Shown: piece after piece, positions 1 through 64,000 of the stretch
Position numbering within the stretch: the stretch's first letter is position 1
How the letters are laid out: the number at the start of each line of letters is the position of its first letter
Assembly (NCBI GenBank): GCA_024636585.1
Contig: JAGXGS010000048.1
Span: 1-64,000 of the forward strand
Reading direction: 5' to 3'
From: Thiogranum sp.
GTDB lineage: Bacteria; Pseudomonadota; Gammaproteobacteria; DSM-19610
DNA: 64,000 nucleotides
The notes under the pieces: generated by a model
The model's input: only the letters and a program-made list of their open reading frames with translations
Database searches by the model: none
Told to the model about the DNA's origin: nothing
Position numbers and translations under genes: made by a program

Positions 1-128
1 TCCAGATCGCTGCCCACACGCACCACATGACCCCGTGCATAGTAGGTCTGCAGTTCGTGCCAGCGTATGTGGGAGGTTTCCAGGTTGAGCCTGGCTTTGA
101 TTTCATCGTTATTGCGGGAAGACGACAT
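1..128 (-). CDS. DUF2288 family protein (N-terminal part, cut by window edge)
   Basis: Reading leftward from the ATG at 126-128, 42 codons stay open to the window edge. The product starts MSSSRNNDEIKARLNLETS and continues with I-R-W-H-E-L-Q then Y-A-R-G-H-V-V-R-V. This fits the small DUF2288 family, whose members begin with a K/R-x-LN-x-ET stretch, a W-x-EL motif and an F/Y-ARG motif. The family has no established function. It lies 41 bp upstream of a response regulator stop codon, on the same strand, so it may be the last gene transcribed from the signalling island. The assignment rests on this N-terminal segment only. Confidence 0.7.
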   Translation of the reverse strand, partial: MSSSRNNDEIKARLNLETSHIRWHELQTYYARGHVVRVGSDL

Positions 129-169
129 GACAGCCTTTTCGGATAATGACAGTAAAAACCAGCAAGATC

Positions 170-568
170 TTAACCGATAGCACAGGTCTCGTTCCAGATT
201 TCCCTGATCTGGTCGGCCAATGTGAGCGGATCAAACGGTTTGGGAATAACGCCCACTGCGCCCTGCGCCAGATATCCCTGAACTTCATCGCTCTGAACCT
301 TCGCGGTCATGAACACGGCCGGTGTCGCAGCATGTCCCGGCAAACGCCGAATGGCTTTCAGGGTTGCCGGACCATCCATCCCCGGCATCATGACATCCAG
401 AACGATCAGCTGGGGCTGGCATTCACCAATCTGTTCCAGCGCCTGCTGTCCAGATTCACAGGCCGTCAGCTCAAACCCGCCAATGGCTTCCAGAGCCAGT
501 TCCGCTACCGTGCGGATATCCGGCTCATCTTCAATCATAAGAATACGTTTAAGACTGCTGTCTGGCAT
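170..568 (-). CDS. CheY-like single-domain response regulator
   Basis: The product is one receiver domain with no output domain. Visible receiver residues are the acidic pair in ILMIEDEPD, the phospho-acceptor Asp in IVLDVMMPGMDG, the switch Thr in FMTAKV and the conserved Lys-Pro in IPKPFD. Such proteins act by docking to a partner after phosphorylation. I chose the ATG at 568 because an AAGGG-type ribosome site lies about 11 bases upstream; an in-frame ATG at 595 would add nine residues (MNTARRAGT) and lengthen the overlap. With the start at 568 the gene overlaps the stop of the upstream receiver-HDOD gene by 20 bp, so the two are probably translationally coupled. Likely phosphodonors are the two histidine kinases at 3499-7280, but pairing is inferred. 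Confidence 0.88.
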   Translation of the reverse strand: MPDSSLKRILMIEDEPDIRTVAELALEAIGGFELTACESGQQALEQIGECQPQLIVLDVMMPGMDGPATLKAIRRLPGHAATPAVFMTAKVQSDEVQGYLAQGAVGVIPKPFDPLTLADQIREIWNETCAIG

Positions 569-1709
569 CGTCCCGGCCCTTCTCGCTGTGTTCAATTCCC
601 AACCTCCGCAACAATGTGCGGCACTCAGGGCTTTCTGCCTGCTCCGCCGCCAGCAAAGCGGCCGCCCGCATCACCAGTTTTGACCGGCTGACATTGCTCC
701 TGCTCAAAAAATACACGGCACCAATCAACTCCCTGAGGTCTAGCGGCAAATGCCACTGCACCTTGATTCGGTTGCCCAGTTTTTCTGCCCAACAGGTAAT
801 GGCGGAGTCAATCCGCTCAAGTTCCGGTGGTTCGCCGCTCTGGTCGCAATGGTTCTGCAAAACTTTCAGAGCCGCCAACTCCCCGGCTCTGCTCAACAGG
901 CCAGCCGCGTAATAGATCGCCGGGTTGTCACCCACCTTTCTGGCCAGCGTACTGGCAGCTTCAGCAACTCGCAAAGCCTGTTCCTGTTCAATGCGCGCGC
1001 GCTCAGCGAGGCGCGGACAGTCTAGCTTGCCGGCAATATCCAGCGATAGCGCAAGCGCCTGATTCAGCGCCATGGAAACGCCAATCACGCTGATGGCCTC
1101 TTTTGGCGTTTTTACCGAGGTACCGGAGCGTCGGAATGAAGCGCTGTTCGCCACATCCAGCATCTTGGCACTCAGAGCAGGCTCCTGCTTCCATTGTTTC
1201 GCAAGCGTGATAGCGTCCAGCTCGTCGCGGTTTTCCATGAGAGCAAGGACTGCAGCTGTGTCAATCTGACCTGGCAGCTGTATCGCAGATTGGCAGGCTG
1301 CCTCCATTTTCTCATCCAGAGTATTTGCCCCGCTACCATGAACAAACGAAACCGGCACCAGCTCTGTCAGCCGCTGGTGCAGCGCATCTACCTGGAACGG
1401 TTTGCTGATGTAACCGCTAATACCCAAGTGAGCCGCCGCAAGAATGGAGTCACGGTCAGCGCGGCCGCTGATCATGAGCACAGGGATCTCGCCGCTGGTT
1501 TGCCGAACCGCACGAATCAGCTCCAGACCGGAGCCATCTGGCAGATTCCGGTCCGTGATGACCAGATCTGCGGGCTGCTGCAACCAGCTACTGAGTGCAG
1601 ACTGCAGCAGGGTAAAAATCCGGATCCTTGCGCCCGGATAAGCACTGGCCACAACGGTCTCCAGTAAATCACCTACCAGCTCATCATCTTCGAGAATCAA
1701 CACATACAT
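549..1709 (-). CDS. Response regulator with C-terminal HDOD domain
   Basis: 386 residues. The N-terminal receiver (about 1-120) has the acidic pair in LILEDDELV, the acceptor Asp in LVITDRNLPDGSG, the Ser of the switch region (MISGRAD) and the Lys in YISKPF. Residues of about 140-330 match an HDOD domain: it starts near IQLPGQIDTAAVLALM and contains AKMLDVANSASFRR and the helix AISVIGVSMALNQALALS. HDOD domains are HD-related folds usually lacking the catalytic metal ligands and are often linked to c-di-GMP or stress signalling in proteobacteria. The gene sits 28 bp downstream of the GGDEF protein and overlaps the CheY-like gene, so all three are likely one leftward operon. The output partner cannot be read from the sequence. 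Confidence 0.88.
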   Translation of the reverse strand: MYVLILEDDELVGDLLETVVASAYPGARIRIFTLLQSALSSWLQQPADLVITDRNLPDGSGLELIRAVRQTSGEIPVLMISGRADRDSILAAAHLGISGYISKPFQVDALHQRLTELVPVSFVHGSGANTLDEKMEAACQSAIQLPGQIDTAAVLALMENRDELDAITLAKQWKQEPALSAKMLDVANSASFRRSGTSVKTPKEAISVIGVSMALNQALALSLDIAGKLDCPRLAERARIEQEQALRVAEAASTLARKVGDNPAIYYAAGLLSRAGELAALKVLQNHCDQSGEPPELERIDSAITCWAEKLGNRIKVQWHLPLDLRELIGAVYFLSRSNVSRSKLVMRAAALLAAEQAESPECRTLLRRLGIEHSEKGRDDARQQS

Positions 1710-1737
1710 CGTGGCACTCTCAATTTGTAGCTATAAA

Positions 1738-3396
1738 TCACGACAGATCTCCGGAGGCAGCGGTCACGCCATTACGTCCCGCACGCTTGCGCTGATAAAG
1801 AGCCCGGTCTGCTGCTTCAATCGCCTGCTCACCGGACTCATAGCCTTTCAATGCGGCAACACCCGCGCTGAAGCTGACTGAAAAGTCCTCGCTGCCACCG
1901 TTAAACACCAGCCGGGCAAAATCCTGGCTCAGCGCTTCAAGCACTTCAACGGCTTTGTCCAGTGAGCACCCTGGCAACACCACTACAAATTCCTCACCGC
2001 CATAGCGGCCGATAATATCCGTATTGCGTAACCGGTGGCGCAGCAGGTTCGCCAAAGCCTTGATGACCATGTCGCCCGTCCCGTGGCCATAGGAGTCGTT
2101 GACCTGTTTAAAATGGTCCAGATCCAGCATGGCCACAACAGAATCATGCCCGTTACGGTTACAGCGCGCGTATTCGCGATTAAGCTCGGTTTTGGCAAGC
2201 GCGTGCTTCAACAGGCCTGTGAGGCTGTCGAGCGACACCAGTTTACCGAGCTGCCGGGCGCGATAGCAGCGTATCCTGGCTGTGCGCAACAGGAACTCAT
2301 CCGATACCGGTTTGGTCACAAAATCATCACCGCCGCGAGCCAGCACATCCAGTTGCAGGTCACGATCTTCTTCTGACGAGAAGAAAATAATCGGAAGGCT
2401 GAGCCACTCGGCCTGAAACCGTAACATCCGAGCCAGAACCGGACCATCATACTGCCCCATCTGCACATCCATGAGCAAAATGTCCGGCCGGAACTCTGAC
2501 AACTCAGAAAGCAAGCGTGAGGGGTCGTTCAGGGCACGCACCTCCATCCCACCGCTGGTGAGAACCAGACGGTAGTGTTCCAACAGCTCGCTGTCGTCGT
2601 CCACAATCATCACCCGGCCGGTGAGCGTTGCCAGCCCTTCCGCCAGCAGTTGTTCTACCCGGTCAGCAAGAGCGGGAATATCCTGGGGTTCATCAAGACA
2701 GGCATCAACGCCCAGGCAGGCCAACCGGTAACGGGTGGCAAATTCATGGGCCTGACTGAAACAGATCACTGGTCGGTCATGCAGTCTGGGCAACCAGTGC
2801 GCATTCTCATCCTCCAGAAGAGTGTCCCTGACCATGACCAGATCAACATCGTCCATGTTATCTGGCCACTCCTGGCCATTGCTCAAGCTGCGCAATCTAT
2901 ACCCATATAACGCCAGGCCCTTTAATATCAGTTCCGCAAGCTCCTGTTCAGGCTCCAGAATCAACAACACAGCCTGGTCGTCAGCCTCCACAGGCCGGGG
3001 CTGGTGCCACACGGTTGATACAGGCTCGGCCGCACCTAAAAGATTGCCAAGGCCGACTATATCTTTTTCATAGCCGGCACCCAGAAACTGCTTTAACTGA
3101 AGCCGGATGCGCTCGCTTTCAGCCCCGGCAGCAACCTGATCTGCCAGTGGCTTTATTGCAATCTCGAGTTTTCGGGCCTGTTCGCCAAGCTGTGTAAAGC
3201 CCAACGTGCCGGCAGAGCCCGCCAACCTGTGTAACAGCTGATAGGCAGCGATCAGTTCTTCAATGGCTTCAGGGTGCCGGGATGCGTTAAAGATACTGGC
3301 GACCAATCCCTCAATTTCACGTATCGTTTTATCTCGAAAACGATTTCGCAGAGTCTCCAGTTTTTTCCGCACCTCGGAAGAAGGGCTTTGAGGCAT
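1738..3396 (-). CDS. Hpt-receiver-GGDEF diguanylate cyclase
   Basis: 552 residues with an unusual domain order. An N-terminal Hpt domain carries HRLAGSAGTLGF (His56). Next is a receiver-like region (about 142-250) that lacks the usual acidic pair, acceptor Asp and Lys. A full receiver follows (about 260-380), with VMIVDDDSE, LLMDVQMGQYDG, FFSSEED and VTKPVS. The C-terminal cyclase domain starts at DSLTGLL and has LDLDHFKQVNDSYGHG and GGEEF at about 466-470. An RNTD I-site lies five residues before it, so product inhibition by c-di-GMP is expected. The predicted reaction is 2 GTP to c-di-GMP, controlled by phosphorylation through the receiver and possibly the Hpt. It starts 33-102 bp from the divergent kinase gene, depending on that gene's start. 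Confidence 0.92.
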   Translation of the reverse strand: MPQSPSSEVRKKLETLRNRFRDKTIREIEGLVASIFNASRHPEAIEELIAAYQLLHRLAGSAGTLGFTQLGEQARKLEIAIKPLADQVAAGAESERIRLQLKQFLGAGYEKDIVGLGNLLGAAEPVSTVWHQPRPVEADDQAVLLILEPEQELAELILKGLALYGYRLRSLSNGQEWPDNMDDVDLVMVRDTLLEDENAHWLPRLHDRPVICFSQAHEFATRYRLACLGVDACLDEPQDIPALADRVEQLLAEGLATLTGRVMIVDDDSELLEHYRLVLTSGGMEVRALNDPSRLLSELSEFRPDILLMDVQMGQYDGPVLARMLRFQAEWLSLPIIFFSSEEDRDLQLDVLARGGDDFVTKPVSDEFLLRTARIRCYRARQLGKLVSLDSLTGLLKHALAKTELNREYARCNRNGHDSVVAMLDLDHFKQVNDSYGHGTGDMVIKALANLLRHRLRNTDIIGRYGGEEFVVVLPGCSLDKAVEVLEALSQDFARLVFNGGSEDFSVSFSAGVAALKGYESGEQAIEAADRALYQRKRAGRNGVTAASGDLS

Positions 3397-3498
3397 AAAG
3401 GCTCTTGCTGATAGTCGCGCGCAAGCGCTGTGAATTCTCGCTCAATTAATGTTCAATCAAACCAAGTTTTCCGGCAAATAGCCAGACAGGAGCACGTT

Positions 3499-5286
3499 TT
3501 GAGTCATTTATCTCTGGGCACCCGCCTTGCCGTGATCATGATCCTTGGTAGTCTGGCCACTTTGGGCTCAGTTATCTATACCGCATACGATGCATTGCTG
3601 GAAGATTTTGAAAACAACCTCTTAGCACAACAGGTGAACGAAACCGCCCGCATTTCCAACTTTGTCAGCAAGGACCTGGAGCTTCGTATCAGCGTAATGG
3701 CTCAGTTTGCCACCATGTTAGGCAACGATGGTCAATTGTTATCACAGGCACAACTTACAAAGCTCCTGCAAAAGCAGCAAAAACTGAGAGAACTGTTCCC
3801 CCACAGCCTGACCGTTCTGTCTCCAAACGCTATATTAATCGCTGAAAACATTTTTGCTCAGGGCAGAGTCGGCACCTATTACGGGGACCGGCCCCACTGG
3901 AGAAGGGCCATTGAAACTCGCCGCCCGGTAATCAGCCGACCCATTATAGGCCGAGCAACGGGCGTGCCGCTGATGGTTTTTATCGCACCAATTGAGAGTG
4001 GTGACGGAAAACTCCTTGGTTTTCTCAGCGGTACTCTGCAAATGGATCGGTCGCTTCTGATACCGGAGCACATACTAGATGATGCCAGTAAAGACGCTAT
4101 ATTTCTGGTGGTAGATACGGATAACTTTTTGTTTGTAGAGGGTTCCCGGGAAGGCAAAATCATCGAGGAACTGCCAGATCCGGGAGAAAACCTGTTGATT
4201 GACGCCGCACTGTCCGGCATCAGCTTTGGCGAGGTTGACGCTGAATCAGGAGAGAGGCTTATCTATGCAACCAGTCATCTTCAGCGCCTGGGCTGGCTGT
4301 TTATTCGCGCGGTTCCCAAGTCCCTTGCAACCGCTCCCGCCGAGCGGGCTTTCAGCCGATTCTTCCTGATTAGCACAGGGGCAACTCTCGGAATACTATT
4401 ACTGACATACGTGGCGCTGCGGTCCACAACCTCTTCCCTCACACAGATGACCCGGCGTATACGCTCCATGATTCAGAAGCCCGAATCCTCGCGTCGTCTC
4501 AAAGAACAGGGTGCACCAGAGGTGCGTGACCTGGCCCAGGCGTTTAACCAGTTGATGGATGAGCGGGATACCAACAACCGGCTTAAAGACAACTTCGTTT
4601 CCAATGTCAGCCATGAACTACGAACCCCTCTGACCTCCATGAATGGCGCTCTGCGGCTGCTTCAGTCTGGTACGACGGGCGAACTTCCCGAGCGCGCCAG
4701 AGAAATGACAACGCTGGCTTTGCGCAACGGCGAACGTCTGCAACTGCTCATCGCCGACATGCTTGACTTCAATAAGCTCTCAAGCGGCAAGATGCGCCTG
4801 AGTTTCCAACCTGAAGACCTGCAGAAATTACTCACCGAAACCGTCAGTAGCAACGAAACGATAGCCAGGGAATCAGGCGCGAGGCTGGTCGTGAGTGATA
4901 CACCTGAAATACGGCTGACAACCGATGGCCATCGGTTGCGACAGATTCTGGATAACTTCATCAGCAATGCCATCAAGTTTTCACCAGACAATGGGCTGAT
5001 CACCATTAAAGCCAAAAAAACCGATCATAACCGGCTGCGCATTACCGTCAGCGATCAGGGCGCTGGGGTGCCGGAAGACTTCAAGAGCCAGATATTTGAT
5101 CGTTTTTCCCAGGCAGAAGTGGGCACCACCCGGTCAACCAGCGGCACGGGTCTCGGCCTGGCTATCAGCCGCCAGCTTGCTGTTCTGCTGAGCGGCGATG
5201 TCGGGTTCTACAACAGTGATGGTGCGCATTTCTGGGTTGAACTGCCCCTATGCGATAAAACGTTCCCGGAGGGTCAAGCATCATGA
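3499..5286 (+). CDS. Membrane sensor histidine kinase (Cache-like sensor, HAMP)
   Basis: From the chosen TTG start the protein has 595 residues. A transmembrane helix (about 8-28) precedes a periplasmic Cache-like sensor (about 30-280; note YGDRPHWRRAIETRRPVIS). A second helix lies near 290-310, followed by a HAMP-like linker. The kinase core has NVSHELRTPLTS with phospho-acceptor His at about 372, then the ATPase N box (NFISNAIKFSPDN), DQGAGV and GTGLGLAIS. No receiver follows, so the phosphoryl group must go to a separate protein. The open frame reaches a GTG at 3430, but that codon has no ribosome site, whereas the TTG at 3499 follows AGGAG (3488-3492) with a six-base spacer and starts the protein just before the first helix. 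It overlaps the next kinase by four bases (ATGA). Confidence 0.88.
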   Translation: MSHLSLGTRLAVIMILGSLATLGSVIYTAYDALLEDFENNLLAQQVNETARISNFVSKDLELRISVMAQFATMLGNDGQLLSQAQLTKLLQKQQKLRELFPHSLTVLSPNAILIAENIFAQGRVGTYYGDRPHWRRAIETRRPVISRPIIGRATGVPLMVFIAPIESGDGKLLGFLSGTLQMDRSLLIPEHILDDASKDAIFLVVDTDNFLFVEGSREGKIIEELPDPGENLLIDAALSGISFGEVDAESGERLIYATSHLQRLGWLFIRAVPKSLATAPAERAFSRFFLISTGATLGILLLTYVALRSTTSSLTQMTRRIRSMIQKPESSRRLKEQGAPEVRDLAQAFNQLMDERDTNNRLKDNFVSNVSHELRTPLTSMNGALRLLQSGTTGELPERAREMTTLALRNGERLQLLIADMLDFNKLSSGKMRLSFQPEDLQKLLTETVSSNETIARESGARLVVSDTPEIRLTTDGHRLRQILDNFISNAIKFSPDNGLITIKAKKTDHNRLRITVSDQGAGVPEDFKSQIFDRFSQAEVGTTRSTSGTGLGLAISRQLAVLLSGDVGFYNSDGAHFWVELPLCDKTFPEGQAS

Positions 5287-7280
5287 AGGCACCTGAGTTA
5301 CCCGCCAATGAGCGCTCCAGACAAACGGCACTGGACCAACTGCGAATTCTGGACACCCCTCCTGAAGATCGCTTCGACCGGCTCACCCGCATGGCCGCAC
5401 GACTGCTGGATGCTCCCATCGCTCTGATTTCGCTGATCGACCGCGACCGGCAGTGGTTCAAGTCCTGTGTCGGGCTGGGGGTCGGCGAAACGCCCAGGAG
5501 CATTTCATTCTGCGGCCACGCCATTTTCGACAGGCAACCGCTGGTGATTGAGGATGCGCTTGAAGATGAGCGTTTCTGTGACAACCCTCTGGTGACGGGC
5601 GATCCAAATATTCGCTTCTATGTTGGCACGCCGCTTCATAGCGCAGACGGCCATGCCTTGGGCACTTTATGCGTTATTGACCGGAAACCACGCACGCTGA
5701 GCGAAGAAGATCGCCAGTGCCTGCGGGATCTGGCGGACTGTGCCGAAGAGCAGATCAGTGCTCGCGAGCTGGCCATTCACTACCGTGACCAGGAACTGGA
5801 ACAACAGAATGAATCCCTGGTCGTGCTCAAACAACTGGCAGACCTGGTTCCCGGTGGGCTGTATCAGTTCCGTGTCTATCCGGATGGGCGCATGAACTAT
5901 CCCTATAGCAGCAAGGGGATTGAGCGCATGTTCGGTTTGACCGAGAAGCAGGCCCGGGAGGATGCTGCGGCGGTTTTCGCGATGATCAACCCCGATGACC
6001 TGCCCACTGTAACAGCCTCGATTGACGAGTCTGCACGTCGGCTGAGCACTTGGTCGATCCAGTTCAGGATACGCGGACAGGAGCGCAGCTGGCGCTGGAT
6101 TGAGGGCAACTCAACGCCACAAAAACTCTCCGACGGCAGCGTTATCTGGCACGGCTACCTTGAAGATATCGACGATAAAAAAAGGGCCTTGATAGGCTTG
6201 CAGGAAAGTGAACTGCAGCTTCGTCGCCTGTTCGAACTCGCGCCCAGCGGTATCCTTCTGGTTGATTACAAAACTGCGGCAATCATCGACGTGAATGCTG
6301 CCATGCTCAAGTCGACCGGCTACCGCAAGGATGAATTCCTGAAACTGGACTATCGCCAGCTGCTTGCCTCCAGCCACGGGTCGTTACGAACTGAGGTTCT
6401 GGAGGAATTAAGGCAGACGGGGTATTTTGGCCCCCTGGAGCAAGAAGTGACCGACTGCAACGGCACTGCCTACCCTGCCATTATTCACAGTATGCTGATA
6501 CGTGATTCTTCAGAGCGCAAATTGCTCTGGGTTCTGGTGGAGGACATTTCCGAACGCAAAAAGATCGAACGCATGAAAAACCAGTTCGTATCTACTGTGA
6601 GCCACGAACTGCGCACACCGCTCACCTCCATAACCGGCGCCATCGGACTGCTGGCTGGCGGCGCCGCCGGGACTCTTCCACCAAAAGCCCAGCACATGAT
6701 GGCCATCGCCGAGCGCAATGCCCGTCAACTGGCGACGCTGATTAATGACTTACTGGATATAGAAAAGCTGGTAGCGGGCAAACTGGACATCAACCTGAAA
6801 CGACAGCCTTTACAGCCTTTGCTTGAACAGGCGGTCACTATAAATCAGCCTTACGGGGCTCAGCGTAAAATCACTATCGATCTTGCGCCCGACATCCCCG
6901 AGACCGAGGTATTCGTCGACGGCCGGCGGCTATTACAGGCGCTAAACAACCTGATATCCAATGCCATCAAGTTCTCGCCGGACAGCGGTCGCGTCAATCT
7001 GTCTGCCCGGCAAAAAATCTCTGAAGGGAAACCAACGGTCACCATTGATATTGAGGACAACGGACAGGGGGTTCCGGAAGCGTTCCGGGATCAGATCTTC
7101 CAGCGTTTTGCCCAGGCAGACAGCTCCGACACCCGCAGCCAGGGTGGAACCGGGCTTGGGCTCGCCATCACACGGGAGTTGGTCACTGTAATGGGCGGCG
7201 ACGTCGGTTTTGAGTCTTTGCCGGGCCGGGGCGCCACCTTCTGGATACGCCTGCCGATGGCAAACAGCGATGCCCCATAA
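5283..7280 (+). CDS. Soluble sensor histidine kinase, GAF-PAS-PAS
   Basis: 665 residues with no membrane segment. The order is a GAF domain (about 12-165, with LIDRDRQWFKSCVGL and a TLCVIDRKPR end), two PAS domains (about 185-300 and 310-425), HisKA with TVSHELRTPLTSI (His441), then a HATPase with NLISNAIKFSPDSG, DNGQGV and GTGLGLAIT. It lacks a receiver. The HisKA region closely resembles that of the upstream membrane kinase (F-V-S-x-V-SHELRTPLTS in both), which suggests an in-place duplication followed by exchange of sensor modules. Its ATG sits in the ATGA overlap with the upstream gene, so the two are co-translated. Ligand unknown. The likely targets are the Hpt/receiver proteins encoded divergently. 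Confidence 0.9.
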   Translation: MKAPELPANERSRQTALDQLRILDTPPEDRFDRLTRMAARLLDAPIALISLIDRDRQWFKSCVGLGVGETPRSISFCGHAIFDRQPLVIEDALEDERFCDNPLVTGDPNIRFYVGTPLHSADGHALGTLCVIDRKPRTLSEEDRQCLRDLADCAEEQISARELAIHYRDQELEQQNESLVVLKQLADLVPGGLYQFRVYPDGRMNYPYSSKGIERMFGLTEKQAREDAAAVFAMINPDDLPTVTASIDESARRLSTWSIQFRIRGQERSWRWIEGNSTPQKLSDGSVIWHGYLEDIDDKKRALIGLQESELQLRRLFELAPSGILLVDYKTAAIIDVNAAMLKSTGYRKDEFLKLDYRQLLASSHGSLRTEVLEELRQTGYFGPLEQEVTDCNGTAYPAIIHSMLIRDSSERKLLWVLVEDISERKKIERMKNQFVSTVSHELRTPLTSITGAIGLLAGGAAGTLPPKAQHMMAIAERNARQLATLINDLLDIEKLVAGKLDINLKRQPLQPLLEQAVTINQPYGAQRKITIDLAPDIPETEVFVDGRRLLQALNNLISNAIKFSPDSGRVNLSARQKISEGKPTVTIDIEDNGQGVPEAFRDQIFQRFAQADSSDTRSQGGTGLGLAITRELVTVMGGDVGFESLPGRGATFWIRLPMANSDAP

Positions 7281-7284
7281 AAAA

Positions 7285-7310
7285 CCGGCAGCCTTTTAAC
7301 AGGCTGCCGG
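7285..7310. terminator. Bidirectional intrinsic terminator between kinase operon and acnA
   Basis: A perfect nine-base stem, CCGGCAGCC (7285-7293) and GGCTGCCGG (7302-7310), encloses an eight-base loop. On the minus strand the hairpin is followed by TTTTTTAT, a classic terminator for acnA. On the plus strand it is followed by CTCTTAT, a weaker U-tract, ending the kinase operon. The two coding regions converge on it. Confidence 0.85.
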
Positions 7311-7338
7311 CTCTTATCTGAACCAGAAAACAGATGGT

Positions 7339-10014
7339 TCAGGCAGACTTCAGCATCTCACGCACCACATAATGCAGGATGCCGCCGTGGATGAAATACA
7401 CCGCCTCGTTAGCGGTATCGATCCGCGATTTCAGCTCACAGCTTGCGGTGGAACCGTCCTTGTAGGTTACCGCCATCGTCAAGGTCTGACCCGGCTTTAT
7501 CTCGCCGGACAATCCATTGATGGTGATTGTTTCCTCTCCTGTCAGCTTCAGGCTCTTACGATCCGTGCCTTCAGGGAACTGCAGAGGCATAACGCCCATA
7601 CCAATCAGGTTGGAACGGTGAATCCGCTCATAGGACTCCGCCACCACGGCCCGGACACCCAGCAACCGCGTGCCCTTGGCTGCCCAGTCGCGACTGGAGC
7701 CGGTTCCATACTCTTTACCGGCAATCACGACCAGGGGTGTTCCCTGTTCCTGGTACTTCATGGCGGCATCGTAGATGGCCATCTGTTCTCCGGTGGGCAC
7801 AAACTTCGTGAAACCACCTTCAACGTTCTCCAGCATTTCATTACGGATACGAACGTTGGCAAAGGTGCCACGCATCATCACCTCATGATTGCCGCGGCGT
7901 GAGCCCAAAGAATTGAAATCCGCCGGCTGCACGCCATGGGCAGTCAGGTACTGGCCTGCCGGGCTATCCGGTTTAATTGCTCCGGCCGGAGAGATGTGAT
8001 CGGTAGTGACGGAATCGCCCAGCAGCGCCAGAACCCTGGCTGCCCGAATATCGCTGACCGGCTCGGGCTGCCTGGTCATGCCTTCAAAGTATGGCGGATT
8101 GCGAATATAGGTCGAATCGCCCTGCCATCCAAACAGCTGGCTTTCGGGAGAGGCGAGGCTGGTCCAGCGATTCTCGCCCTTGAAAATGTCCGCGTAGACT
8201 TCCGTGAATTCCTCACGTTTTACGCTGCTGGCGACAATGTCATTGATTTCTTTCTGGGTCGGCCAGATGTCTCTCAGGAACAGATCTTTACCATTGGCAT
8301 CCTGGCCGATGCTATCGTTGTACAGGTCGATGTTCATGGTGCCGGCAATAGCATAGGCGACCACCAGCGGTGGCGATGCCAGATAATTCATGCGCACTTC
8401 GGCATGGACGCGGCCTTCGAAGTTTCGGTTGCCCGACAGTACGGCACAGGCCGAGAGATTGCCTTCAGTGATGGCCCCGGATACAGCCTCCGGCAGCGGG
8501 CCGGAATTGCCGATGCAGGTCGCACATCCATAGCCTACGATGTGAAATCCCAGTGTTTCCAGGTCGTCCATGAGGCCGGCTTCTTCCAGATATCGGGTCA
8601 CCACCTGGGAGCCGGGGGCAAGGGATGTCTTTACCCAGGGTTTGACCTGCAGGCCGAGCCGGGCAGCCTTCTTCGCAACCAGACCTGCGCCCAGCATGAC
8701 CGAGGGATTGGAAGTATTGGTGCAGGACGTGATGGATGCGATTACCACCGCGCCATCATCGAGTGTGAAGGTCTTGCCGTCGATTGAACCAGTCGCCGGT
8801 TTGCTGCTTAAATTGCGTTCGGTTTTCAGCGACGACAGGGCTTCCTGGAACAGGCGCTTCGAGTCGGTCAGCGGCACGCGATCCTGCGGGCGTTTAGGCC
8901 CGGCCAGGCTCGGCACCACCGTGGAAAGGTCGAGCTCGATCGTGCTGCTGTATTCGGCATCCGGTTGATCGGCGCTACGGAACATGCCCTGTGCCCGGGC
9001 ATAGGCTTCAGCCAGCGCGATCTGTTCTTCACTGCGTCCCGACAGGCGCAGGTATTTCAGTGTTTCGGAGTCGATCGGAAAGATGCCACAGGTCGCCCCG
9101 TATTCCGGCGCCATATTGGCAATCGTGGCGCGATCGGCCAGTGACAGGTGATCGAGCCCGTTGCCGAAGAATTCCACGAACTTTCCGACCACGCCATGTT
9201 TGCGCAGCATTTCCACGACTGTCAACACCAGATCGGTGGCGGTCGCACCTTCCGGAATCTGCCCGTTCAGCTCGAAGCCGACCACCTGGGGGATCAGCAT
9301 CGATACCGGTTGTCCCAGCATCGCCGCTTCGGCTTCAATTCCACCGACGCCCCAGCCGAGTACGCCGAGTCCGTTGATCATGGTCGTGTGCGAATCGGTG
9401 CCGACCAGAGTATCCGGGTAGGCTTGCAGAACGTCATTATTCTCCATGCCCATCACCACCCGGCCCAGATATTCCAGATTGACCTGGTGCACGATACCGG
9501 TATCCGGTGGCACGACCTTGAAGTTCGAAAATGCCTTTTGTCCCCACTTCAGGAAACTGTAGCGTTCCTCGTTGCGCTGGTATTCGATCTTCGCGTTCAG
9601 GTCCAGTGCGTTCTTGCTGCCGAAGGCATCGATCTGCACCGAGTGATCGATAACCAGTTCAGCCGGTTGCAACGGATTGATCTTCTCCGGATCGCCACCC
9701 AGCGCCTGCATTGCGTCCCGCATGGCGGCCAGATCGACTATTGCAGGTACGCCGGTAAAATCCTGCATCAGCACCCGGGCCGGGCGGAATGCGATTTCCT
9801 GGACAGGCTCGGTATCCGGCGACCAGTTGATCAGCGCTTCGATATCGCCGATCGTAACTGTTTTGCCGTCTTCATGGCGCAGCAGGTTTTCGAGCAACAC
9901 TTTGAGCGAGTAGGGCAGCCTGGAAACATCGCTGGCGAGTGCCGGCAGACGGTAGATTTCATAGGTGCGGTCGCCAACGTTGAGCGTCGCCCGGGTCGAA
10001 AAACTGTTGCTCAT
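7339..10014 (-). CDS. acnA: Aconitate hydratase A
   Basis: 891 residues, the full length of the AcnA/IRP-type family. It interconverts citrate and isocitrate in the TCA cycle in the cytoplasm. The [4Fe-4S] ligands are visible as Cys431 in [11 protein letters not shown] and Cys497/Cys500 in [11 protein letters not shown]. The catalytic Ser/Arg region [12 protein letters not shown] is in the C-terminal swivel domain, and [13 protein letters not shown] is near residue 205. The start is supported by AGGAG six bases upstream of the ATG. It appears monocistronic: a candidate promoter lies upstream and a strong hairpin lies downstream. It does not resemble AcnB, whose domain order differs. Confidence 0.97.
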
Positions 10015-10050
10015 TCAAAGCTCCTGTCCGCAAAATCAAACGAGCCGCAC

Positions 10051-10097
10051 ATTATGAGCTAAATGTTTTCCAGTGAATAGAGGCAGTTGCCGGCAAC
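10051..10097 (-). promoter_or_regulatory. Candidate acnA promoter with upstream palindrome
   Basis: On the minus strand CATAAT (10051-10056) lies about 36 bases before the acnA ATG and could serve as a -10 box; I find no good -35 at normal spacing. Some 30 bases further upstream is a perfect 12-base palindrome, GTTGCCGGCAAC (10086-10097), placed where an activator or repressor could bind. No known operator was recognised. The rest of the 10015-10210 gap holds nothing else I can name. Confidence 0.35.
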
Positions 10098-10210
10098 CGG
10101 CATTCGACTGCCAAACCGCCGCAGTTTTAAGAATTTGCGGAGGAAATCGGCGCCGGCAGCAGGCAAAATAAAGAACCACTGACTGATAAACAGGGAGCCG
10201 GTATCTTGTG

Positions 10211-11251
10211 ATGAACGTGCCAAGCATGGGAACAGGCGACATGCGCCGGTCAGGATTCCTCGACGGGCTCATGCTGGTGATGGTCGGGGCCTTACTGGGA
10301 GGCTGCGGATCGCCACAGGTGTATCCATCTCGCTCAGGGCAGGAGCTGCCCGAGTTATTTGAAAACCATGCGGTCATGGATGACGGCTTCCGACTGCCGG
10401 TGACGCACTGGAAGCCGGATGCTGACTGCCAGGCGACAGTTCTGGCTCTGCATGGACTCAATGATTATCGCAATGCATTCCAGTCGACCGGGCAATATCT
10501 GGCCGCACAGGGCATTCGCGTGCTGGCCTACGACCAGCGGGGATTCGGCGACACCGACGGTTCCGGAAAGTGGCATGGCAGCGAACGAATGATTGCCGAT
10601 CTGCGCCTGATGGCGAATCTCGTGCGCACGCGCTTTCCGGATTGTCCTCTGTACGTGATGGGTGAGAGCATGGGAGGCGCGGTGGTGCTGGCAGGCGCCG
10701 GTGATCTGGGAGCATCCGTTGCCGGTCTGATACTCGTTGCACCTGCAATCTGGTCACGTGACAGCATGCCGATTTATCAGCGCGCGCTGCTATGGCTGGC
10801 TGCACACAGTATTCCCGAACACAGGCTGACCGGTAAAGGCCTCTCTTTGCAACCTTCCGACAACATCGAAATGTTGCGCGCGCTCGGTCGGGATCCGCGG
10901 GTCATAAAGGCGACTCGCGTCGATGTCCTGTATGGAGTAACAAATCTGATGGACCAGGCGGTTCGGGCCACCAGGATTTTGCCTGATGCCGGCACCCTGT
11001 TTCTGTATGGCGAGCGTGACGACATCATCCCCAAAGCGCCGACCTGCCAGTTGCTGAAGCGATTGCCGATCAGCCCCGAGCAACGCCTGCAGGTTGCGCT
11101 GTATCAGGACGGCTACCATATGCTGACCCGGGATCTGCAGGCGGAGCGGGTGTTGCAGGATATTGCCGTCTGGATGCTGGGCGCTCCCGGGACGGGCGGG
11201 GTCTTGGCCGGTGGTCGCGATATCGACGGATTTTGCTCGGGCGTGACCTGA
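10211..11251 (+). CDS. Alpha/beta hydrolase, monoacylglycerol-lipase-like, probable lipoprotein
   Basis: About 346 residues. The N-terminus is hydrophobic and ends in a lipobox-like LLGGC, so the protein is probably exported and lipid-anchored. The fold is that of serine aminopeptidase S33/lysophospholipase-type hydrolases: LALHGLNDYRNAF (oxyanion region), YDQRGFGDTDG, the nucleophile elbow GESMGGA, the acid loop in LYGERDDIIP and a late His in QDGYHMLTRD. A substrate such as monoacylglycerol or lysophospholipid is likely but unproven. The frame also contains a GTG at 10208 and an ATG at 10241 (MRRSGFLDG); the latter gives a shorter, more typical lipoprotein signal and may be the true start. 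It stands alone, converging on hflD. Confidence 0.85.
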   Translation: MNVPSMGTGDMRRSGFLDGLMLVMVGALLGGCGSPQVYPSRSGQELPELFENHAVMDDGFRLPVTHWKPDADCQATVLALHGLNDYRNAFQSTGQYLAAQGIRVLAYDQRGFGDTDGSGKWHGSERMIADLRLMANLVRTRFPDCPLYVMGESMGGAVVLAGAGDLGASVAGLILVAPAIWSRDSMPIYQRALLWLAAHSIPEHRLTGKGLSLQPSDNIEMLRALGRDPRVIKATRVDVLYGVTNLMDQAVRATRILPDAGTLFLYGERDDIIPKAPTCQLLKRLPISPEQRLQVALYQDGYHMLTRDLQAERVLQDIAVWMLGAPGTGGVLAGGRDIDGFCSGVT

Positions 11252-11275
11252 CGAGCTTGATCTGACAGAGCCGTT

Positions 11276-11896
11276 CTAGCGCAGCAATTGCGTGGCGGCC
11301 TCGACCAGTTTTTTTCTGGCGAGCAGGAGCCCGATGCGGGTTCCGCCACACTGCCGCCATAGCACGGCAGAGCGCATGGCGGCCAGCAGCAGGCTACGGA
11401 TCTGGTTAGTGACGGCGCTGTCGGCCAGCCGATTGGGGTCACCGTTTACCATGATGCGTGGCCGCAGAGTGCTTACCGTTGCGCTGTACGTGTCTGCCAG
11501 GCTGGCCAGAATATTGGCGTGGCTGACGTCGAAATGCTCGGTTTGTTGCTGTGCGCGCTCGACGCCGGAACGGATCCTGTCGAGCAAGTCGGCGCGTTTG
11601 CTCAGCTTCCGCTCCAGATGGAGCAAAGTGACGAGATAGCGGCTCAATTCAATGTCCGGCTTTTTATTCTGGCTCATTAACTGTGTCTGCAACAGCCTCA
11701 GACCGTTGTTGAGCGGCTCCACGCCACCGTAGACATCTTCCACTGAGCTGGCATCGAGTCTCAGTACACTGCTCAGACTGGCCTGCAGTGCCTCGACGTC
11801 ACTGGGTCTGCCATGCGCCGCATTCTGAACCAGCTGCAGGGATTGTAAGATACCCGCGAAGGCAAGTGCGCGATCGGTATATTGCGTGTCATTCAT
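11276..11896 (-). CDS. hflD: HflD family protein (DUF489)
   Basis: 206 residues, the usual length. HflD of E. coli is a peripheral membrane protein named for its effect on phage lambda CII. Its gene is conserved beside mnmA in gammaproteobacteria. The sequence is helical throughout, with conserved stretches such as AFAGILQSLQLVQ near the start, LLHLERKLSKR near the middle and AAMRSAVLWRQCGG(T)R in the C-terminal third. Its ATG overlaps the mnmA stop by four bases, so it is the last gene of the leftward Nudix-mnmA-hflD operon. Its cellular role here is unknown. It should not be taken as evidence of a prophage. Confidence 0.93.
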   Translation of the reverse strand: MNDTQYTDRALAFAGILQSLQLVQNAAHGRPSDVEALQASLSSVLRLDASSVEDVYGGVEPLNNGLRLLQTQLMSQNKKPDIELSRYLVTLLHLERKLSKRADLLDRIRSGVERAQQQTEHFDVSHANILASLADTYSATVSTLRPRIMVNGDPNRLADSAVTNQIRSLLLAAMRSAVLWRQCGGTRIGLLLARKKLVEAATQLLR

Positions 11897-12978
11897 GTCG
11901 TTATAGTTCCACCGCCGAGACAGATTTCATCAGCGTAAAATACCGCAGCCTGACCGGGAGTCACAGCACGCTGTGGTGTTGAAAAAATCACTCTGGCGCG
12001 CTCCTGGTCCAGATCAACAATGTCACAAAGCTGATCAGGTTGCCTGTAGCGGATACGCGCGGTGCAGGATAAGGGCACTGCTGGTGGCTGTCCGGAAATC
12101 CAGTGCAGGTCCCGTGCTTCGAGCGCTGATTTGAACAGTGCCGGATGATTCTTGCCCTGCGCCACCAGCAGGCGACTGTGCTGCAGGTCCTTGCCCACCA
12201 CGTACCAGGGTTCGCCTGTGGCATTGCGCTGACCTCCGATACCCAGACCCTCACGCTGGCCGATGGTGTGAAACATGAGCCCCTGATGGCAGCCCAGTAC
12301 ATCTCCATCGACGCTGGTGATTTCGCCGGGCAGTGCGGGCAGGTAGCGGCTCAGGAAGTCCGTGAATTTTCGTTCCCCGATAAAGCAGATGCCGGTACTG
12401 TCCTTCTTTTCCGAGTTGGGAAAGTTCAGGCGCGAGGCGATCGTGCGCACCTCGGATTTTTGCAGAGCCCCCAGCGGAAACAGACTGTGCGCGAGCGCGC
12501 GTTGATCCAGGCGATGCAGGAAATAACTCTGGTCCTTGCCTTCGTCAAGCCCCTTCATCAGCTGCCAGCCGACGTCGGTGTGTCGGACACGAGCGTAGTG
12601 TCCGGTAGCGATTCGCTGCCCACCAAGCTCGAGCGCATAATCCAGGAAAGCTCTGAACTTGATTTCCTGATTGCACAGAATATCCGGATTCGGTGTGCGA
12701 CCAGCCGCGTATTCGGAAAGAAAATGCTTGAATACCCGATCCCAGTATTCGGCGGAAAAGCTGATCGTGTGAAGTGGAATCGCGAGCAGGGCGGCGACGG
12801 CGCGTGCGTCTTTGAGATCCTGTTCAGCGGGGCAGGAATCCTGTTCATCGTCGTCATCCCAGTTCTTCATGAACACGGCTTCTACGGTGTATCCCTGCTC
12901 CAGTAACAGGCTGGCGGCAACGGCCGAATCCACGCCACCGGACAGTCCCACAATTACTTTTTCACCAGACCGGTTCAT
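11893..12978 (-). CDS. mnmA: tRNA-specific 2-thiouridylase MnmA
   Basis: 361 residues. It thiolates U34 of tRNA Lys, Glu and Gln, using sulfur relayed from a cysteine desulfurase and ATP to activate the base. The PP-loop is GLSGGVDSAVAA near the N-terminus. The catalytic cysteines are in NPDILCNQEIKF and STGICFIGER. The C-terminal beta-barrel region ends with GQAAVFYADEICLGGG. It overlaps both neighbours by four bases (Nudix upstream, hflD downstream), a tight operon whose order matches that known in Pseudomonas. Confidence 0.97.
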   Translation of the reverse strand: MNRSGEKVIVGLSGGVDSAVAASLLLEQGYTVEAVFMKNWDDDDEQDSCPAEQDLKDARAVAALLAIPLHTISFSAEYWDRVFKHFLSEYAAGRTPNPDILCNQEIKFRAFLDYALELGGQRIATGHYARVRHTDVGWQLMKGLDEGKDQSYFLHRLDQRALAHSLFPLGALQKSEVRTIASRLNFPNSEKKDSTGICFIGERKFTDFLSRYLPALPGEITSVDGDVLGCHQGLMFHTIGQREGLGIGGQRNATGEPWYVVGKDLQHSRLLVAQGKNHPALFKSALEARDLHWISGQPPAVPLSCTARIRYRQPDQLCDIVDLDQERARVIFSTPQRAVTPGQAAVFYADEICLGGGTITT

Positions 12979-13427
12979 GCCTGGTCCAGCTCGACCAGCA
13001 GGTTCAGCGGAAACTGCCTGCCCAGAAGGTAATCGTCAATACACCGCAGTACCAGCGGGCTTCGCAGTTGCTGTTCACGCATACAGATTTCATCACGAGT
13101 CAGCCAGTGCGCCGCAATGATTCCTTCGTCCAGGGTACGCTGTGGATCAAAGTCGACACATTCACCGCAAAAAGTTGCACGCAGCCAGGTTTCGCCGCTG
13201 TCTTGCTGGCGCCATCGATACAAACCGACCAGGGCCCGGGGATGGAAATGCCAGGCGGTCTCTTCAAGGCATTCGCGTACGACTGCATCGAGCAGACTTT
13301 CGCTATCCTCGAGGTGCCCGGCCGGTTGGTTGAAGCGGACTTCACCCTTGACCTGCTCCTCCACCATGAGGAAACGGCCTTGCCGCTCGGCGATTGCCGC
13401 CACAGTAACTCTTGGTTTCCACACCAT
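12975..13427 (-). CDS. nudJ: Nudix hydrolase, NudJ-like
   Basis: 150 residues. The Nudix box is readable as G-HLEDS-E-SLLDAVV-RE-CL-EE, with Ala where the consensus has the last Gly. NudJ of E. coli hydrolyses nucleoside di- and triphosphates and a thiamine pyrimidine pyrophosphate, and is encoded beside mnmA, as here. The N-terminus (MVWKPRVTVAAIAERQGRFL) matches this subgroup. It is first in the operon with mnmA and hflD. The AT-rich block at about 13455-13505 upstream of its start probably carries the operon promoter, though I could not define boxes there. Confidence 0.88.
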   Translation of the reverse strand: MVWKPRVTVAAIAERQGRFLMVEEQVKGEVRFNQPAGHLEDSESLLDAVVRECLEETAWHFHPRALVGLYRWRQQDSGETWLRATFCGECVDFDPQRTLDEGIIAAHWLTRDEICMREQQLRSPLVLRCIDDYLLGRQFPLNLLVELDQA

Positions 13428-13534
13428 CTTATGAAGACTCTACCTGAAATTCATGAAGCACAGTTTAAACAATTGGTTATTGAATGTAATTAATGTATTT
13501 AAGCTGATTTATGCCGCGTTGCGGTGTCATAGAC

Positions 13535-13738
13535 TTGACAATAGCTCCGAGGGTCATAAAGTAGCGACTATGACCAACGCCTCTTTGCGCGGGTTCGCCT
13601 CCGGTTTCTTTGGCAAGGTGTAATTTGTTCGAGCCGGGGAACCGGCAAAGAGTTAAGGCCATAATAATAAACTGAAATCGCCCCGCGCAGATCTCAGTTG
13701 AACTGAAAAAATCACGATAAACGTGAGGAGGAGTCATC
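13535..13738 (+). promoter_or_regulatory. Promoter and ~170-base leader of the DUF302-like gene
   Basis: TTGACA (13535-13540), a 16-base spacer and TAAAGT (13557-13562) form a good sigma-70-type promoter, giving a predicted start near 13569 and a leader of about 170 bases. The leader contains small hairpins: GCCGG-GGAA-CCGGC near 13632-13645 and TCAGT-TGA-ACTGA near 13692-13704. It ends with AGGAGGAG, an almost perfect ribosome site, six to seven bases before the ATG at 13739. No known riboswitch was recognised. The remaining part of the 311-base gap (13428-13534) is AT-rich and faces the Nudix gene. Confidence 0.6.
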
Positions 13739-14656
13739 ATGGTAAAGGTCGTTAAGCAATTATTTGTCTCGAGTGCCTTACTGGCACTGTCTTTCGGTAA
13801 CGCATTCGCAGAAGAACCATTGAAGCCGTTCGTGCTCGGTTACAAGGCCAGCGGCGACATGCAAGCTATCGCAGATGAAGTAAAAAGCAAGGTGGAATCA
13901 GCCGGTTTCGAAATTGTCGGTTCCTATTCCCCTTATGATGGGGCCATGATCCTGGCCGTTACTAACGACGCTCTGAAGAAGGATGCTGCCAGCTCTGAAT
14001 TCGGCGGCTATGTAGCCGGTCAGCGCGTCACTCTGACTGAAGTCGGTGATGAGATTCAGGTGAGTTACACCAATCCTCTGTATTTTGCCAACACCTATCG
14101 CCTGGAAGATACCAGCGGTGCGGCTTCCGCTTTGAGCAGTCTGGAAAGTGTGCTGGGCAAAGAGCAGACTTTCGGTACCGGTGAGAAACAGTTGAGTGCC
14201 AATGATCTGCGCAAGTATCACTACATGTTCGGTATGGAATACTTCGACGATCCCAGCGAACTGGCTGAGTATGACAGCCACGAAGAAGCGATTGCTGCGG
14301 TGGAAGAAGGTCTCTCCCAGGGTCGTGGTGGTGCTACTAAAGTCTACCGGATCGATATCCCGGGCCGTGATGAAACCGTTTTCGGCGTAGCTTTGAATGA
14401 CAGTGGCTGCAGCGGTGATGAATACATTATGAGCCGTGTAGACAAAGATGCCATTCGTTCAACCGGTCATCTGCCTTATGAGATCCTGGTTTCAGATGGC
14501 GACGTGTATGCACTTTATGCGCGCTTCCGTATCGCGATCAGCTGGCCGCATCTGCCAATGATCCAGAACGAGACTGGAGCAACTTTCTTCAACATCATGT
14601 GCGCACCTAACGCTATTGAAGAAGCGCTGATTCAGGCTTCGGGTGGAGACATCTAG
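13739..14656 (+). CDS. Secreted DUF302-like protein of unknown function
   Basis: 305 residues. A clear signal peptide (about 1-24, ending NAFAEE) directs export. The N-terminal half resembles DUF302 proteins: a helix IADEVKSKVESAGFEIVGSY, then LAVTNDALKK, GGYVAGQRVTL and VSYTNPLYFANTYRL. The C-terminal half (about 155-305) is not familiar; it has an acidic stretch, an IDIPGRDETVFGVAL strand and two cysteines (SGCSGD, IMCAPN) that could form a disulfide. A perfect-looking ribosome site, a good promoter and a dedicated terminator suggest strong, independent expression. It interrupts an otherwise conserved gene order between the Nudix gene and icd. No reaction or partner can be assigned. Confidence 0.8.
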   Translation: MVKVVKQLFVSSALLALSFGNAFAEEPLKPFVLGYKASGDMQAIADEVKSKVESAGFEIVGSYSPYDGAMILAVTNDALKKDAASSEFGGYVAGQRVTLTEVGDEIQVSYTNPLYFANTYRLEDTSGAASALSSLESVLGKEQTFGTGEKQLSANDLRKYHYMFGMEYFDDPSELAEYDSHEEAIAAVEEGLSQGRGGATKVYRIDIPGRDETVFGVALNDSGCSGDEYIMSRVDKDAIRSTGHLPYEILVSDGDVYALYARFRIAISWPHLPMIQNETGATFFNIMCAPNAIEEALIQASGGDI

Positions 14657-14683
14657 ACTCACGGTTTTCTTGCCGTAACAAAG

Positions 14684-14716
14684 CCTCCGCTACCTTCGGG
14701 TGACGGGGGTTTTTTT
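14684..14716 (+). terminator. Intrinsic terminator after the DUF302-like gene
   Basis: The arm CCTCCGCTACC (14684-14694), the stable tetraloop TTCG and the arm GGTGACGGGGG (14699-14709) form an 11-position stem with one mismatch and two wobble pairs. Seven T follow directly. It ends the single-gene transcript before the icd promoter. Confidence 0.88.
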
Positions 14717-14779
14717 ATGGGCGAGCTTTTCATGTCTGCAGATCGACTTCCGCAGGATGCGGATAAACGCCACAGTCTC

Positions 14780-14788
14780 TGCTACAAT
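14780..14788 (+). promoter_or_regulatory. Extended -10 promoter of icd
   Basis: TG-C-TACAAT (14780-14788) is an extended -10 element, 34 bases before the icd ATG. No convincing -35 box is present, which is usual for this promoter type. The predicted leader is about 28 bases and contains GGGAAG as a ribosome site. Confidence 0.55.
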
Positions 14789-14822
14789 TCCGCGATATTT
14801 TTGCCACGTCGGGAAGTTAATA

Positions 14823-16085
14823 ATGGGTTATCAGAAAATCGCTGTACCTGATCAGGGTGAGAAAATCACCGTCAATGCGGATTTGTCGCTGAACGTTCCG
14901 GACCAGCCGATCATTCCCTTCATCGAGGGCGACGGTATTGGCGTGGACATTACGCCGGTCATGCGTGATGTAGTCGATGCCGCGGTGAAGAAAGCTTTCG
15001 CGGGCAAACGCAAAATTGTCTGGATGGAAGTTTATGCTGGCGAGAAGGCTAATGCGCTCTATGACGATGGCGCCTGGCTTCCGAGCGAAACGCTGGATGC
15101 AGTGAAAGAATATGCGGTCGCGATAAAAGGACCGTTGACCACGCCGGTGGGCGGTGGCATGAGATCGTTGAACGTGGCCCTGCGTCAGGAGCTGGATCTC
15201 TATGTATGCTTGCGCCCCGTGCGTTATTACACCGGCACTCCCAGTCCGCTGAAGGAACCTGAAAAAACCGACATGGTGATTTTCCGGGAAAACTCCGAGG
15301 ATATCTATGCGGGTATCGAGTGGGAAGCCGGAAGCGCAGAGGTGCGCAAGGTCATCGATTTTCTTCAGAACGAAATGGGCGTCACCAAAATTCGCTTTCC
15401 TGACACCGCAGGTATCGGCGTCAAACCTGTCTCGGCCGAAGGCACCAGACGCCTGGTGCGTCGGGCGCTGCAATATGCGATCGACCAGGACCGCGATTCA
15501 GTGACGCTGGTGCACAAAGGCAACATCATGAAGTTCACCGAAGGTGCCTTCAAGAACTGGGGCTATGAACTCGCGCGCGATGAATTCGGCGCCACGGAGA
15601 TCGGTGATGGCCCCTGGTGCTCGTTCAGCAATCCGCGTACCGGCAAGGAAATCGTTGTCAAGGATGTGATTGCCGATGCGTTTCTGCAACAAATCCTGCT
15701 GCGACCTTCGGAATACAGTGTTATCGCGACGCTCAATCTGAACGGCGACTATATATCCGATGCTTTGGCGGCTCAGGTCGGCGGCATTGGCATGGCGCCG
15801 GGCGCCAATCTTTCGGATGCCGTCGCCCTGTTTGAAGCAACGCATGGGACGGCGCCAAAATATGCGGGAAAAGATCAGGTGAATCCAAGTTCCCTGATAC
15901 TTTCAGCGGAAATGATGCTGCGCCACCTGGGCTGGAACGAAGCAGCCGATCTGATTGTTACCGGCCTGTCGGAAGCAATTGCGGCAAAGACCGTAACCTA
16001 TGATCTCCATAGACTGATGGAAGGTGCTACCAAACTGAGCTGTTCCCGGTTCGGCCAGGCGATTATCGATAATATGGGGAAATAG
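14823..16085 (+). CDS. icd: Isocitrate dehydrogenase, NADP-dependent
   Basis: 420 residues, close to the E. coli enzyme. It converts isocitrate to 2-oxoglutarate and CO2 with NADPH formation. The substrate-binding loop [13 protein letters not shown] holds Ser115, the position phosphorylated by AceK in enteric bacteria. NADP choice is indicated by Lys-Tyr in [17 protein letters not shown]. Metal-binding and catalytic segments include [10 protein letters not shown] and [14 protein letters not shown] chose the ATG at 14823 ([10 protein letters not shown]) because it follows a ribosome site and matches family length; the frame is open further upstream, through the promoter. aceK is not in the window. 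Confidence 0.97.
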
Positions 16086-16093
16086 CAGAACCG

Positions 16094-16122
16094 CCCTGCA
16101 TCCGGCTCATTGCCGGGCAGGG
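16094..16122 (+). terminator. GC-rich hairpin after icd
   Basis: CCCTGC (16094-16099) and CCGGC (16102-16106) pair with GCCGG and GCAGGG (16112-16122) around a TCATT loop, giving an 11-base stem with an AT bulge. No T-run follows, so it may act as an RNA stabiliser or a rho-assisted stop rather than a classic terminator. A second palindrome, CAGTGATGATCACTG (16160-16174), overlaps the stop codon of the convergent cspD gene. Confidence 0.5.
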
Positions 16123-16168
16123 TGGTGACAAACCATCGACTCGTGGTACTACTAGTGGGCAGTGATGA

Positions 16169-16384
16169 TCACTGTACAGCCGCCGCGAGCATGATTTTGT
16201 TTGCTTGCAGACCTTTCGGTCCATCAGATACGTCGAATTCGACTCGCTGGCCTTCTTTCAGGCTTTTGTATCCATCCATTTCGATCGCAGAAAAGTGAGC
16301 GAAAATATCATCTCCGCCTTCATCGGGAGAAATAAATCCGTAGCCTTTCGCGTTACTGAACCACTTAACAACTCCTGTCGCCAT
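16169..16384 (-). CDS. cspD: Cold-shock-domain protein (CspD position)
   Basis: 71 residues forming one cold-shock domain. The two RNA-binding motifs are visible: KGYGFISPD (RNP-1) and DIFAHFSAI (RNP-2). Csp proteins bind single-stranded nucleic acid in the cytoplasm. The name follows its place divergent from clpS-clpA, as in E. coli and Pseudomonas; sequence alone does not separate it from other Csp paralogues. A ribosome site (GAGGA, nine bases before the ATG) supports the start. Its predicted promoter leaves a leader of about 118 bases. Confidence 0.9.
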
Positions 16385-16508
16385 AGCTGCACATCCTCAC
16401 TGCACTCTTAGGCGCTGGCGCGCCCGAGCTTATTTGACTTTATGTCGTTTCGCACTCTGCGGCGCTATTACGACTCCTCCGTTGGCTGTTCCTGAGCCAA
16501 TATTATTA

Positions 16509-16536
16509 TTGTTAGTCGGCAAGCCCAAATAGTCAA
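16509..16536 (-). promoter_or_regulatory. Predicted cspD promoter with long leader
   Basis: On the minus strand TTGACT (16531-16536), a 16-base spacer and TAACAA (16509-16514) make a plausible promoter, with a predicted start near 16502. The leader to the cspD ATG (16384) would be about 118 bases and includes a short GGCGC/GCGCC hairpin. I did not find the classical cspA cold-box sequence. Confidence 0.5.
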
Positions 16537-16663
16537 GTCTGGGACAGGCGGAAAAGTTTTGCGAGATCACTGGTTTAGGCGCGACGTTTTGCTTTGGGTG
16601 AAAGCGGGTGTATGCTGCTTCGCGAGCGTTGTAATTCTGACGTTTTGGCTTTGGAAAATTGGT

Positions 16664-16669
16664 TATAAT
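16664..16669 (+). promoter_or_regulatory. Perfect -10 box immediately before clpS
   Basis: TATAAT lies seven bases before the clpS ATG (16677). The expected transcription start is at or within one base of the ATG. No good -35 is present at 16-18 bases and no ribosome site precedes the ATG, which fits a leaderless message. Confidence 0.5.
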
Positions 16670-16676
16670 TCGTTTT

Positions 16677-16997
16677 ATGGGAAAGGAAAAACAACCTTCG
16701 GGAGATCAGGGACTTTCGGTGCTGGAAGCACGGCCGAAGCTGCAACGGCCGCGCATGTACAAGGTGGTGTTGCATAACGATGATTACACGCCCATGGAAT
16801 TCGTGGTACTCCTGCTGGAGCAGGTGTTCGGAATGTCCAGGGAAAAGGCCACGCAGATAATGTTGCATGTTCATACCAGGGGGAAGGGCATCTGCGGTGT
16901 GTATACAAGGGAAGTTGCGGAAACAAAAGTTGCGCAGGTAAATGATTACTCGCGCCAGAACCAGCATCCGCTGTTGTGTGCCATGGAGGAGGCCTAA
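16677..16997 (+). CDS. clpS: ClpS adaptor of ClpAP protease
   Basis: 106 residues. ClpS binds N-degron residues (Leu, Phe, Tyr, Trp) and hands substrates to ClpAP. The substrate pocket and ClpA contact segments are visible in [26 protein letters not shown] and [13 protein letters not shown]. An in-frame TTG at 16659 would add MVIIRF but would place the start inside the -10 box, so I prefer the ATG. clpA follows 23 bp downstream with its own GAGG site. The cluster also holds both N-degron tagging enzymes, bpt and aat. Confidence 0.96.
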
Positions 16998-17020
16998 AAG
17001 AGCATGATGAGGTAGAACCG

Positions 17021-19282
17021 ATGTTAAGCAAAGAACTGGAATTTACTCTCAATCTGGCATTCAAGGATGCCAGGGAAAAACGCCATGAGTTCATGACCGT
17101 TGAGCACCTGTTGCTTGCGCTGATGGACAATGCGACGGCTGTGGACGTAATCAAGTCCTGCGGCGCTGACGTTGAGAAATTAAAAAAAGAGCTCACCAGC
17201 TTTCTGGATGAGACGACACCTCTGTTGCCACCCTCCGACACACGTGAAACGCAGCCGACATTGGGCTTCCAGCGAGTGTTGCAGCGCGCCGTGTTCCACG
17301 TTCAGTCGTCGGGGAAAAAAGAAGTCACTGGCGCCAACGTACTGGTGGCGATCTTCAGTGAACAGGAATCGCAGGCAGCCTATTTTTTGAACAAGCAGGA
17401 TATCACTCGGCTGGATGTCGTGAATTATATCTCCCACGGAATTTCCAAACTGGCCGGCGATCAGCCTGAAGGCGAGTCTGCAGCGGAAGCTGAAGGCCCG
17501 GCAAACAGCGAGAACGCCCAGAAGAAGCCACTCGAAAACTTTGCCAGCAACCTGAACGAAATGGCGATGAAGGGCAAGATCGACCCGCTGATCGGCCGCC
17601 AGTTTGAAGTCGAGCGCACCATTCAGATTCTTTGCCGCCGCCGCAAGAACAATCCCCTGTACGTAGGTGAAGCGGGAGTCGGAAAAACTGCGCTTGCCGA
17701 AGGACTGGCGAAGCTGATCGTAGACGGGGATGTGCCTGAGGTGCTCCTCACTAGCACGATTTATTCCCTTGATCTCGGATCGCTGGTCGCTGGAACCAAG
17801 TATCGCGGTGATTTCGAGAAGCGTCTCAAGGGTGTGCTGAATCAGTTGCGCAATGAGCCAGGGGCAATTCTGTTCATCGACGAGATTCATACCATAATCG
17901 GTGCCGGCGCTGCGTCAGGTGGTGTGATGGACGCGTCTAATCTGATTAAACCAATGCTGGCGTCAGGTGAGCTGAAGTGCATTGGTTCGACGACCTATCA
18001 GGAATATCGCGGCATCTTTGAAAAAGATCGTGCTTTGGCCAGGCGCTTCCAGAAAATCGATGTGGTCGAACCGACTGTCGACGAGACGGTGAGCATTCTC
18101 CGCGGCCTGAAATCCCGTTTCGAGGAACACCATGATGTGAAATATTCGGCCAAGGCGCTGCGTGCGGCGGTCGAGCTTTCATCTCGCTACATAAACGATC
18201 GCTTTCTGCCCGACAAGGCCATCGACGTTATTGATGAAGCCGGCGCAAATCAGCGATTGCTGGCGCCGACCAAGCGCAAAAAAACCATTGGCGTCGCAGA
18301 TATCGAATCGATTATTTCCAAGATAGCGCGGATACCGCCGAAGACGGTGTCAGCTTCAGACAAGGATTCGCTGCGCACTCTCGAACGCGACCTGATGATG
18401 GTGGTCTACGGTCAGAACGAAGCGATCAGCACCATGTCCAGCGCGATCAAGATGTCTCGCTCGGGTTTGGGCAATGAACAGAAACCGATCGGTTCATTCC
18501 TGTTTGCGGGGCCGACTGGCGTGGGTAAAACAGAAGTGACCCGGCAGCTGGCGATGGTCATGGGCATCGAGCTGATACGCTTCGATATGTCTGAGTACAT
18601 GGAACGGCACACGGTGTCGCGCCTGATCGGTGCGCCTCCCGGCTATGTGGGATTTGACCAGGGCGGACTGTTAACCGAGGCAGTGACCAAACATCCGCAT
18701 GCGGTGTTACTGCTCGATGAGGTCGAGAAGGCCCATCCCGATGTGTTCAACCTGCTGCTGCAGGTGATGGATCACGGCACTTTGACCGACAACAACGGGC
18801 GCAAAGCCGATTTCCGCAGTGTAGTACTAATCATGACCACTAACGCGGGCGCCACGGAAATGAGCCGGCCTTCGATCGGGTTCACTCATCAGGATCATTC
18901 CACTGATGGCATGGAAGCGATCAAGAAAATGTTCACGCCGGAATTCCGCAATCGACTGGATGCGATCATTCAGTTCAAACCACTGGATCCGACCGTCATC
19001 ACCCGGGTGGTCGACAAGTTCATTTATGAACTGGAAGCCCAGCTGCAGGAAAAAGGTGTGGCGATAGATTTCGAGGACTCAGCGCGCGTATGGCTCGCCG
19101 AGCACGGATTCGACCCGAAGATGGGTGCCCGTCCAATGACGCGCGTTATCCAGGAGCACGTAAAGAAACCGTTGGCCGAAGAACTGCTGTTCGGCCGTCT
19201 GGCAAATGGCGGTAACGTGACCATCCGCGCGGAAGACGGAAAGTTGATTTACGACATCAAGGAAGAGGAAGAGGTGCTCTAG
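17021..19282 (+). CDS. clpA: ClpA, ATP-dependent unfoldase of ClpAP
   Basis: 753 residues, as in the family. The N-domain ([17 protein letters not shown] onward, about 1-145) binds ClpS. Two AAA+ modules follow: Walker [14 protein letters not shown] with Walker B LFIDEIH, and Walker [14 protein letters not shown] with Walker [12 protein letters not shown]. It lacks the long coiled-coil middle domain of ClpB, and so is ClpA. It unfolds proteins and threads them into ClpP; clpP is not in the window. The chosen ATG at 17021 has GAGG upstream; the frame runs open to 16976 inside clpS. Confidence 0.97.
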
Positions 19283-19310
19283 CTAGCCGCGTCACCTGCT
19301 GCCACCAACT

Positions 19311-19529
19311 TCAGCGTGCGCGGTAGGTGATACGGCCTTTGGTGAGGTCGTACGGTGTGAGCTGTACAGTAACCTTGTCGCCGGTGAGTATGCGAATGTA
19401 GTGCTTGCGCATTTTACCGGATATGTGTGCAGTAACCACGTGCCCGTTTTCCAGCTGGACTCGAAACATTGTATTGGGGAGCGTTTCGGTAACCGTGCCT
19501 TCCATTTCAATATGATCTTCTTTTGCCAT
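19311..19529 (-). CDS. infA: Translation initiation factor IF-1
   Basis: 72 residues, one S1-like OB fold that blocks the ribosomal A site during initiation. The sequence is canonical: [19 protein letters not shown], then [25 protein letters not shown] and [18 protein letters not shown]. It converges on clpA with a 28-base gap and lies downstream of bpt and aat in the same direction. This clpA-infA-aat neighbourhood is conserved in many proteobacteria. Confidence 0.98.
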
Positions 19530-19653
19530 TCCTCACTCGTGTATTGGCTGATATCAGCCGGGAAGTATAACTGAATTAAGGGCAAAAGCGGCTATTTATC
19601 ATCCCATTGGTGGAAAAAATATCGGCTGTGCAGGCGCCCGGGCCGGGCTCCGG

Positions 19654-20373
19654 TCAAAGAGATTCCCAGCGGCCTTTCCGGTAGGCCTCGAGGGGACGAA
19701 AACGGCCCTTGTAACGCATCTTTTCACTGCCGGAAATCCAGTAACCCAGGTACAGCCATTCGGCGCCGGCTTCGCGCGCCAGTTGAACCTGCTGCAGGAT
19801 CGAGAATGTACCCAGGCTGCGGCGGGATAACTCAGGGCTGAAAAAAGTATAAACGGAAGATAGCGCGTCATCGAGCACGTCAGTGACAGCGACTGCGACC
19901 AGTTCATCCTGGTGCCGCAGTTCGACAAATACCGTTTCACTCCAGCGGCTGGTAAGAAAATCGAGATATTCGTCGCGCGTCGGCTGGTCCATTCCACCGC
20001 CAGGATGGCGGCTGGCGAGATACTGTCGGTAAAGCTGGAAGTGCTCTTCACGAAATCGTGGTGGCAGCGCCTCCTGTACCAGGTCCTGGTTTCGATTCCA
20101 GAGCTTCTGCTGATTGCGACTGCGTTTGAACTGCTGGACAGGTATGCGCACCGGAATACATTCGGAACAGCCCGGACATGAGGGTACATAGATGTTCGAG
20201 CCGCTGCGACGGAATCCGAAACGCGCCAGGTGATTATACAGGGAGGCAGACAGCTGGGCATCCGGATCTGCGAATATGGACACTGCCTCGCGGTTCGGCA
20301 GATAACCGCATGGCTTCGGCGCGGTCGCAAAGAAATCCAGGGGCTCTTCTTTTTGCAGTTTCGTATGATCCAT
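19654..20373 (-). CDS. bpt: Aspartate/glutamate leucyltransferase (Bpt)
   Basis: 239 residues. Bpt moves leucine from Leu-tRNA to proteins with N-terminal Asp or Glu, creating an N-degron for ClpS. The N-terminal ATE domain shows CGYLPNREA and CPGCSECIPVRIP. The C-terminal GNAT-like domain includes ASRHPGGGM, FLTSRW and YLGYWISGSEKMRYKGRF. The enzyme is related in sequence to eukaryotic Ate1 but in bacteria of this group usually carries Leu specificity. It lies 14 bp after aat in a probable operon. Confidence 0.95.
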   Translation of the reverse strand: MDHTKLQKEEPLDFFATAPKPCGYLPNREAVSIFADPDAQLSASLYNHLARFGFRRSGSNIYVPSCPGCSECIPVRIPVQQFKRSRNQQKLWNRNQDLVQEALPPRFREEHFQLYRQYLASRHPGGGMDQPTRDEYLDFLTSRWSETVFVELRHQDELVAVAVTDVLDDALSSVYTFFSPELSRRSLGTFSILQQVQLAREAGAEWLYLGYWISGSEKMRYKGRFRPLEAYRKGRWESL

Positions 20374-20387
20374 GGCGGCGGTACTGA

Positions 20388-21116
20388 CTACCAGTCCTGG
20401 TGCGGCATGCGGGGGTCGAGGCTCCAGGGTCCCTGTAAATCACTGCGATCGCAATGCCGGTCAAGATGGTTCACAAATTCACTTCTGGCAATCGTCAGGG
20501 CGCCGAGGCTGGCAAGATGACTCGAATAAACCTGGCAATCGATCAGAGCGAAGTCCCAGGCGTGAAGCTGCCGCGCCAGCTGAGCAAATGCAACTTTTGA
20601 GCTATCGGATACACGGCTGAACATCGATTCGCCGAAAAAAACCCTGCCGAGGGCAACTCCATACAAGCCGCCAACCAGCTGCTGGTCCTGCCAGCACTCC
20701 ACTGAATGCGCGAATCCAAGCTTGTGCAGGCGAATGTACGCAGCTGCCATCGTCGGAGTGATCCAGGTGCCCGAACCGCTGCGACGTGGTGCTGCGCAGG
20801 CGCTGAGGACAGCCTCGAAGCTGCGATCGAGCGTGACCGAGAAGCGACCCTGGCGCAGCGTTTTGCGCAGGCTTTTGGAGATTTTGATGCGGTCGGGAAA
20901 TACTACCGTCCGTGGATCCGGAGACCACCATAGAATAGGCTGGTCGGCGCTGTACCAGGGGAATATTCCCTGGCGGTAGGCGCTCAGCAAGCGGTCCGGC
21001 TCAAGGTCGCCGCCAATAGCCAGCAGGCCGTCCGGTTCGCGCAGCGCCAGGCCTGCATCCGGAAAGGTCAGGCTGGTGTCTCCGGGTTGAATCCAGAACG
21101 GTGCCTGATTGTTCAT
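20388..21116 (-). CDS. aat: Leucyl/phenylalanyl-tRNA-protein transferase
   Basis: 242 residues. It adds Leu or Phe from tRNA to proteins with N-terminal Arg or Lys, marking them for ClpS-ClpAP. Family signatures are LLAIGGDLEPDRLLSAYRQGIFPWY, WWSPDPR, HSVECW and VGGLYGVALGRVFFGESMFS. Its first bases overlap the stop of the FemAB-like gene by four, so the two are translationally coupled. With bpt, clpS and clpA this completes both tagging branches and the degradation step. Confidence 0.97.
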   Translation of the reverse strand: MNNQAPFWIQPGDTSLTFPDAGLALREPDGLLAIGGDLEPDRLLSAYRQGIFPWYSADQPILWWSPDPRTVVFPDRIKISKSLRKTLRQGRFSVTLDRSFEAVLSACAAPRRSGSGTWITPTMAAAYIRLHKLGFAHSVECWQDQQLVGGLYGVALGRVFFGESMFSRVSDSSKVAFAQLARQLHAWDFALIDCQVYSSHLASLGALTIARSEFVNHLDRHCDRSDLQGPWSLDPRMPHQDW

Positions 21117-22261
21117 GCATCCTCCTCTCCGTCCTTGAAAGGCGAATGCCCCGAAAGTTCCTCCATATAGTCACGCATGGCGAGCGTTTCCTGCTGCAGA
21201 TGCCGGCCAATGACGCCGCGAAAACCTTCGTGTGCGATCCAGTGAGCGGACCAGGTCGGTGTGGGTAAAAATCCCCGGCTGACCTTGTGCTCTCCCTGTG
21301 CTCCCGGTTCGAAGGAGCGCAGTCCATGGCGAATACAGTAATCGATACCTTGATAATAGCAGGCCTCGAAATGCAGGCTGTTGTAGTCTTCGAAACAACC
21401 CCAGTGTCGCCCGTAAAGCGTGTCTTCGCTGCGCAGGCAGATGGCGCCGGCAACGATGTTGCGGTCTTTGTAAGCAATGAAAAATACCAGTTGCTCGCCC
21501 ATGCTTGCAGCTATATCCCTGAAGAACGCTTCGGTGAGCGTGGGATAACCCCATTTCTTCTCGAAGGTTGTTCGATAGAAATCGTGCATGGTTTGCAGCT
21601 GAAAATCGTCCGCCTCATGACCATGAACGACACGGATCTCGATATTCTGATCATGCACGAACCGGCGTTCGCGGCGAACTTTTTTTCTCTTGCGAGAATT
21701 GAAGCCTGACAAGTAGTCCTCGAAATCGCGGTAACCATGATTTTGCCAGTGAAACTGGCAGCCGAGCCTGAGTAACAGACCCTGCTCACTCAGCAGCCGG
21801 GTATCGGATTCATCGGTAAACAGCCAGTGCAGGGATGACAGGTTCTCGCTTCGGGACCAGTCGAGCGCCAGCTGTGACAGTGCTGCGGCAACCGGGGGAC
21901 GTTCAACGTCAGGATGAACCAGAATGCGCGGCCCGGTTGCGGGCGTATACGGAATCGCAATAACGGATTTGGGGTAATACTGAAGCCCCTGGCGCTGGTA
22001 GGCGTCTGCCCAGGCCCAGTCGAACACAAACTCCCCGTAGGAATTGTCCTTGAGATAGAGCGGTACTGCACCGATCAGCCGCCCGTCGGTGTCGAGCGCG
22101 ACCAGGTGCCGGGGTGTCCAGCCGTGCTGGACGCCGACACAGCCATGACGCTCCAGCGCAGCAAGAAATTCGTAGCGCAGGAACGGGTTCCCCACGCCCG
22201 CGACAGCGTTCCACTGCTCACGGCCAATTGACTCGATCGAAAGGGCAATCTTCAGTTCCAT
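21113..22261 (-). CDS. FemAB-like GNAT-superfamily protein (COG3146/PF04339 type)
   Basis: 382 residues from the ATG at 22261; an open extension to 22309 is less likely. The sequence matches a proteobacterial family annotated as FemAB-like or peptidoglycan biosynthesis/recognition: NPFLRYEFLAALE near the start, DWAWADAYQRQGLQYYPK, GFNSRKRKKVRRERR mid-protein and FEPGAQGEHKVSRGF near the end. The fold is a tandem GNAT, the same superfamily as Aat, Bpt and the FemABX aminoacyl-tRNA-dependent transferases. No reaction is established for it. It overlaps aat by four bases and lies next to bpt, which raises the possibility of a role in protein or cell-wall aminoacylation. Confidence 0.85.
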   Translation of the reverse strand: MELKIALSIESIGREQWNAVAGVGNPFLRYEFLAALERHGCVGVQHGWTPRHLVALDTDGRLIGAVPLYLKDNSYGEFVFDWAWADAYQRQGLQYYPKSVIAIPYTPATGPRILVHPDVERPPVAAALSQLALDWSRSENLSSLHWLFTDESDTRLLSEQGLLLRLGCQFHWQNHGYRDFEDYLSGFNSRKRKKVRRERRFVHDQNIEIRVVHGHEADDFQLQTMHDFYRTTFEKKWGYPTLTEAFFRDIAASMGEQLVFFIAYKDRNIVAGAICLRSEDTLYGRHWGCFEDYNSLHFEACYYQGIDYCIRHGLRSFEPGAQGEHKVSRGFLPTPTWSAHWIAHEGFRGVIGRHLQQETLAMRDYMEELSGHSPFKDGEEDA

Positions 22262-22356
22262 CGTGCGATTGTAGCCAAAGATGCCTGCCGTCCGAGGATT
22301 CCATTGCAATCAGACTGGATACTGAAAGCCGTACAGGGACGTCGCAGCGGATTGAT

Positions 22357-23325
<969 letters not shown>

Positions 23326-23578
23326 TTACTCCGAATCTGGCGCGAAGAGCGCTTCTGAAAGACGATCAACGGCTGGCATTGCAAGCGGTGCTGATCCAGG
23401 CGGTATGGTAACGGAATGTTTCCGGGAGCGTAAAGACACGGATCTTGCGCGGGCAAGTTTTCAACATTCCCGGCCGGTGACATGCTACAGTTGGGCGCTG
23501 CAAAGGGTGCTGGTGACAGCGCTTCCGGCAGAACGTCCTGGCACTGCGCCAGATTGACATGGCGCTTTCGGGTGCCAC

Positions 23579-23608
23579 TTGCTATCTCAAGCTGGCTCGA
23601 CGTAAAAT
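23579..23608 (+). promoter_or_regulatory. Predicted ftsK promoter
   Basis: TTGCTA (23579-23584), an 18-base spacer and TAAAAT (23603-23608) form a plausible promoter, giving a start near 23615 and a leader of about 43 bases. The leader has no clear ribosome site before the TTG start of ftsK. The rest of the 23320-23657 gap contains the trxB upstream region; I see no small gene or named element in it. Confidence 0.5.
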
Positions 23609-23657
23609 GCTCGAACTTTTAGCACCTTAACACAACTACTTATCGATACCTCTTAAC

Positions 23658-25970
23658 TTGGCACAGGCACGTCGAAAAAAGGCTGAAGCGCCAGCCATTC
23701 ATACCCACGTCAAACGCGGCCTCCGTGAAGGCACGTTGCTGATCCTGTCTGCGCTGGCGTTGTACCTGCTGTTGTCGCTGATCAGCTATTCCATTGAAGA
23801 TCCCGGCTGGTCGCATCGTGGCCCGGTTGATGACATACATAATGTCGGTGGCGTGGTCGGTGCCTGGTTCGCCGATGTGTTCCTGTATCTGTTCGGCTAC
23901 CTGGCATATCTGTTCCCGATGATGGTCGGCTTCAGCGGCTGGCTGGTTTACCGCGGACGCACCACGCCCAACGGTGGCATCGACCTGCACGTGCTGGCGG
24001 TGCGCTGGGCCGGTTTCCTGTTGACGGTGGCCTCGGGTTGCGGACTGGCGACCCTGCACTTCTCCATTGCTCCCGGAAGCCTGCCGCTCGATGCCGGTGG
24101 CGTATTCGGTAATCTGGTTGGCAATGGCCTGGCCGCGCTGTTCAGCTTTACCGGCGCCACATTATTTCTGCTCGCGTTGTTCCTGTCAGGCGTTACGTTG
24201 TTTACCGGCCTCTCGTGGCTGAGTGTCATGGACTGGACCGGGAAAATGACGCTGCTGCTGATGCAGTCGATAGCGGAGCGGTTCGTGCAGTTGAAAGATT
24301 TTATCGCAACACAGCGCGCAAAACGGGTGCGCGAGGAACAGGTCGCGGTCAAGCAGAAGAAAATGAAAGTGATCGAGCGCAAACCGCCGCGCATCGAGCC
24401 GGTTATCAAAAAGGTCGAGACCAGTGCACGGGTGGAGCGCGAGCGGCAAGTGCAGATGTTCGATGCACCGGCCAATACCGAACTGCCACCGCTGTCGCTG
24501 CTCGACGATGCGCGCGAACACAGTGAAGGATTTTCAGACTCCGCGCTGGAAGCGCTGTCGCGGCTGGTGGAGATGAAACTGGCCGACTTCGGCATCGAGG
24601 CGACTGTGGTGGCGGTGCAGCCGGGGCCGGTAATCACCCGCTTTGAGCTGCAACCGGGCGCCGGCGTGAAAGTCAGTCAGATCAGCAATCTGGCCAAGGA
24701 TCTGGCGCGCGGTCTGTCGGCCATCAGCGTGCGCATCGTGGAAGTGATTCCGGGCAAGGCGGTTATTGGCCTTGAAATTCCCAACGAGAGCCGCGAAATC
24801 GTCGCGCTCAGCGAAATCCTCAGGTCAGCCGAGTATGACGAGTCTCATTCGCCACTGACGCTGGCGCTGGGCAAGGATATCGGCGGTAATCCGGTGGTAG
24901 TGGATCTGGCGCGCATGCCGCACCTGCTGGTGGCGGGTACCACAGGTTCGGGCAAATCGGTCGCGGTCAATGCGATGATACTGAGCCTTTTGTACAAGAC
25001 GCTTCCTACCGATGTGCGGCTGATCATGATCGATCCGAAGATGCTGGAACTTTCCGTCTATGAAGGGATTCCGCACCTTCTTACGCCGGTTGTTACGGAC
25101 ATGAAAGAAGCCGCCAATGCGTTACGCTGGTGTGTCGGGGAAATGGAACGCCGTTACAAACTGATGGCGGCCATGGGTGTGCGCAACATCGCCGGCTATA
25201 ACCGCAAGGTGCAGGAGGCGATCGACAAGGGCACACCGATTTCCGATCCCTTCTTCAAACCGGAAGAATCCCTGGAAGAAAATCCCGTGGCACCGACTCT
25301 GGAGCCGTTGCCGTTCATCGTCGTTATCATCGACGAGCTGGCCGACATGATGATGGTCGTGGGTAAAAAGGTCGAGGAGCTGATTGCGCGGCTGGCGCAG
25401 AAAGCCCGGGCTGCCGGCGTGCATCTGATACTGGCTACCCAGCGTCCGTCGGTGGATGTCATCACCGGATTGATCAAGGCGAATATTCCGACCCGTATTG
25501 CATTTCAGGTATCTTCGAAAATTGATGCCCGGACCATACTCGACCAGGGTGGAGCGGAACAGTTGCTCGGACACGGCGATATGTTGTATCTGGCTCCCGG
25601 TACCGGGCTGCCGATTCGTGTGCATGGCGCCTATGTCGGCGATGCGGAAGTCCATCGTGTGGTCGCCCACATCAAGGGGCACGGGGCGCCAAACTATGTT
25701 GATGAGATTCTGCAGACCAGTAGTGATTTTCTGCCCGGCAGCGCCGGGCAGGGGGAAGACGATGCCGAGGGCGACCCACTTTATGATGAAGCCGTACGTA
25801 TCGTAACCGAGACCCGCCGCGCATCGATATCCGGTGTGCAGCGGCGTCTGAAGATCGGATACAACCGGGCGGCTCGCATGATTGAACAAATGGAAAATGC
25901 CGGCATAGTCGGGCCGCAACAGTCCAACGGCAATCGCGAAGTGCTGGCAGCGCCGCCGACTGAGGCTTAG
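23658..25970 (+). CDS. ftsK: DNA translocase FtsK
   Basis: 770 residues. FtsK anchors at the septum and pumps chromosome ends during division. The N-terminal domain has about four membrane helices (from about residue 27 to 190). A short linker rich in Lys/Arg/Glu follows. The motor has Walker [14 protein letters not shown] and Walker [14 protein letters not shown]. The C-terminal gamma winged helix ([20 protein letters not shown]) reads orienting sequences on DNA. The start is a TTG at 23658 (MAQARRKK) without a good ribosome site; no upstream ATG is available. lolA follows after 21 bp, so the two are likely co-transcribed. Confidence 0.95.
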
Positions 25971-25991
25971 CGGACAAGGGAACAGAGTCTG

Positions 25992-26612
25992 ATGCGAATA
26001 ACTTTCTATACAGGCATTTCAATGCTGCTGCTGGTACTGTCCGGCGCAACTTCAGCGGCTGATCTCGTGACCGAGTATTTTTCGGATCTCGACACCTTCC
26101 ACGCGGAGTTTACCCAGCGCGTCGTGGACACTGATGGCCAGCAGCTGCAGCAGTCTGAAGGTGAGGTCTGGATGCAGCGTCCGGGGCACTTCCGCTGGGA
26201 TTACCGCACGCCTTACCGGCAGCTCATCGTCGCCGACGGTGAATTCATCTGGACCTATGACGAGGATCTGGAACAGGCCACCATCAAGACTGTAGACGAG
26301 ACGCTGAGCAGTACGCCTGCGATGTTGCTGAGCGGATTCAAACCCCTGTCAGAAGTTATGAGCTCGACAAAGATTGGTGAAAGCGATGGCATACTCTGGC
26401 ATCGGCTGGACCCACTGCAGGCAGACAGCGCGGTAGAGCAGGTGCGCGTTGGTTTCAGGCAGCAGCAGCTGCGTGTTATCGAGGTCAGGGATGCATTCGG
26501 TAATGACACCCGGATCACCTTCGAGAATGTGGAGCGCAACAAGCCGGTGGATGAGCAGATGTTTGAACTCGACCTCCCGCCTGGAACCGATATTATCGGC
26601 GCCAGCCCATGA
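25992..26612 (+). CDS. lolA: Outer-membrane lipoprotein carrier LolA
   Basis: 206 residues with a signal peptide (about 1-22, ending TSAAD). LolA is the periplasmic chaperone that moves lipoproteins from LolCDE to LolB. Family landmarks are FHAEFTQRVVD, GEVWMQRPGHFRWDYRTPYRQLIVADGEFIWTYDEDLEQ and the hydrophobic beta-strands that follow. It overlaps rarA by four bases (ATGA), and the ftsK-lolA-rarA order is conserved. Confidence 0.95.
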   Translation: MRITFYTGISMLLLVLSGATSAADLVTEYFSDLDTFHAEFTQRVVDTDGQQLQQSEGEVWMQRPGHFRWDYRTPYRQLIVADGEFIWTYDEDLEQATIKTVDETLSSTPAMLLSGFKPLSEVMSSTKIGESDGILWHRLDPLQADSAVEQVRVGFRQQQLRVIEVRDAFGNDTRITFENVERNKPVDEQMFELDLPPGTDIIGASP

Positions 26613-27931
26613 ACACAGCGGCGCAAAGCCGTGAATTTCGTCCTCTCGCCGATCGCATGCGGCCAGCCACTCTCGAAGATTTTATCGGGCAGGCGCATCT
26701 GCTGGGTCCCGGCAAGCCACTGCGTCAGGCCATAGAACGCGGACAGCTGCACTCAATGGTGTTCTGGGGACCGCCCGGCACCGGCAAGACCACTCTCGCA
26801 CACCTGCTGGCGCAGGCATCCGGCGCGGAATTCGTGCCGTTATCGGCAGTACTTTCCGGTGTCAAGGACGTGCGTCATGCGGTGGAGGTGGCCCAGCGGC
26901 GGCAGGCCGTGGAAAAGCGCCAGACGCTGCTGTTTGTCGACGAAGTGCATCGCTTCAACAAGGCGCAACAGGATGCCTTTCTGCCGTTCGTGGAAGATGG
27001 GACAGTCCTGTTCGTTGGCGCTACCACTGAAAATCCGTCTTTCGAATTGAACAACGCGCTGCTGTCACGGGCGCGGACTTACGTACTGAAGCGATTGACC
27101 GATCAGGACCTGGTGGCGGTAATGCAGCAGGCCCTGCAGGATCATGAGCGTGGGCTTGCGGCGGCGAATGTCGAGATTAATGCTGCGGCGCTGGAGAAGA
27201 TTGCTGTGGCTGCCGACGGCGATGCGCGACGTGCACTGACGTTGCTGGAAATCGCTTTTGACCTGGCATCCGATGAGCAACCGGTGACCGACGAAATTAT
27301 TTCCGAAGTGATCAGTGGCGGCGTGCGTCGGTTCGACAAGGGCGGCGAGGCCTTCTATGACCAGATTTCCGCCCTGCATAAGTCGGTGCGGGGTTCGGCT
27401 CCCGATGCGGCGCTGTACTGGCTGGCGCGCATGCTCGATGGCGGTTGCGATGCGCTTTACATCGCGCGCAGAGTGGTGCGTATGGCCTCTGAAGATATTG
27501 GTAATGCCGATCCGCGTGCCCTGACGCTGGCGCTGAATGCCTGGGATGTTCAGGAGCGGCTCGGCAGTCCTGAAGGCGAACTGGCGATCGCGCAGGCCGT
27601 GGTCTATCTGGCCTGTGCGCCAAAAAGCAATGCGGTCTATGTCGCCCATAAGGCCGCGCAAAAGGACGCTACAACACGGGGTTCGCTGGAGGTCCCGATC
27701 GGGTTGCGCAACGCGGCGTCGCGCCTCATGAAGGAGTTGGGTTACGGCAAAGCCTACCGCTATGCGCACGACGAACCGGAAGCTTACGCGGCCGGTGAAA
27801 ATTACTTTCCCGACGAGCTGCGTGGCACCCGATACTATTACCCGGCCGAGCGCGGACTGGAAATCAGGATCAGCGAAAAGCTGCGGCATCTGCGCGAGCT
27901 GGATCGACTGATCGGCGAGCGGGGCAAATGA
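26609..27931 (+). CDS. rarA: Replication-associated recombination protein RarA
   Basis: 440 residues. RarA (MgsA) is an AAA+ ATPase acting at stalled replication forks and is related to clamp loaders. Motifs: [17 protein letters not shown] at the N-terminus, Walker [14 protein letters not shown], Walker [13 protein letters not shown] and the sensor region [16 protein letters not shown]. The tetramerisation domain is C-terminal, with [17 protein letters not shown]. It overlaps lolA and precedes crcB by 37 bp. Confidence 0.95.
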
Positions 27932-27968
27932 ATGCGTGCCCCCGAGCCTTCCGGTATTATGGCGCGCC

Positions 27969-28343
27969 ATGAGTCAGGTATTAGCCATTGCCGGTGGCGG
28001 CGCGATCGGCGCCGTGTTGCGCTACTGGGTGTCCAACAGCGCCTATGACCTGCTGGGAAAGGATTTTCCCTATGGCACACTGGTGGTCAATGTTCTTGGC
28101 AGTCTGCTGATGGGATTTCTGGCCATCTGGCTGCTGGAACGGACCTTCGGTGGTGCTGCCCTGCGGGCTTTTCTGCTGATTGGTCTGCTGGGTGCGTTCA
28201 CGACCTTTTCCGCTTTTTCGCTGGAAACATTGAACCTGATGGAAAACGGGCAGTTGTTGAGAGCTCTGAGTAACGCGCTGCTGAGTGTGGTGCTGTGTGT
28301 GCTGGCCGCGGGTCTGGGCGTGATACTTGCGAGGCAATTATGA
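27969..28343 (+). CDS. crcB: Fluoride channel CrcB/FluC
   Basis: 124 residues with four predicted membrane helices. Dimeric CrcB exports fluoride. Conserved segments are GGAIGAVLRYWVS, YGTLVVNVLGSLLMGF (with the pore Asn) and GLLGAFTTFSAFSLET (the Phe-box and Na+ site region). I chose the ATG at 27969; an upstream GTG at 27936 would add eleven unlikely residues. The 37-base gap to rarA is too short for a fluoride riboswitch. It overlaps the DUF190 gene by four bases. Confidence 0.93.
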   Translation: MSQVLAIAGGGAIGAVLRYWVSNSAYDLLGKDFPYGTLVVNVLGSLLMGFLAIWLLERTFGGAALRAFLLIGLLGAFTTFSAFSLETLNLMENGQLLRALSNALLSVVLCVLAAGLGVILARQL

Positions 28344-28645
28344 GCTGGGAAGATGTCACCTTCGTGCGCGTATACCTGACCGAATCGGACAAAACCCTCG
28401 TGCCGTTGCTGCATCGCCTGCATGACCAGGAGAAGATTCGCGGTGTCACTGTATTCAGAGCGCTGAGTGGCTTTGGCGGCAGCGGTGTCATGCACACTGC
28501 ATCGCTGGTCGATCTGTCGCTGGACCTGCCGTTGACGGTGGAGTTCTTCGACACGCCGGAGAAGGTGGAAAAAATTCTTGAACATCTGTCCGATCTGATC
28601 GAGAAAGGACACATCGTGCGCTGGCAGGCGCAAATGAATAACTGA
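28340..28645 (+). CDS. DUF190 family protein
   Basis: 101 residues from the ATG in the ATGA overlap with crcB. DUF190 proteins have a PII-like ferredoxin fold and are repeatedly found next to crcB. Visible features are VRVYLTESDKTLVPLLHRLHDQEKIRGVTVFRALSGFG and a C-terminal helix LEHLSDLIEKGHIVRW. A regulatory or fluoride-related role is inferred from neighbourhood only; the ligand is unknown. Confidence 0.88.
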   Translation: MSWEDVTFVRVYLTESDKTLVPLLHRLHDQEKIRGVTVFRALSGFGGSGVMHTASLVDLSLDLPLTVEFFDTPEKVEKILEHLSDLIEKGHIVRWQAQMNN

Positions 28646-29947
<1,302 letters not shown>

Positions 29948-29956
29948 TTCACTCCA

Positions 29957-31771
29957 TTAATCCGAGATCTCAATCAACGTTTCGTCGGGATTGACATTGT
30001 CACCTTTGGCGACGTGAATGGCGGCGACGGTGCCGGCGATCGGCGCCTGAATCTCGGTTTCCATTTTCATGGCTTCCATTACCAGCATCGGAGCGCCGGC
30101 GGCCACGCTGTCGCCAACTTTCACCAGCACATCGATCACCACGCCGGGCATGGTGGTCGAGACATCTCCGGGCCCGGTGGCTTTCGGCCGTTTGCTGCCT
30201 TTTACAGCGATCCGTTCACCTTCATGGGGATGTTCCAGTTCAGTGAGAGTCTCCACGAGTATTTCTTCCGGCACGCCATCTACGGTCATGTAGAACGGGC
30301 GATCCTGCTGGGTGCGGTGTCCGGTTCCGGTGATCTGAATATGGTAGGTCTCGCCGTGCAGCGTCACGTTGAATTCAGTGGGTTTGCTATCCACACCTTC
30401 GGGACTTGCAACAGGTTCAAGCGCTTCCGGAGTCAGGGTGCCAGCCGCCCGCTGTTCAAGAAAGTCCCGTCCAAGTTCCGGAAACATTGCATAGGTCAGC
30501 ACGTCTTCCTCGCTTTTCGCCAGCGCGCCGACCTCCTGACGCAGATTTTCCATTTCGTTCTTCAACAGATCGGCGGGACGCACATCGATGACATCTTCGT
30601 TGCCGATGGCCTGCTGGCGCACCATGGAATTGACTTTGCCCGGTGCACGACCATAGCGTCCCTGCAGGTAAAGTTTTACTTCATTGCTGATGGTCTTGTA
30701 ACGGGCGCCGGAGAGTACATTCAGGACCGCCTGGGTACCGACTATCTGTGAAGTCGGTGTGACCAGCGGCGGATAACCCAGGTCCTCGCGCACCCGCGGA
30801 ATCTCCAGCAGTACATCCTCGATGCGATTCAGTGAACCCTGTTCGCGCAGTTGGGTATAGAGGTTTGAAATCATGCCGCCCGGCACCTGGTAAATCTGCA
30901 CGCGCGTGTCGATGCCGGTCATGTCACTTTCAAACTGATGATATTTTTTGCGCACTTCACGGAAATAGAAGCCGATAGCCTGCAGTGCCTTTAGATCCAG
31001 GCCGGTGTCATATTCGGTGTCTTTCAGCGCTGCCACCATACTCTCGGTGGGCGCGTGGGACGCACCGCCTGCGAATGCAGAGATTGCCGTGTCGATGTTG
31101 ACGCAGCCGTTCTCGATTGCCTTCAGCTGACACATCTCGGCAGCGCCGGCAGTGGCGTGGCAATGCAGGTTGATGGGTATTTTCACGGCACTCGTCAATT
31201 CTGCCATCAGCTCTGCAGTCACCATCGGTGTCAGCAGTCCGGCCATATCCTTGACAGCGATGCTGTCGCAACCCAGGTTCTCCAGCTGTTTCGCCATGGC
31301 GATAAACTTTGGAATGCCGTGCACCGGACTGGTGGTATAGCAGATGGTGCCCTGGGCGTGAGCGCCGGCAGTTTTTACTGCTGCCAGGGCAACCTCGAGA
31401 TTGCGCACATCATTGAGTGCATCAAAAACACGAAAGATGTCGATGCCGTTTTCCGCCGCGCGGGCAACGAAAGCGCGCACCACATCATCGGAGTAATGCC
31501 GGTAGCCGAGCAGGTTCTGTCCGCGCAGCAGCATCTGCAAAGGCGTGTTCGGTAATGCGGCGCGCAGTTTGCGCAGACGCTCCCAGGGGTCTTCCTTCAG
31601 ATACCTGAGACAGGCATCGAAAGTGGCGCCGCCCCAGACTTCCAGAGACCAGTAGCCGATTTTGTCGAGACTTTCGCAGATGGGCAGCATGTCCTCCGTG
31701 CGCATGCGGGTCGCGATCAGCGACTGGTGCGCATCGCGCAGTATGAGGTCGGTTACATGTACCTTTGGCAT
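29957..31771 (-). CDS. pycB: Pyruvate carboxylase subunit B (carboxyltransferase and biotin carrier)
   Basis: 604 residues. The N-terminal carboxyltransferase (about 1-300) starts with LILRDAHQSLIATRMRTEDML and has VKDMAGLLTP. A conserved region extends to about 460. The biotinyl domain is at the C-terminus, with the acceptor Lys in VMEAMKMET. It moves CO2 from biotin to pyruvate, making oxaloacetate. The same family includes oxaloacetate decarboxylase alpha, but the adjacent biotin carboxylase and the absence of membrane beta/gamma subunits favour pyruvate carboxylase. It lies 40 bp after pycA, same direction. Confidence 0.9.
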   Translation of the reverse strand: MPKVHVTDLILRDAHQSLIATRMRTEDMLPICESLDKIGYWSLEVWGGATFDACLRYLKEDPWERLRKLRAALPNTPLQMLLRGQNLLGYRHYSDDVVRAFVARAAENGIDIFRVFDALNDVRNLEVALAAVKTAGAHAQGTICYTTSPVHGIPKFIAMAKQLENLGCDSIAVKDMAGLLTPMVTAELMAELTSAVKIPINLHCHATAGAAEMCQLKAIENGCVNIDTAISAFAGGASHAPTESMVAALKDTEYDTGLDLKALQAIGFYFREVRKKYHQFESDMTGIDTRVQIYQVPGGMISNLYTQLREQGSLNRIEDVLLEIPRVREDLGYPPLVTPTSQIVGTQAVLNVLSGARYKTISNEVKLYLQGRYGRAPGKVNSMVRQQAIGNEDVIDVRPADLLKNEMENLRQEVGALAKSEEDVLTYAMFPELGRDFLEQRAAGTLTPEALEPVASPEGVDSKPTEFNVTLHGETYHIQITGTGHRTQQDRPFYMTVDGVPEEILVETLTELEHPHEGERIAVKGSKRPKATGPGDVSTTMPGVVIDVLVKVGDSVAAGAPMLVMEAMKMETEIQAPIAGTVAAIHVAKGDNVNPDETLIEISD

Positions 31772-31811
31772 GAGCTGTATCGAGTCCTGGATGCGGGTTT
31801 ATGAGGTAATT

Positions 31812-33230
31812 CTAGTAGCCGGCATGAGCGGCGATGGAAGCGGCAATGACGGCCGCAAGTTCCCGTGTCGGCCGACTGGTTTTGTAATTCACCAGTTCGG
31901 GGTGTTCCTCGACAAAAGCCGTGTCAAAGCAGGCAGCGCGAAACTCCGGCACTTCCAGCAGTTGCAGGTAGTAGGGAATTGTCGTTTTCACGCCATAGAC
32001 CCCGGTATCCTGCAGTGCCCGGCTGGCACGGTTAAGCAGTTCTTCCCAGCATAGCGCCCATACGGTTATTTTTGCGCACATCGAATCATAGTAGGGCGGG
32101 ATGGTGTAACCGGTGTAAATTGCCGCATCGGTACGCACACCCGGTCCGCCGGGGGCGAAGTAGCGGGTGATACGGCCGAAACTCGGCAGAAAATCATTTT
32201 TGGGATCTTCGGCATTGATGCGAAATTCCATGGCGAAACCGCGGCGCTGGATGTCCTCCTGTCGAAACGGAAGGCGTTGCCCATCGGCGATACGAATCTG
32301 TTCGCCGACAATATCAACGCCGGTGATGCTTTCGGTTACCGTGTGTTCGACCTGCAGCCGGGTGTTCATTTCCATGAAGAAAAATTGCTGCTGGTCATCC
32401 ATCAGAAATTCCACTGTCCCGGCATTCTGGTAGCCGACCACCTGGGCCGCCTTGACCGCGAACAGGCCGATCTGTGCGCGTTGTTCTTCGCTCAACTGAG
32501 GCGAAGGGGCAATCTCGATGAGCTTCTGGTGGCGGCGCTGAATCGAGCAGTCGCGCTCGAACAGGTGCACGGCATTACCGTGATGATCGGCCAGAATCTG
32601 CACCTCGATATGGCGCGGTTTGACGACGCACTTTTCCAGAAAAATGTCTGCACTTCCGAATGCCTTGCGCGCTTCCGATAGCACCCGTTCATAGTTACGC
32701 AGCAGTTCCGCTTCATTTTCGCAGCGGCGAATACCCCGGCCGCCGCCCCCGGAGGTGGCTTTCAACATGATCGGATAACCGATATTGCTGGCCAAAGCGA
32801 TGGCTTCCGCGACGCTGGTCAGGCTTTCGTCGCTGCCCGGGATCACCGGTACCCCGGCCGCCTGCATACTGCGCCGGGCCTCGATTTTGTTGCCCATTCG
32901 GCTGATGACATCCGCGCTGGGACCGATGAATTTAATGCCGCGCCGCTCACAGATCCGGGCGAATTCGGCATTTTCGGAGAGAAATCCATAGCCGGGATGG
33001 ACAGCATCGCAGCCGGTTGCCAGGGCGAGGTTCACGATCCGGTGCGCATTGAGATACCCGGCGACCGGGTCTGGTCCGATGTTATAGGCTTCGCTGGCCT
33101 TTTTTACATGCAGCGCATGGCGGTCCGGATCAGCATAAATGGCGACTGATTCGATCCGCGCTTCCTGGCAGGCCCGCACGATCCTGACAGCGATTTCCCC
33201 GCGATTGGCAATGAGTATTTTTCGAATCAA
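31812..33230 (-). CDS. pycA: Pyruvate carboxylase subunit A (biotin carboxylase)
   Basis: 472 residues from a TTG start. It carboxylates biotin with ATP and bicarbonate. Motifs: KILIANRGEIAVRI at the N-terminus, the ATP-grasp glycine loop KATSGGGGRGIR, EKCVVKPRHIEVQIL, and FMEMNTRLQVEHTVTE with catalytic residues. The open frame extends to 33296, but AGGTG lies five to six bases before the TTG at 33230 and the protein then begins at the family's usual LIRKILIANRGE. It resembles AccC too; pairing with pycB decides the name. Confidence 0.88.
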   Translation of the reverse strand: MIRKILIANRGEIAVRIVRACQEARIESVAIYADPDRHALHVKKASEAYNIGPDPVAGYLNAHRIVNLALATGCDAVHPGYGFLSENAEFARICERRGIKFIGPSADVISRMGNKIEARRSMQAAGVPVIPGSDESLTSVAEAIALASNIGYPIMLKATSGGGGRGIRRCENEAELLRNYERVLSEARKAFGSADIFLEKCVVKPRHIEVQILADHHGNAVHLFERDCSIQRRHQKLIEIAPSPQLSEEQRAQIGLFAVKAAQVVGYQNAGTVEFLMDDQQQFFFMEMNTRLQVEHTVTESITGVDIVGEQIRIADGQRLPFRQEDIQRRGFAMEFRINAEDPKNDFLPSFGRITRYFAPGGPGVRTDAAIYTGYTIPPYYDSMCAKITVWALCWEELLNRASRALQDTGVYGVKTTIPYYLQLLEVPEFRAACFDTAFVEEHPELVNYKTSRPTRELAAVIAASIAAHAGY

Positions 33231-33410
33231 GGGACACCTGTATATGACCGGCTGGGTTGCGGGTCTCCCGGGGCGCTGGCAGACACCTGCCAACAAGTAT
33301 ATCGGAAGAGCAAAAGAGCTTGTTTTTTCTACGCAAAAGCGGCGCCGCTGTCAACTGCTCTGACGCTTTGACCGGGCCGCCGAACCTCCCGATTTTTCAG
33401 CGTCTTAGCT

Positions 33411-33440
33411 TTGACAGGACAACAGATCAGCGAGTATCAT
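33411..33440 (+). promoter_or_regulatory. Strong promoter of the yceD-rpmF operon
   Basis: TTGACA (33411-33416), an 18-base spacer and TATCAT (33435-33440) match the sigma-70 consensus closely. The predicted start is near 33447, only about three bases before the yceD ATG at 33450. No ribosome site lies before that ATG. The rest of 33231-33410 is the pycA upstream region, in which I see no gene. Confidence 0.7.
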
Positions 33441-33449
33441 GGCGCGCTT

Positions 33450-33947
33450 ATGTTGGATTGTCTTCCGAAGCGTATAGAGCCCGTCGGTCTCGCAGATGCC
33501 GGGCGCTCCTTTCGGGGTAAGGTGCCGATCGCGGAGTTGCCGCGGCTGGCGCCGGCGTTGTATTCCAGTGAGGGCGAACTCGATGTCCGGCTGGAATTCG
33601 GACTGAACGAGCGCTGTATCCGTACTGTGACAGGGAGCATCGAAGGCAGCCTGGATCTGGTTTGTCAGCGTTGTCTGGGCAGCCTCAGGTTCCCGCTTGC
33701 ATTGCGTATTCGTCTGGGTGTGATATCCGACGAGACGCAGATCAGGGGATTGCCTGAAGGGTATGAGCCGTTACTGGCTACGGGAGAGCCTCTCGCAACC
33801 TTCGATCTGATCGAGGACGAGGTGCTGCTCGCGATACCGGCGATACCACGTCACACAGAGGATGAACACTGTGAAACGGAGTATGAAAACCAGCCGTCAC
33901 CGGGAAAAGATAATCCATTCGCCGTATTGGGAAAATTGAAGTCTTAG
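33450..33947 (+). CDS. yceD: YceD/DUF177 family 23S rRNA accumulation protein
   Basis: 165 residues. YceD proteins are encoded just before rpmF in most bacteria and are linked to 23S rRNA accumulation or ribosome assembly; the mechanism is not settled. The zinc-type pair VCQRCLGSL is present, as is the acidic C-terminal half with LIEDEVLLAIPAIPRH and PFAVLGKLK at the end. The ATG at 33450 (MLDCLPKRIEPVGLADAGRSF) fits the family N-terminus. The frame opens upstream at 33411 but that lies inside the promoter. The message appears almost leaderless. Confidence 0.92.
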   Translation: MLDCLPKRIEPVGLADAGRSFRGKVPIAELPRLAPALYSSEGELDVRLEFGLNERCIRTVTGSIEGSLDLVCQRCLGSLRFPLALRIRLGVISDETQIRGLPEGYEPLLATGEPLATFDLIEDEVLLAIPAIPRHTEDEHCETEYENQPSPGKDNPFAVLGKLKS

Positions 33948-33974
33948 ACGAAAACAGTTTCAGGAGACATCGTC

Positions 33975-34154
33975 ATGGCAGTCCAGCAAAACCGTAAAAC
34001 ATCCTCCAAGCGCGACATGCGTCGTTCGCACGATGCGCTGAAGAGTTCCACCCTGTCGGTTGAGCCGACCACTGGCGAAACGCATCTTCGTCATCACGTC
34101 AGCCCTGATGGCTACTATCGCGGCCGGAAGGTTATCAATAAAGATATTGATTGA
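33975..34154 (+). CDS. rpmF: 50S ribosomal protein L32
   Basis: 59 residues: [20 protein letters not shown], then [28 protein letters not shown]. The family's usual zinc cysteines are absent, as in many gammaproteobacterial L32 proteins. AGGAG lies eight to nine bases before the ATG. It follows yceD by 27 bp, as expected, and is followed by a strong hairpin. Confidence 0.97.
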
Positions 34155-34199
34155 TTCGGGTTGCGATTCGCGCATTTCTTTTACAACGCATTGCAGATC

Positions 34200-34239
34200 A
34201 CGCTGCTCCACCGGTAACGGGGAGCAGCGTGTGTTTTTT
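34200..34239 (+). terminator. Terminator-like hairpin directly before plsX
   Basis: ACGCTGCTCC (34200-34209) pairs perfectly with GGAGCAGCGT (34221-34230), with further C-G pairs possible in the loop. GTG and six T (34234-34239) follow. The T-run ends five bases before the plsX ATG (34245), so any transcript encoding plsX must pass through it. It therefore acts either as a partial terminator (attenuator) or not at all under some conditions. Confidence 0.75.
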
Positions 34240-34244
34240 GGGCT

Positions 34245-35273
34245 ATGAATAAACGTCTTACAATCGCACTGGATGCAATGGGTGGTGACCACGGGCCCGA
34301 TGTCGTTTTGCCGGCTGCGCTGCGGGTTCTGTCGAAACGCAAGGATATAGATCTGCTGCTGGTCGGTGATCAGGAAGTGATCGAGGCCGCGCTGCTGAAG
34401 CTCAAGGTGGCCCCCGGGGCCCAGCTGCAGATCCAGCACGCGTCACAGCAGGTTGATATGGATGAACTGCCTTCAAAAGCTCTGCGCTTCAAAAAGGATT
34501 CATCCATGCGGGTAGCCATTGATATGGTCAAGGACGGGCGGGCCCATGCCTGTGTCAGTTCCGGAAATACCGGTGCCCTGATGGCGACTGCGCGGTATGT
34601 ACTGAAAACACTCCCCGGCATCGATCGACCGGCAATCTGTACTTCGCTCCCTACCATGACCGGGCATACCTGGATGCTGGATCTGGGCGCGAACATAGAA
34701 AGTTCCCCGGAACATCTGTTGCAGTTCGCCCTGATGGGGACCGAGCTTGCGAAGGCCGTAGATAACAATTCCAATCCCAGCGTCGGCCTGCTGAACATCG
34801 GCGCCGAAGAAATGAAAGGCAATGAGACGGTCAGGGGAGCGGGTGTCCTGTTATCCGGCTCCCTGCTGAATTACGCCGGTTTCATCGAAGGCGATGATGT
34901 CTATGGCGGCAAGGTCGATGTGGTGGTGTGCGACGGATTCATCGGTAATATTGCTTTGAAAACCGGCGAAGGCCTCGCCAAAATGATCTCGCATTTTATC
35001 CGACGTGAATTTTCCAGAAATATTCTGACCCGGCTCGCCGGCCTGGTTGCGTTGCCGGTATTGAAATCCTTTCGTCAAAAAATCGATCCACGCCGGTACA
35101 ATGGTGCCAGCCTTCTGGGGCTGCGCGGTACTGTAATCAAGAGTCATGGTAGCGCCGATGAGCTCGCTTTCGCGAATGCAATAGAGGTCGCTGCTGTGGT
35201 AGTGCGGCAGCAGGTGCCGGAGCATATTCGCGAACAGTTGCAGGTGGTCGTCGGCGAGAGGAAAGTGGTTTGA
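34245..35273 (+). CDS. plsX: Phosphate acyltransferase PlsX
   Basis: 342 residues. PlsX converts acyl-ACP to acyl-phosphate, the first step of phospholipid synthesis with PlsY. Family signatures: [21 protein letters not shown] at the N-terminus, [32 protein letters not shown] and [17 protein letters not shown]. The ATG gives the usual N-terminus, so the hairpin really does sit just before the start. Its stop codon overlaps the fabH TTG start. Confidence 0.96.
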
Positions 35274-36238
35274 TCTATTCACGCATTACCGGGACCGGCG
35301 GCTATCTGCCCGACAAGGTGCTGACTAACCATGACCTCGAGAAACTGGTCGATACCAGCGATCAATGGATCCGCGAGCGCACCGGTATCAGCAAACGTCA
35401 CGTTGCCGAAGAAGGGCAATATACGGTAGATCTGGCGGAACATGCGGCACGACGCGCGCTGGAAGCTGCAGGTCGCGACCCTCAGGATGTGGATCTGATT
35501 ATCGTTGCAACCACCACGCCCGACCGGATCTTTCCCAGTACTGCCTGTCTGTTGCAAAAACGGCTGGACCGGCATGGCTGTGCAGCCTTCGACATTCAGG
35601 CGGTATGCACCGGTTTTGTGTATGCGCTGGCTGTCGCCGACAAATTTATCCGTACCGGTGCTGCCAAATGCGCACTGGTGGTCGGGGCTGAAACATTATC
35701 ACGGGTGCTGGACTGGAAGGACCGGACGACCTGCGTGCTGTTTGGAGACGGTGCCGGCGCTGTAATCGTGGAGAGCAGCGACGAGCCCGGTATTCTGTCT
35801 ACCCACCTGCACGCTGACGGCGCATACGAAAGCCTGCTCACGGTGGCAGGCGGCGTAGGTCAGGGCTACGATAGCCTGGCGAATGGCAATGGCTATGTCA
35901 CCATGAAAGGCAACGAAGTATTCAAGGTTGCGGTCAATACACTCGGACGCATTGTCGATGAGACGCTGGAGGCCAATAACCTCGAAAAATCTGACATCGA
36001 CTGGCTGATTCCGCATCAGGCCAACATCCGGATCATTCAGGCCACCGCAAAGAAATTGCGAATGTCTATGGATCGTGTCGTGGTGACGGTCGGCGAACAT
36101 GGCAATACTTCCAGCGCATCGGTGCCACTGGCGCTGGATGTGGCGGTACGTGATGGCCGTATCAAACGTGGCGAGATGCTCCTGATGGAGGCGTTTGGCG
36201 GCGGTTTCACATGGGGTTCAATCCTGCTCAAGTTTTAA
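35270..36238 (+). CDS. fabH: Beta-ketoacyl-ACP synthase III
   Basis: 322 residues. FabH condenses acetyl-CoA with malonyl-ACP to start fatty-acid chains. The catalytic Cys is in [10 protein letters not shown], the His in IPHQANIRI and the Asn in [10 protein letters not shown]. The start is a TTG overlapping the plsX stop, with GAGAGG about eight bases upstream; it yields the expected [16 protein letters not shown]. The plsX-fabH-fabD order matches E. coli. Confidence 0.96.
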
Positions 36239-36251
36239 TCCGGTTTTTCTC

Positions 36252-37220
36252 ATGAATAATAAAATATGCACTGATGTTGCCCTGGTTTTCCCGGGTCAGG
36301 GATCGCAATCCCTCGGCATGCTGGCGGAGCTGGCGGGAAATTTCCCTGTTGTTGGCAGAACATTCGCCGAGGCATCGGAAGTTCTCGGTTACGATCTGTG
36401 GGAGCGTGTTCAGCAGGGGCCGGTTGAGTTACTGAACCAGACTGCCTGCACCCAGCCGGCGATGTTGACCGCAGGTGTCGCAACCTGGCGCTGCTGGCAG
36501 CAACGGAGCGATCGGGTTCCTGCGATGATGGCCGGCCACAGTCTCGGCGAATACACCGCGCTGGTGTGTGCGGGTGCGATGGATTTCCGCGATGCGGTGG
36601 GGCTGGTTGAGAAACGTGGCCAGTACATGCAGAGCGCAGTTCCGGAAGGCGTCGGGGCGATGGCTGCCATCCTGGGGCTGGATGATGCGGCAGTGCAATC
36701 GGCCTGTGCACAGGCGGCCGGTGACGAAGTCGTGAGTGCAGTGAATTTCAATTCGCCGGGGCAGGTGGTGATCGCGGGCCATGCGGCGGCAGTGCAGCGG
36801 GCAATGGAGCTTGCCAAACAGGCTGGCGCCCGGCGCGCGCTGCCGTTGCCGGTATCGGTGCCGTCGCATTGCAGCCTGATGAAACCGGCTGCCGAGCAAT
36901 TTGCCACTCAGCTCGCAGCCACCGCCATATCTTCTCCGACAGTCACGGTCCTGCATAACGCCGATGTCGCCTCGCACAGGGATCCCGATGCCATCCGCGC
37001 GGCACTCGCTGCCCAGTTGTATCAGCCGGTGCGCTGGGTCGAAATCATTCGCGCAATGCAGGCGGCTGGTATTGGCTGCGTGGTGGAGGCAGGGCCAGGC
37101 AAGGTACTGGCGGGTTTGAATCAGCGTATCGAGAAGACTATGACAGCGGTTGCCGTGCAGACGACAGCGGATCTTGAAAAAGCTCTGGGCTGCTGCGACG
37201 CAGCAAACCAGGTTGAGTAG
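36252..37220 (+). CDS. fabD: Malonyl-CoA:ACP transacylase
   Basis: 322 residues from the ATG at 36252. FabD loads malonyl groups on ACP. The active-site Ser is in GHSLGEYTAL, preceded by FPGQGSQ near the N-terminus; the second catalytic residue, His, is in VPSHCSLM. The frame is open to 36195 inside fabH, but the start chosen fits family length. A long open frame on the opposite strand (36429-37955) is a codon-bias shadow of this gene and fabG. Confidence 0.96.
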   Translation: MNNKICTDVALVFPGQGSQSLGMLAELAGNFPVVGRTFAEASEVLGYDLWERVQQGPVELLNQTACTQPAMLTAGVATWRCWQQRSDRVPAMMAGHSLGEYTALVCAGAMDFRDAVGLVEKRGQYMQSAVPEGVGAMAAILGLDDAAVQSACAQAAGDEVVSAVNFNSPGQVVIAGHAAAVQRAMELAKQAGARRALPLPVSVPSHCSLMKPAAEQFATQLAATAISSPTVTVLHNADVASHRDPDAIRAALAAQLYQPVRWVEIIRAMQAAGIGCVVEAGPGKVLAGLNQRIEKTMTAVAVQTTADLEKALGCCDAANQVE

Positions 37221-37235
37221 ATGGAGAACACAGAC

Positions 37236-37982
37236 ATGACATTGGCGGAAGATATTGCACTGGTAACCGGAGCAAGCCGTGGCATCGGGCAGGCGATCGC
37301 ATTCGCGCTGGGCGCGGCTGGTGCCAGAGTGACGGGCACGGCGACGACTGAAAAGGGCGCCGCGGCGATACAGGCGGCGCTCGATAGCAAAGGTATCGAG
37401 GGCCTCGGCCTGATGCTGGACGTGACTCAGCCGGAGTCCATCGATGCAGCAATGGCGGCGATAAAGAACAGGTTCGGTGGCACGCCGTCGATTCTCGTGA
37501 ACAATGCCGGCATTACTCGCGATAACCTGCTGATGCGGATGAAGGATGACGAGTGGGACGCAGTGATCGGGACTAATCTCGGATCGGTATTCCGGCTCAG
37601 CAAGGCCTGTCTGCGTGGAATGATGAAGGCCAAACGCGGGCGCATTATCAGCATTGGCTCGGTAGTGGGCGCGACCGGCAATCCCGGGCAGGCCAATTAT
37701 GCGGCCGCAAAAGCCGGTCTGGTCGGCTTTACCAAGTCGCTGGCCCGCGAAATCGGCTCGCGCGGAATTACTGTGAATGCGGTTGCTCCCGGCTTTATCG
37801 ATACCGATATGACGCGCTCGCTTGGCGAGGATCAGCGGCAGGCCCTGATCGGGCAGGTTCCGGTCGGTCGGCTGGGCAATGTCGACGATATTGCCGCCGC
37901 CGTGAGCTTTCTGGCATCCCCCGCCGCCGGCTATATCACCGGTGAAACACTGCATGTGAACGGCGGCATGTTTATGCCTTGA
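37236..37982 (+). CDS. fabG: 3-oxoacyl-ACP reductase
   Basis: 248 residues. FabG reduces 3-oxoacyl-ACP with NADPH. The short-chain dehydrogenase features are TGASRGIGQAIAF, NNAGITRDNLLMRM and the catalytic Ser/Tyr/Lys in SIGSVVGATGNPGQANYAAAK. I chose the ATG at 37236 because GGAGA lies eight bases upstream; the ATG at 37221 would add MENTD with a poorer site. The acpP promoter overlaps its stop codon. Confidence 0.95.
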   Translation: MTLAEDIALVTGASRGIGQAIAFALGAAGARVTGTATTEKGAAAIQAALDSKGIEGLGLMLDVTQPESIDAAMAAIKNRFGGTPSILVNNAGITRDNLLMRMKDDEWDAVIGTNLGSVFRLSKACLRGMMKAKRGRIISIGSVVGATGNPGQANYAAAKAGLVGFTKSLAREIGSRGITVNAVAPGFIDTDMTRSLGEDQRQALIGQVPVGRLGNVDDIAAAVSFLASPAAGYITGETLHVNGGMFMP

Positions 37983-38006
37983 TAAAGGCGGTTATCAGGA
38001 TATAAT
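37979..38006 (+). promoter_or_regulatory. acpP promoter overlapping the fabG stop
   Basis: TTGATA (37979-37984), a 16-base spacer and a perfect TATAAT (38001-38006) give a near-consensus promoter whose -35 box includes the fabG stop codon. The predicted start is near 38013, so acpP has a leader of about 174 bases. A second possible -10, TAAAAT near 38131, has no good -35. This separate promoter fits the much higher need for ACP than for the synthesis enzymes. Confidence 0.7.
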
Positions 38007-38186
38007 CGCAACCCATTGTTAGTTATTGAATAGATATAAGCTGCTCGGAACCTTGTCAAACCGCGAAAGCGACATTGCATTGGCGCAATATTAGATGCCT
38101 CTATGACTGGATTGGTTATCCGCTTTTAACTAAAATACGCGCGCAGCTTAACGACTGATCACACACACACTGAGGACTTTTCCGCG

Positions 38187-38423
38187 ATGAGTAATGTTGA
38201 AGAACGCGTCAAAAAGATTGTCGTCGAACAATTGGATGTCAGCGAAGATTCTGTCACCAACGAGGCATCTTTTGTTGATGACCTGGGCGCGGATTCTCTT
38301 GATACCGTAGAGCTGGTTATGGCACTCGAAGAAGAATTCGAATGTGAGATTCCGGATGAAGAGGCGGAAAAAATAACTACCGTCCAGCAAGCAATCAATT
38401 ACGTCCAGGCGCACCTCGGTTAA
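38187..38423 (+). CDS. acpP: Acyl carrier protein
   Basis: 78 residues and strongly acidic. The 4-prime-phosphopantetheine attaches to the Ser of [18 protein letters not shown]. It carries growing acyl chains in fatty-acid synthesis. It is placed fabG-acpP-fabF as is usual. A GC-rich hairpin, CCGGCGC (38450-38456) with GCGCCGG (38469-38475), lies between acpP and fabF and lacks a T-run; it may limit read-through or protect the short message. Confidence 0.98.
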
Positions 38424-38530
38424 TACCTGCCATATTCCCGATCGAGTTGCCGGCGCCGTCAATAATCTGCGCCGGTGGTTCGAGTCGGTTTCCCTGTTCA
38501 GATTATTTCCAGAGACCGGAGCACTAACCA

Positions 38531-39772
38531 GTGTCGAGTCGTAGAGTCGTTGTGACCGGGCTGGGTATCATCAGCCCTGTCGGTTTGTCTATATCGGATG
38601 CCTGGCAAAATATCCTGGCGGGCAACAGCGGTATACGTCCGATTACGCGGTTCGATGTTTCCGATTTCTCGGTGCGTTTTGGCGGGACCATCGAAGGTTT
38701 CGATGTCGAGGAATATATCGGCAAGAAAGATGCCCGCAAAATGGATACATTTATCCATTATGGCGTTGCTGCGGGCATCCAGGCGATTCGTGATGCCGGC
38801 TTGGAGATCACCGAGGAAAATGCCGAACGCATTGGTGTTTCGATAGGTTCGGGTATTGGCGGTCTTCCTGGCATCGAAAGAAATTATGCAGCTTATTTAC
38901 AGGGCGGCCCGCGCAAAATCTCACCGTTTTTCGTTCCAGCCAATATCATTAATATGATCTCCGGCAATCTTTCTATTCTCTATGGTTTGAAAGGGCCGAA
39001 TATCGCTATGGTGACCGCCTGCACCACTGGCACGCACAGTATCGGCGCAGCGGCACGCATTATTGCCTATGGTGATGCGGATGTGATGGTGGCGGGTGGT
39101 GCTGAAATGGCAACCACCCACACCGGCCTGGGCGGATTTGCCGCCGCCAAGGCATTGTCGACGCGCAATGACGATCCACAGGCTGCCAGCCGGCCCTGGG
39201 ATCGGGAACGCGATGGCTTTGTGCTCAGCGATGGAGCCGGCGTGATGGTTCTGGAAGAGTATGAGCATGCGCGGGCCCGCGGGGCCTCGATCTATGCCGA
39301 ACTTGCCGGCTACGGCATGAGTGGCGATGCCTATCACATGACGCAGCCTTCGCAGAATGGTGAAGGGGCGGCACGATGCATGCGCAATGCCTTGCGCGAT
39401 GCTGGTCTGAATCCGGATCAGGTTGATTATGTGAATGCGCATGGCACTTCAACGCCGGCCGGTGATCTGGCCGAAGTCAAGGCAATCAAGACAGCCCTGG
39501 GCAGCCACGCTTATAAAACCGCCGTCAGCTCATCGAAATCCATGACGGGTCATTTGCTGGGCGCCGCCGGTGGTGTCGAAGCCATTTTTTCAGTGCTGGC
39601 GATACGCGATCAGGTGGCTCCTCCGACCATTAACCAATATACGGCTGATCCTGACTGCGATCTGGACTTCGTGCCAAATGAAGCGCGTAAAATGAAAATC
39701 GATGTAGCGATTTCGAATTCATTTGGATTTGGCGGAACCAACGGCACGCTCGTATTCAAAAAGCCGGGCTAA
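38531..39772 (+). CDS. fabF: Beta-ketoacyl-ACP synthase II
   Basis: 413 residues from a GTG start with GGAG about nine bases upstream. FabF elongates acyl-ACP chains. The Cys-His-His triad is readable: Cys in [13 protein letters not shown], His in [14 protein letters not shown] and His in [14 protein letters not shown]. The glycine-rich end [15 protein letters not shown] is also present. It is followed by pabB after 11 bp. Confidence 0.97.
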
Positions 39773-39783
39773 CACGATCCCTG

Positions 39784-41109
39784 ATGATTCATCAGGAACG
39801 CATCGATAGCGTCTTCGATCCCCTCGACCTGCACGCATCGAACCCCGTACGCTATCCTCACATTCTGCAAAGTACTGCTACCGGCTCGCAAGGCAGGTAT
39901 GACATTCTGTTTGCGTTTCCTGGTGAAAGCCTGGTGCTGCACGATGTGCAGTCGTTTGATTTTCTCGAAGCACTGGATGATGCCTGGCGTGCCGAAACCT
40001 GTGCTGCAGCTGCAACTACGACACTGCCGTTTTACGGGGGCTGGTTTCTGTATCTCGGTTATGAGCTTGCCGGACAGATCGAACCGCATCTGCGGTTGCA
40101 AGCGGACGACTCCGGTTTGCCGGTCGCCTGCGCCACCCGTTTTCCCGCCGCTGTCATCGTTGACAGATTCACCGATGAGCGCTGGATCGTTTCGGAAGAT
40201 CCAGAATTACCGGTGCAGATCGCGGACGACATTGCGCGTCTCCGGCCGCCGGTGGACACGCATGCACTGCAGTACTCCGAGGTCACTGAAGATCCGGATT
40301 CATTCTACCTGCAGGCGGTAAACCGGACGCTTGGCTATATCCGTGACGGTGATGTGTTTCAGGTCAACCTGTCGCGGCAATGGTGGACGGAATGGCCGTC
40401 AGACATTCGTACCGACACCCTGTACCGGCGCCTGCGCGCCAGCAATCCCGCACCGTTCAGCGGCCTGGCTACATGGAGCGATCGGGCTATTCTGTGTTCC
40501 TCGCCGGAGCGCCTTGTCGAAGTGCGTGGCGAGCAGGTGCAGACGCGCCCGATTGCGGGTACGCGCCCGCGCGGTGCCGAACAGGCAGATGATGACGCGT
40601 TCTCAGATGAGCTGCTGGCGCATCCCAAGGAGCGTGCCGAGCACATCATGCTGATCGACCTGGAGAGGAATGACCTGGGGCGCATCGCAGTGCCGGGCAG
40701 CGTGGCGGTGAACGAGCTCATGGTGCTGGAGTCCTATACCACAGTGCATCACATTGTCTCGAATGTGCAGGCAGTCAAGCGGCCCGATGTAACGCCTGGT
40801 GACGTCATTCGAGCGGTATTCCCTGGCGGCACCATCACCGGTTGTCCCAAGGTGCGTTGCATGGAGATCATTGCCGAAATGGAGCTTTGCGGACGCGGTG
40901 CATACACCGGGTCGATGGGTTATCTGAACCGGGACGGCAGCATGGATCTGAATATTCTTATTCGCAGCATGGTAAGAAGCGGGGGCCGGCTGAGCTTCAG
41001 GGCGGGCGCGGGAATCGTCACCGATTCGGTTCCCGAGGCTGAACTTGAAGAGACCCGTGCCAAGGCCCGGGGACTGCTGCGGGCTCTCCAGGGTGGTACT
41101 GAACAATGA
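39784..41109 (+). CDS. pabB: Aminodeoxychorismate synthase component I (PabB)
   Basis: 441 residues of the chorismate-binding family. It converts chorismate and ammonia to aminodeoxychorismate for folate synthesis, with glutaminase PabA, which is not in the window. Core motifs: FQVNLSRQW, SSPERLVEVRG, ERAEHIMLIDLERNDLGR, the GGTITGCPKVRCMEII loop, and MDLNILIRSM, typical of PabB. The active-site segment reads RPIAGTRPRG; E. coli PabB has Lys in this PIKGT motif, while TrpE has the PIAGT form. The following pabC gene (ATGA overlap) supports the PabB call. Confidence 0.88.
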   Translation: MIHQERIDSVFDPLDLHASNPVRYPHILQSTATGSQGRYDILFAFPGESLVLHDVQSFDFLEALDDAWRAETCAAAATTTLPFYGGWFLYLGYELAGQIEPHLRLQADDSGLPVACATRFPAAVIVDRFTDERWIVSEDPELPVQIADDIARLRPPVDTHALQYSEVTEDPDSFYLQAVNRTLGYIRDGDVFQVNLSRQWWTEWPSDIRTDTLYRRLRASNPAPFSGLATWSDRAILCSSPERLVEVRGEQVQTRPIAGTRPRGAEQADDDAFSDELLAHPKERAEHIMLIDLERNDLGRIAVPGSVAVNELMVLESYTTVHHIVSNVQAVKRPDVTPGDVIRAVFPGGTITGCPKVRCMEIIAEMELCGRGAYTGSMGYLNRDGSMDLNILIRSMVRSGGRLSFRAGAGIVTDSVPEAELEETRAKARGLLRALQGGTEQ

Positions 41110-41950
41110 CGGCCCGATACTGGATAAACGGCGAGTCACGCAGTTGTCTGGATGTTGGCGATCGCGCGATACATTATGGCGACGGCGTATTCGAGACCCT
41201 CCGCGTGCGCGGCGGTCAGGCCGAGTTTCTGCCACGCCACATGCGTCGGCTGATGGCGGGCTGCGAGCGCCTGAAGCTGCCTCCGATTCGGCCATCGCTG
41301 GAGGCAGAAGTGCAGGCGCTGGCCGCGCAGAGCAGTGATGCGCGTCTGAAGATCATAGTGACACGCGGCAGCGGTGTGCGCGGTTACCGTTTCGATGCCG
41401 GAAACGAAGCGACATGCGTGCTTGGTTGTTTTCCCGGCCCTGAGCGTTTTCCCGAGCTACAGGCCGCAGGCGTTCGCGTACGGGTTTGCACGCTGCAGCT
41501 GGCGCGGCAGCCGGCCCTGGCCGGCATCAAGCACCTGAACCGGCTGGAGCAGGTGCTGGCGCGTGCAGAATGGAGTGATCCGGCGATCCATGAAGGTCTG
41601 ATGCTGGATACCGGCGGTGCCGTGATCGAAGGCACCATGAGCAATCTGTTCCTGGTGCGCGACAATACGCTATGGACGCCGGCTCTGACGGACTGTGGCG
41701 TCGCGGGTATTATGCGATCGGTTATAATCGATCTTGCTGGTGACCTGAACATGGCGGTCAGAATTCAGGGACTGAGTCTGGATGATGTGCGAATTGCCGA
41801 TGAAGTGTTCATCTGCAACAGCCTGATCGGCATCTGGCCGGTCAGGACTATCGATGAAGTTCGAGATTTCGCAGTCGGTCCCGTAACCAAAGAATTGATC
41901 GTGGCGCTCGAGACCCGATCAGATACTGGAAACAGCAACTGGTATGCATC

Positions 41951-41954
<4 letters not shown>
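41106..41954 (+). CDS. pabC: Aminodeoxychorismate lyase (PabC)
   Basis: 282 residues, PLP fold type IV. It splits aminodeoxychorismate to p-aminobenzoate and pyruvate. The PLP Lys is in GIKHLNRLEQVLAR, and the phosphate-binding part in EGTMSNLFLV. The N-terminus has DRAIHYGDGVFETLRV, characteristic of this group. It overlaps pabB and mltG by four bases each. Branched-chain or D-amino-acid transaminases share the fold, but neighbours favour PabC. Confidence 0.93.
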
Positions 41955-44645
<2,691 letters not shown>

Positions 44646-44653
44646 AACCGAAT

Positions 44654-45013
44654 ATGGCAATAAAACCAGGTGGCGCAGCCCGGCAGGGCATTCTGTCACT
44701 GACGATAAAAGACAAAAGCGCGTTATACGCTGCTTACATGCCTTTCGTGAAGAACGGCGGATTATTTATTCCGACCAATAAGTCGTACCAGCTGGGTGAT
44801 GAAGTATTCATGCTGCTAACGCTGATGGAAGAACCGGAAAAGATACCGGTCGCCGGCAAAATCATCTGGATTACTCCGAAGGGCGCACAGGGTGCGAGGG
44901 CTGCGGGTATCGGGGTGCAGTTCAGCGACAAAGATGGCGGTATGGCGCAAAAGAAAATTGAAACTTATCTGGCTGGTGCTTTAACGGCAGACCGCCCCAC
45001 GCACACAATGTAA
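44654..45013 (+). CDS. pilZ: Type IV pilus PilZ protein
   Basis: 119 residues. This is the founding-type PilZ needed for type IV pilus assembly, placed holB-pilZ-tatD as in Pseudomonas. Conserved parts: LSLTIKDKSALYAAYMPFVKNGGLFIPT, LLTLMEEPEKIPVAGKIIWITP and GIGVQFSD. It lacks the RxxxR and D/NxSxxG residues that bind c-di-GMP, as known for this subgroup, so it is probably a protein-protein adaptor. No other pilus genes are in the window. Confidence 0.93.
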   Translation: MAIKPGGAARQGILSLTIKDKSALYAAYMPFVKNGGLFIPTNKSYQLGDEVFMLLTLMEEPEKIPVAGKIIWITPKGAQGARAAGIGVQFSDKDGGMAQKKIETYLAGALTADRPTHTM

Positions 45014-45023
45014 GCCTGATACC

Positions 45024-45788
45024 GTGCTTGTTGATTCGCATTGCCATCTCGATATGCTGGATCTCGAACAGCATTCGATCTCTCAAATAGTCGACGAAGC
45101 GGCGCAGGAAGGCATCGGTCACATGCTTTGCGTCTCGGTTAGTCTCGAACGCTTTCCTGCAATGATGCAACTAATCGAACCTTTCCCGCATATCTCCGCC
45201 TCCGTGGGGGTTCATCCCGATGGGGAAGATGTTGAAGAGCCCGATGTGGAACGGCTGACGGAACTGGCCGGAAATTCGAGAATCGTAGCTATCGGCGAAA
45301 CTGGACTTGACTATTTCCGGACTGAAGGAGATGTCGAGTGGCAGCGCCAGCGGTTCAGGACACATATCCGGGCAGCACGCGCTGCCAACAAGCCCCTGAT
45401 CGTGCACACACGCGAGGCCAAAGAAGATACGCTGCGAATTCTCAAGGAAGAGCGCGCCTACGAGGTGGGCGGGGTGCTGCACTGCTTTACCGAGGATTGG
45501 CCAATGGCGCAGGCTGCCATGGACATGAACTTCTATATTTCCTTCTCTGGCATTGTCACATTCAAGAATGCTACTCAGATACAGGACGTTGCACGCCAGA
45601 TGCCACTTGAACGAGTGCTGGTTGAAACGGACTCCCCGTATCTGGCGCCGGTTCCGAAACGCGGCAAACCCAATCGGCCTGCTTATGTAAAGCATGTGGC
45701 CGAGTACGTAGCGAAACTGCGCGGCGACGCGCTCGAATCCTTTGCAGCAAAAACCACCGAAAACTACTTCACGCTGTTTTCAAATTAA
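45024..45788 (+). CDS. TatD-family metal-dependent DNase (YcfH-like)
   Basis: 254 residues from a GTG start. Metal ligands are seen in VDSHCHLDML, GETGLDYFR, LIVHTREAKED, HCFTED and VETDSPYLAPVPKRGKPNRP. Family members are 3-prime exonucleases or hydrolases linked to DNA repair. The position after holB-pilZ matches YcfH of E. coli. The 215 bases that follow (45789-46003) contain no gene I trust; the sequence GGTCGATA occurs twice there, at 45835 and 45866. Confidence 0.92.
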   Translation: MLVDSHCHLDMLDLEQHSISQIVDEAAQEGIGHMLCVSVSLERFPAMMQLIEPFPHISASVGVHPDGEDVEEPDVERLTELAGNSRIVAIGETGLDYFRTEGDVEWQRQRFRTHIRAARAANKPLIVHTREAKEDTLRILKEERAYEVGGVLHCFTEDWPMAQAAMDMNFYISFSGIVTFKNATQIQDVARQMPLERVLVETDSPYLAPVPKRGKPNRPAYVKHVAEYVAKLRGDALESFAAKTTENYFTLFSN

Positions 45789-46003
45789 CCTTTTAGAACA
45801 ACATCCTGCAGCTTCATAAAGTTAGGTTTCCTGCGGTCGATATGAGGGCCGGGGCACAAAAACCTGGTCGATAGCAGTAATCCGGTCAAGCGCGTGTATA
45901 TCAATCCTGCCTTGGATGCATCAGGACGATGCAATGGAAAGCGACGGAATCCCGCCCGTAATAACAATGCAAATAGTCCCGATCAAAGGCCAGGGGTGTC
46001 AGC

Positions 46004-46378
46004 GTGGAAAGAAGAAAAGCCAGACGAAGTCAGATTCAGGTCGATATAGAAATCGCACATCCGGGGTCTAACCGTTGCAGGGGGCTCGCCGACAATATCA
46101 GTCGAACGGGTGTGTCGGTGACTCTGCATGAAGGTACACTACCGTCCGCACAACGTTCGGTGATACTCAACTTCAGGGTCTGGACCGGCAACGAAACCCT
46201 CTATCGCAAGGTATATGCACGAGTGATGCGCTACGACCAGACACAGGTCGCGCTTGAATTTGCCGAGCATGATTTTATAACGGAAGCGATTATTCAGGAT
46301 CTGATGTTCTATCAGTCGAGGACACGTCGACAGGAAGATCTCGAGAGGGCAGATAACCAGAGTTCGAAGCCTGGCTAA
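46004..46378 (+). CDS. PilZ-domain protein, c-di-GMP-binding type
   Basis: 124 residues from a GTG start. The domain carries the c-di-GMP motifs: an Arg-rich start ERRKARRSQIQVDIEI (RxxxR) and DNISRTGVSV (D/NxSxxG), followed by beta strands VILNFRVW and YARVMRYDQTQVALEF. It is thus a candidate receptor for the nucleotide made by enzymes such as the diguanylate cyclase at 1738-3396. It stands alone, converging on the acyl-CoA synthetase gene, so its target is not given by context. Confidence 0.85.
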   Translation: MERRKARRSQIQVDIEIAHPGSNRCRGLADNISRTGVSVTLHEGTLPSAQRSVILNFRVWTGNETLYRKVYARVMRYDQTQVALEFAEHDFITEAIIQDLMFYQSRTRRQEDLERADNQSSKPG

Positions 46379-46393
46379 TGAATCCATGCCGGT

Positions 46394-48199
46394 TCAGTGA
46401 TTGCGGTACATCTCTGTAATAGCTGCTTCGAATCGGTGCACGATAGTCTCACGTTTAAGTTTCAATGTCGGTGTCACCAGACCATCTTCAATGGTCCATG
46501 GATCGATCGTGCAATGAACTGCGTGGATCCGTGCATAGCCAGGGAAAGATGAAATTTGCGTTGCAATTTTTTCCAGAACCATCTCTTTGATGCGAGCGCT
46601 GTTGCAGGCGTTTTCGGTATCCGGATCAAGACCTGCCTGTTCGGCCAGCGTGAGCAAAAGCTCAGGATTCAGGACTGCTAACGCAGACAGGAAAGGCCTG
46701 CCGTCTCCCACGAGCAGAACCTGCTCAAACAGAGGGTCACCAGCGATCGTTGTTTCCATATCTGCCGGAGGTATCTTTTCTCCATTTGAGAGCACGATTA
46801 TTTCTTTCAGCCGCCCCGTTATATAGAGCTGACCGCCATCGATACGCGCCTTGTCACCAGTGTGTAGCCAGCCATCGGCATCTATCATGTCGCCTGTGGC
46901 AGTTTCGTTCGCCCAGTATCCAAGCATCACGCCCGGACCACGTACCAGTAACTCCCCACGTTCGCTGATTTGAGCTTCAATACCGTTCAGCATAACGCCC
47001 ACACCTTTCGGATCGTTATTTTTAATCGGATTAACACTGATTACCGGGCTGGTTTCGGTTAATCCGTAGCCCTGAATCATTGGTAAACCCAGCGCCAGAA
47101 AGAGTCGGGCGACATCAAACGGTAATGGTGCGCCACCGACGACCGCCAGGTTCATCCTGCCTCCCAGTTTCTTCAAAACTTTTTGCGCTACCAGCAGATT
47201 GAATAATGGCCAGAACAACAGCTTCGGATGCCAGGATGCGCGTTTTTGTTGATGCTCGAATCGATGCCAGCCGATGTCGACAGAGATATTGAATAATGCG
47301 CGTGCGAGTGAAGATTTCTCTGTCAGCCCTGACTGAATCTTGTTGTAAATTCGTTCGAAGATCCGTGGCACTGCGATCATTATCGTAGGACGAACAGCAA
47401 TGAGATCATCGGCGAGCTGAGGAATAGATCGGTTATATGCCACTGCCGCACCCGCCATCATAGGCAAATAGTAACCCGCAGTGCGTTCGAGGGTATGCGA
47501 CAGGGGCAGGAAGGAAAGGAAGATTTCATCGGATGCACAGCTAACCAGCTGCAGACTCGCATAGGCATTTGAGAGAATATTATCGTGGCTCAGCATGACG
47601 CCTTTGGGGCGGCCCGTGGTGCCGGATGTGTAGACGATAGAGGCGAGCGAATTTTTATCCCATGAAGATGGCATGAGTTCTGCGCGATCAGGCAGCCATT
47701 CGCCAACGGTCTTTAGGCGAACATCCCGATGTGTGGCGGTATCTATATGCCATACAGTGATAATGCTCGTCAGAAATCCCAGCTGATCGACAACAGGCTG
47801 AATGCTGTCCCAGTGTTCCTGTCCACCCAGAAGCAGCAGTTTTACGCCCGCGTCCTGGAGAATGTATGCAATATTTTCAGCGCGATCCTGGGCATACAGC
47901 GGCACCACTACCAGGCCATTAGCCAGCGCTGCCTGATCGAACATCGCCCACTCCGGACAATTCTGCATGATTACCGCGACACGATCGCCACGCTGCAATT
48001 CTTCACCTGCGAGTGCAGCTTGCCAGCGTGCGACCTGGCGGCTCATGTCGGCCCACGAAAGGTCGCGCCACATATCGCAGCTTTCATCATAGTGCCGATA
48101 GGCCAGCTGGTCAGGGGTGCGCTGAACACGTGCATAGAACAGCCCATCAAGCGTTTTGGCATCGTCTGGTGTAATCAGGTGGCGTGGCCTGTCTGTCAT
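46394..48199 (-). CDS. Long-chain acyl-CoA synthetase (AMP-forming)
   Basis: 601 residues from the ATG in the TGATG overlap with fadJ. It activates fatty acids to acyl-CoA through acyl-AMP. ANL motifs: the P-loop-like VYTSGTTGRPKGVMLSHDN, GYGLTETSPVIS, WLHTGDKARIDG and GRLKEIIVLSNGEKIPPADME with the catalytic Lys nearby. It belongs to the FAA1/FadD15-type group rather than classical E. coli FadD (shorter). It is the last gene of the fadE-fadI-fadJ operon. Confidence 0.92.
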   Translation of the reverse strand: MTDRPRHLITPDDAKTLDGLFYARVQRTPDQLAYRHYDESCDMWRDLSWADMSRQVARWQAALAGEELQRGDRVAVIMQNCPEWAMFDQAALANGLVVVPLYAQDRAENIAYILQDAGVKLLLLGGQEHWDSIQPVVDQLGFLTSIITVWHIDTATHRDVRLKTVGEWLPDRAELMPSSWDKNSLASIVYTSGTTGRPKGVMLSHDNILSNAYASLQLVSCASDEIFLSFLPLSHTLERTAGYYLPMMAGAAVAYNRSIPQLADDLIAVRPTIMIAVPRIFERIYNKIQSGLTEKSSLARALFNISVDIGWHRFEHQQKRASWHPKLLFWPLFNLLVAQKVLKKLGGRMNLAVVGGAPLPFDVARLFLALGLPMIQGYGLTETSPVISVNPIKNNDPKGVGVMLNGIEAQISERGELLVRGPGVMLGYWANETATGDMIDADGWLHTGDKARIDGGQLYITGRLKEIIVLSNGEKIPPADMETTIAGDPLFEQVLLVGDGRPFLSALAVLNPELLLTLAEQAGLDPDTENACNSARIKEMVLEKIATQISSFPGYARIHAVHCTIDPWTIEDGLVTPTLKLKRETIVHRFEAAITEMYRNH

Positions 48200-50274
48200 C
48201 AGGCGCCTTTCTCCGGGGTTGCGTTTTTGCCAAAACCCGCTACGAATTCCCATCCCGGATCCGGCTTGAAACGAGGCCCGAACTGTTGCTCCAGATTATG
48301 CAGGCGCTGCAACAGGACATCGGCACCGACGGTCTCGATGTACTTTAGCGGCCCGCCGAGAAAGGGAGCAAATCCAGCTCCATAGATCATGCCGGCATCG
48401 AGATGATCCGCAGTGCCGACGACTTTTTCGCGCAGACAGGAAACCACCTCGTTCAAAAGTATCAATATCATGCGATCGGTGTTTTCGGTATTCGTATGGT
48501 AGGTTTTCGGAAGCCTGGCTTTCTCTGGTTTTCCTTTTTTGTATCGGTAGAAACCGGCACCGGTTTTTCGACCCAGGCGGCCCTGTTCAACCAGATCGCT
48601 GAGCCGTTTTGGAACATCGACGTTAAAGTGACCAGAGAGAATTTGTGCCACGTGAAGGCAGACATCCAGACCGACGGCATCGGCCAGCTCAATCGGCCCC
48701 ATGGGCATTCCAAAGCCGACAGCTTGCCGATCGATGTCGGTCGGAGGAACACCTTCGCTTTCCAGTCTTACTGCCTCCAGCAAGTAAGGCATAAGGATCC
48801 GGTTGACGAGAAATCCCGGCGTGCTGCTGACTGGCAACGGAAGACGATCAATTGCACGTGTAAAGGCAATCGCTTTATCAATGGCATCCGTTGTGGTGCT
48901 GCCGTCATGAACGATCTCAACCAGCTTCATTTTCGCGACCGGGTTGAAAAAATGGATCCCGACCAGACGACCAGGATCCTGCAATATTGAGCTGAGTTCA
49001 CACAGAGGAATGCTTGATGTATTGGTTGCCAGAATAGCGTCTTTACGCATCAGCGGATCAAGCTCTGCGAAAAGACTACGTTTTGCCTCTACCTCCTCGA
49101 AAATGGCCTCAATTACCACGTCGGCTCGTTTTACGCCGATTCCCCTGTGATCAGGCGTCAATCTGTCCATTGCTTCCTGAATCAAACGGGGGCGCTTGAG
49201 CTTGCGCTCAAAGAGCTTGACGGAGCGTTTCACGGCGGGAGCCAGTCGTTCGGGCGACTGGTCCTGCAAAGTGACGTGCAGACCGCTGAGGGCACACCAT
49301 GCCGCTATATCCCCGCCCATAATGCCGGCGCCGATCACGTGCACGTGGACCGGCCTGGTGCTGGCGCGGCGTCCCAATGCTTTTAATTGCTTCTGCAGCA
49401 GAAACACGCGTATGAGATTCTGGGCTGTTGCACCAATAATAAGATCTGCGACAGATTCCGCCTCGGCATGCATCATGGCGCGTGGATCATCTGCATGTTT
49501 TTCCCACAGTTCAATCAATGCAAAGGGCGCAGGATAATGTTCCCGCCGGACCTTTTTACCCGTCTGGTAATAAAGCAGTTTCGCCAGTGTGGGGCGCACC
49601 CATGTTTGGTTGCTGAGAGACCGGAATCCATGACGTCGCTTCTTCAATGGCGGATCAAGAATCATTGCACGTGCGGCAGTTTTCAGATGCCGCTCCGGTA
49701 CCACGTGATCGACTATCCTTTTGCGCTTCGCCGCGCGAGCGTCCAGGGTCCGACCAGTGAGCATCAGGTCCATTGCTGCCAGCGCACCAGCCAGCGCAGT
49801 GAGTCGTACTGTTCCCCCGAATCCCGGGTGAATGCCCAGCAGCACTTCCGGCAATCCAAGACGCGTGGCAGGATCATCCCGAGCAATACGATAGCGGCAC
49901 GCCAGAGCCAGCTCGAGTCCTCCTCCCAGGCAGAAACCGTGAATCAACGCGACAGTGGGGAAGGACAGGGCGGCGAGCCGGTCAAGCACCTCCTGACCTC
50001 TTTGAATAGCCGCCAGGGCATGATCCCGATTTTGCAGATGGGTAAACTCGTGGACGTCGGCGCCGGCAATAAATCCATTTTCCTTGTCAGAGAGGATCAC
50101 AAGGCCACGCGGATTACGCCGCGCAATCTCAAGTATCTCCTTATAGAAGGCATCCAGCAGTGATGCATTCAGGGTGTTCGTGCCCGAGTCGTATTTATTG
50201 ATATGCAGCCAGGCGATGTTTTCCTCATCGACTTCAGTGTAGAGATCCTGTGTCTCAAAATCTGCGCTCATCAT
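48199..50274 (-). CDS. fadJ: Fatty oxidation multifunctional protein (FadJ/FadB type)
   Basis: 691 residues. The N-terminal crotonase domain (about 1-190) has the two catalytic Glu in GGGLELALA and GLPEVLLG, plus HPGFGGTVRL. The C-terminal 3-hydroxyacyl-CoA dehydrogenase starts at VHVIGAGIMGGDIA; its catalytic His is in GIHFFNPVAKMKLVEI. It hydrates enoyl-CoA and oxidises the hydroxyacyl-CoA. The chosen ATG overlaps the fadI stop by four bases; the frame opens to 50322 with a GTG. The subgroup (FadJ or FadB) cannot be fixed from context, as fadI, not fadA, is upstream. Confidence 0.93.
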   Translation of the reverse strand: MMSADFETQDLYTEVDEENIAWLHINKYDSGTNTLNASLLDAFYKEILEIARRNPRGLVILSDKENGFIAGADVHEFTHLQNRDHALAAIQRGQEVLDRLAALSFPTVALIHGFCLGGGLELALACRYRIARDDPATRLGLPEVLLGIHPGFGGTVRLTALAGALAAMDLMLTGRTLDARAAKRKRIVDHVVPERHLKTAARAMILDPPLKKRRHGFRSLSNQTWVRPTLAKLLYYQTGKKVRREHYPAPFALIELWEKHADDPRAMMHAEAESVADLIIGATAQNLIRVFLLQKQLKALGRRASTRPVHVHVIGAGIMGGDIAAWCALSGLHVTLQDQSPERLAPAVKRSVKLFERKLKRPRLIQEAMDRLTPDHRGIGVKRADVVIEAIFEEVEAKRSLFAELDPLMRKDAILATNTSSIPLCELSSILQDPGRLVGIHFFNPVAKMKLVEIVHDGSTTTDAIDKAIAFTRAIDRLPLPVSSTPGFLVNRILMPYLLEAVRLESEGVPPTDIDRQAVGFGMPMGPIELADAVGLDVCLHVAQILSGHFNVDVPKRLSDLVEQGRLGRKTGAGFYRYKKGKPEKARLPKTYHTNTENTDRMILILLNEVVSCLREKVVGTADHLDAGMIYGAGFAPFLGGPLKYIETVGADVLLQRLHNLEQQFGPRFKPDPGWEFVAGFGKNATPEKGA

Positions 50275-51581
50275 TCCATCCTGTCCAGAAGCATTGCACC
50301 GCCCTGACCGCCGCCTATGCACAAAGCGGCGACGCCGCGCTGCCGACCGGTTCTCTGCAGGGTCTTTACCAGGTGCAGAACAATCCTTACACCGCTGGCG
50401 CCGACCGGGTGACCAATGGAAACACCGCCACCATCGACGTTCAGGGATTGCTCATCAATTGCTGAAAACGGCTTCTCCAGCCCCAGAGAGACCCGACAGA
50501 ACTCTTCATCCTGCCAGGCCGCCAGACATGCCTGAACCTGCGCTGCAAAGGCTTCATTGATTTCCCAGAAATCAACGTCTCCGGAATCCAGATTATTGCG
50601 TTGCATGATGGGCGCGGTTGCATACACCGGTCCCAGACCCATTCGGCCGGGATCAAGTCCTGCCCATTGACTGTCTTTTATCTGCGCGAGAACCTGCAGA
50701 TCGTGTTTTGCGACTGCATCTTCCGAAGCCAGCAGGAGCCAGGCTGCGCCGTCAGTTACCTGTGCGCTGTTTCCCGCCGTTACTTTGCCGAACGGGGCAT
50801 CAAAAACCGGTCTGAGCTTTGCCAGCTTCTCCATACTCGAGTCGCCACGCAGCCCGGTGTCCGAATCGAAATAGCTGCCATCGACTCCGTAAACCGGCTC
50901 TATCTCATCGAGGTAACCCTGTTCGCAGGCATGCGCCAGACGCTGGTGGCTGCGTAACGCAAACATGTCCATATGCTCACGGCTGATAGCGAACTGATGA
51001 GCCAGGATCTCCGCCGTCTGGCCCATGCTCAGACCGGTGGTCGGATCGGTTAGTCCCCGTAACAGCCCGACCACAGGTTTTAGGAAGCGGGGCCTGAATC
51101 GGCTAAAAGCCCGCAGTCTGGCGACCGGACCGCGTGCGGTCCTGATCAGGCTCAACCACTCGACCATCGACTCGTCAAACAAGATCGGCGCGTGGCTCAT
51201 GGCTTCGACGCCGCCGGCAAGGATCAAATCGGACCGGCCGCTGGCAATCTCCTGGGCCGCGCTGTCCAGTGCCTGCATACCCGATGCGCAATTGCGCTGT
51301 ACTGTCCACGCGGGCACCTGTTCACCGCAGCCCAGTCGCAAGGCCACAATCCGGGCGATGTTCGCTTCATCGGGACCGGGCATGACACAACCGATTATCA
51401 CCTGATCGATTTCCGCCGCGCGGAACGGCTGGCGGTAGAGCAGGGCACGACCTGACTGTAACGCCAGGTCAGACGCCCGAAGAGGACCTGGTTTGCCGGC
51501 CGCACGTAGAAACGGCGTTCGACAACCATCCACTACATAGACTGGTTTGCCCGTTGCGAGGGGGTTGGGCTTTTCGGCCAT
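50271..51581 (-). CDS. fadI: 3-ketoacyl-CoA thiolase (FadI type)
   Basis: 436 residues, length and order as FadI. It releases acetyl-CoA from 3-ketoacyl-CoA. The nucleophilic Cys is in TVQRNCASGMQALDSAAQ, the His in SIGHPVGASGVRI and the second Cys in ALCIGGGQGGAMLL. AAGGAG lies upstream of the ATG, so the 49-base overlap with the end of fadE is genuine. It forms an alpha-beta complex with the next gene product. Confidence 0.95.
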   Translation of the reverse strand: MAEKPNPLATGKPVYVVDGCRTPFLRAAGKPGPLRASDLALQSGRALLYRQPFRAAEIDQVIIGCVMPGPDEANIARIVALRLGCGEQVPAWTVQRNCASGMQALDSAAQEIASGRSDLILAGGVEAMSHAPILFDESMVEWLSLIRTARGPVARLRAFSRFRPRFLKPVVGLLRGLTDPTTGLSMGQTAEILAHQFAISREHMDMFALRSHQRLAHACEQGYLDEIEPVYGVDGSYFDSDTGLRGDSSMEKLAKLRPVFDAPFGKVTAGNSAQVTDGAAWLLLASEDAVAKHDLQVLAQIKDSQWAGLDPGRMGLGPVYATAPIMQRNNLDSGDVDFWEINEAFAAQVQACLAAWQDEEFCRVSLGLEKPFSAIDEQSLNVDGGGVSIGHPVGASGVRIVLHLVKTLQRTGRQRGVAALCIGGGQGGAMLLDRME

Positions 51582-54007
51582 GAATCACGCTTCTCCTTCC
51601 AGTAGTCGGCGGGGAAATCGTCGACACTAATTACTTGTTGTCTGGCTGCAGTGGCAGCTTCCACCAGCGCAGCCTCGCGTTTATCTATTATGCCGATCGA
51701 TATGGCATCCATCAGGTGCTGCTCTGGATCTCCGGCAGTCAGTTCACCATTGCGCATGGCATTTCGCAAGCGTGCAATGATGGGGACGGCAGCCGTGTCC
51801 TTCTCGAAAGCTTCCTCAATTTGTGCAAGTGCATCACTGTTGTCATTCGATATAAAAACACCATCAGTAAGCCGGTCACGGGCGCTGCCATAGCGAAGAA
51901 TGACGCGTGCGCATCGCTGTAACAACAGATCCGAAGGTGTGCGATAGCTCGAACCCCATGGGAAAAGAGTCCGTTTCAATACCCGGCCTGCGAGACGGTG
52001 AGGCAAGTTGTCGAATACCTCCATGAGGCGCTGCTCCGACTGATGAAGCGCATCAGTCACGGTCCACTCCAGGAGTGGTCGATCAGCCGTCGGCCGCTGC
52101 TGGTCTGAAAATCGCTTCAACGCGGCCGAGGCAATATACATGAGGCTAAGAATATCTCCGAGTCGCGCAGATAGCGCTTCACGGCGCTTCAGCGAACTGC
52201 CCAGGGTCATCAACGCGACCTCAGACGTTACAGCAAAGGCAGCGCTGAGGCGGGTGAGTTGACGATAATAGGAAGATTCTTCGAAATCTATCGGCGAGCG
52301 CACAAAACGCGCACCGGTTAAGCCGTGGAAACTGGCGCGGGCGAAATTGCTCGTTAAGAGACTGGCATGCTGAAAAATTGCGCTGTCGAAACGCGCGGTG
52401 TCATGTCGTCTGGCAGCCCGGATCTCCTCCATGAGATTTGGGTGACATCGTAAGGCACCCTGTCCAAAAATTATCAGACTGCGCGTGAGAATGTTTGCCC
52501 CTTCAACAGTTATGCTTATCGGAATTGCCTGATATATGCGCGCCAGATAATTTCTTGGCCCCATGCATATGCCTCGCCCACCATGTATATCCATTGCATC
52601 ATCTACGCATTTTCGCATGCGCTCGGTCAGATGATACTTCACGATAGCGGATGCAACCGCGGGCTTTTCGCCGGAGTCAATCGCGAGCGTGGTCAGACCA
52701 CGTGCGGCATCCATTGAGTAGGTGTTTCCGGCGATGCGTCCCAGCACCTCAGCGACACCCTCGAAATTACCAATTGGCGATTTGAACTGGCGACGAATAG
52801 CCGCATAGGCTCCAGTCGCGCGCGATGCGAGCTTGCCGGCACCGGTGCTGAGGGCGGGAAGCGATATCGATCTTCCGTCGGCAAGACACTCCATCAGCAT
52901 GCGCCAGCCGTGACCGATACGCGCCTGTCCGCCGATAATCCACTCCAGGGGAATAAATACATCGCAGCCCTGGTTGGGACCATTCATGAACGCCTGGTTG
53001 AGAGGGAAGTGACGCCTTCCTATGGTGATTCCAGGTGTCTCTGTCGGTATCAGCGCCAGTGTAATGCCCAGCTCCTCCTGGCTTCCAAGCAGATGATCGG
53101 GATCGAAGAGCTTGAATGCCAGCCCCAGCACGGTCGCAACCGGCCCCAGTGTAATGTAGCGTTTATCCCAGTTAAGTCGAATGCCGAGTTGCTCGCGGCC
53201 GCCATACAGGCTGCGGCATACAACGCCTTTGTCAGGCATCGCAGCGGCGTCGCTTCCGGCTTCCGGTCCGGTCAGCGCAAAGCAGGGAATTTCCTCGCCG
53301 CTCGCAAGGCGGGGTAGATAATATTGTTTCTGCTCGTCGGTACCATAATGCAGTAATAGCTGGGCCGGCCCCAGCGAGTTTGGAACCATTGTTGTTACGG
53401 CAGCGGTGATGCTGCGGCTGGCAATCTTCATGACCACACTGGAATGCGCGTGAGCGGAGAATTCAAGGCCACCATACAGCTTCGGGATGATCATTCCGAA
53501 GAAGCGTTCACGCTTGAGAAAGTCCCACACCGGCGCCGGTAGATCATGCAATTCCTGAGTGATCGTCCAGTCGTCGATCATGTCGCAGAGTTCATCAACG
53601 GGACCATCCAGAAATGCCTGTTCTGCTTCACTGAGCGAGGGAGCTGGATAAGCGAGCAGTTTGCTCCAGTCCGGATTGCCACTGAACAGATCTGTTTCCC
53701 ACCAGGTGCTCCCGGCTTCCAGCGCCTCTCGTTCAGTCTCTGACATCGATGGCATCATTTTGCGGAAGCGATCCAGCAGCGGCGCACTGATTATCTGCTG
53801 TCGCAGTTGCGGCACCGAAATGACGGCAGCCGACGGAATCAGCAGCAACCAGACCGGAGTGAGGAGCCAGGGATTCATACTATGCAGGATCGGCCATACG
53901 AGCAGGCTGATGGCGAATATGCCAGACCAGGCCCAGGCAGGCGCGCGGCAGGCAGCGAGAATCCATACGCCTGCCATTGCGAGAAGTAGTTCCAGAAGGA
54001 TCACCAT
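51533..54007 (-). CDS. fadE: Membrane acyl-CoA dehydrogenase FadE
   Basis: 824 residues, the long FadE type. Two N-terminal hydrophobic segments (about 2-20 and 25-65) anchor it. The dehydrogenase core has FALTGPEAGSDAAAMPD, GNTYSMDAARGLTT, DAMDIHGGRGICMGPRN and EGANILTRSLIIFGQGALRCHP. The C-terminal 300 residues are the DUF1974 extension typical of FadE. It performs the first, FAD-dependent step of beta-oxidation. GGAG seven bases upstream supports the start. The gene begins 14 bp after the hydrolase stop and overlaps fadI. Confidence 0.95.
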   Translation of the reverse strand: MVILLELLLAMAGVWILAACRAPAWAWSGIFAISLLVWPILHSMNPWLLTPVWLLLIPSAAVISVPQLRQQIISAPLLDRFRKMMPSMSETEREALEAGSTWWETDLFSGNPDWSKLLAYPAPSLSEAEQAFLDGPVDELCDMIDDWTITQELHDLPAPVWDFLKRERFFGMIIPKLYGGLEFSAHAHSSVVMKIASRSITAAVTTMVPNSLGPAQLLLHYGTDEQKQYYLPRLASGEEIPCFALTGPEAGSDAAAMPDKGVVCRSLYGGREQLGIRLNWDKRYITLGPVATVLGLAFKLFDPDHLLGSQEELGITLALIPTETPGITIGRRHFPLNQAFMNGPNQGCDVFIPLEWIIGGQARIGHGWRMLMECLADGRSISLPALSTGAGKLASRATGAYAAIRRQFKSPIGNFEGVAEVLGRIAGNTYSMDAARGLTTLAIDSGEKPAVASAIVKYHLTERMRKCVDDAMDIHGGRGICMGPRNYLARIYQAIPISITVEGANILTRSLIIFGQGALRCHPNLMEEIRAARRHDTARFDSAIFQHASLLTSNFARASFHGLTGARFVRSPIDFEESSYYRQLTRLSAAFAVTSEVALMTLGSSLKRREALSARLGDILSLMYIASAALKRFSDQQRPTADRPLLEWTVTDALHQSEQRLMEVFDNLPHRLAGRVLKRTLFPWGSSYRTPSDLLLQRCARVILRYGSARDRLTDGVFISNDNSDALAQIEEAFEKDTAAVPIIARLRNAMRNGELTAGDPEQHLMDAISIGIIDKREAALVEAATAARQQVISVDDFPADYWKEKRDSWPKSPTPSQRANQSM

Positions 54008-54021
54008 GCTCTAACTCCAGG

Positions 54022-54945
54022 CTAATCGGGGACTTTTTCCGGAATCGCTGTTCCGAGGTCGGCCGGGCATTCCGGTGCTTCACGCACATCCCGGGCGGAG
54101 ACAGCGATCTGTCCCACATCCGGACCAAAGGAGGGCGTATAACAGTCGCCATGGGCGTTACAAATTCGTCCCTGCTCGTCCCAGGGAAGGTCGCGATAGG
54201 ATGCGTTCATCGAGAATTCCGTGTGTGGACACTTGATGATGTCGAAGTAGGGCGAATAGTCGAAATCTCGGGGCGTGAACAGACGCGTGTTGCGAGGAAT
54301 CAGACGCAGCGAGCCATCATGCAGTTTTTCGAGAACCGGCAGGACCGGGAATCTTACCGACGCAAATGCTGCAGCGATCATCGATGAACAGACGGAACGT
54401 GTCGGTGAACCGGCGTTGTGTTCGAAGAGGCTGGAACGCCATTGACGCGGAATGATGCTGTAAGGAAAGAGAAACCGCGCCAGATCCAGCAACTGGCGCA
54501 GGTCATACTCAAAGCCCAGATGCTGGAGTGCGAACTTCATGACCTGTTGTGCATCCTGCCGGGACAGGCCGCTCGGACGGCAGATGCGCAACGTATCGCA
54601 ATGATACTTTTCCAGTGGATTTACAATCGTGCCCTTGCCGAGCCAGGCTTCTATGACCAGCTGTTCGCGCGGGTCTCCGTCATAGAAAGAGCGAACTTTC
54701 GCGCACAGCTCCTCGTCATCGATGTCATGTATACGGCCGATGTACAGCGCTGAATGCGACCAGGGGCTCTGGGTGACGGTGCGGATGATTTCGGAAACGC
54801 GGCTACGGCCTTCGACCAGAATGACGTCTCCGGGCCGAACTTCGTAACGCAGTCGATCAAAGTCACAAAGCGGCGGCTGAACCGGCACGCGTTCAGTCGT
54901 AAGACAGCTAACAATCGCTTTGCCCAGCCATGCAGCAGGATTCAT
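54022..54945 (-). CDS. Permuted papain-like (YiiX/NlpC-P60-type) hydrolase
   Basis: 307 residues from the ATG at 54945, which has GGAGG ten bases upstream (a GTG at 54951 is too close). The N-terminal catalytic segment reads VRPGDVILVEGRSRVSEII followed by SPWSHSALYIG with the catalytic His; the Cys follows later in RSVCSSMIAAAF, the His-before-Cys order of circularly permuted papain-like enzymes (YiiX, YebB). No signal peptide is evident. The C-terminal 80 residues, rich in acidic residues and Pro, are less conserved. Substrate unknown. It is 14 bp upstream of fadE, same direction, so is the first gene of the beta-oxidation operon. Confidence 0.8.
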   Translation of the reverse strand: MNPAAWLGKAIVSCLTTERVPVQPPLCDFDRLRYEVRPGDVILVEGRSRVSEIIRTVTQSPWSHSALYIGRIHDIDDEELCAKVRSFYDGDPREQLVIEAWLGKGTIVNPLEKYHCDTLRICRPSGLSRQDAQQVMKFALQHLGFEYDLRQLLDLARFLFPYSIIPRQWRSSLFEHNAGSPTRSVCSSMIAAAFASVRFPVLPVLEKLHDGSLRLIPRNTRLFTPRDFDYSPYFDIIKCPHTEFSMNASYRDLPWDEQGRICNAHGDCYTPSFGPDVGQIAVSARDVREAPECPADLGTAIPEKVPD

Positions 54946-55116
54946 GACCACACAACCTCCGCCTCAGGTGAAGATTACTGGTCTGCTCGGGAACCGGTGC
55001 AACGTATCCGGGGCTACATCAAGGAGCAAATTCCAGGTCTTTACTGGATAGCGGCATTAGGGATAAAACTTTACTATTTAATAACTAAGGGTGGATTCTT
55101 GCGCCGGAGCCTGGGT

Positions 55117-56238
55117 CTAGGGCATGGCTTCAAAAGTCATGCGCAAAGCCCGATCAAGCGCTCGAGTGGGCGTGTAAAAGTGTGGTGAAAAGCGAATGCC
55201 GCCGCCTCGCAGCGCGCAGATTACGCCGTTATGCTGCAAATACTCATAACGGGCTGCTATATCGTCGTCAGCCGGTTTGAAGGTGACGATCCCGCAGCGC
55301 CGCCCAGCGTCTTTTGGCGAAATAATTTCGGCATTTTCATTCAATTTTTCAATAAGATATTCAATTTTTACAGAAATAAGATTAGAAACTTCCGAAATGC
55401 CCATATCAAGCAGCAGGCTCATACTGGCATGCAATGCGTGAATTCCGAGCATGTTGGGGCTCCCGCACTCGAAGCGACGCGCGGAAGCGGCAGGCTGCCA
55501 GTCCCTGCGTGAAAAATCGCCCATGACCTCGGTCATGTGCCAGCCATACTGTTTCAGTGACAGTCTTGAAATCCAGTCCCGCCGACAAAAGAACAACGCC
55601 AGACCTTCAGGGCCGAGCATCCACTTGTGGCCATCTGCGACAACGAAATCAGCCTGGCAGGCCTGAACATCGAAAGGTTTGGCACCCAGGCTTTGTATGG
55701 CATCGACACAGAAGGCTACATCGTGCTCGCGACAGGCACTGCCGATAGCGTTCAGATCCAGAGCCAAACCTGTGCCGTATTGGACTGAACTCACGGATAC
55801 CAATCGTGTCTCAGGATTAATTGCCGCGGCAATAGCGGACTCGGGGACATCATTCTGTCCGATATCCACTTCAATGACGCGAACTCCGAGCGGCTTGAGT
55901 GATTCCCAGACGATTCGGTTCGAAGGGAATTCCTGATTGGTGATGATGACCTCATCACCGGCGTTCCAGGACATACCATAGGCGATGACAGAAAGCGCTT
56001 CCGATGTATTTTTGACCAGGGCAATTTCATCGGTGCTCTGCGCATTGATCAGGCAACGCAGCTGTTCCCGCAATGCTTGCTCGACTTGCAGCCACTGGTC
56101 ATAGTGACGCGAGCCCTTGAGACCGTTCTCCTCGGCAAACTGGCTGACGGCTCTCACAGTACGCTGTGGCCACGGCGAAACAGCTGCATGATTGAGGTAA
56201 CAGAGCGTCTCGTCTAAAGTAAATTCGTTGTGATACAT
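55117..56238 (-). CDS. Class V aminotransferase-fold PLP enzyme
   Basis: 373 residues from the ATG at 56238. The fold is that of cysteine desulfurases, isopenicillin N epimerases and related lyases. PLP-binding features: NTSEALSVIAYGM, SVSSVQYGTGLALDL, FCVDAIQSLGAKP and the internal-aldimine Lys in VADGHKWMLGPEGLALFF. The persulfide Cys loop of IscS/SufS is not evident, so it is probably not an Fe-S desulfurase. Its start is 26 bp from the divergent unknown gene. The 54946-55116 gap to the hydrolase shows no gene or element I can support. Confidence 0.85.
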   Translation of the reverse strand: MYHNEFTLDETLCYLNHAAVSPWPQRTVRAVSQFAEENGLKGSRHYDQWLQVEQALREQLRCLINAQSTDEIALVKNTSEALSVIAYGMSWNAGDEVIITNQEFPSNRIVWESLKPLGVRVIEVDIGQNDVPESAIAAAINPETRLVSVSSVQYGTGLALDLNAIGSACREHDVAFCVDAIQSLGAKPFDVQACQADFVVADGHKWMLGPEGLALFFCRRDWISRLSLKQYGWHMTEVMGDFSRRDWQPAASARRFECGSPNMLGIHALHASMSLLLDMGISEVSNLISVKIEYLIEKLNENAEIISPKDAGRRCGIVTFKPADDDIAARYEYLQHNGVICALRGGGIRFSPHFYTPTRALDRALRMTFEAMP

Positions 56239-56264
56239 TTTGTTGTTTCGCTGAAAGGATTGAC

Positions 56265-56876
56265 ATGAATGAATCAGGATTAATACACCGCAGCCTTTGG
56301 CTCGTCGCATCGTTCTTGCTGGCCTGCGGCGGCGCCGCGGCCTCGACTACAGAAGGTGTAGCGGAGGAAACCGGCCTGCGCTACTGGGAGTGGCAGGATG
56401 ATGGCATTTTGTTTCGGCTTACTCAACGGCTTCCTGACCAGACGCGGGCTTTTTTCCTGGCGCGAGGATTCGATCGCGCCGATGCGGATTTTATCGCCAC
56501 CCAATGCGTTTTCCAGTCAATGTTCAAAAATACCGGGACATTGGATGGGGAGGTGGTGATCGACCTGGAAAACTGGGAAGTCAGGACCGGACAGGGTCAA
56601 TCCATGCTCATGACGCGCGATACCTGGCGCGCTGCACCCGAACTTCAGGATGCGCCTGCCGCGGCTATGATAGCACTGGAGTGGTCGTTATTGCCCACAC
56701 ATCAGACATACGAGCCGAACGACTATAACTGGGGAATGACGAGCTATGGTTTGCCTCCCGGGTCGACATTCGACCTTGAGTTTTCCTGGTCCCGCGAAGC
56801 CAGGCGTTTTTCCAGGGTCCTGACCGGAGTCGAGTGCCCCGCTGATATAGATCCGCAACCGGAGCAATCCGAATGA
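56265..56876 (+). CDS. Exported protein of unknown function
   Basis: 203 residues. The N-terminus (SLWLVASFLLACGGAAAS) is a signal peptide; LLAC could be a lipobox, but the AAAS after it also permits signal peptidase I. The mature part has WEWQDDGILFRLTQRLPDQT, ARGFDRADADFIATQCVFQS and ESWS-like aromatic strands; I do not recognise the family. AAAGGA five bases upstream of the ATG supports the start. It overlaps the TlpA-like gene by four bases, so it may be a client or partner of that thioredoxin; it has two Cys in the mature region (TQCVF, GVECPA). Confidence 0.75.
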   Translation: MNESGLIHRSLWLVASFLLACGGAAASTTEGVAEETGLRYWEWQDDGILFRLTQRLPDQTRAFFLARGFDRADADFIATQCVFQSMFKNTGTLDGEVVIDLENWEVRTGQGQSMLMTRDTWRAAPELQDAPAAAMIALEWSLLPTHQTYEPNDYNWGMTSYGLPPGSTFDLEFSWSREARRFSRVLTGVECPADIDPQPEQSE

Positions 56877-57418
56877 AACAGACACTTGCATTGATCGTAG
56901 TCGCTGTCGCCTGTATAGGTCTACTGCCTGTCACTGCGGCAGGCCCGGCAGAAAATCCCACAGATCCAGGCTCTCAGCTGTTGCATCCGGTGCCCGGAGT
57001 AGTGCCGGCACCGGATTTTAAACTTCAGGATATGGATGGAAACTGGCATCGGCTGTCCAACTACCGCGGCAAGGTTGTCGTGATTAATTTCTGGGCAACC
57101 TGGTGTCCGCCGTGCAGGGAAGAAATGCCTGCAATGCAGCGCGCATGGTTAAAATTCAAGGATCAGAACATCGTGATGCTTGCGATCAATGTGGGCGAAG
57201 ACGAGGACACGATATTCAATTTCACCGCCAGCTATCCGGTGGAGTTTCCACTGCTGCTTGATACTGATTCAGCGGTGATCGGCGCCTGGCCGGTCCGCGG
57301 CCTGCCGACCACCTTCGTCGTTGACCCGCAGGGCACTATTGCCTATCAGGCGATCGGCAGTCGCGAGTGGGACGATCCGTATATCCTGCAAACGCTCAAG
57401 GCACTGCGCATGCACTGA
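56873..57418 (+). CDS. TlpA-like periplasmic thioredoxin
   Basis: 181 residues. A signal peptide or membrane anchor (about 1-25) precedes a thioredoxin domain of the TlpA/ResA/alkyl-hydroperoxide-reductase-like group. The active site is WATWCPPCREEMPAM; the cis-Pro loop is RGLPTTFVVDPQG. It reduces disulfides or haem ligands in the periplasm in related proteins. The gene overlaps the unknown exported gene and converges on gltA with an 18-base gap. Confidence 0.92.
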   Translation: MKQTLALIVVAVACIGLLPVTAAGPAENPTDPGSQLLHPVPGVVPAPDFKLQDMDGNWHRLSNYRGKVVVINFWATWCPPCREEMPAMQRAWLKFKDQNIVMLAINVGEDEDTIFNFTASYPVEFPLLLDTDSAVIGAWPVRGLPTTFVVDPQGTIAYQAIGSREWDDPYILQTLKALRMH

Positions 57419-57436
57419 TCAGCTGCTGATGCGCAG

Positions 57437-58732
57437 TCAGCGCTGGTCGATAGGCACATAGTCACGCTGGGTCGGACCAACGTATAGCTGACGCGGTCTG
57501 CCGATTCTCTGCTCTTCATCACTGATCATTTCCATCCACTGTGCGACCCAGCCGACGGTGCGGGCAATGGCGAACATGACTGTGAACATATTGGCGGGAA
57601 TACCTAATGCGCGATAGATCAGACCCGAATAAAAATCGACATTCGGATACAGTTTACGCTGTATGAAATACTCGTCGGCCAGTGCAATCTCTTCGAGCCG
57701 CAAAGCCAGCTCAAACATCGGATCATCATCCTTGCCCAGCTTGGCCAGCACCTGGTGGCACATTTCGCGAATGATACGCGCGCGCGGGTCGTAATTTTTG
57801 TAGACCCGGTGTCCGAAGCCCATTAACCGGAACGGATCATTTTTATCTTTGGCTTTGGCCAGGTATTTATCGATGTTGCTGACGTCGCCTATTTCATCCA
57901 GCATGCTGAGAACCGCCTCATTGGCACCGCCATGAGCGGGTCCCCATAAAGCGGCTATGCCTGATGCCATACAGGCGAATGGATTGGCGCCGGAGCTTCC
58001 GGCGAGGCGGACTGTCGATGTGCTGGCGTTTTGTTCGTGATCGACATGCAGTATAAAAATAAGATCCAGTGCCTTTTCGGCAATCGGGTCGACATAATAT
58101 TTCTCACAGGGAACCGAAAACATCATGTTCAACAGATTTCCGGTATAGCTGAGGGAATTATCAGGATACACCTGGGGTTCGCCAATCGAATGCTTGTAGC
58201 TTGCCGCGGCAATGCTTGGCATTTTCGCGATCATCCGGTGAGCAGCAATTTCCCGGTGGCGCGGATCAGAAATATCGGTGGAGTCATGATAAAAGGCGGA
58301 AAGCGATCCCACGACGCCGACCATGATCGCCATAGGATGTGCGTCGTGATAGAAGCCGTGGAAAAAGCCCTTCAGCGCTTCATTGATCATGCTGTGATGG
58401 GTGATGATATTGTTAAACTTGGTCAACTGCGTGGCAGTCGGAAGATCACCATATAGCATCAGATGTGCAACTTCCGTGAAATTGCTCTGCTCTGCAAGCT
58501 GCTCGATGGGATAACCGCGATAGAATAATTGTCCTTCTGCACCGTCCAGATAGGTCAAAGCGCTCTGGCAGCTGGCCGTCGACAGAAAGCCGGGATCATA
58601 CATAAAGTAACCGGCTTCTTTCAGGAACAACCCAATGTCAACCGCATCCGGACCCAGCGTGGACTCCCGGACCGGCAGTTCGGTCTGACGGCCGGTACGA
58701 TTGTCGGTAATAGTGATCGTGTCCTTTCCCAT
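57437..58732 (-). CDS. gltA: Citrate synthase (hexameric, type II)
   Basis: 431 residues. It joins acetyl-CoA and oxaloacetate. Catalytic His are in [16 protein letters not shown] and [15 protein letters not shown], the Asp near [10 protein letters not shown]. The N-terminal extension with [20 protein letters not shown] is typical of the NADH-regulated hexameric form of Gram-negatives. GGGG eight bases upstream supports the ATG at 58732; an upstream TTG extension is unlikely. It starts 56 bp after the cusA stop, same direction. Confidence 0.97.
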
Positions 58733-58788
58733 CGGGTAAATCCCCTGCATCAAGTTTTCATTTCAATAAAAAGGTGTGACGTCGTCCT

Positions 58789-61700
58789 TCACCCGTTGTT
58801 TACCAGCTGTCTCCGGTGCCATAGTAGAAAGGCGGCGGGTATCAGCAGGAGAGTGAGTATCGTAGCGCTTACCATACCACCCACCATTGGTGCGGCAATA
58901 CGTCGCATCACCTCGGAGCCAGTTCCACTGCCGATCATGATCGGCAGCAGACCGAAGATGACCGTTGCCACGGTCATAATGATAGGCCGCACTCGCAGCA
59001 GCGCGCCATCGACGATCGCCTGCTGGAGATCTTCCAGATCGACTGTCCGGGACGCCGCAGCTGCATCATCCCGGCGCCGTTGGTAAGCCTGGTTCAGGTA
59101 AATGAGCATTATAACCCCCAGTTCCACCGATACACCTGCGAGGGCGATAAATCCAACGCCGATCGCAACAGACAAATCGTACCCGAGCAGGTAGATCAAC
59201 CACAATCCGCCGACCATCGCCAGCGGCAGGGTGGAGAGAATAATGAAAACTTCCAGCGCGCGCCGAAAGGCAAGGAACAGGAGCAGGATGATGGCTATCA
59301 ATGTTACTGGAATCACCATTGACAGGCGTTTTCCGGCGCGTTCCATATACTCGAACTGCCCCGACCAGCCCAGTGAGTAACCGGTCGGCAGCTCTATGCG
59401 CTCCGCGATAACCTGTTTGGCCTCGGTAACATAGGAGCCGATATCGCGGTCCTGGATATCGATGTAAATCCATCCGTTCAGACGTGCGTCTTCACTTTTG
59501 ATCATGCCAGGGCCTTCGGTGATGTTGATCCGGGCGACATCAGAAAGCACGATCTGCGCACCAGCCGGTGTCTGAATCGGGAGCATCCCGAGCTTTACAT
59601 CGGAATCTCTTACATCTTGCGGAAAGCGCAGATTGACCGGATAACGTTCGCGACCCTCAATCGTTTCCGTGACGTTCATGCCACCTACGCCGGTGCGAAC
59701 AATCTCCTGAACATCGGCAATGTTCAATCCATATCGAGCCGCTGCCACACGATCGATGTCGACAGTGACATAGCGCCCACCGACGACCCGTTCAGAAAAT
59801 ACCGACAATGTACCCGGGACACCAGCCAATGCCTGCTCTATCTCTTTGCCGATTTCCTGAATCGTCGCAAGTTCCGGTCCGGCCACCTTGATGCCCACGG
59901 GTGTCTTGATGCCAGTGGCCTGCATGTCGATCCGGTTTTTGATCGGCATGACCCAGGCATTGCTGATACCCGGAAGTTTCACCAATGAGTCCAGTTCACG
60001 CTTCAGTTTGTCCAGAGTCATTCCCGGACGCCACTGCTCGCGTGGTTTTAATTGAATGGTGGTTTCTATCATAGTGAGCGGTGCCGGATCGGTGGCGGTG
60101 TCAGCGCGTCCCATCTTGCCGAATACCCGATGCACTTCCGGGACCGTCATGATGAGTTTGTCGGTCTGCTGGAGTATCTGCTGCGCCTTACCAATCGACA
60201 CAGCAGGAAAGGTGCTGGGCATGTACAGGAGGTCGCCTTCATCGATGTCAGGCATGAATTCGGTGCCCAGAGGATCCTGCAGTGGCCACCAGCCGGTCAG
60301 CGGCCAGACCATGGAGGCGGCCGCAAGCGTTGCCACCAGTACAATGATGACCGGCACCTTCAGTGCCAGATTGATCAGCGGCCGGTAAATCAGCAGCAGC
60401 AGGCGATTTACGGGGTTGTCTTTCTCTGCAATGATTTTTCCGCGCACCAGGTAGCCCATCAGTACCGGCACCAGTGTCACCGAGAGCCCCGCAGCCGCTG
60501 CCATGGCATAGGTTTTGGTGAATGCCAACGGTGCAAACAAGCGGCCCTCCTGCGCCTCGAGAGTGAATACGGGCAGAAAGCTCAGGGTGATAATCAAAAG
60601 TGAAAAGAACAGCGCCGGTCCAACCTCGCTTGCCGCGCGCGCCACGATCTCCCATCGATTATTGTCATCCACAGTCTCGCGTTCCAGGTGTTTGTGGAGA
60701 TTCTCGATCATCACGATTGCGGCATCGACCATGGCGCCGACCGCAATGGCGATTCCGCCCAGCGACATGATGTTGGCATTGATACCCTGCGCATGCATGA
60801 CGATGAAAGCGGCCAGGATGCCGACCGGGAGACTCAAAACGATCACCAGCGAGGAGCGCAGGTGGAACAGGAATACCGCGCATACCAGCGCGACAATGAT
60901 AAATTCCTCGATCAGCCTGTGGGTCAGGGTGTCAATGGCGCGTTCAATAAGGCCGGAGCGGTCATAGGTAGGGACGATTTCAACGCCCGCCGGCAATCCG
61001 GCCTGCAGTTCGGCCAGTTTGTCCTTGACGGCCTGGATAGTCTGGAGGGCGTTCCCACCCCAGCGCATAATGACGATGCCGCCCACGACTTCGCCTTCAC
61101 CGTTCAGTTCGGCAATGCCGCGGCGCATCTGCGGACCCAGACGAATATCGGCAATATCCCGCAGCAGAATCGGCGTTCCGTTGTCGTCCATGCCCAATGG
61201 GATCTGCTCCAGGTCATCGATGCCCTGAAGGTATCCTGACGCACGAACCATGTATTCCGCCTCGGCCATTTCGATGACCGATCCGCCAACCTCCTGGTTA
61301 CCGCGTTGAATGGCAGTTTTTACCTGCGCCAGCGGCATGCCGTAGGCGCGCAGACGTTCCGGGTCCACCACCACCTGGTACTGTTTCACCATACCGCCGA
61401 GGGTACTGACTTCGGAAACGCCCTCCACAGTCTGCAGTTCGTACTTCAGGAACCAGTCCTGAAGACTTCGCAACTGGGCAATATCGTGCTGGCCGCTGCG
61501 GTCGACCAGCGCATATTCATACACCCAGCCGACGCCGGTGGCGTCAGGTCCGAGCGCTGCAACTGCTCCGTCGGGCAGGCTGCTCTGGATCTGGCTGAGA
61601 TATTCCAGCACGCGCGATCGTGCCCAATAGAGGTCGGTGCCATCTTCAAAAAGAATGTACACATAAGAGTCGCCGAAAAACGAATAGCCGCGTACGACTT

Positions 61701-61938
61701 TGGCCTTCGGGACTGACAGCATGGTAGTGGTGAGCGGATAGGTCACCTGGTCCTCGACCACCTGTGGCGCCTGTCCGGGATATGACGTCTTGATGATGAC
61801 CTGGACGTCCGACAGGTCGGGGATCGCATCTACAGGCGTATTGCGAACGCTGTAAATCCCCCAGCCGACCAGTACCACGGTCAGCATCAGTACCAGCCCT
61901 CGATTGACGATCGACCAGCGAATGATGTTGGCAAGCAT
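58789..61938 (-). CDS. cusA: Heavy-metal RND efflux pump, CusA (Cu/Ag) type
   Basis: 1049 residues, twelve membrane helices with two large periplasmic loops. Proton-relay residues in helix 4 are in [19 protein letters not shown]. The methionines used for Cu(I)/Ag(I) transport in CusA appear in [22 protein letters not shown] and [16 protein letters not shown], which argues for the monovalent-metal subgroup over CzcA. It exports metal from periplasm through CusB and an outer-membrane channel. cusB begins 20 bp upstream. No cusF or two-component genes are seen inside the window. Confidence 0.94.
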
Positions 61939-61958
61939 AATCTGGATTCCTGTGCCGG

Positions 61959-63161
61959 TTAGTGGTTATGGTTGTCCATGGCCTTGAAAGCGGAGCGCAG
62001 GTTCGCTTCGGAATCGATCAGAAACTGACCCGATGTCACCACACGCTCACCTTCTTCAAGACCACTGATGATCTCCACCCACTCACCACTTTCCATACCG
62101 GCCACCACTTCGCGAGTGGAAAATTTTCCGTCGCCCAGCGCCATGATGACGCGTTGTTCATCGGTGCTCTTTATGAGGGCCTCGCGAGGAATGCTTAACA
62201 CGTCGTCTTTGGGGCCCGCAAAAATCCGCACGTCCGCATACATGCCGGGCTTCAGTTGTTCGTCTGGATTATCGAGGGGGATGCGTACACGCAGCGTGCG
62301 GGTTTTCGGGTCCAGGTTCGGGTAGACGAATTCGACACGTCCTTCCCATACCCGTCCCGGCCAGTAGGCTATTCGCAGTTCCGCAGGTTGGCCCGCGGCG
62401 ACCCAGGCTGACTGCTGTGCGTAGACATCCACCAGCACCCAGACACTGGCGAGATCGCTCAGCGTCAGTACTTCGGTGGCGGGCTTGACGAACATCCCCT
62501 CGCGTACATTCAGCGCCTCGACAAAACCATCCTGCGAAGCAAGCACCCGTACCCGCCGGTTTGCCTTGCCGCTGCGTCTCAGCTCCTCGATCTGTCCCTC
62601 GCTCATGCCGAGCGCTTCAAGGCGCTCCCGCGACGCCTGCTTAAGAAAGTCGTTGCTGCCGCCCAGCGTCTGCACATACTCTTCCTGGGCATTGAGCAGT
62701 TCGCGAGAATAAAGCTCGAACAGGACGTCGCCCTTTTTCACGCGCTCCCCGCGCGACTTCACATTGAGTTTTTCTATCCAGCCTTCGGTGCGCAGATGTA
62801 CATGACTGATCTGGCGTTCATCGGGAGCGATGTAGCCGACGGTATCGATGCGCCGCCATAACTTTCCAACTTCCGCAACCGCAGTACGCACGCCGAGGTT
62901 CTGGACGAGGGCCGGATCAATGGTGACGATTCCTTCGTTACCGGGCTGGTCCGCATAGACCGGCACCAGGTCCATGCCCATGGGCGATTTACCGGGTCGA
63001 TCGCGACGATAATTAGGATCCATCGGGGCAACCCAGTAGAGAATCTCGCCTTCGTCATCGGCAGCAAACAGAGGTGATATGGAACCCGGTATCAGCATCG
63101 ACAAGACTGACAGCAGTACCAGCCACGCCCGTGCATGGGGTAATTGTTTTGCGGCGTTCAT
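61959..63161 (-). CDS. cusB: Periplasmic adaptor of metal RND pump (CusB type)
   Basis: 400 residues. Signal peptide (about 1-33), then a short metal-site-like segment (about 42-70) that has the PMDP and SPMGMDLVP motifs but none of the Cys/His normally found in this heavy-metal-binding domain; Met residues remain. The adaptor body follows, with the hairpin [11 protein letters not shown], lipoyl/beta-barrel parts and [11 protein letters not shown]. The C-terminus reads AMDNHNH, a possible metal ligand. It overlaps the channel gene by four bases. Confidence 0.9.
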
Positions 63162-64000
63162 TCGGAAACTCCCTCGGAGATTGCGCTGGCGGCAACAGGT
63201 TCAGGCGCCAGATAAAGTAAACGTGCGGCGGTGCGATTGCGGTCGACGCGAAGTCGCAATGCCTGCAGCCGGACATCCAGCTCGGTGAGCCGGGTGCGCA
63301 TGACGCCGGAGAAGTCCGTGACGCCGCTCTGGTAAGCCGCCACGGCGGCACGCGCATTCTGTGCGGACTGGGGGACGATGCTGTCACGATAAAGTTCCAG
63401 CCGCTCATTGAGTCGAGCCCATTCCGCAGTGTTGATATTCAGCTGTTGCAGGAGGTCACGATACTGATCGTCGCGCTGCATGCGCGCCGCCTCAACTTCC
63501 TGCTGGCGGGTTGCCAGAACCCGGTCCTGCCGCTTGGCAGTAAACAGCGGCAGGTCCAGGATCACCATCGCCGACACGAAATCATCGCGGTCGCTGCCGT
63601 CGATATTCTCGCCGGTGCGATCACCGTAAGTGACATCCAGCATCCAGCCCGGCTTGTAGCGTTGGCGCGCGATATCGACGCTGCGCTGTTCCGCCTCCAC
63701 GCCAATACTGTCTACGCGCAGCAGAGGATGCTGATCGAGTTTCGCCAGCAGAATCTCGTGGGGTGGAGGTGGCGGCAGGCGGGGCAGTGTTGCAGGAAGA
63801 CTGGAGTTGGCGGCCGAAGCGCCAATCAACCGCGCCAGTTCGGCACGCATTTTCTCTTCGTCGGTGCGGATGCGGGTTCGGTGATCTTCGAGCAATGCCA
63901 GCTCGACATTAGCGCGCAACACATCCTGCTGATTGTTTCTGCCGGCGGCATAGTGAGAGCGCGTAACGTCGGCCAGTTGATCGAACAGTCCGCGACTTGC
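63158..64000 (-). CDS. Outer-membrane efflux channel (TolC/CusC type), C-terminal part
   Basis: Open from the window edge to 63158 (about 280 codons). The coiled-coil character is clear, with typical features QQDVLRANVELALLEDH, the ARQRYKPGWML segment after a long helix, and a C-terminal helix ending [12 protein letters not shown]. It is the channel of the tripartite pump with cusB and cusA. The N-terminal half, including the signal peptide, lies beyond 64000, so lipoprotein (CusC) versus TolC type cannot be judged. Confidence 0.9.
   Translation of the reverse strand, partial: ASRGLFDQLADVTRSHYAAGRNNQQDVLRANVELALLEDHRTRIRTDEEKMRAELARLIGASAANSSLPATLPRLPPPPPHEILLAKLDQHPLLRVDSIGVEAEQRSVDIARQRYKPGWMLDVTYGDRTGENIDGSDRDDFVSAMVILDLPLFTAKRQDRVLATRQQEVEAARMQRDDQYRDLLQQLNINTAEWARLNERLELYRDSIVPQSAQNARAAVAAYQSGVTDFSGVMRTRLTELDVRLQALRLRVDRNRTAARLLYLAPEPVAASAISEGVSE

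Follow-up and report, generated by a model that had tools for sequence, protein, structure and literature searches.

Why a gene for a papain-like cysteine enzyme of the C92 family should stand ahead of genes for fatty acid beta-oxidation is the question raised by a minus-strand gene run in the window, i.e. the whole 64,000-nucleotide stretch of Thiogranum sp. DNA that was analysed (NCBI taxonomy places Thiogranum within the Chromatiales). The run starts with the C92 gene (54022..54951; 309 amino acids, GTG start) and continues with genes coding for a FadE-type acyl-CoA dehydrogenase with a hydrophobic N-terminus (51533..54007; 824 amino acids; ACDH_C, 318 bits; PRK09463, 1119 bits against a cut-off of 600), a FadI-type thiolase (50271..51581; 436 amino acids; Thiolase_N, 215 bits; PRK08170, 715.6 bits against a cut-off of 593), a FadJ/FadB-type enoyl-CoA hydratase and 3-hydroxyacyl-CoA dehydrogenase (48199..50322; 707 amino acids; 3HCDH_N, 160 bits, with 3HCDH and ECH_1), and an AMP-forming acyl-CoA ligase (open reading frame 46394..48253, likely ATG at 48199; AMP-binding, 253 bits). 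The thiolase and the hydratase/dehydrogenase are named FadI-type and FadJ-type only, because the NCBIfam equivalog models for FadI and FadJ scored below their cut-offs (538 bits versus 869 in the case of FadJ). The C92 stop codon and the FadE ATG are 14 bp apart, the FadE and FadI reading frames overlap by 49 bp and the FadI and FadJ frames by 52 bp, and the likely start of the ligase (MTDRPRHL...) has one base in common with the FadJ stop (TGATG). An earlier sequence-only reading had described a YiiX-type gene with a His-then-Cys order 14 bp ahead of fadE, followed by successive overlaps from fadE to the ligase gene; spacing, residue order and overlaps were all verified, the last overlap amounting to the single base at the likely ligase ATG. 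The span given in that reading, 48199-54945, does contain the C92, fadE, fadI and fadJ genes, but leaves out the ligase gene that it described, and the C92 start is likelier to be the GTG at 54951, which is favoured over the ATG at 54945 by relatives from the same genus. The C92 gene was the only PF05708 match in the source genome (83% complete). Upstream of it, on the same strand, lies a gene for a class-V aminotransferase (55117..56310; PF00266), which was the same-strand neighbour of the C92 gene in 30 of 135 loci; its membership in the C92-fad unit is uncertain.

Assignment of the protein to the C92 family was made by PF05708 (Peptidase_C92), with a score of 45.6 bits against a cut-off of 27 and a best stretch corresponding to profile positions 2-99 of 166; no other Pfam family, LRAT (PF04970) included, matched at an E value of 0.01 or better. 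The equivalog models for YiiX (PRK10030; 19.3 bits versus 216) and YaeF (PRK11479; 24.6 bits versus 279) did not reach their cut-offs, and by these scores the protein is not an ortholog of either. The description as YiiX-type holds as far as family membership and the alignment with the YiiX catalytic residues are concerned, but not as orthology. Indeed, His66 (54756-54754, minus strand), Glu101 (54651-54649, minus strand), Tyr149 (54507-54505, minus strand) and Cys188 (54390-54388, minus strand) were aligned with H49, E64, Y115 and C128 of YiiX, which are given as its catalytic residues by Xu et al. (PMC3142127). The order His-(Glu)-Tyr-Cys is permuted, as in YiiX. Among 136 aligned sequences, the histidine was conserved in 135 (one gap), the glutamate in 134 (one aspartate, one gap), the tyrosine in all 136 and the cysteine in 135 (one gap). 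A C92 profile matched Escherichia coli YiiX at E 3.8e-5 with a probability of 71%, and a profile of 66 sequences matched the PDB entry 3KW0 at E 5.6e-7; in the latter match the histidine stretch was significant alone, whereas the cysteine stretch was aligned weakly and was not significant alone. Two further blocks characterise the C92 relatives. The alignment with YiiX revealed a conserved insert between Tyr149 and Cys188 (approximately residues 150-178; 54418..54504, minus strand), which makes this interval 26 residues longer than in YiiX; the extra stretch is well conserved. The second conserved block is C-terminal, around DFDxSPYF. According to Xu et al. (PMC3142127), the hydrophobic S1 pocket is built by loops between core elements. 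The annotation name carried by relatives is 'YiiX/YebB-like N1pC/P60 family cysteine hydrolase'.

AlphaFold models of the C92 protein reached a pLDDT of 39.6 with an 11-row alignment and of 49.5 with 12 shortened rows, and were poor around the pocket. When the model with a pLDDT of 49.5 was used for a fold search of the PDB, four chains of 3KW0 came first (E 5.4e-4 to 1.4e-3), followed at ranks 5-6 by two chains of 2IF6 (E about 0.03), rank 7 having an E value of 1.7. With VIA-align, the weak C92 model gave Z values of 8.4 with 3KW0, 7.0 with 8iuf_E7, 6.5 with 2IF6 and 5.4 with human HRASLS3 (4DOT), and of 3.4-4.8 with canonical NlpC/P60 chains. Both 8iuf_E7 and TraI (Z about 4) were rejected as kin of the C92 protein, the resemblance being taken as a common arrangement. 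Taken as models, these results support, but do not prove, a permuted NlpC/P60 fold.

Whether the position ahead of fad genes recurs was examined at several taxonomic depths. All ten relatives from named genome contigs (Thiogranum, five; Thiohalobacter, two; Gammaproteobacteria bacterium, three) had FadE adjoining C92, and eight also held FadI, FadJ and the ligase; one of the ten (L003) matched FadE residues 1-206 only and another (L006) stops within FadE. A sample of 369 gammaproteobacterial genomes contained a C92 match in 140 and a FadE match (E 1e-150) in 219. Both occurred in 128 genomes, C92 alone in 12, FadE alone in 91 and neither in 138, giving an odds ratio of 16 and a Fisher p value of 6e-25 with genomes counted regardless of shared ancestry. 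At least 57 of the 150 listed C92 sequences had a listed FadE directly downstream. The surroundings of 140 of the 142 gammaproteobacterial C92 sequences that span at least about 150 residues were searched with tblastn for fadE (up to 700 bp downstream, same strand) and for fadI and fadJ (up to 1.5 kb). This retrieved fadE at 63 loci, fadI and/or fadJ without fadE at ten, and neither at 65, the remaining two lying at a contig edge. The link was concentrated in the sequences scoring at least 190 bits (115 in total: fadE, 63; fadI/J only, nine; neither, 41; contig end, two), only one of the 25 weaker-scoring sequences being linked and 24 not. Similarly, a draw of 398 genomes from the phylum, 58 of which had a C92 match at E 1e-20, supplied 29 loci besides that of the window, one of the same class and already in the class set (G086) and the other 28 of the same phylum only. 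FadE was adjacent in 19 of these 29 loci; the other ten comprised one contig edge, six loci of lowest identity and three others. A tblastn recheck of 17 of the 19 loci, picked for having FadE adjacent, found fadE again. A recurring association with fad genes, on which the sequence-only reading had made its proposal depend, was therefore found, in the form of fadE at 63 of 140 and 19 of 29 loci and of the co-occurrence of the two genes.

Gene order around the C92 gene is conserved as well. Downstream sequence of 8.5 kb or more was available for 59 fadE-linked loci; FadI was found in 56 of them, FadJ in 56, the ligase in 47 and the complete set, FadE included, in 46. The gap between C92 and FadE ranged from -13 to 50 bp in 51 of the 63 loci, as far as automatic gene calls define it, and was -4 in 14. 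Given this conserved order and the co-occurrence, the C92-fad arrangement is more than chance. A hotdog thioesterase gene (4HBT) closes the C92-fad operon at position +5 in nine of 135 loci, and purB is located next to C92, upstream, in 15 of 135; the purB cases compared by eye were all among unlinked sequences. No fad-type operator emerged from 71 upstream stretches, where no shared palindrome was prominent and recurrence was limited to words such as TGCCGCTA/CCGCTATC, and FadR_C had no match in the source genome. A scan of IMG/VR for further C92 relatives gave one true homologue (L260), two other candidates (L261 and L262) being rejected as matches inside longer open reading frames that appeared by eye to be phage terminase-like. 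Gene fusions involving C92 were rejected too: a 720-residue open frame (L212) turned out to be a run-on, FadE being encoded in a different frame, and three further cases (L240-L242) were separate genes. Other long C92 open frames were L076 and L129.

A FastTree tree of 134 C92 sequences, rooted at the midpoint, separated a clade of 20, none of which was linked to fad genes, from a clade of 114 comprising 64 fadE-linked, eight fadI/J-linked and 42 other sequences. Out of these 42, 29 formed one nested group, which indicates that the C92 gene can persist without the operon. The fad-linked label required 11 changes on the tree versus a mean of 44.7 after shuffling. Sequences linked to fadI/J only were located at more than one place on the tree, and the tie therefore appears to be with the pathway and not with FadE alone. 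Conversely, 91 of the 219 genomes with FadE had no C92 match. Among 20 hand-picked FadE loci of such genomes, fadI and/or fadJ occurred within the next four genes in 17, indicating that C92 is dispensable, fad operons without it looking otherwise intact. No replacement gene recurred in the C92 position of these 20 loci except for the class-V aminotransferase (five of 20), which precedes C92 elsewhere too. Three closely related genomes among these loci had an opposite-strand gene in common. Overall, C92 looks like an optional gene ahead of a standing fad unit.

Cellular location was approached through the highest 19-residue mean hydropathy within the first 35 residues, a crude measure and not a signal-peptide predictor. 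The median over 132 C92 sequences was 0.06, two reached 1.0 and none reached 1.3, compared with 1.31 for YiiX, 1.44 for YaeF and, over the first 70 residues, 2.47 for FadE; hence, none of the 132 had an export-type hydrophobic N-terminus by the YiiX or YaeF value. This suggests that the C92 relatives are probably cytosolic. A cytosolic location is less sure for the C92 protein of the window, because its value of 1.16 was the highest of all. The segment aligned with residues 5-19 had an amphipathicity of 0.39 versus 0.27 on average after shuffling, and was above its shuffled value in 77% of the 132 sequences. Perhaps, then, the C92 protein lies against the cytoplasmic side of the membrane, which is offered as a guess, since the amphipathicity of this segment in the window protein itself was 0.29.

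The location of the C92 gene ahead of the fad genes suggests that its product feeds fatty acids into the pathway encoded there or makes them ready for it. It is rather probable that the enzyme acts on acyl-lipid bonds and serves fatty acid metabolism. With regard to the reaction, we infer a release or transfer of acyl groups for the operon, as the sequence-only reading had proposed. The simplest reading, considering the probably cytosolic place and the operon with a ligase and beta-oxidation enzymes, is hydrolysis of acyl bonds. We tentatively propose, at somewhat short of an even chance, that the C92 product is a cysteine acyl hydrolase, or perhaps a transferase, which works in the cytosol and supplies the operon with fatty acids. 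Cys188 would be activated by His66 and Glu101, while Tyr149 would polarise the carbonyl. The cysteine would then attack the acyl bond in an acylated compound of the membrane or the cytosol, candidate substrates being a phospholipid, a lysolipid or an N-acyl amino acid, to form an acyl-cysteine, which water would hydrolyse into a free fatty acid. The ligase of the operon could convert the latter into acyl-CoA, to be degraded by FadE, the FadJ-type subunit and the thiolase, and the C92 gene would represent a supply or salvage step of the fatty acid degradation unit. A more daring variant, given very little credence, is an LRAT-like lipid:CoA transacylase, with Cys188 picking up an acyl group of a membrane lipid and passing it directly to CoA. 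Such an enzyme would provide the membrane-anchored FadE with acyl-CoA while requiring neither a free fatty acid nor ATP; to our knowledge, no ATP-sparing entry into beta-oxidation by lipid:CoA transacylation is known in bacteria.

Two rival explanations of the arrangement leave the C92 gene without a supplying role, and both are considered unlikely. According to one, the enzyme is a cysteine thioesterase that acts on acyl-CoA or acylated proteins, freeing CoA or clearing dead-end acyl chains during ongoing beta-oxidation. The fold is described as making acyl-thioester intermediates (PMC7387801) and the setting is rich in acyl-CoA; the 4HBT gene at the end of the same operon in nine of 135 loci further indicates that such an activity is at home there, although a C92 thioesterase would be redundant beside the separate 4HBT enzyme where both occur, and the closest structures point away from CoA and towards amides or esters of lipids. 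According to the other, gene order was inherited without a common pathway and C92 has its own task, on lipids or otherwise. This would account for the 29-sequence clade without fad neighbours, the purB gene adjoining C92 in 15 of 135 loci and the fad operons that exist without C92, and the co-occurrence statistic counts genomes regardless of shared ancestry. Yet, although the link changes only 11 times on the tree (a mean of 44.7 when shuffled), it occurs in more than one class, the gaps to FadE are often short (-13 to 50 bp in 51 of 63 loci, -4 in 14), and loci with fadI/J in the absence of fadE argue that the tie involves the pathway as such, not a single gene.

Little probability is assigned to a third explanation, in which the target of C92 is itself a product of the operon, membrane-bound FadE for instance, whose location or maturation C92 would control by adding or removing an acyl group. 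FadE is the direct neighbour in 63 of 73 linked loci and has a hydrophobic N-terminus, and LnsA, YiiX-like by HHpred, is reported to be required for lipoprotein N-acylation (PMC7387801); nevertheless, no fadE is nearby in ten of the 73 linked loci, where the link is through fadI and/or fadJ, and 91 genomes possess FadE without C92. A peptidoglycan amidase like the canonical NlpC/P60 proteins is highly improbable, in spite of the superfamily kinship and the Z values of 3.4-4.8 with canonical chains, because the relatives have no obvious export signal (none of 132 being as hydrophobic at the N-terminus as YiiX or YaeF) and the protein matches the hydrophobic-pocket branch, the S1 sites of permuted members being hydrophobic as described by Xu et al. 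(PMC3142127). The fad setting, too, is a poor fit for that role.

The C92 family, its fold and the idea of an action on lipids are already known. A link between C92 and beta-oxidation genes was not found in a full-text literature search, which had most subscription journals outside its coverage; two papers mention both YiiX and fadE. Substrates of bacterial C92 enzymes are mostly guesses from bound ligands, and a distinct C92 branch without an obvious export signal that repeatedly stands ahead of beta-oxidation genes in Pseudomonadota provides a pathway context for the family. If the C92 enzyme does release or transfer acyl chains for oxidation by FadE, the fatty acid degradation unit of many environmental bacteria has its own lipid-deacylating step, in contrast with E. 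coli, which has no such step beside its fad genes.

Among solved structures, the best match in both sequence and fold is BcPPNE of Bacillus cereus (3KW0), a C92 protein of 214 residues that is much shorter than that of the window and was crystallised with lysine. Its cleavage of lipoamino acids, as lipid amides, is a proposal in the relevant sections of Xu et al. (PMC3142127), where the activities of both 3KW0 and YiiX are proposed from bound ligands, although a later paper gives lipid-amide cleavage by 3KW0 as a fact, by citation (PMC10318531). The C92 protein YiiX of E. coli (2IF6) aligns with the window protein at its four catalytic residues and matches the weak model of its fold (E 0.03), but possesses a hydrophobic N-terminus (1.31), lacks the 26-residue insert and is encoded between rpmE and metJ, with no fad neighbours. 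The ligand in its crystals was modelled as a fatty acid in a hydrophobic tunnel, with its head bonded to Tyr115 near Cys128 (PMC3142127). YaeF, also of E. coli and of the C92 family, has a weak profile match to the N-terminal region of the window protein (24.6 bits), a hydrophobic N-terminus (1.44) and a gene between nlpE and proS. The LRAT/HRASLS enzymes, described as lipid acyl hydrolases or transferases (PMC7387801), have the permuted fold class proposed for the window protein, but are eukaryotic; the Z value of 5.4 with human HRASLS3 is by itself no proof of kinship, and the window protein had no PF04970 match at E 0.01. Permuted NlpC/P60 enzymes in general are reported to rely on a Cys/His pair and to proceed through an acyl-thioester (PMC7387801). 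Tox-Act1, a secreted effector with this fold, acts as a phospholipase on PG and PE, and its target cells show increased free fatty acids (PMC12994826), whereas LnsA belongs to a two-component envelope system in which LnsA and LnsB are jointly required for lipoprotein N-acylation, their individual roles being given as unknown (PMC7387801); both belong to other families and are likened by description. Finally, compared with the FadE-FadI-FadJ-ligase beta-oxidation operon, the Thiogranum locus contains the same enzymes in a one-strand run, with an extra C92 gene in front.

The gene directly upstream of the C92 gene, which encodes a permuted papain-like protein (Peptidase_C92, YaeF/YiiX-type), codes for a class-V aminotransferase in the window (55117-56310). 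Such an aminotransferase gene was the same-strand neighbour of C92 in 30 of the 135 C92 loci tallied, and it preceded fadE in five of 20 hand-picked FadE loci from genomes lacking C92. In 15 of the 135 loci (994-2370 in locus L090, and similar loci), C92 had the adenylosuccinate lyase gene (purB) upstream of it. At the other end of the operon, a hotdog (4HBT) thioesterase gene followed the acyl-CoA ligase gene in 9/135 loci (12027-12443 in locus L156, and similar loci). In the CP070738 bin (locus L003), the FadE match beside C92 (8952-9569) was limited to the first 206 residues, and no FadI or FadJ match was found downstream of this partial FadE, reflecting a break in the gene or in the assembly.

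Relatives of C92 also occurred on plasmids of Acinetobacter portensis (L206, 4977-5732) and Burkholderia glumae (L208, 4908-5735), with identities of about 39-40%. Both adjoin arsS and other arsenosugar-type genes, a neighbourhood that represents a second setting of the C92 family. A further relative, of 244 residues (40% identity over 28-242), was encoded on the viral-collection contig IMGVR_UViG_3300035698_007038 (L260, 1868-2602).

In genus relatives, a word resembling TGCCGCTATCC recurs in the DNA preceding C92. In the window, within the upstream stretch 54952-55090, this word is preceded by TAAAGTTT, with 11 bases in between; this first half was absent from the other loci. The pair in the window resembles the consensus of a sigma-28 type promoter.
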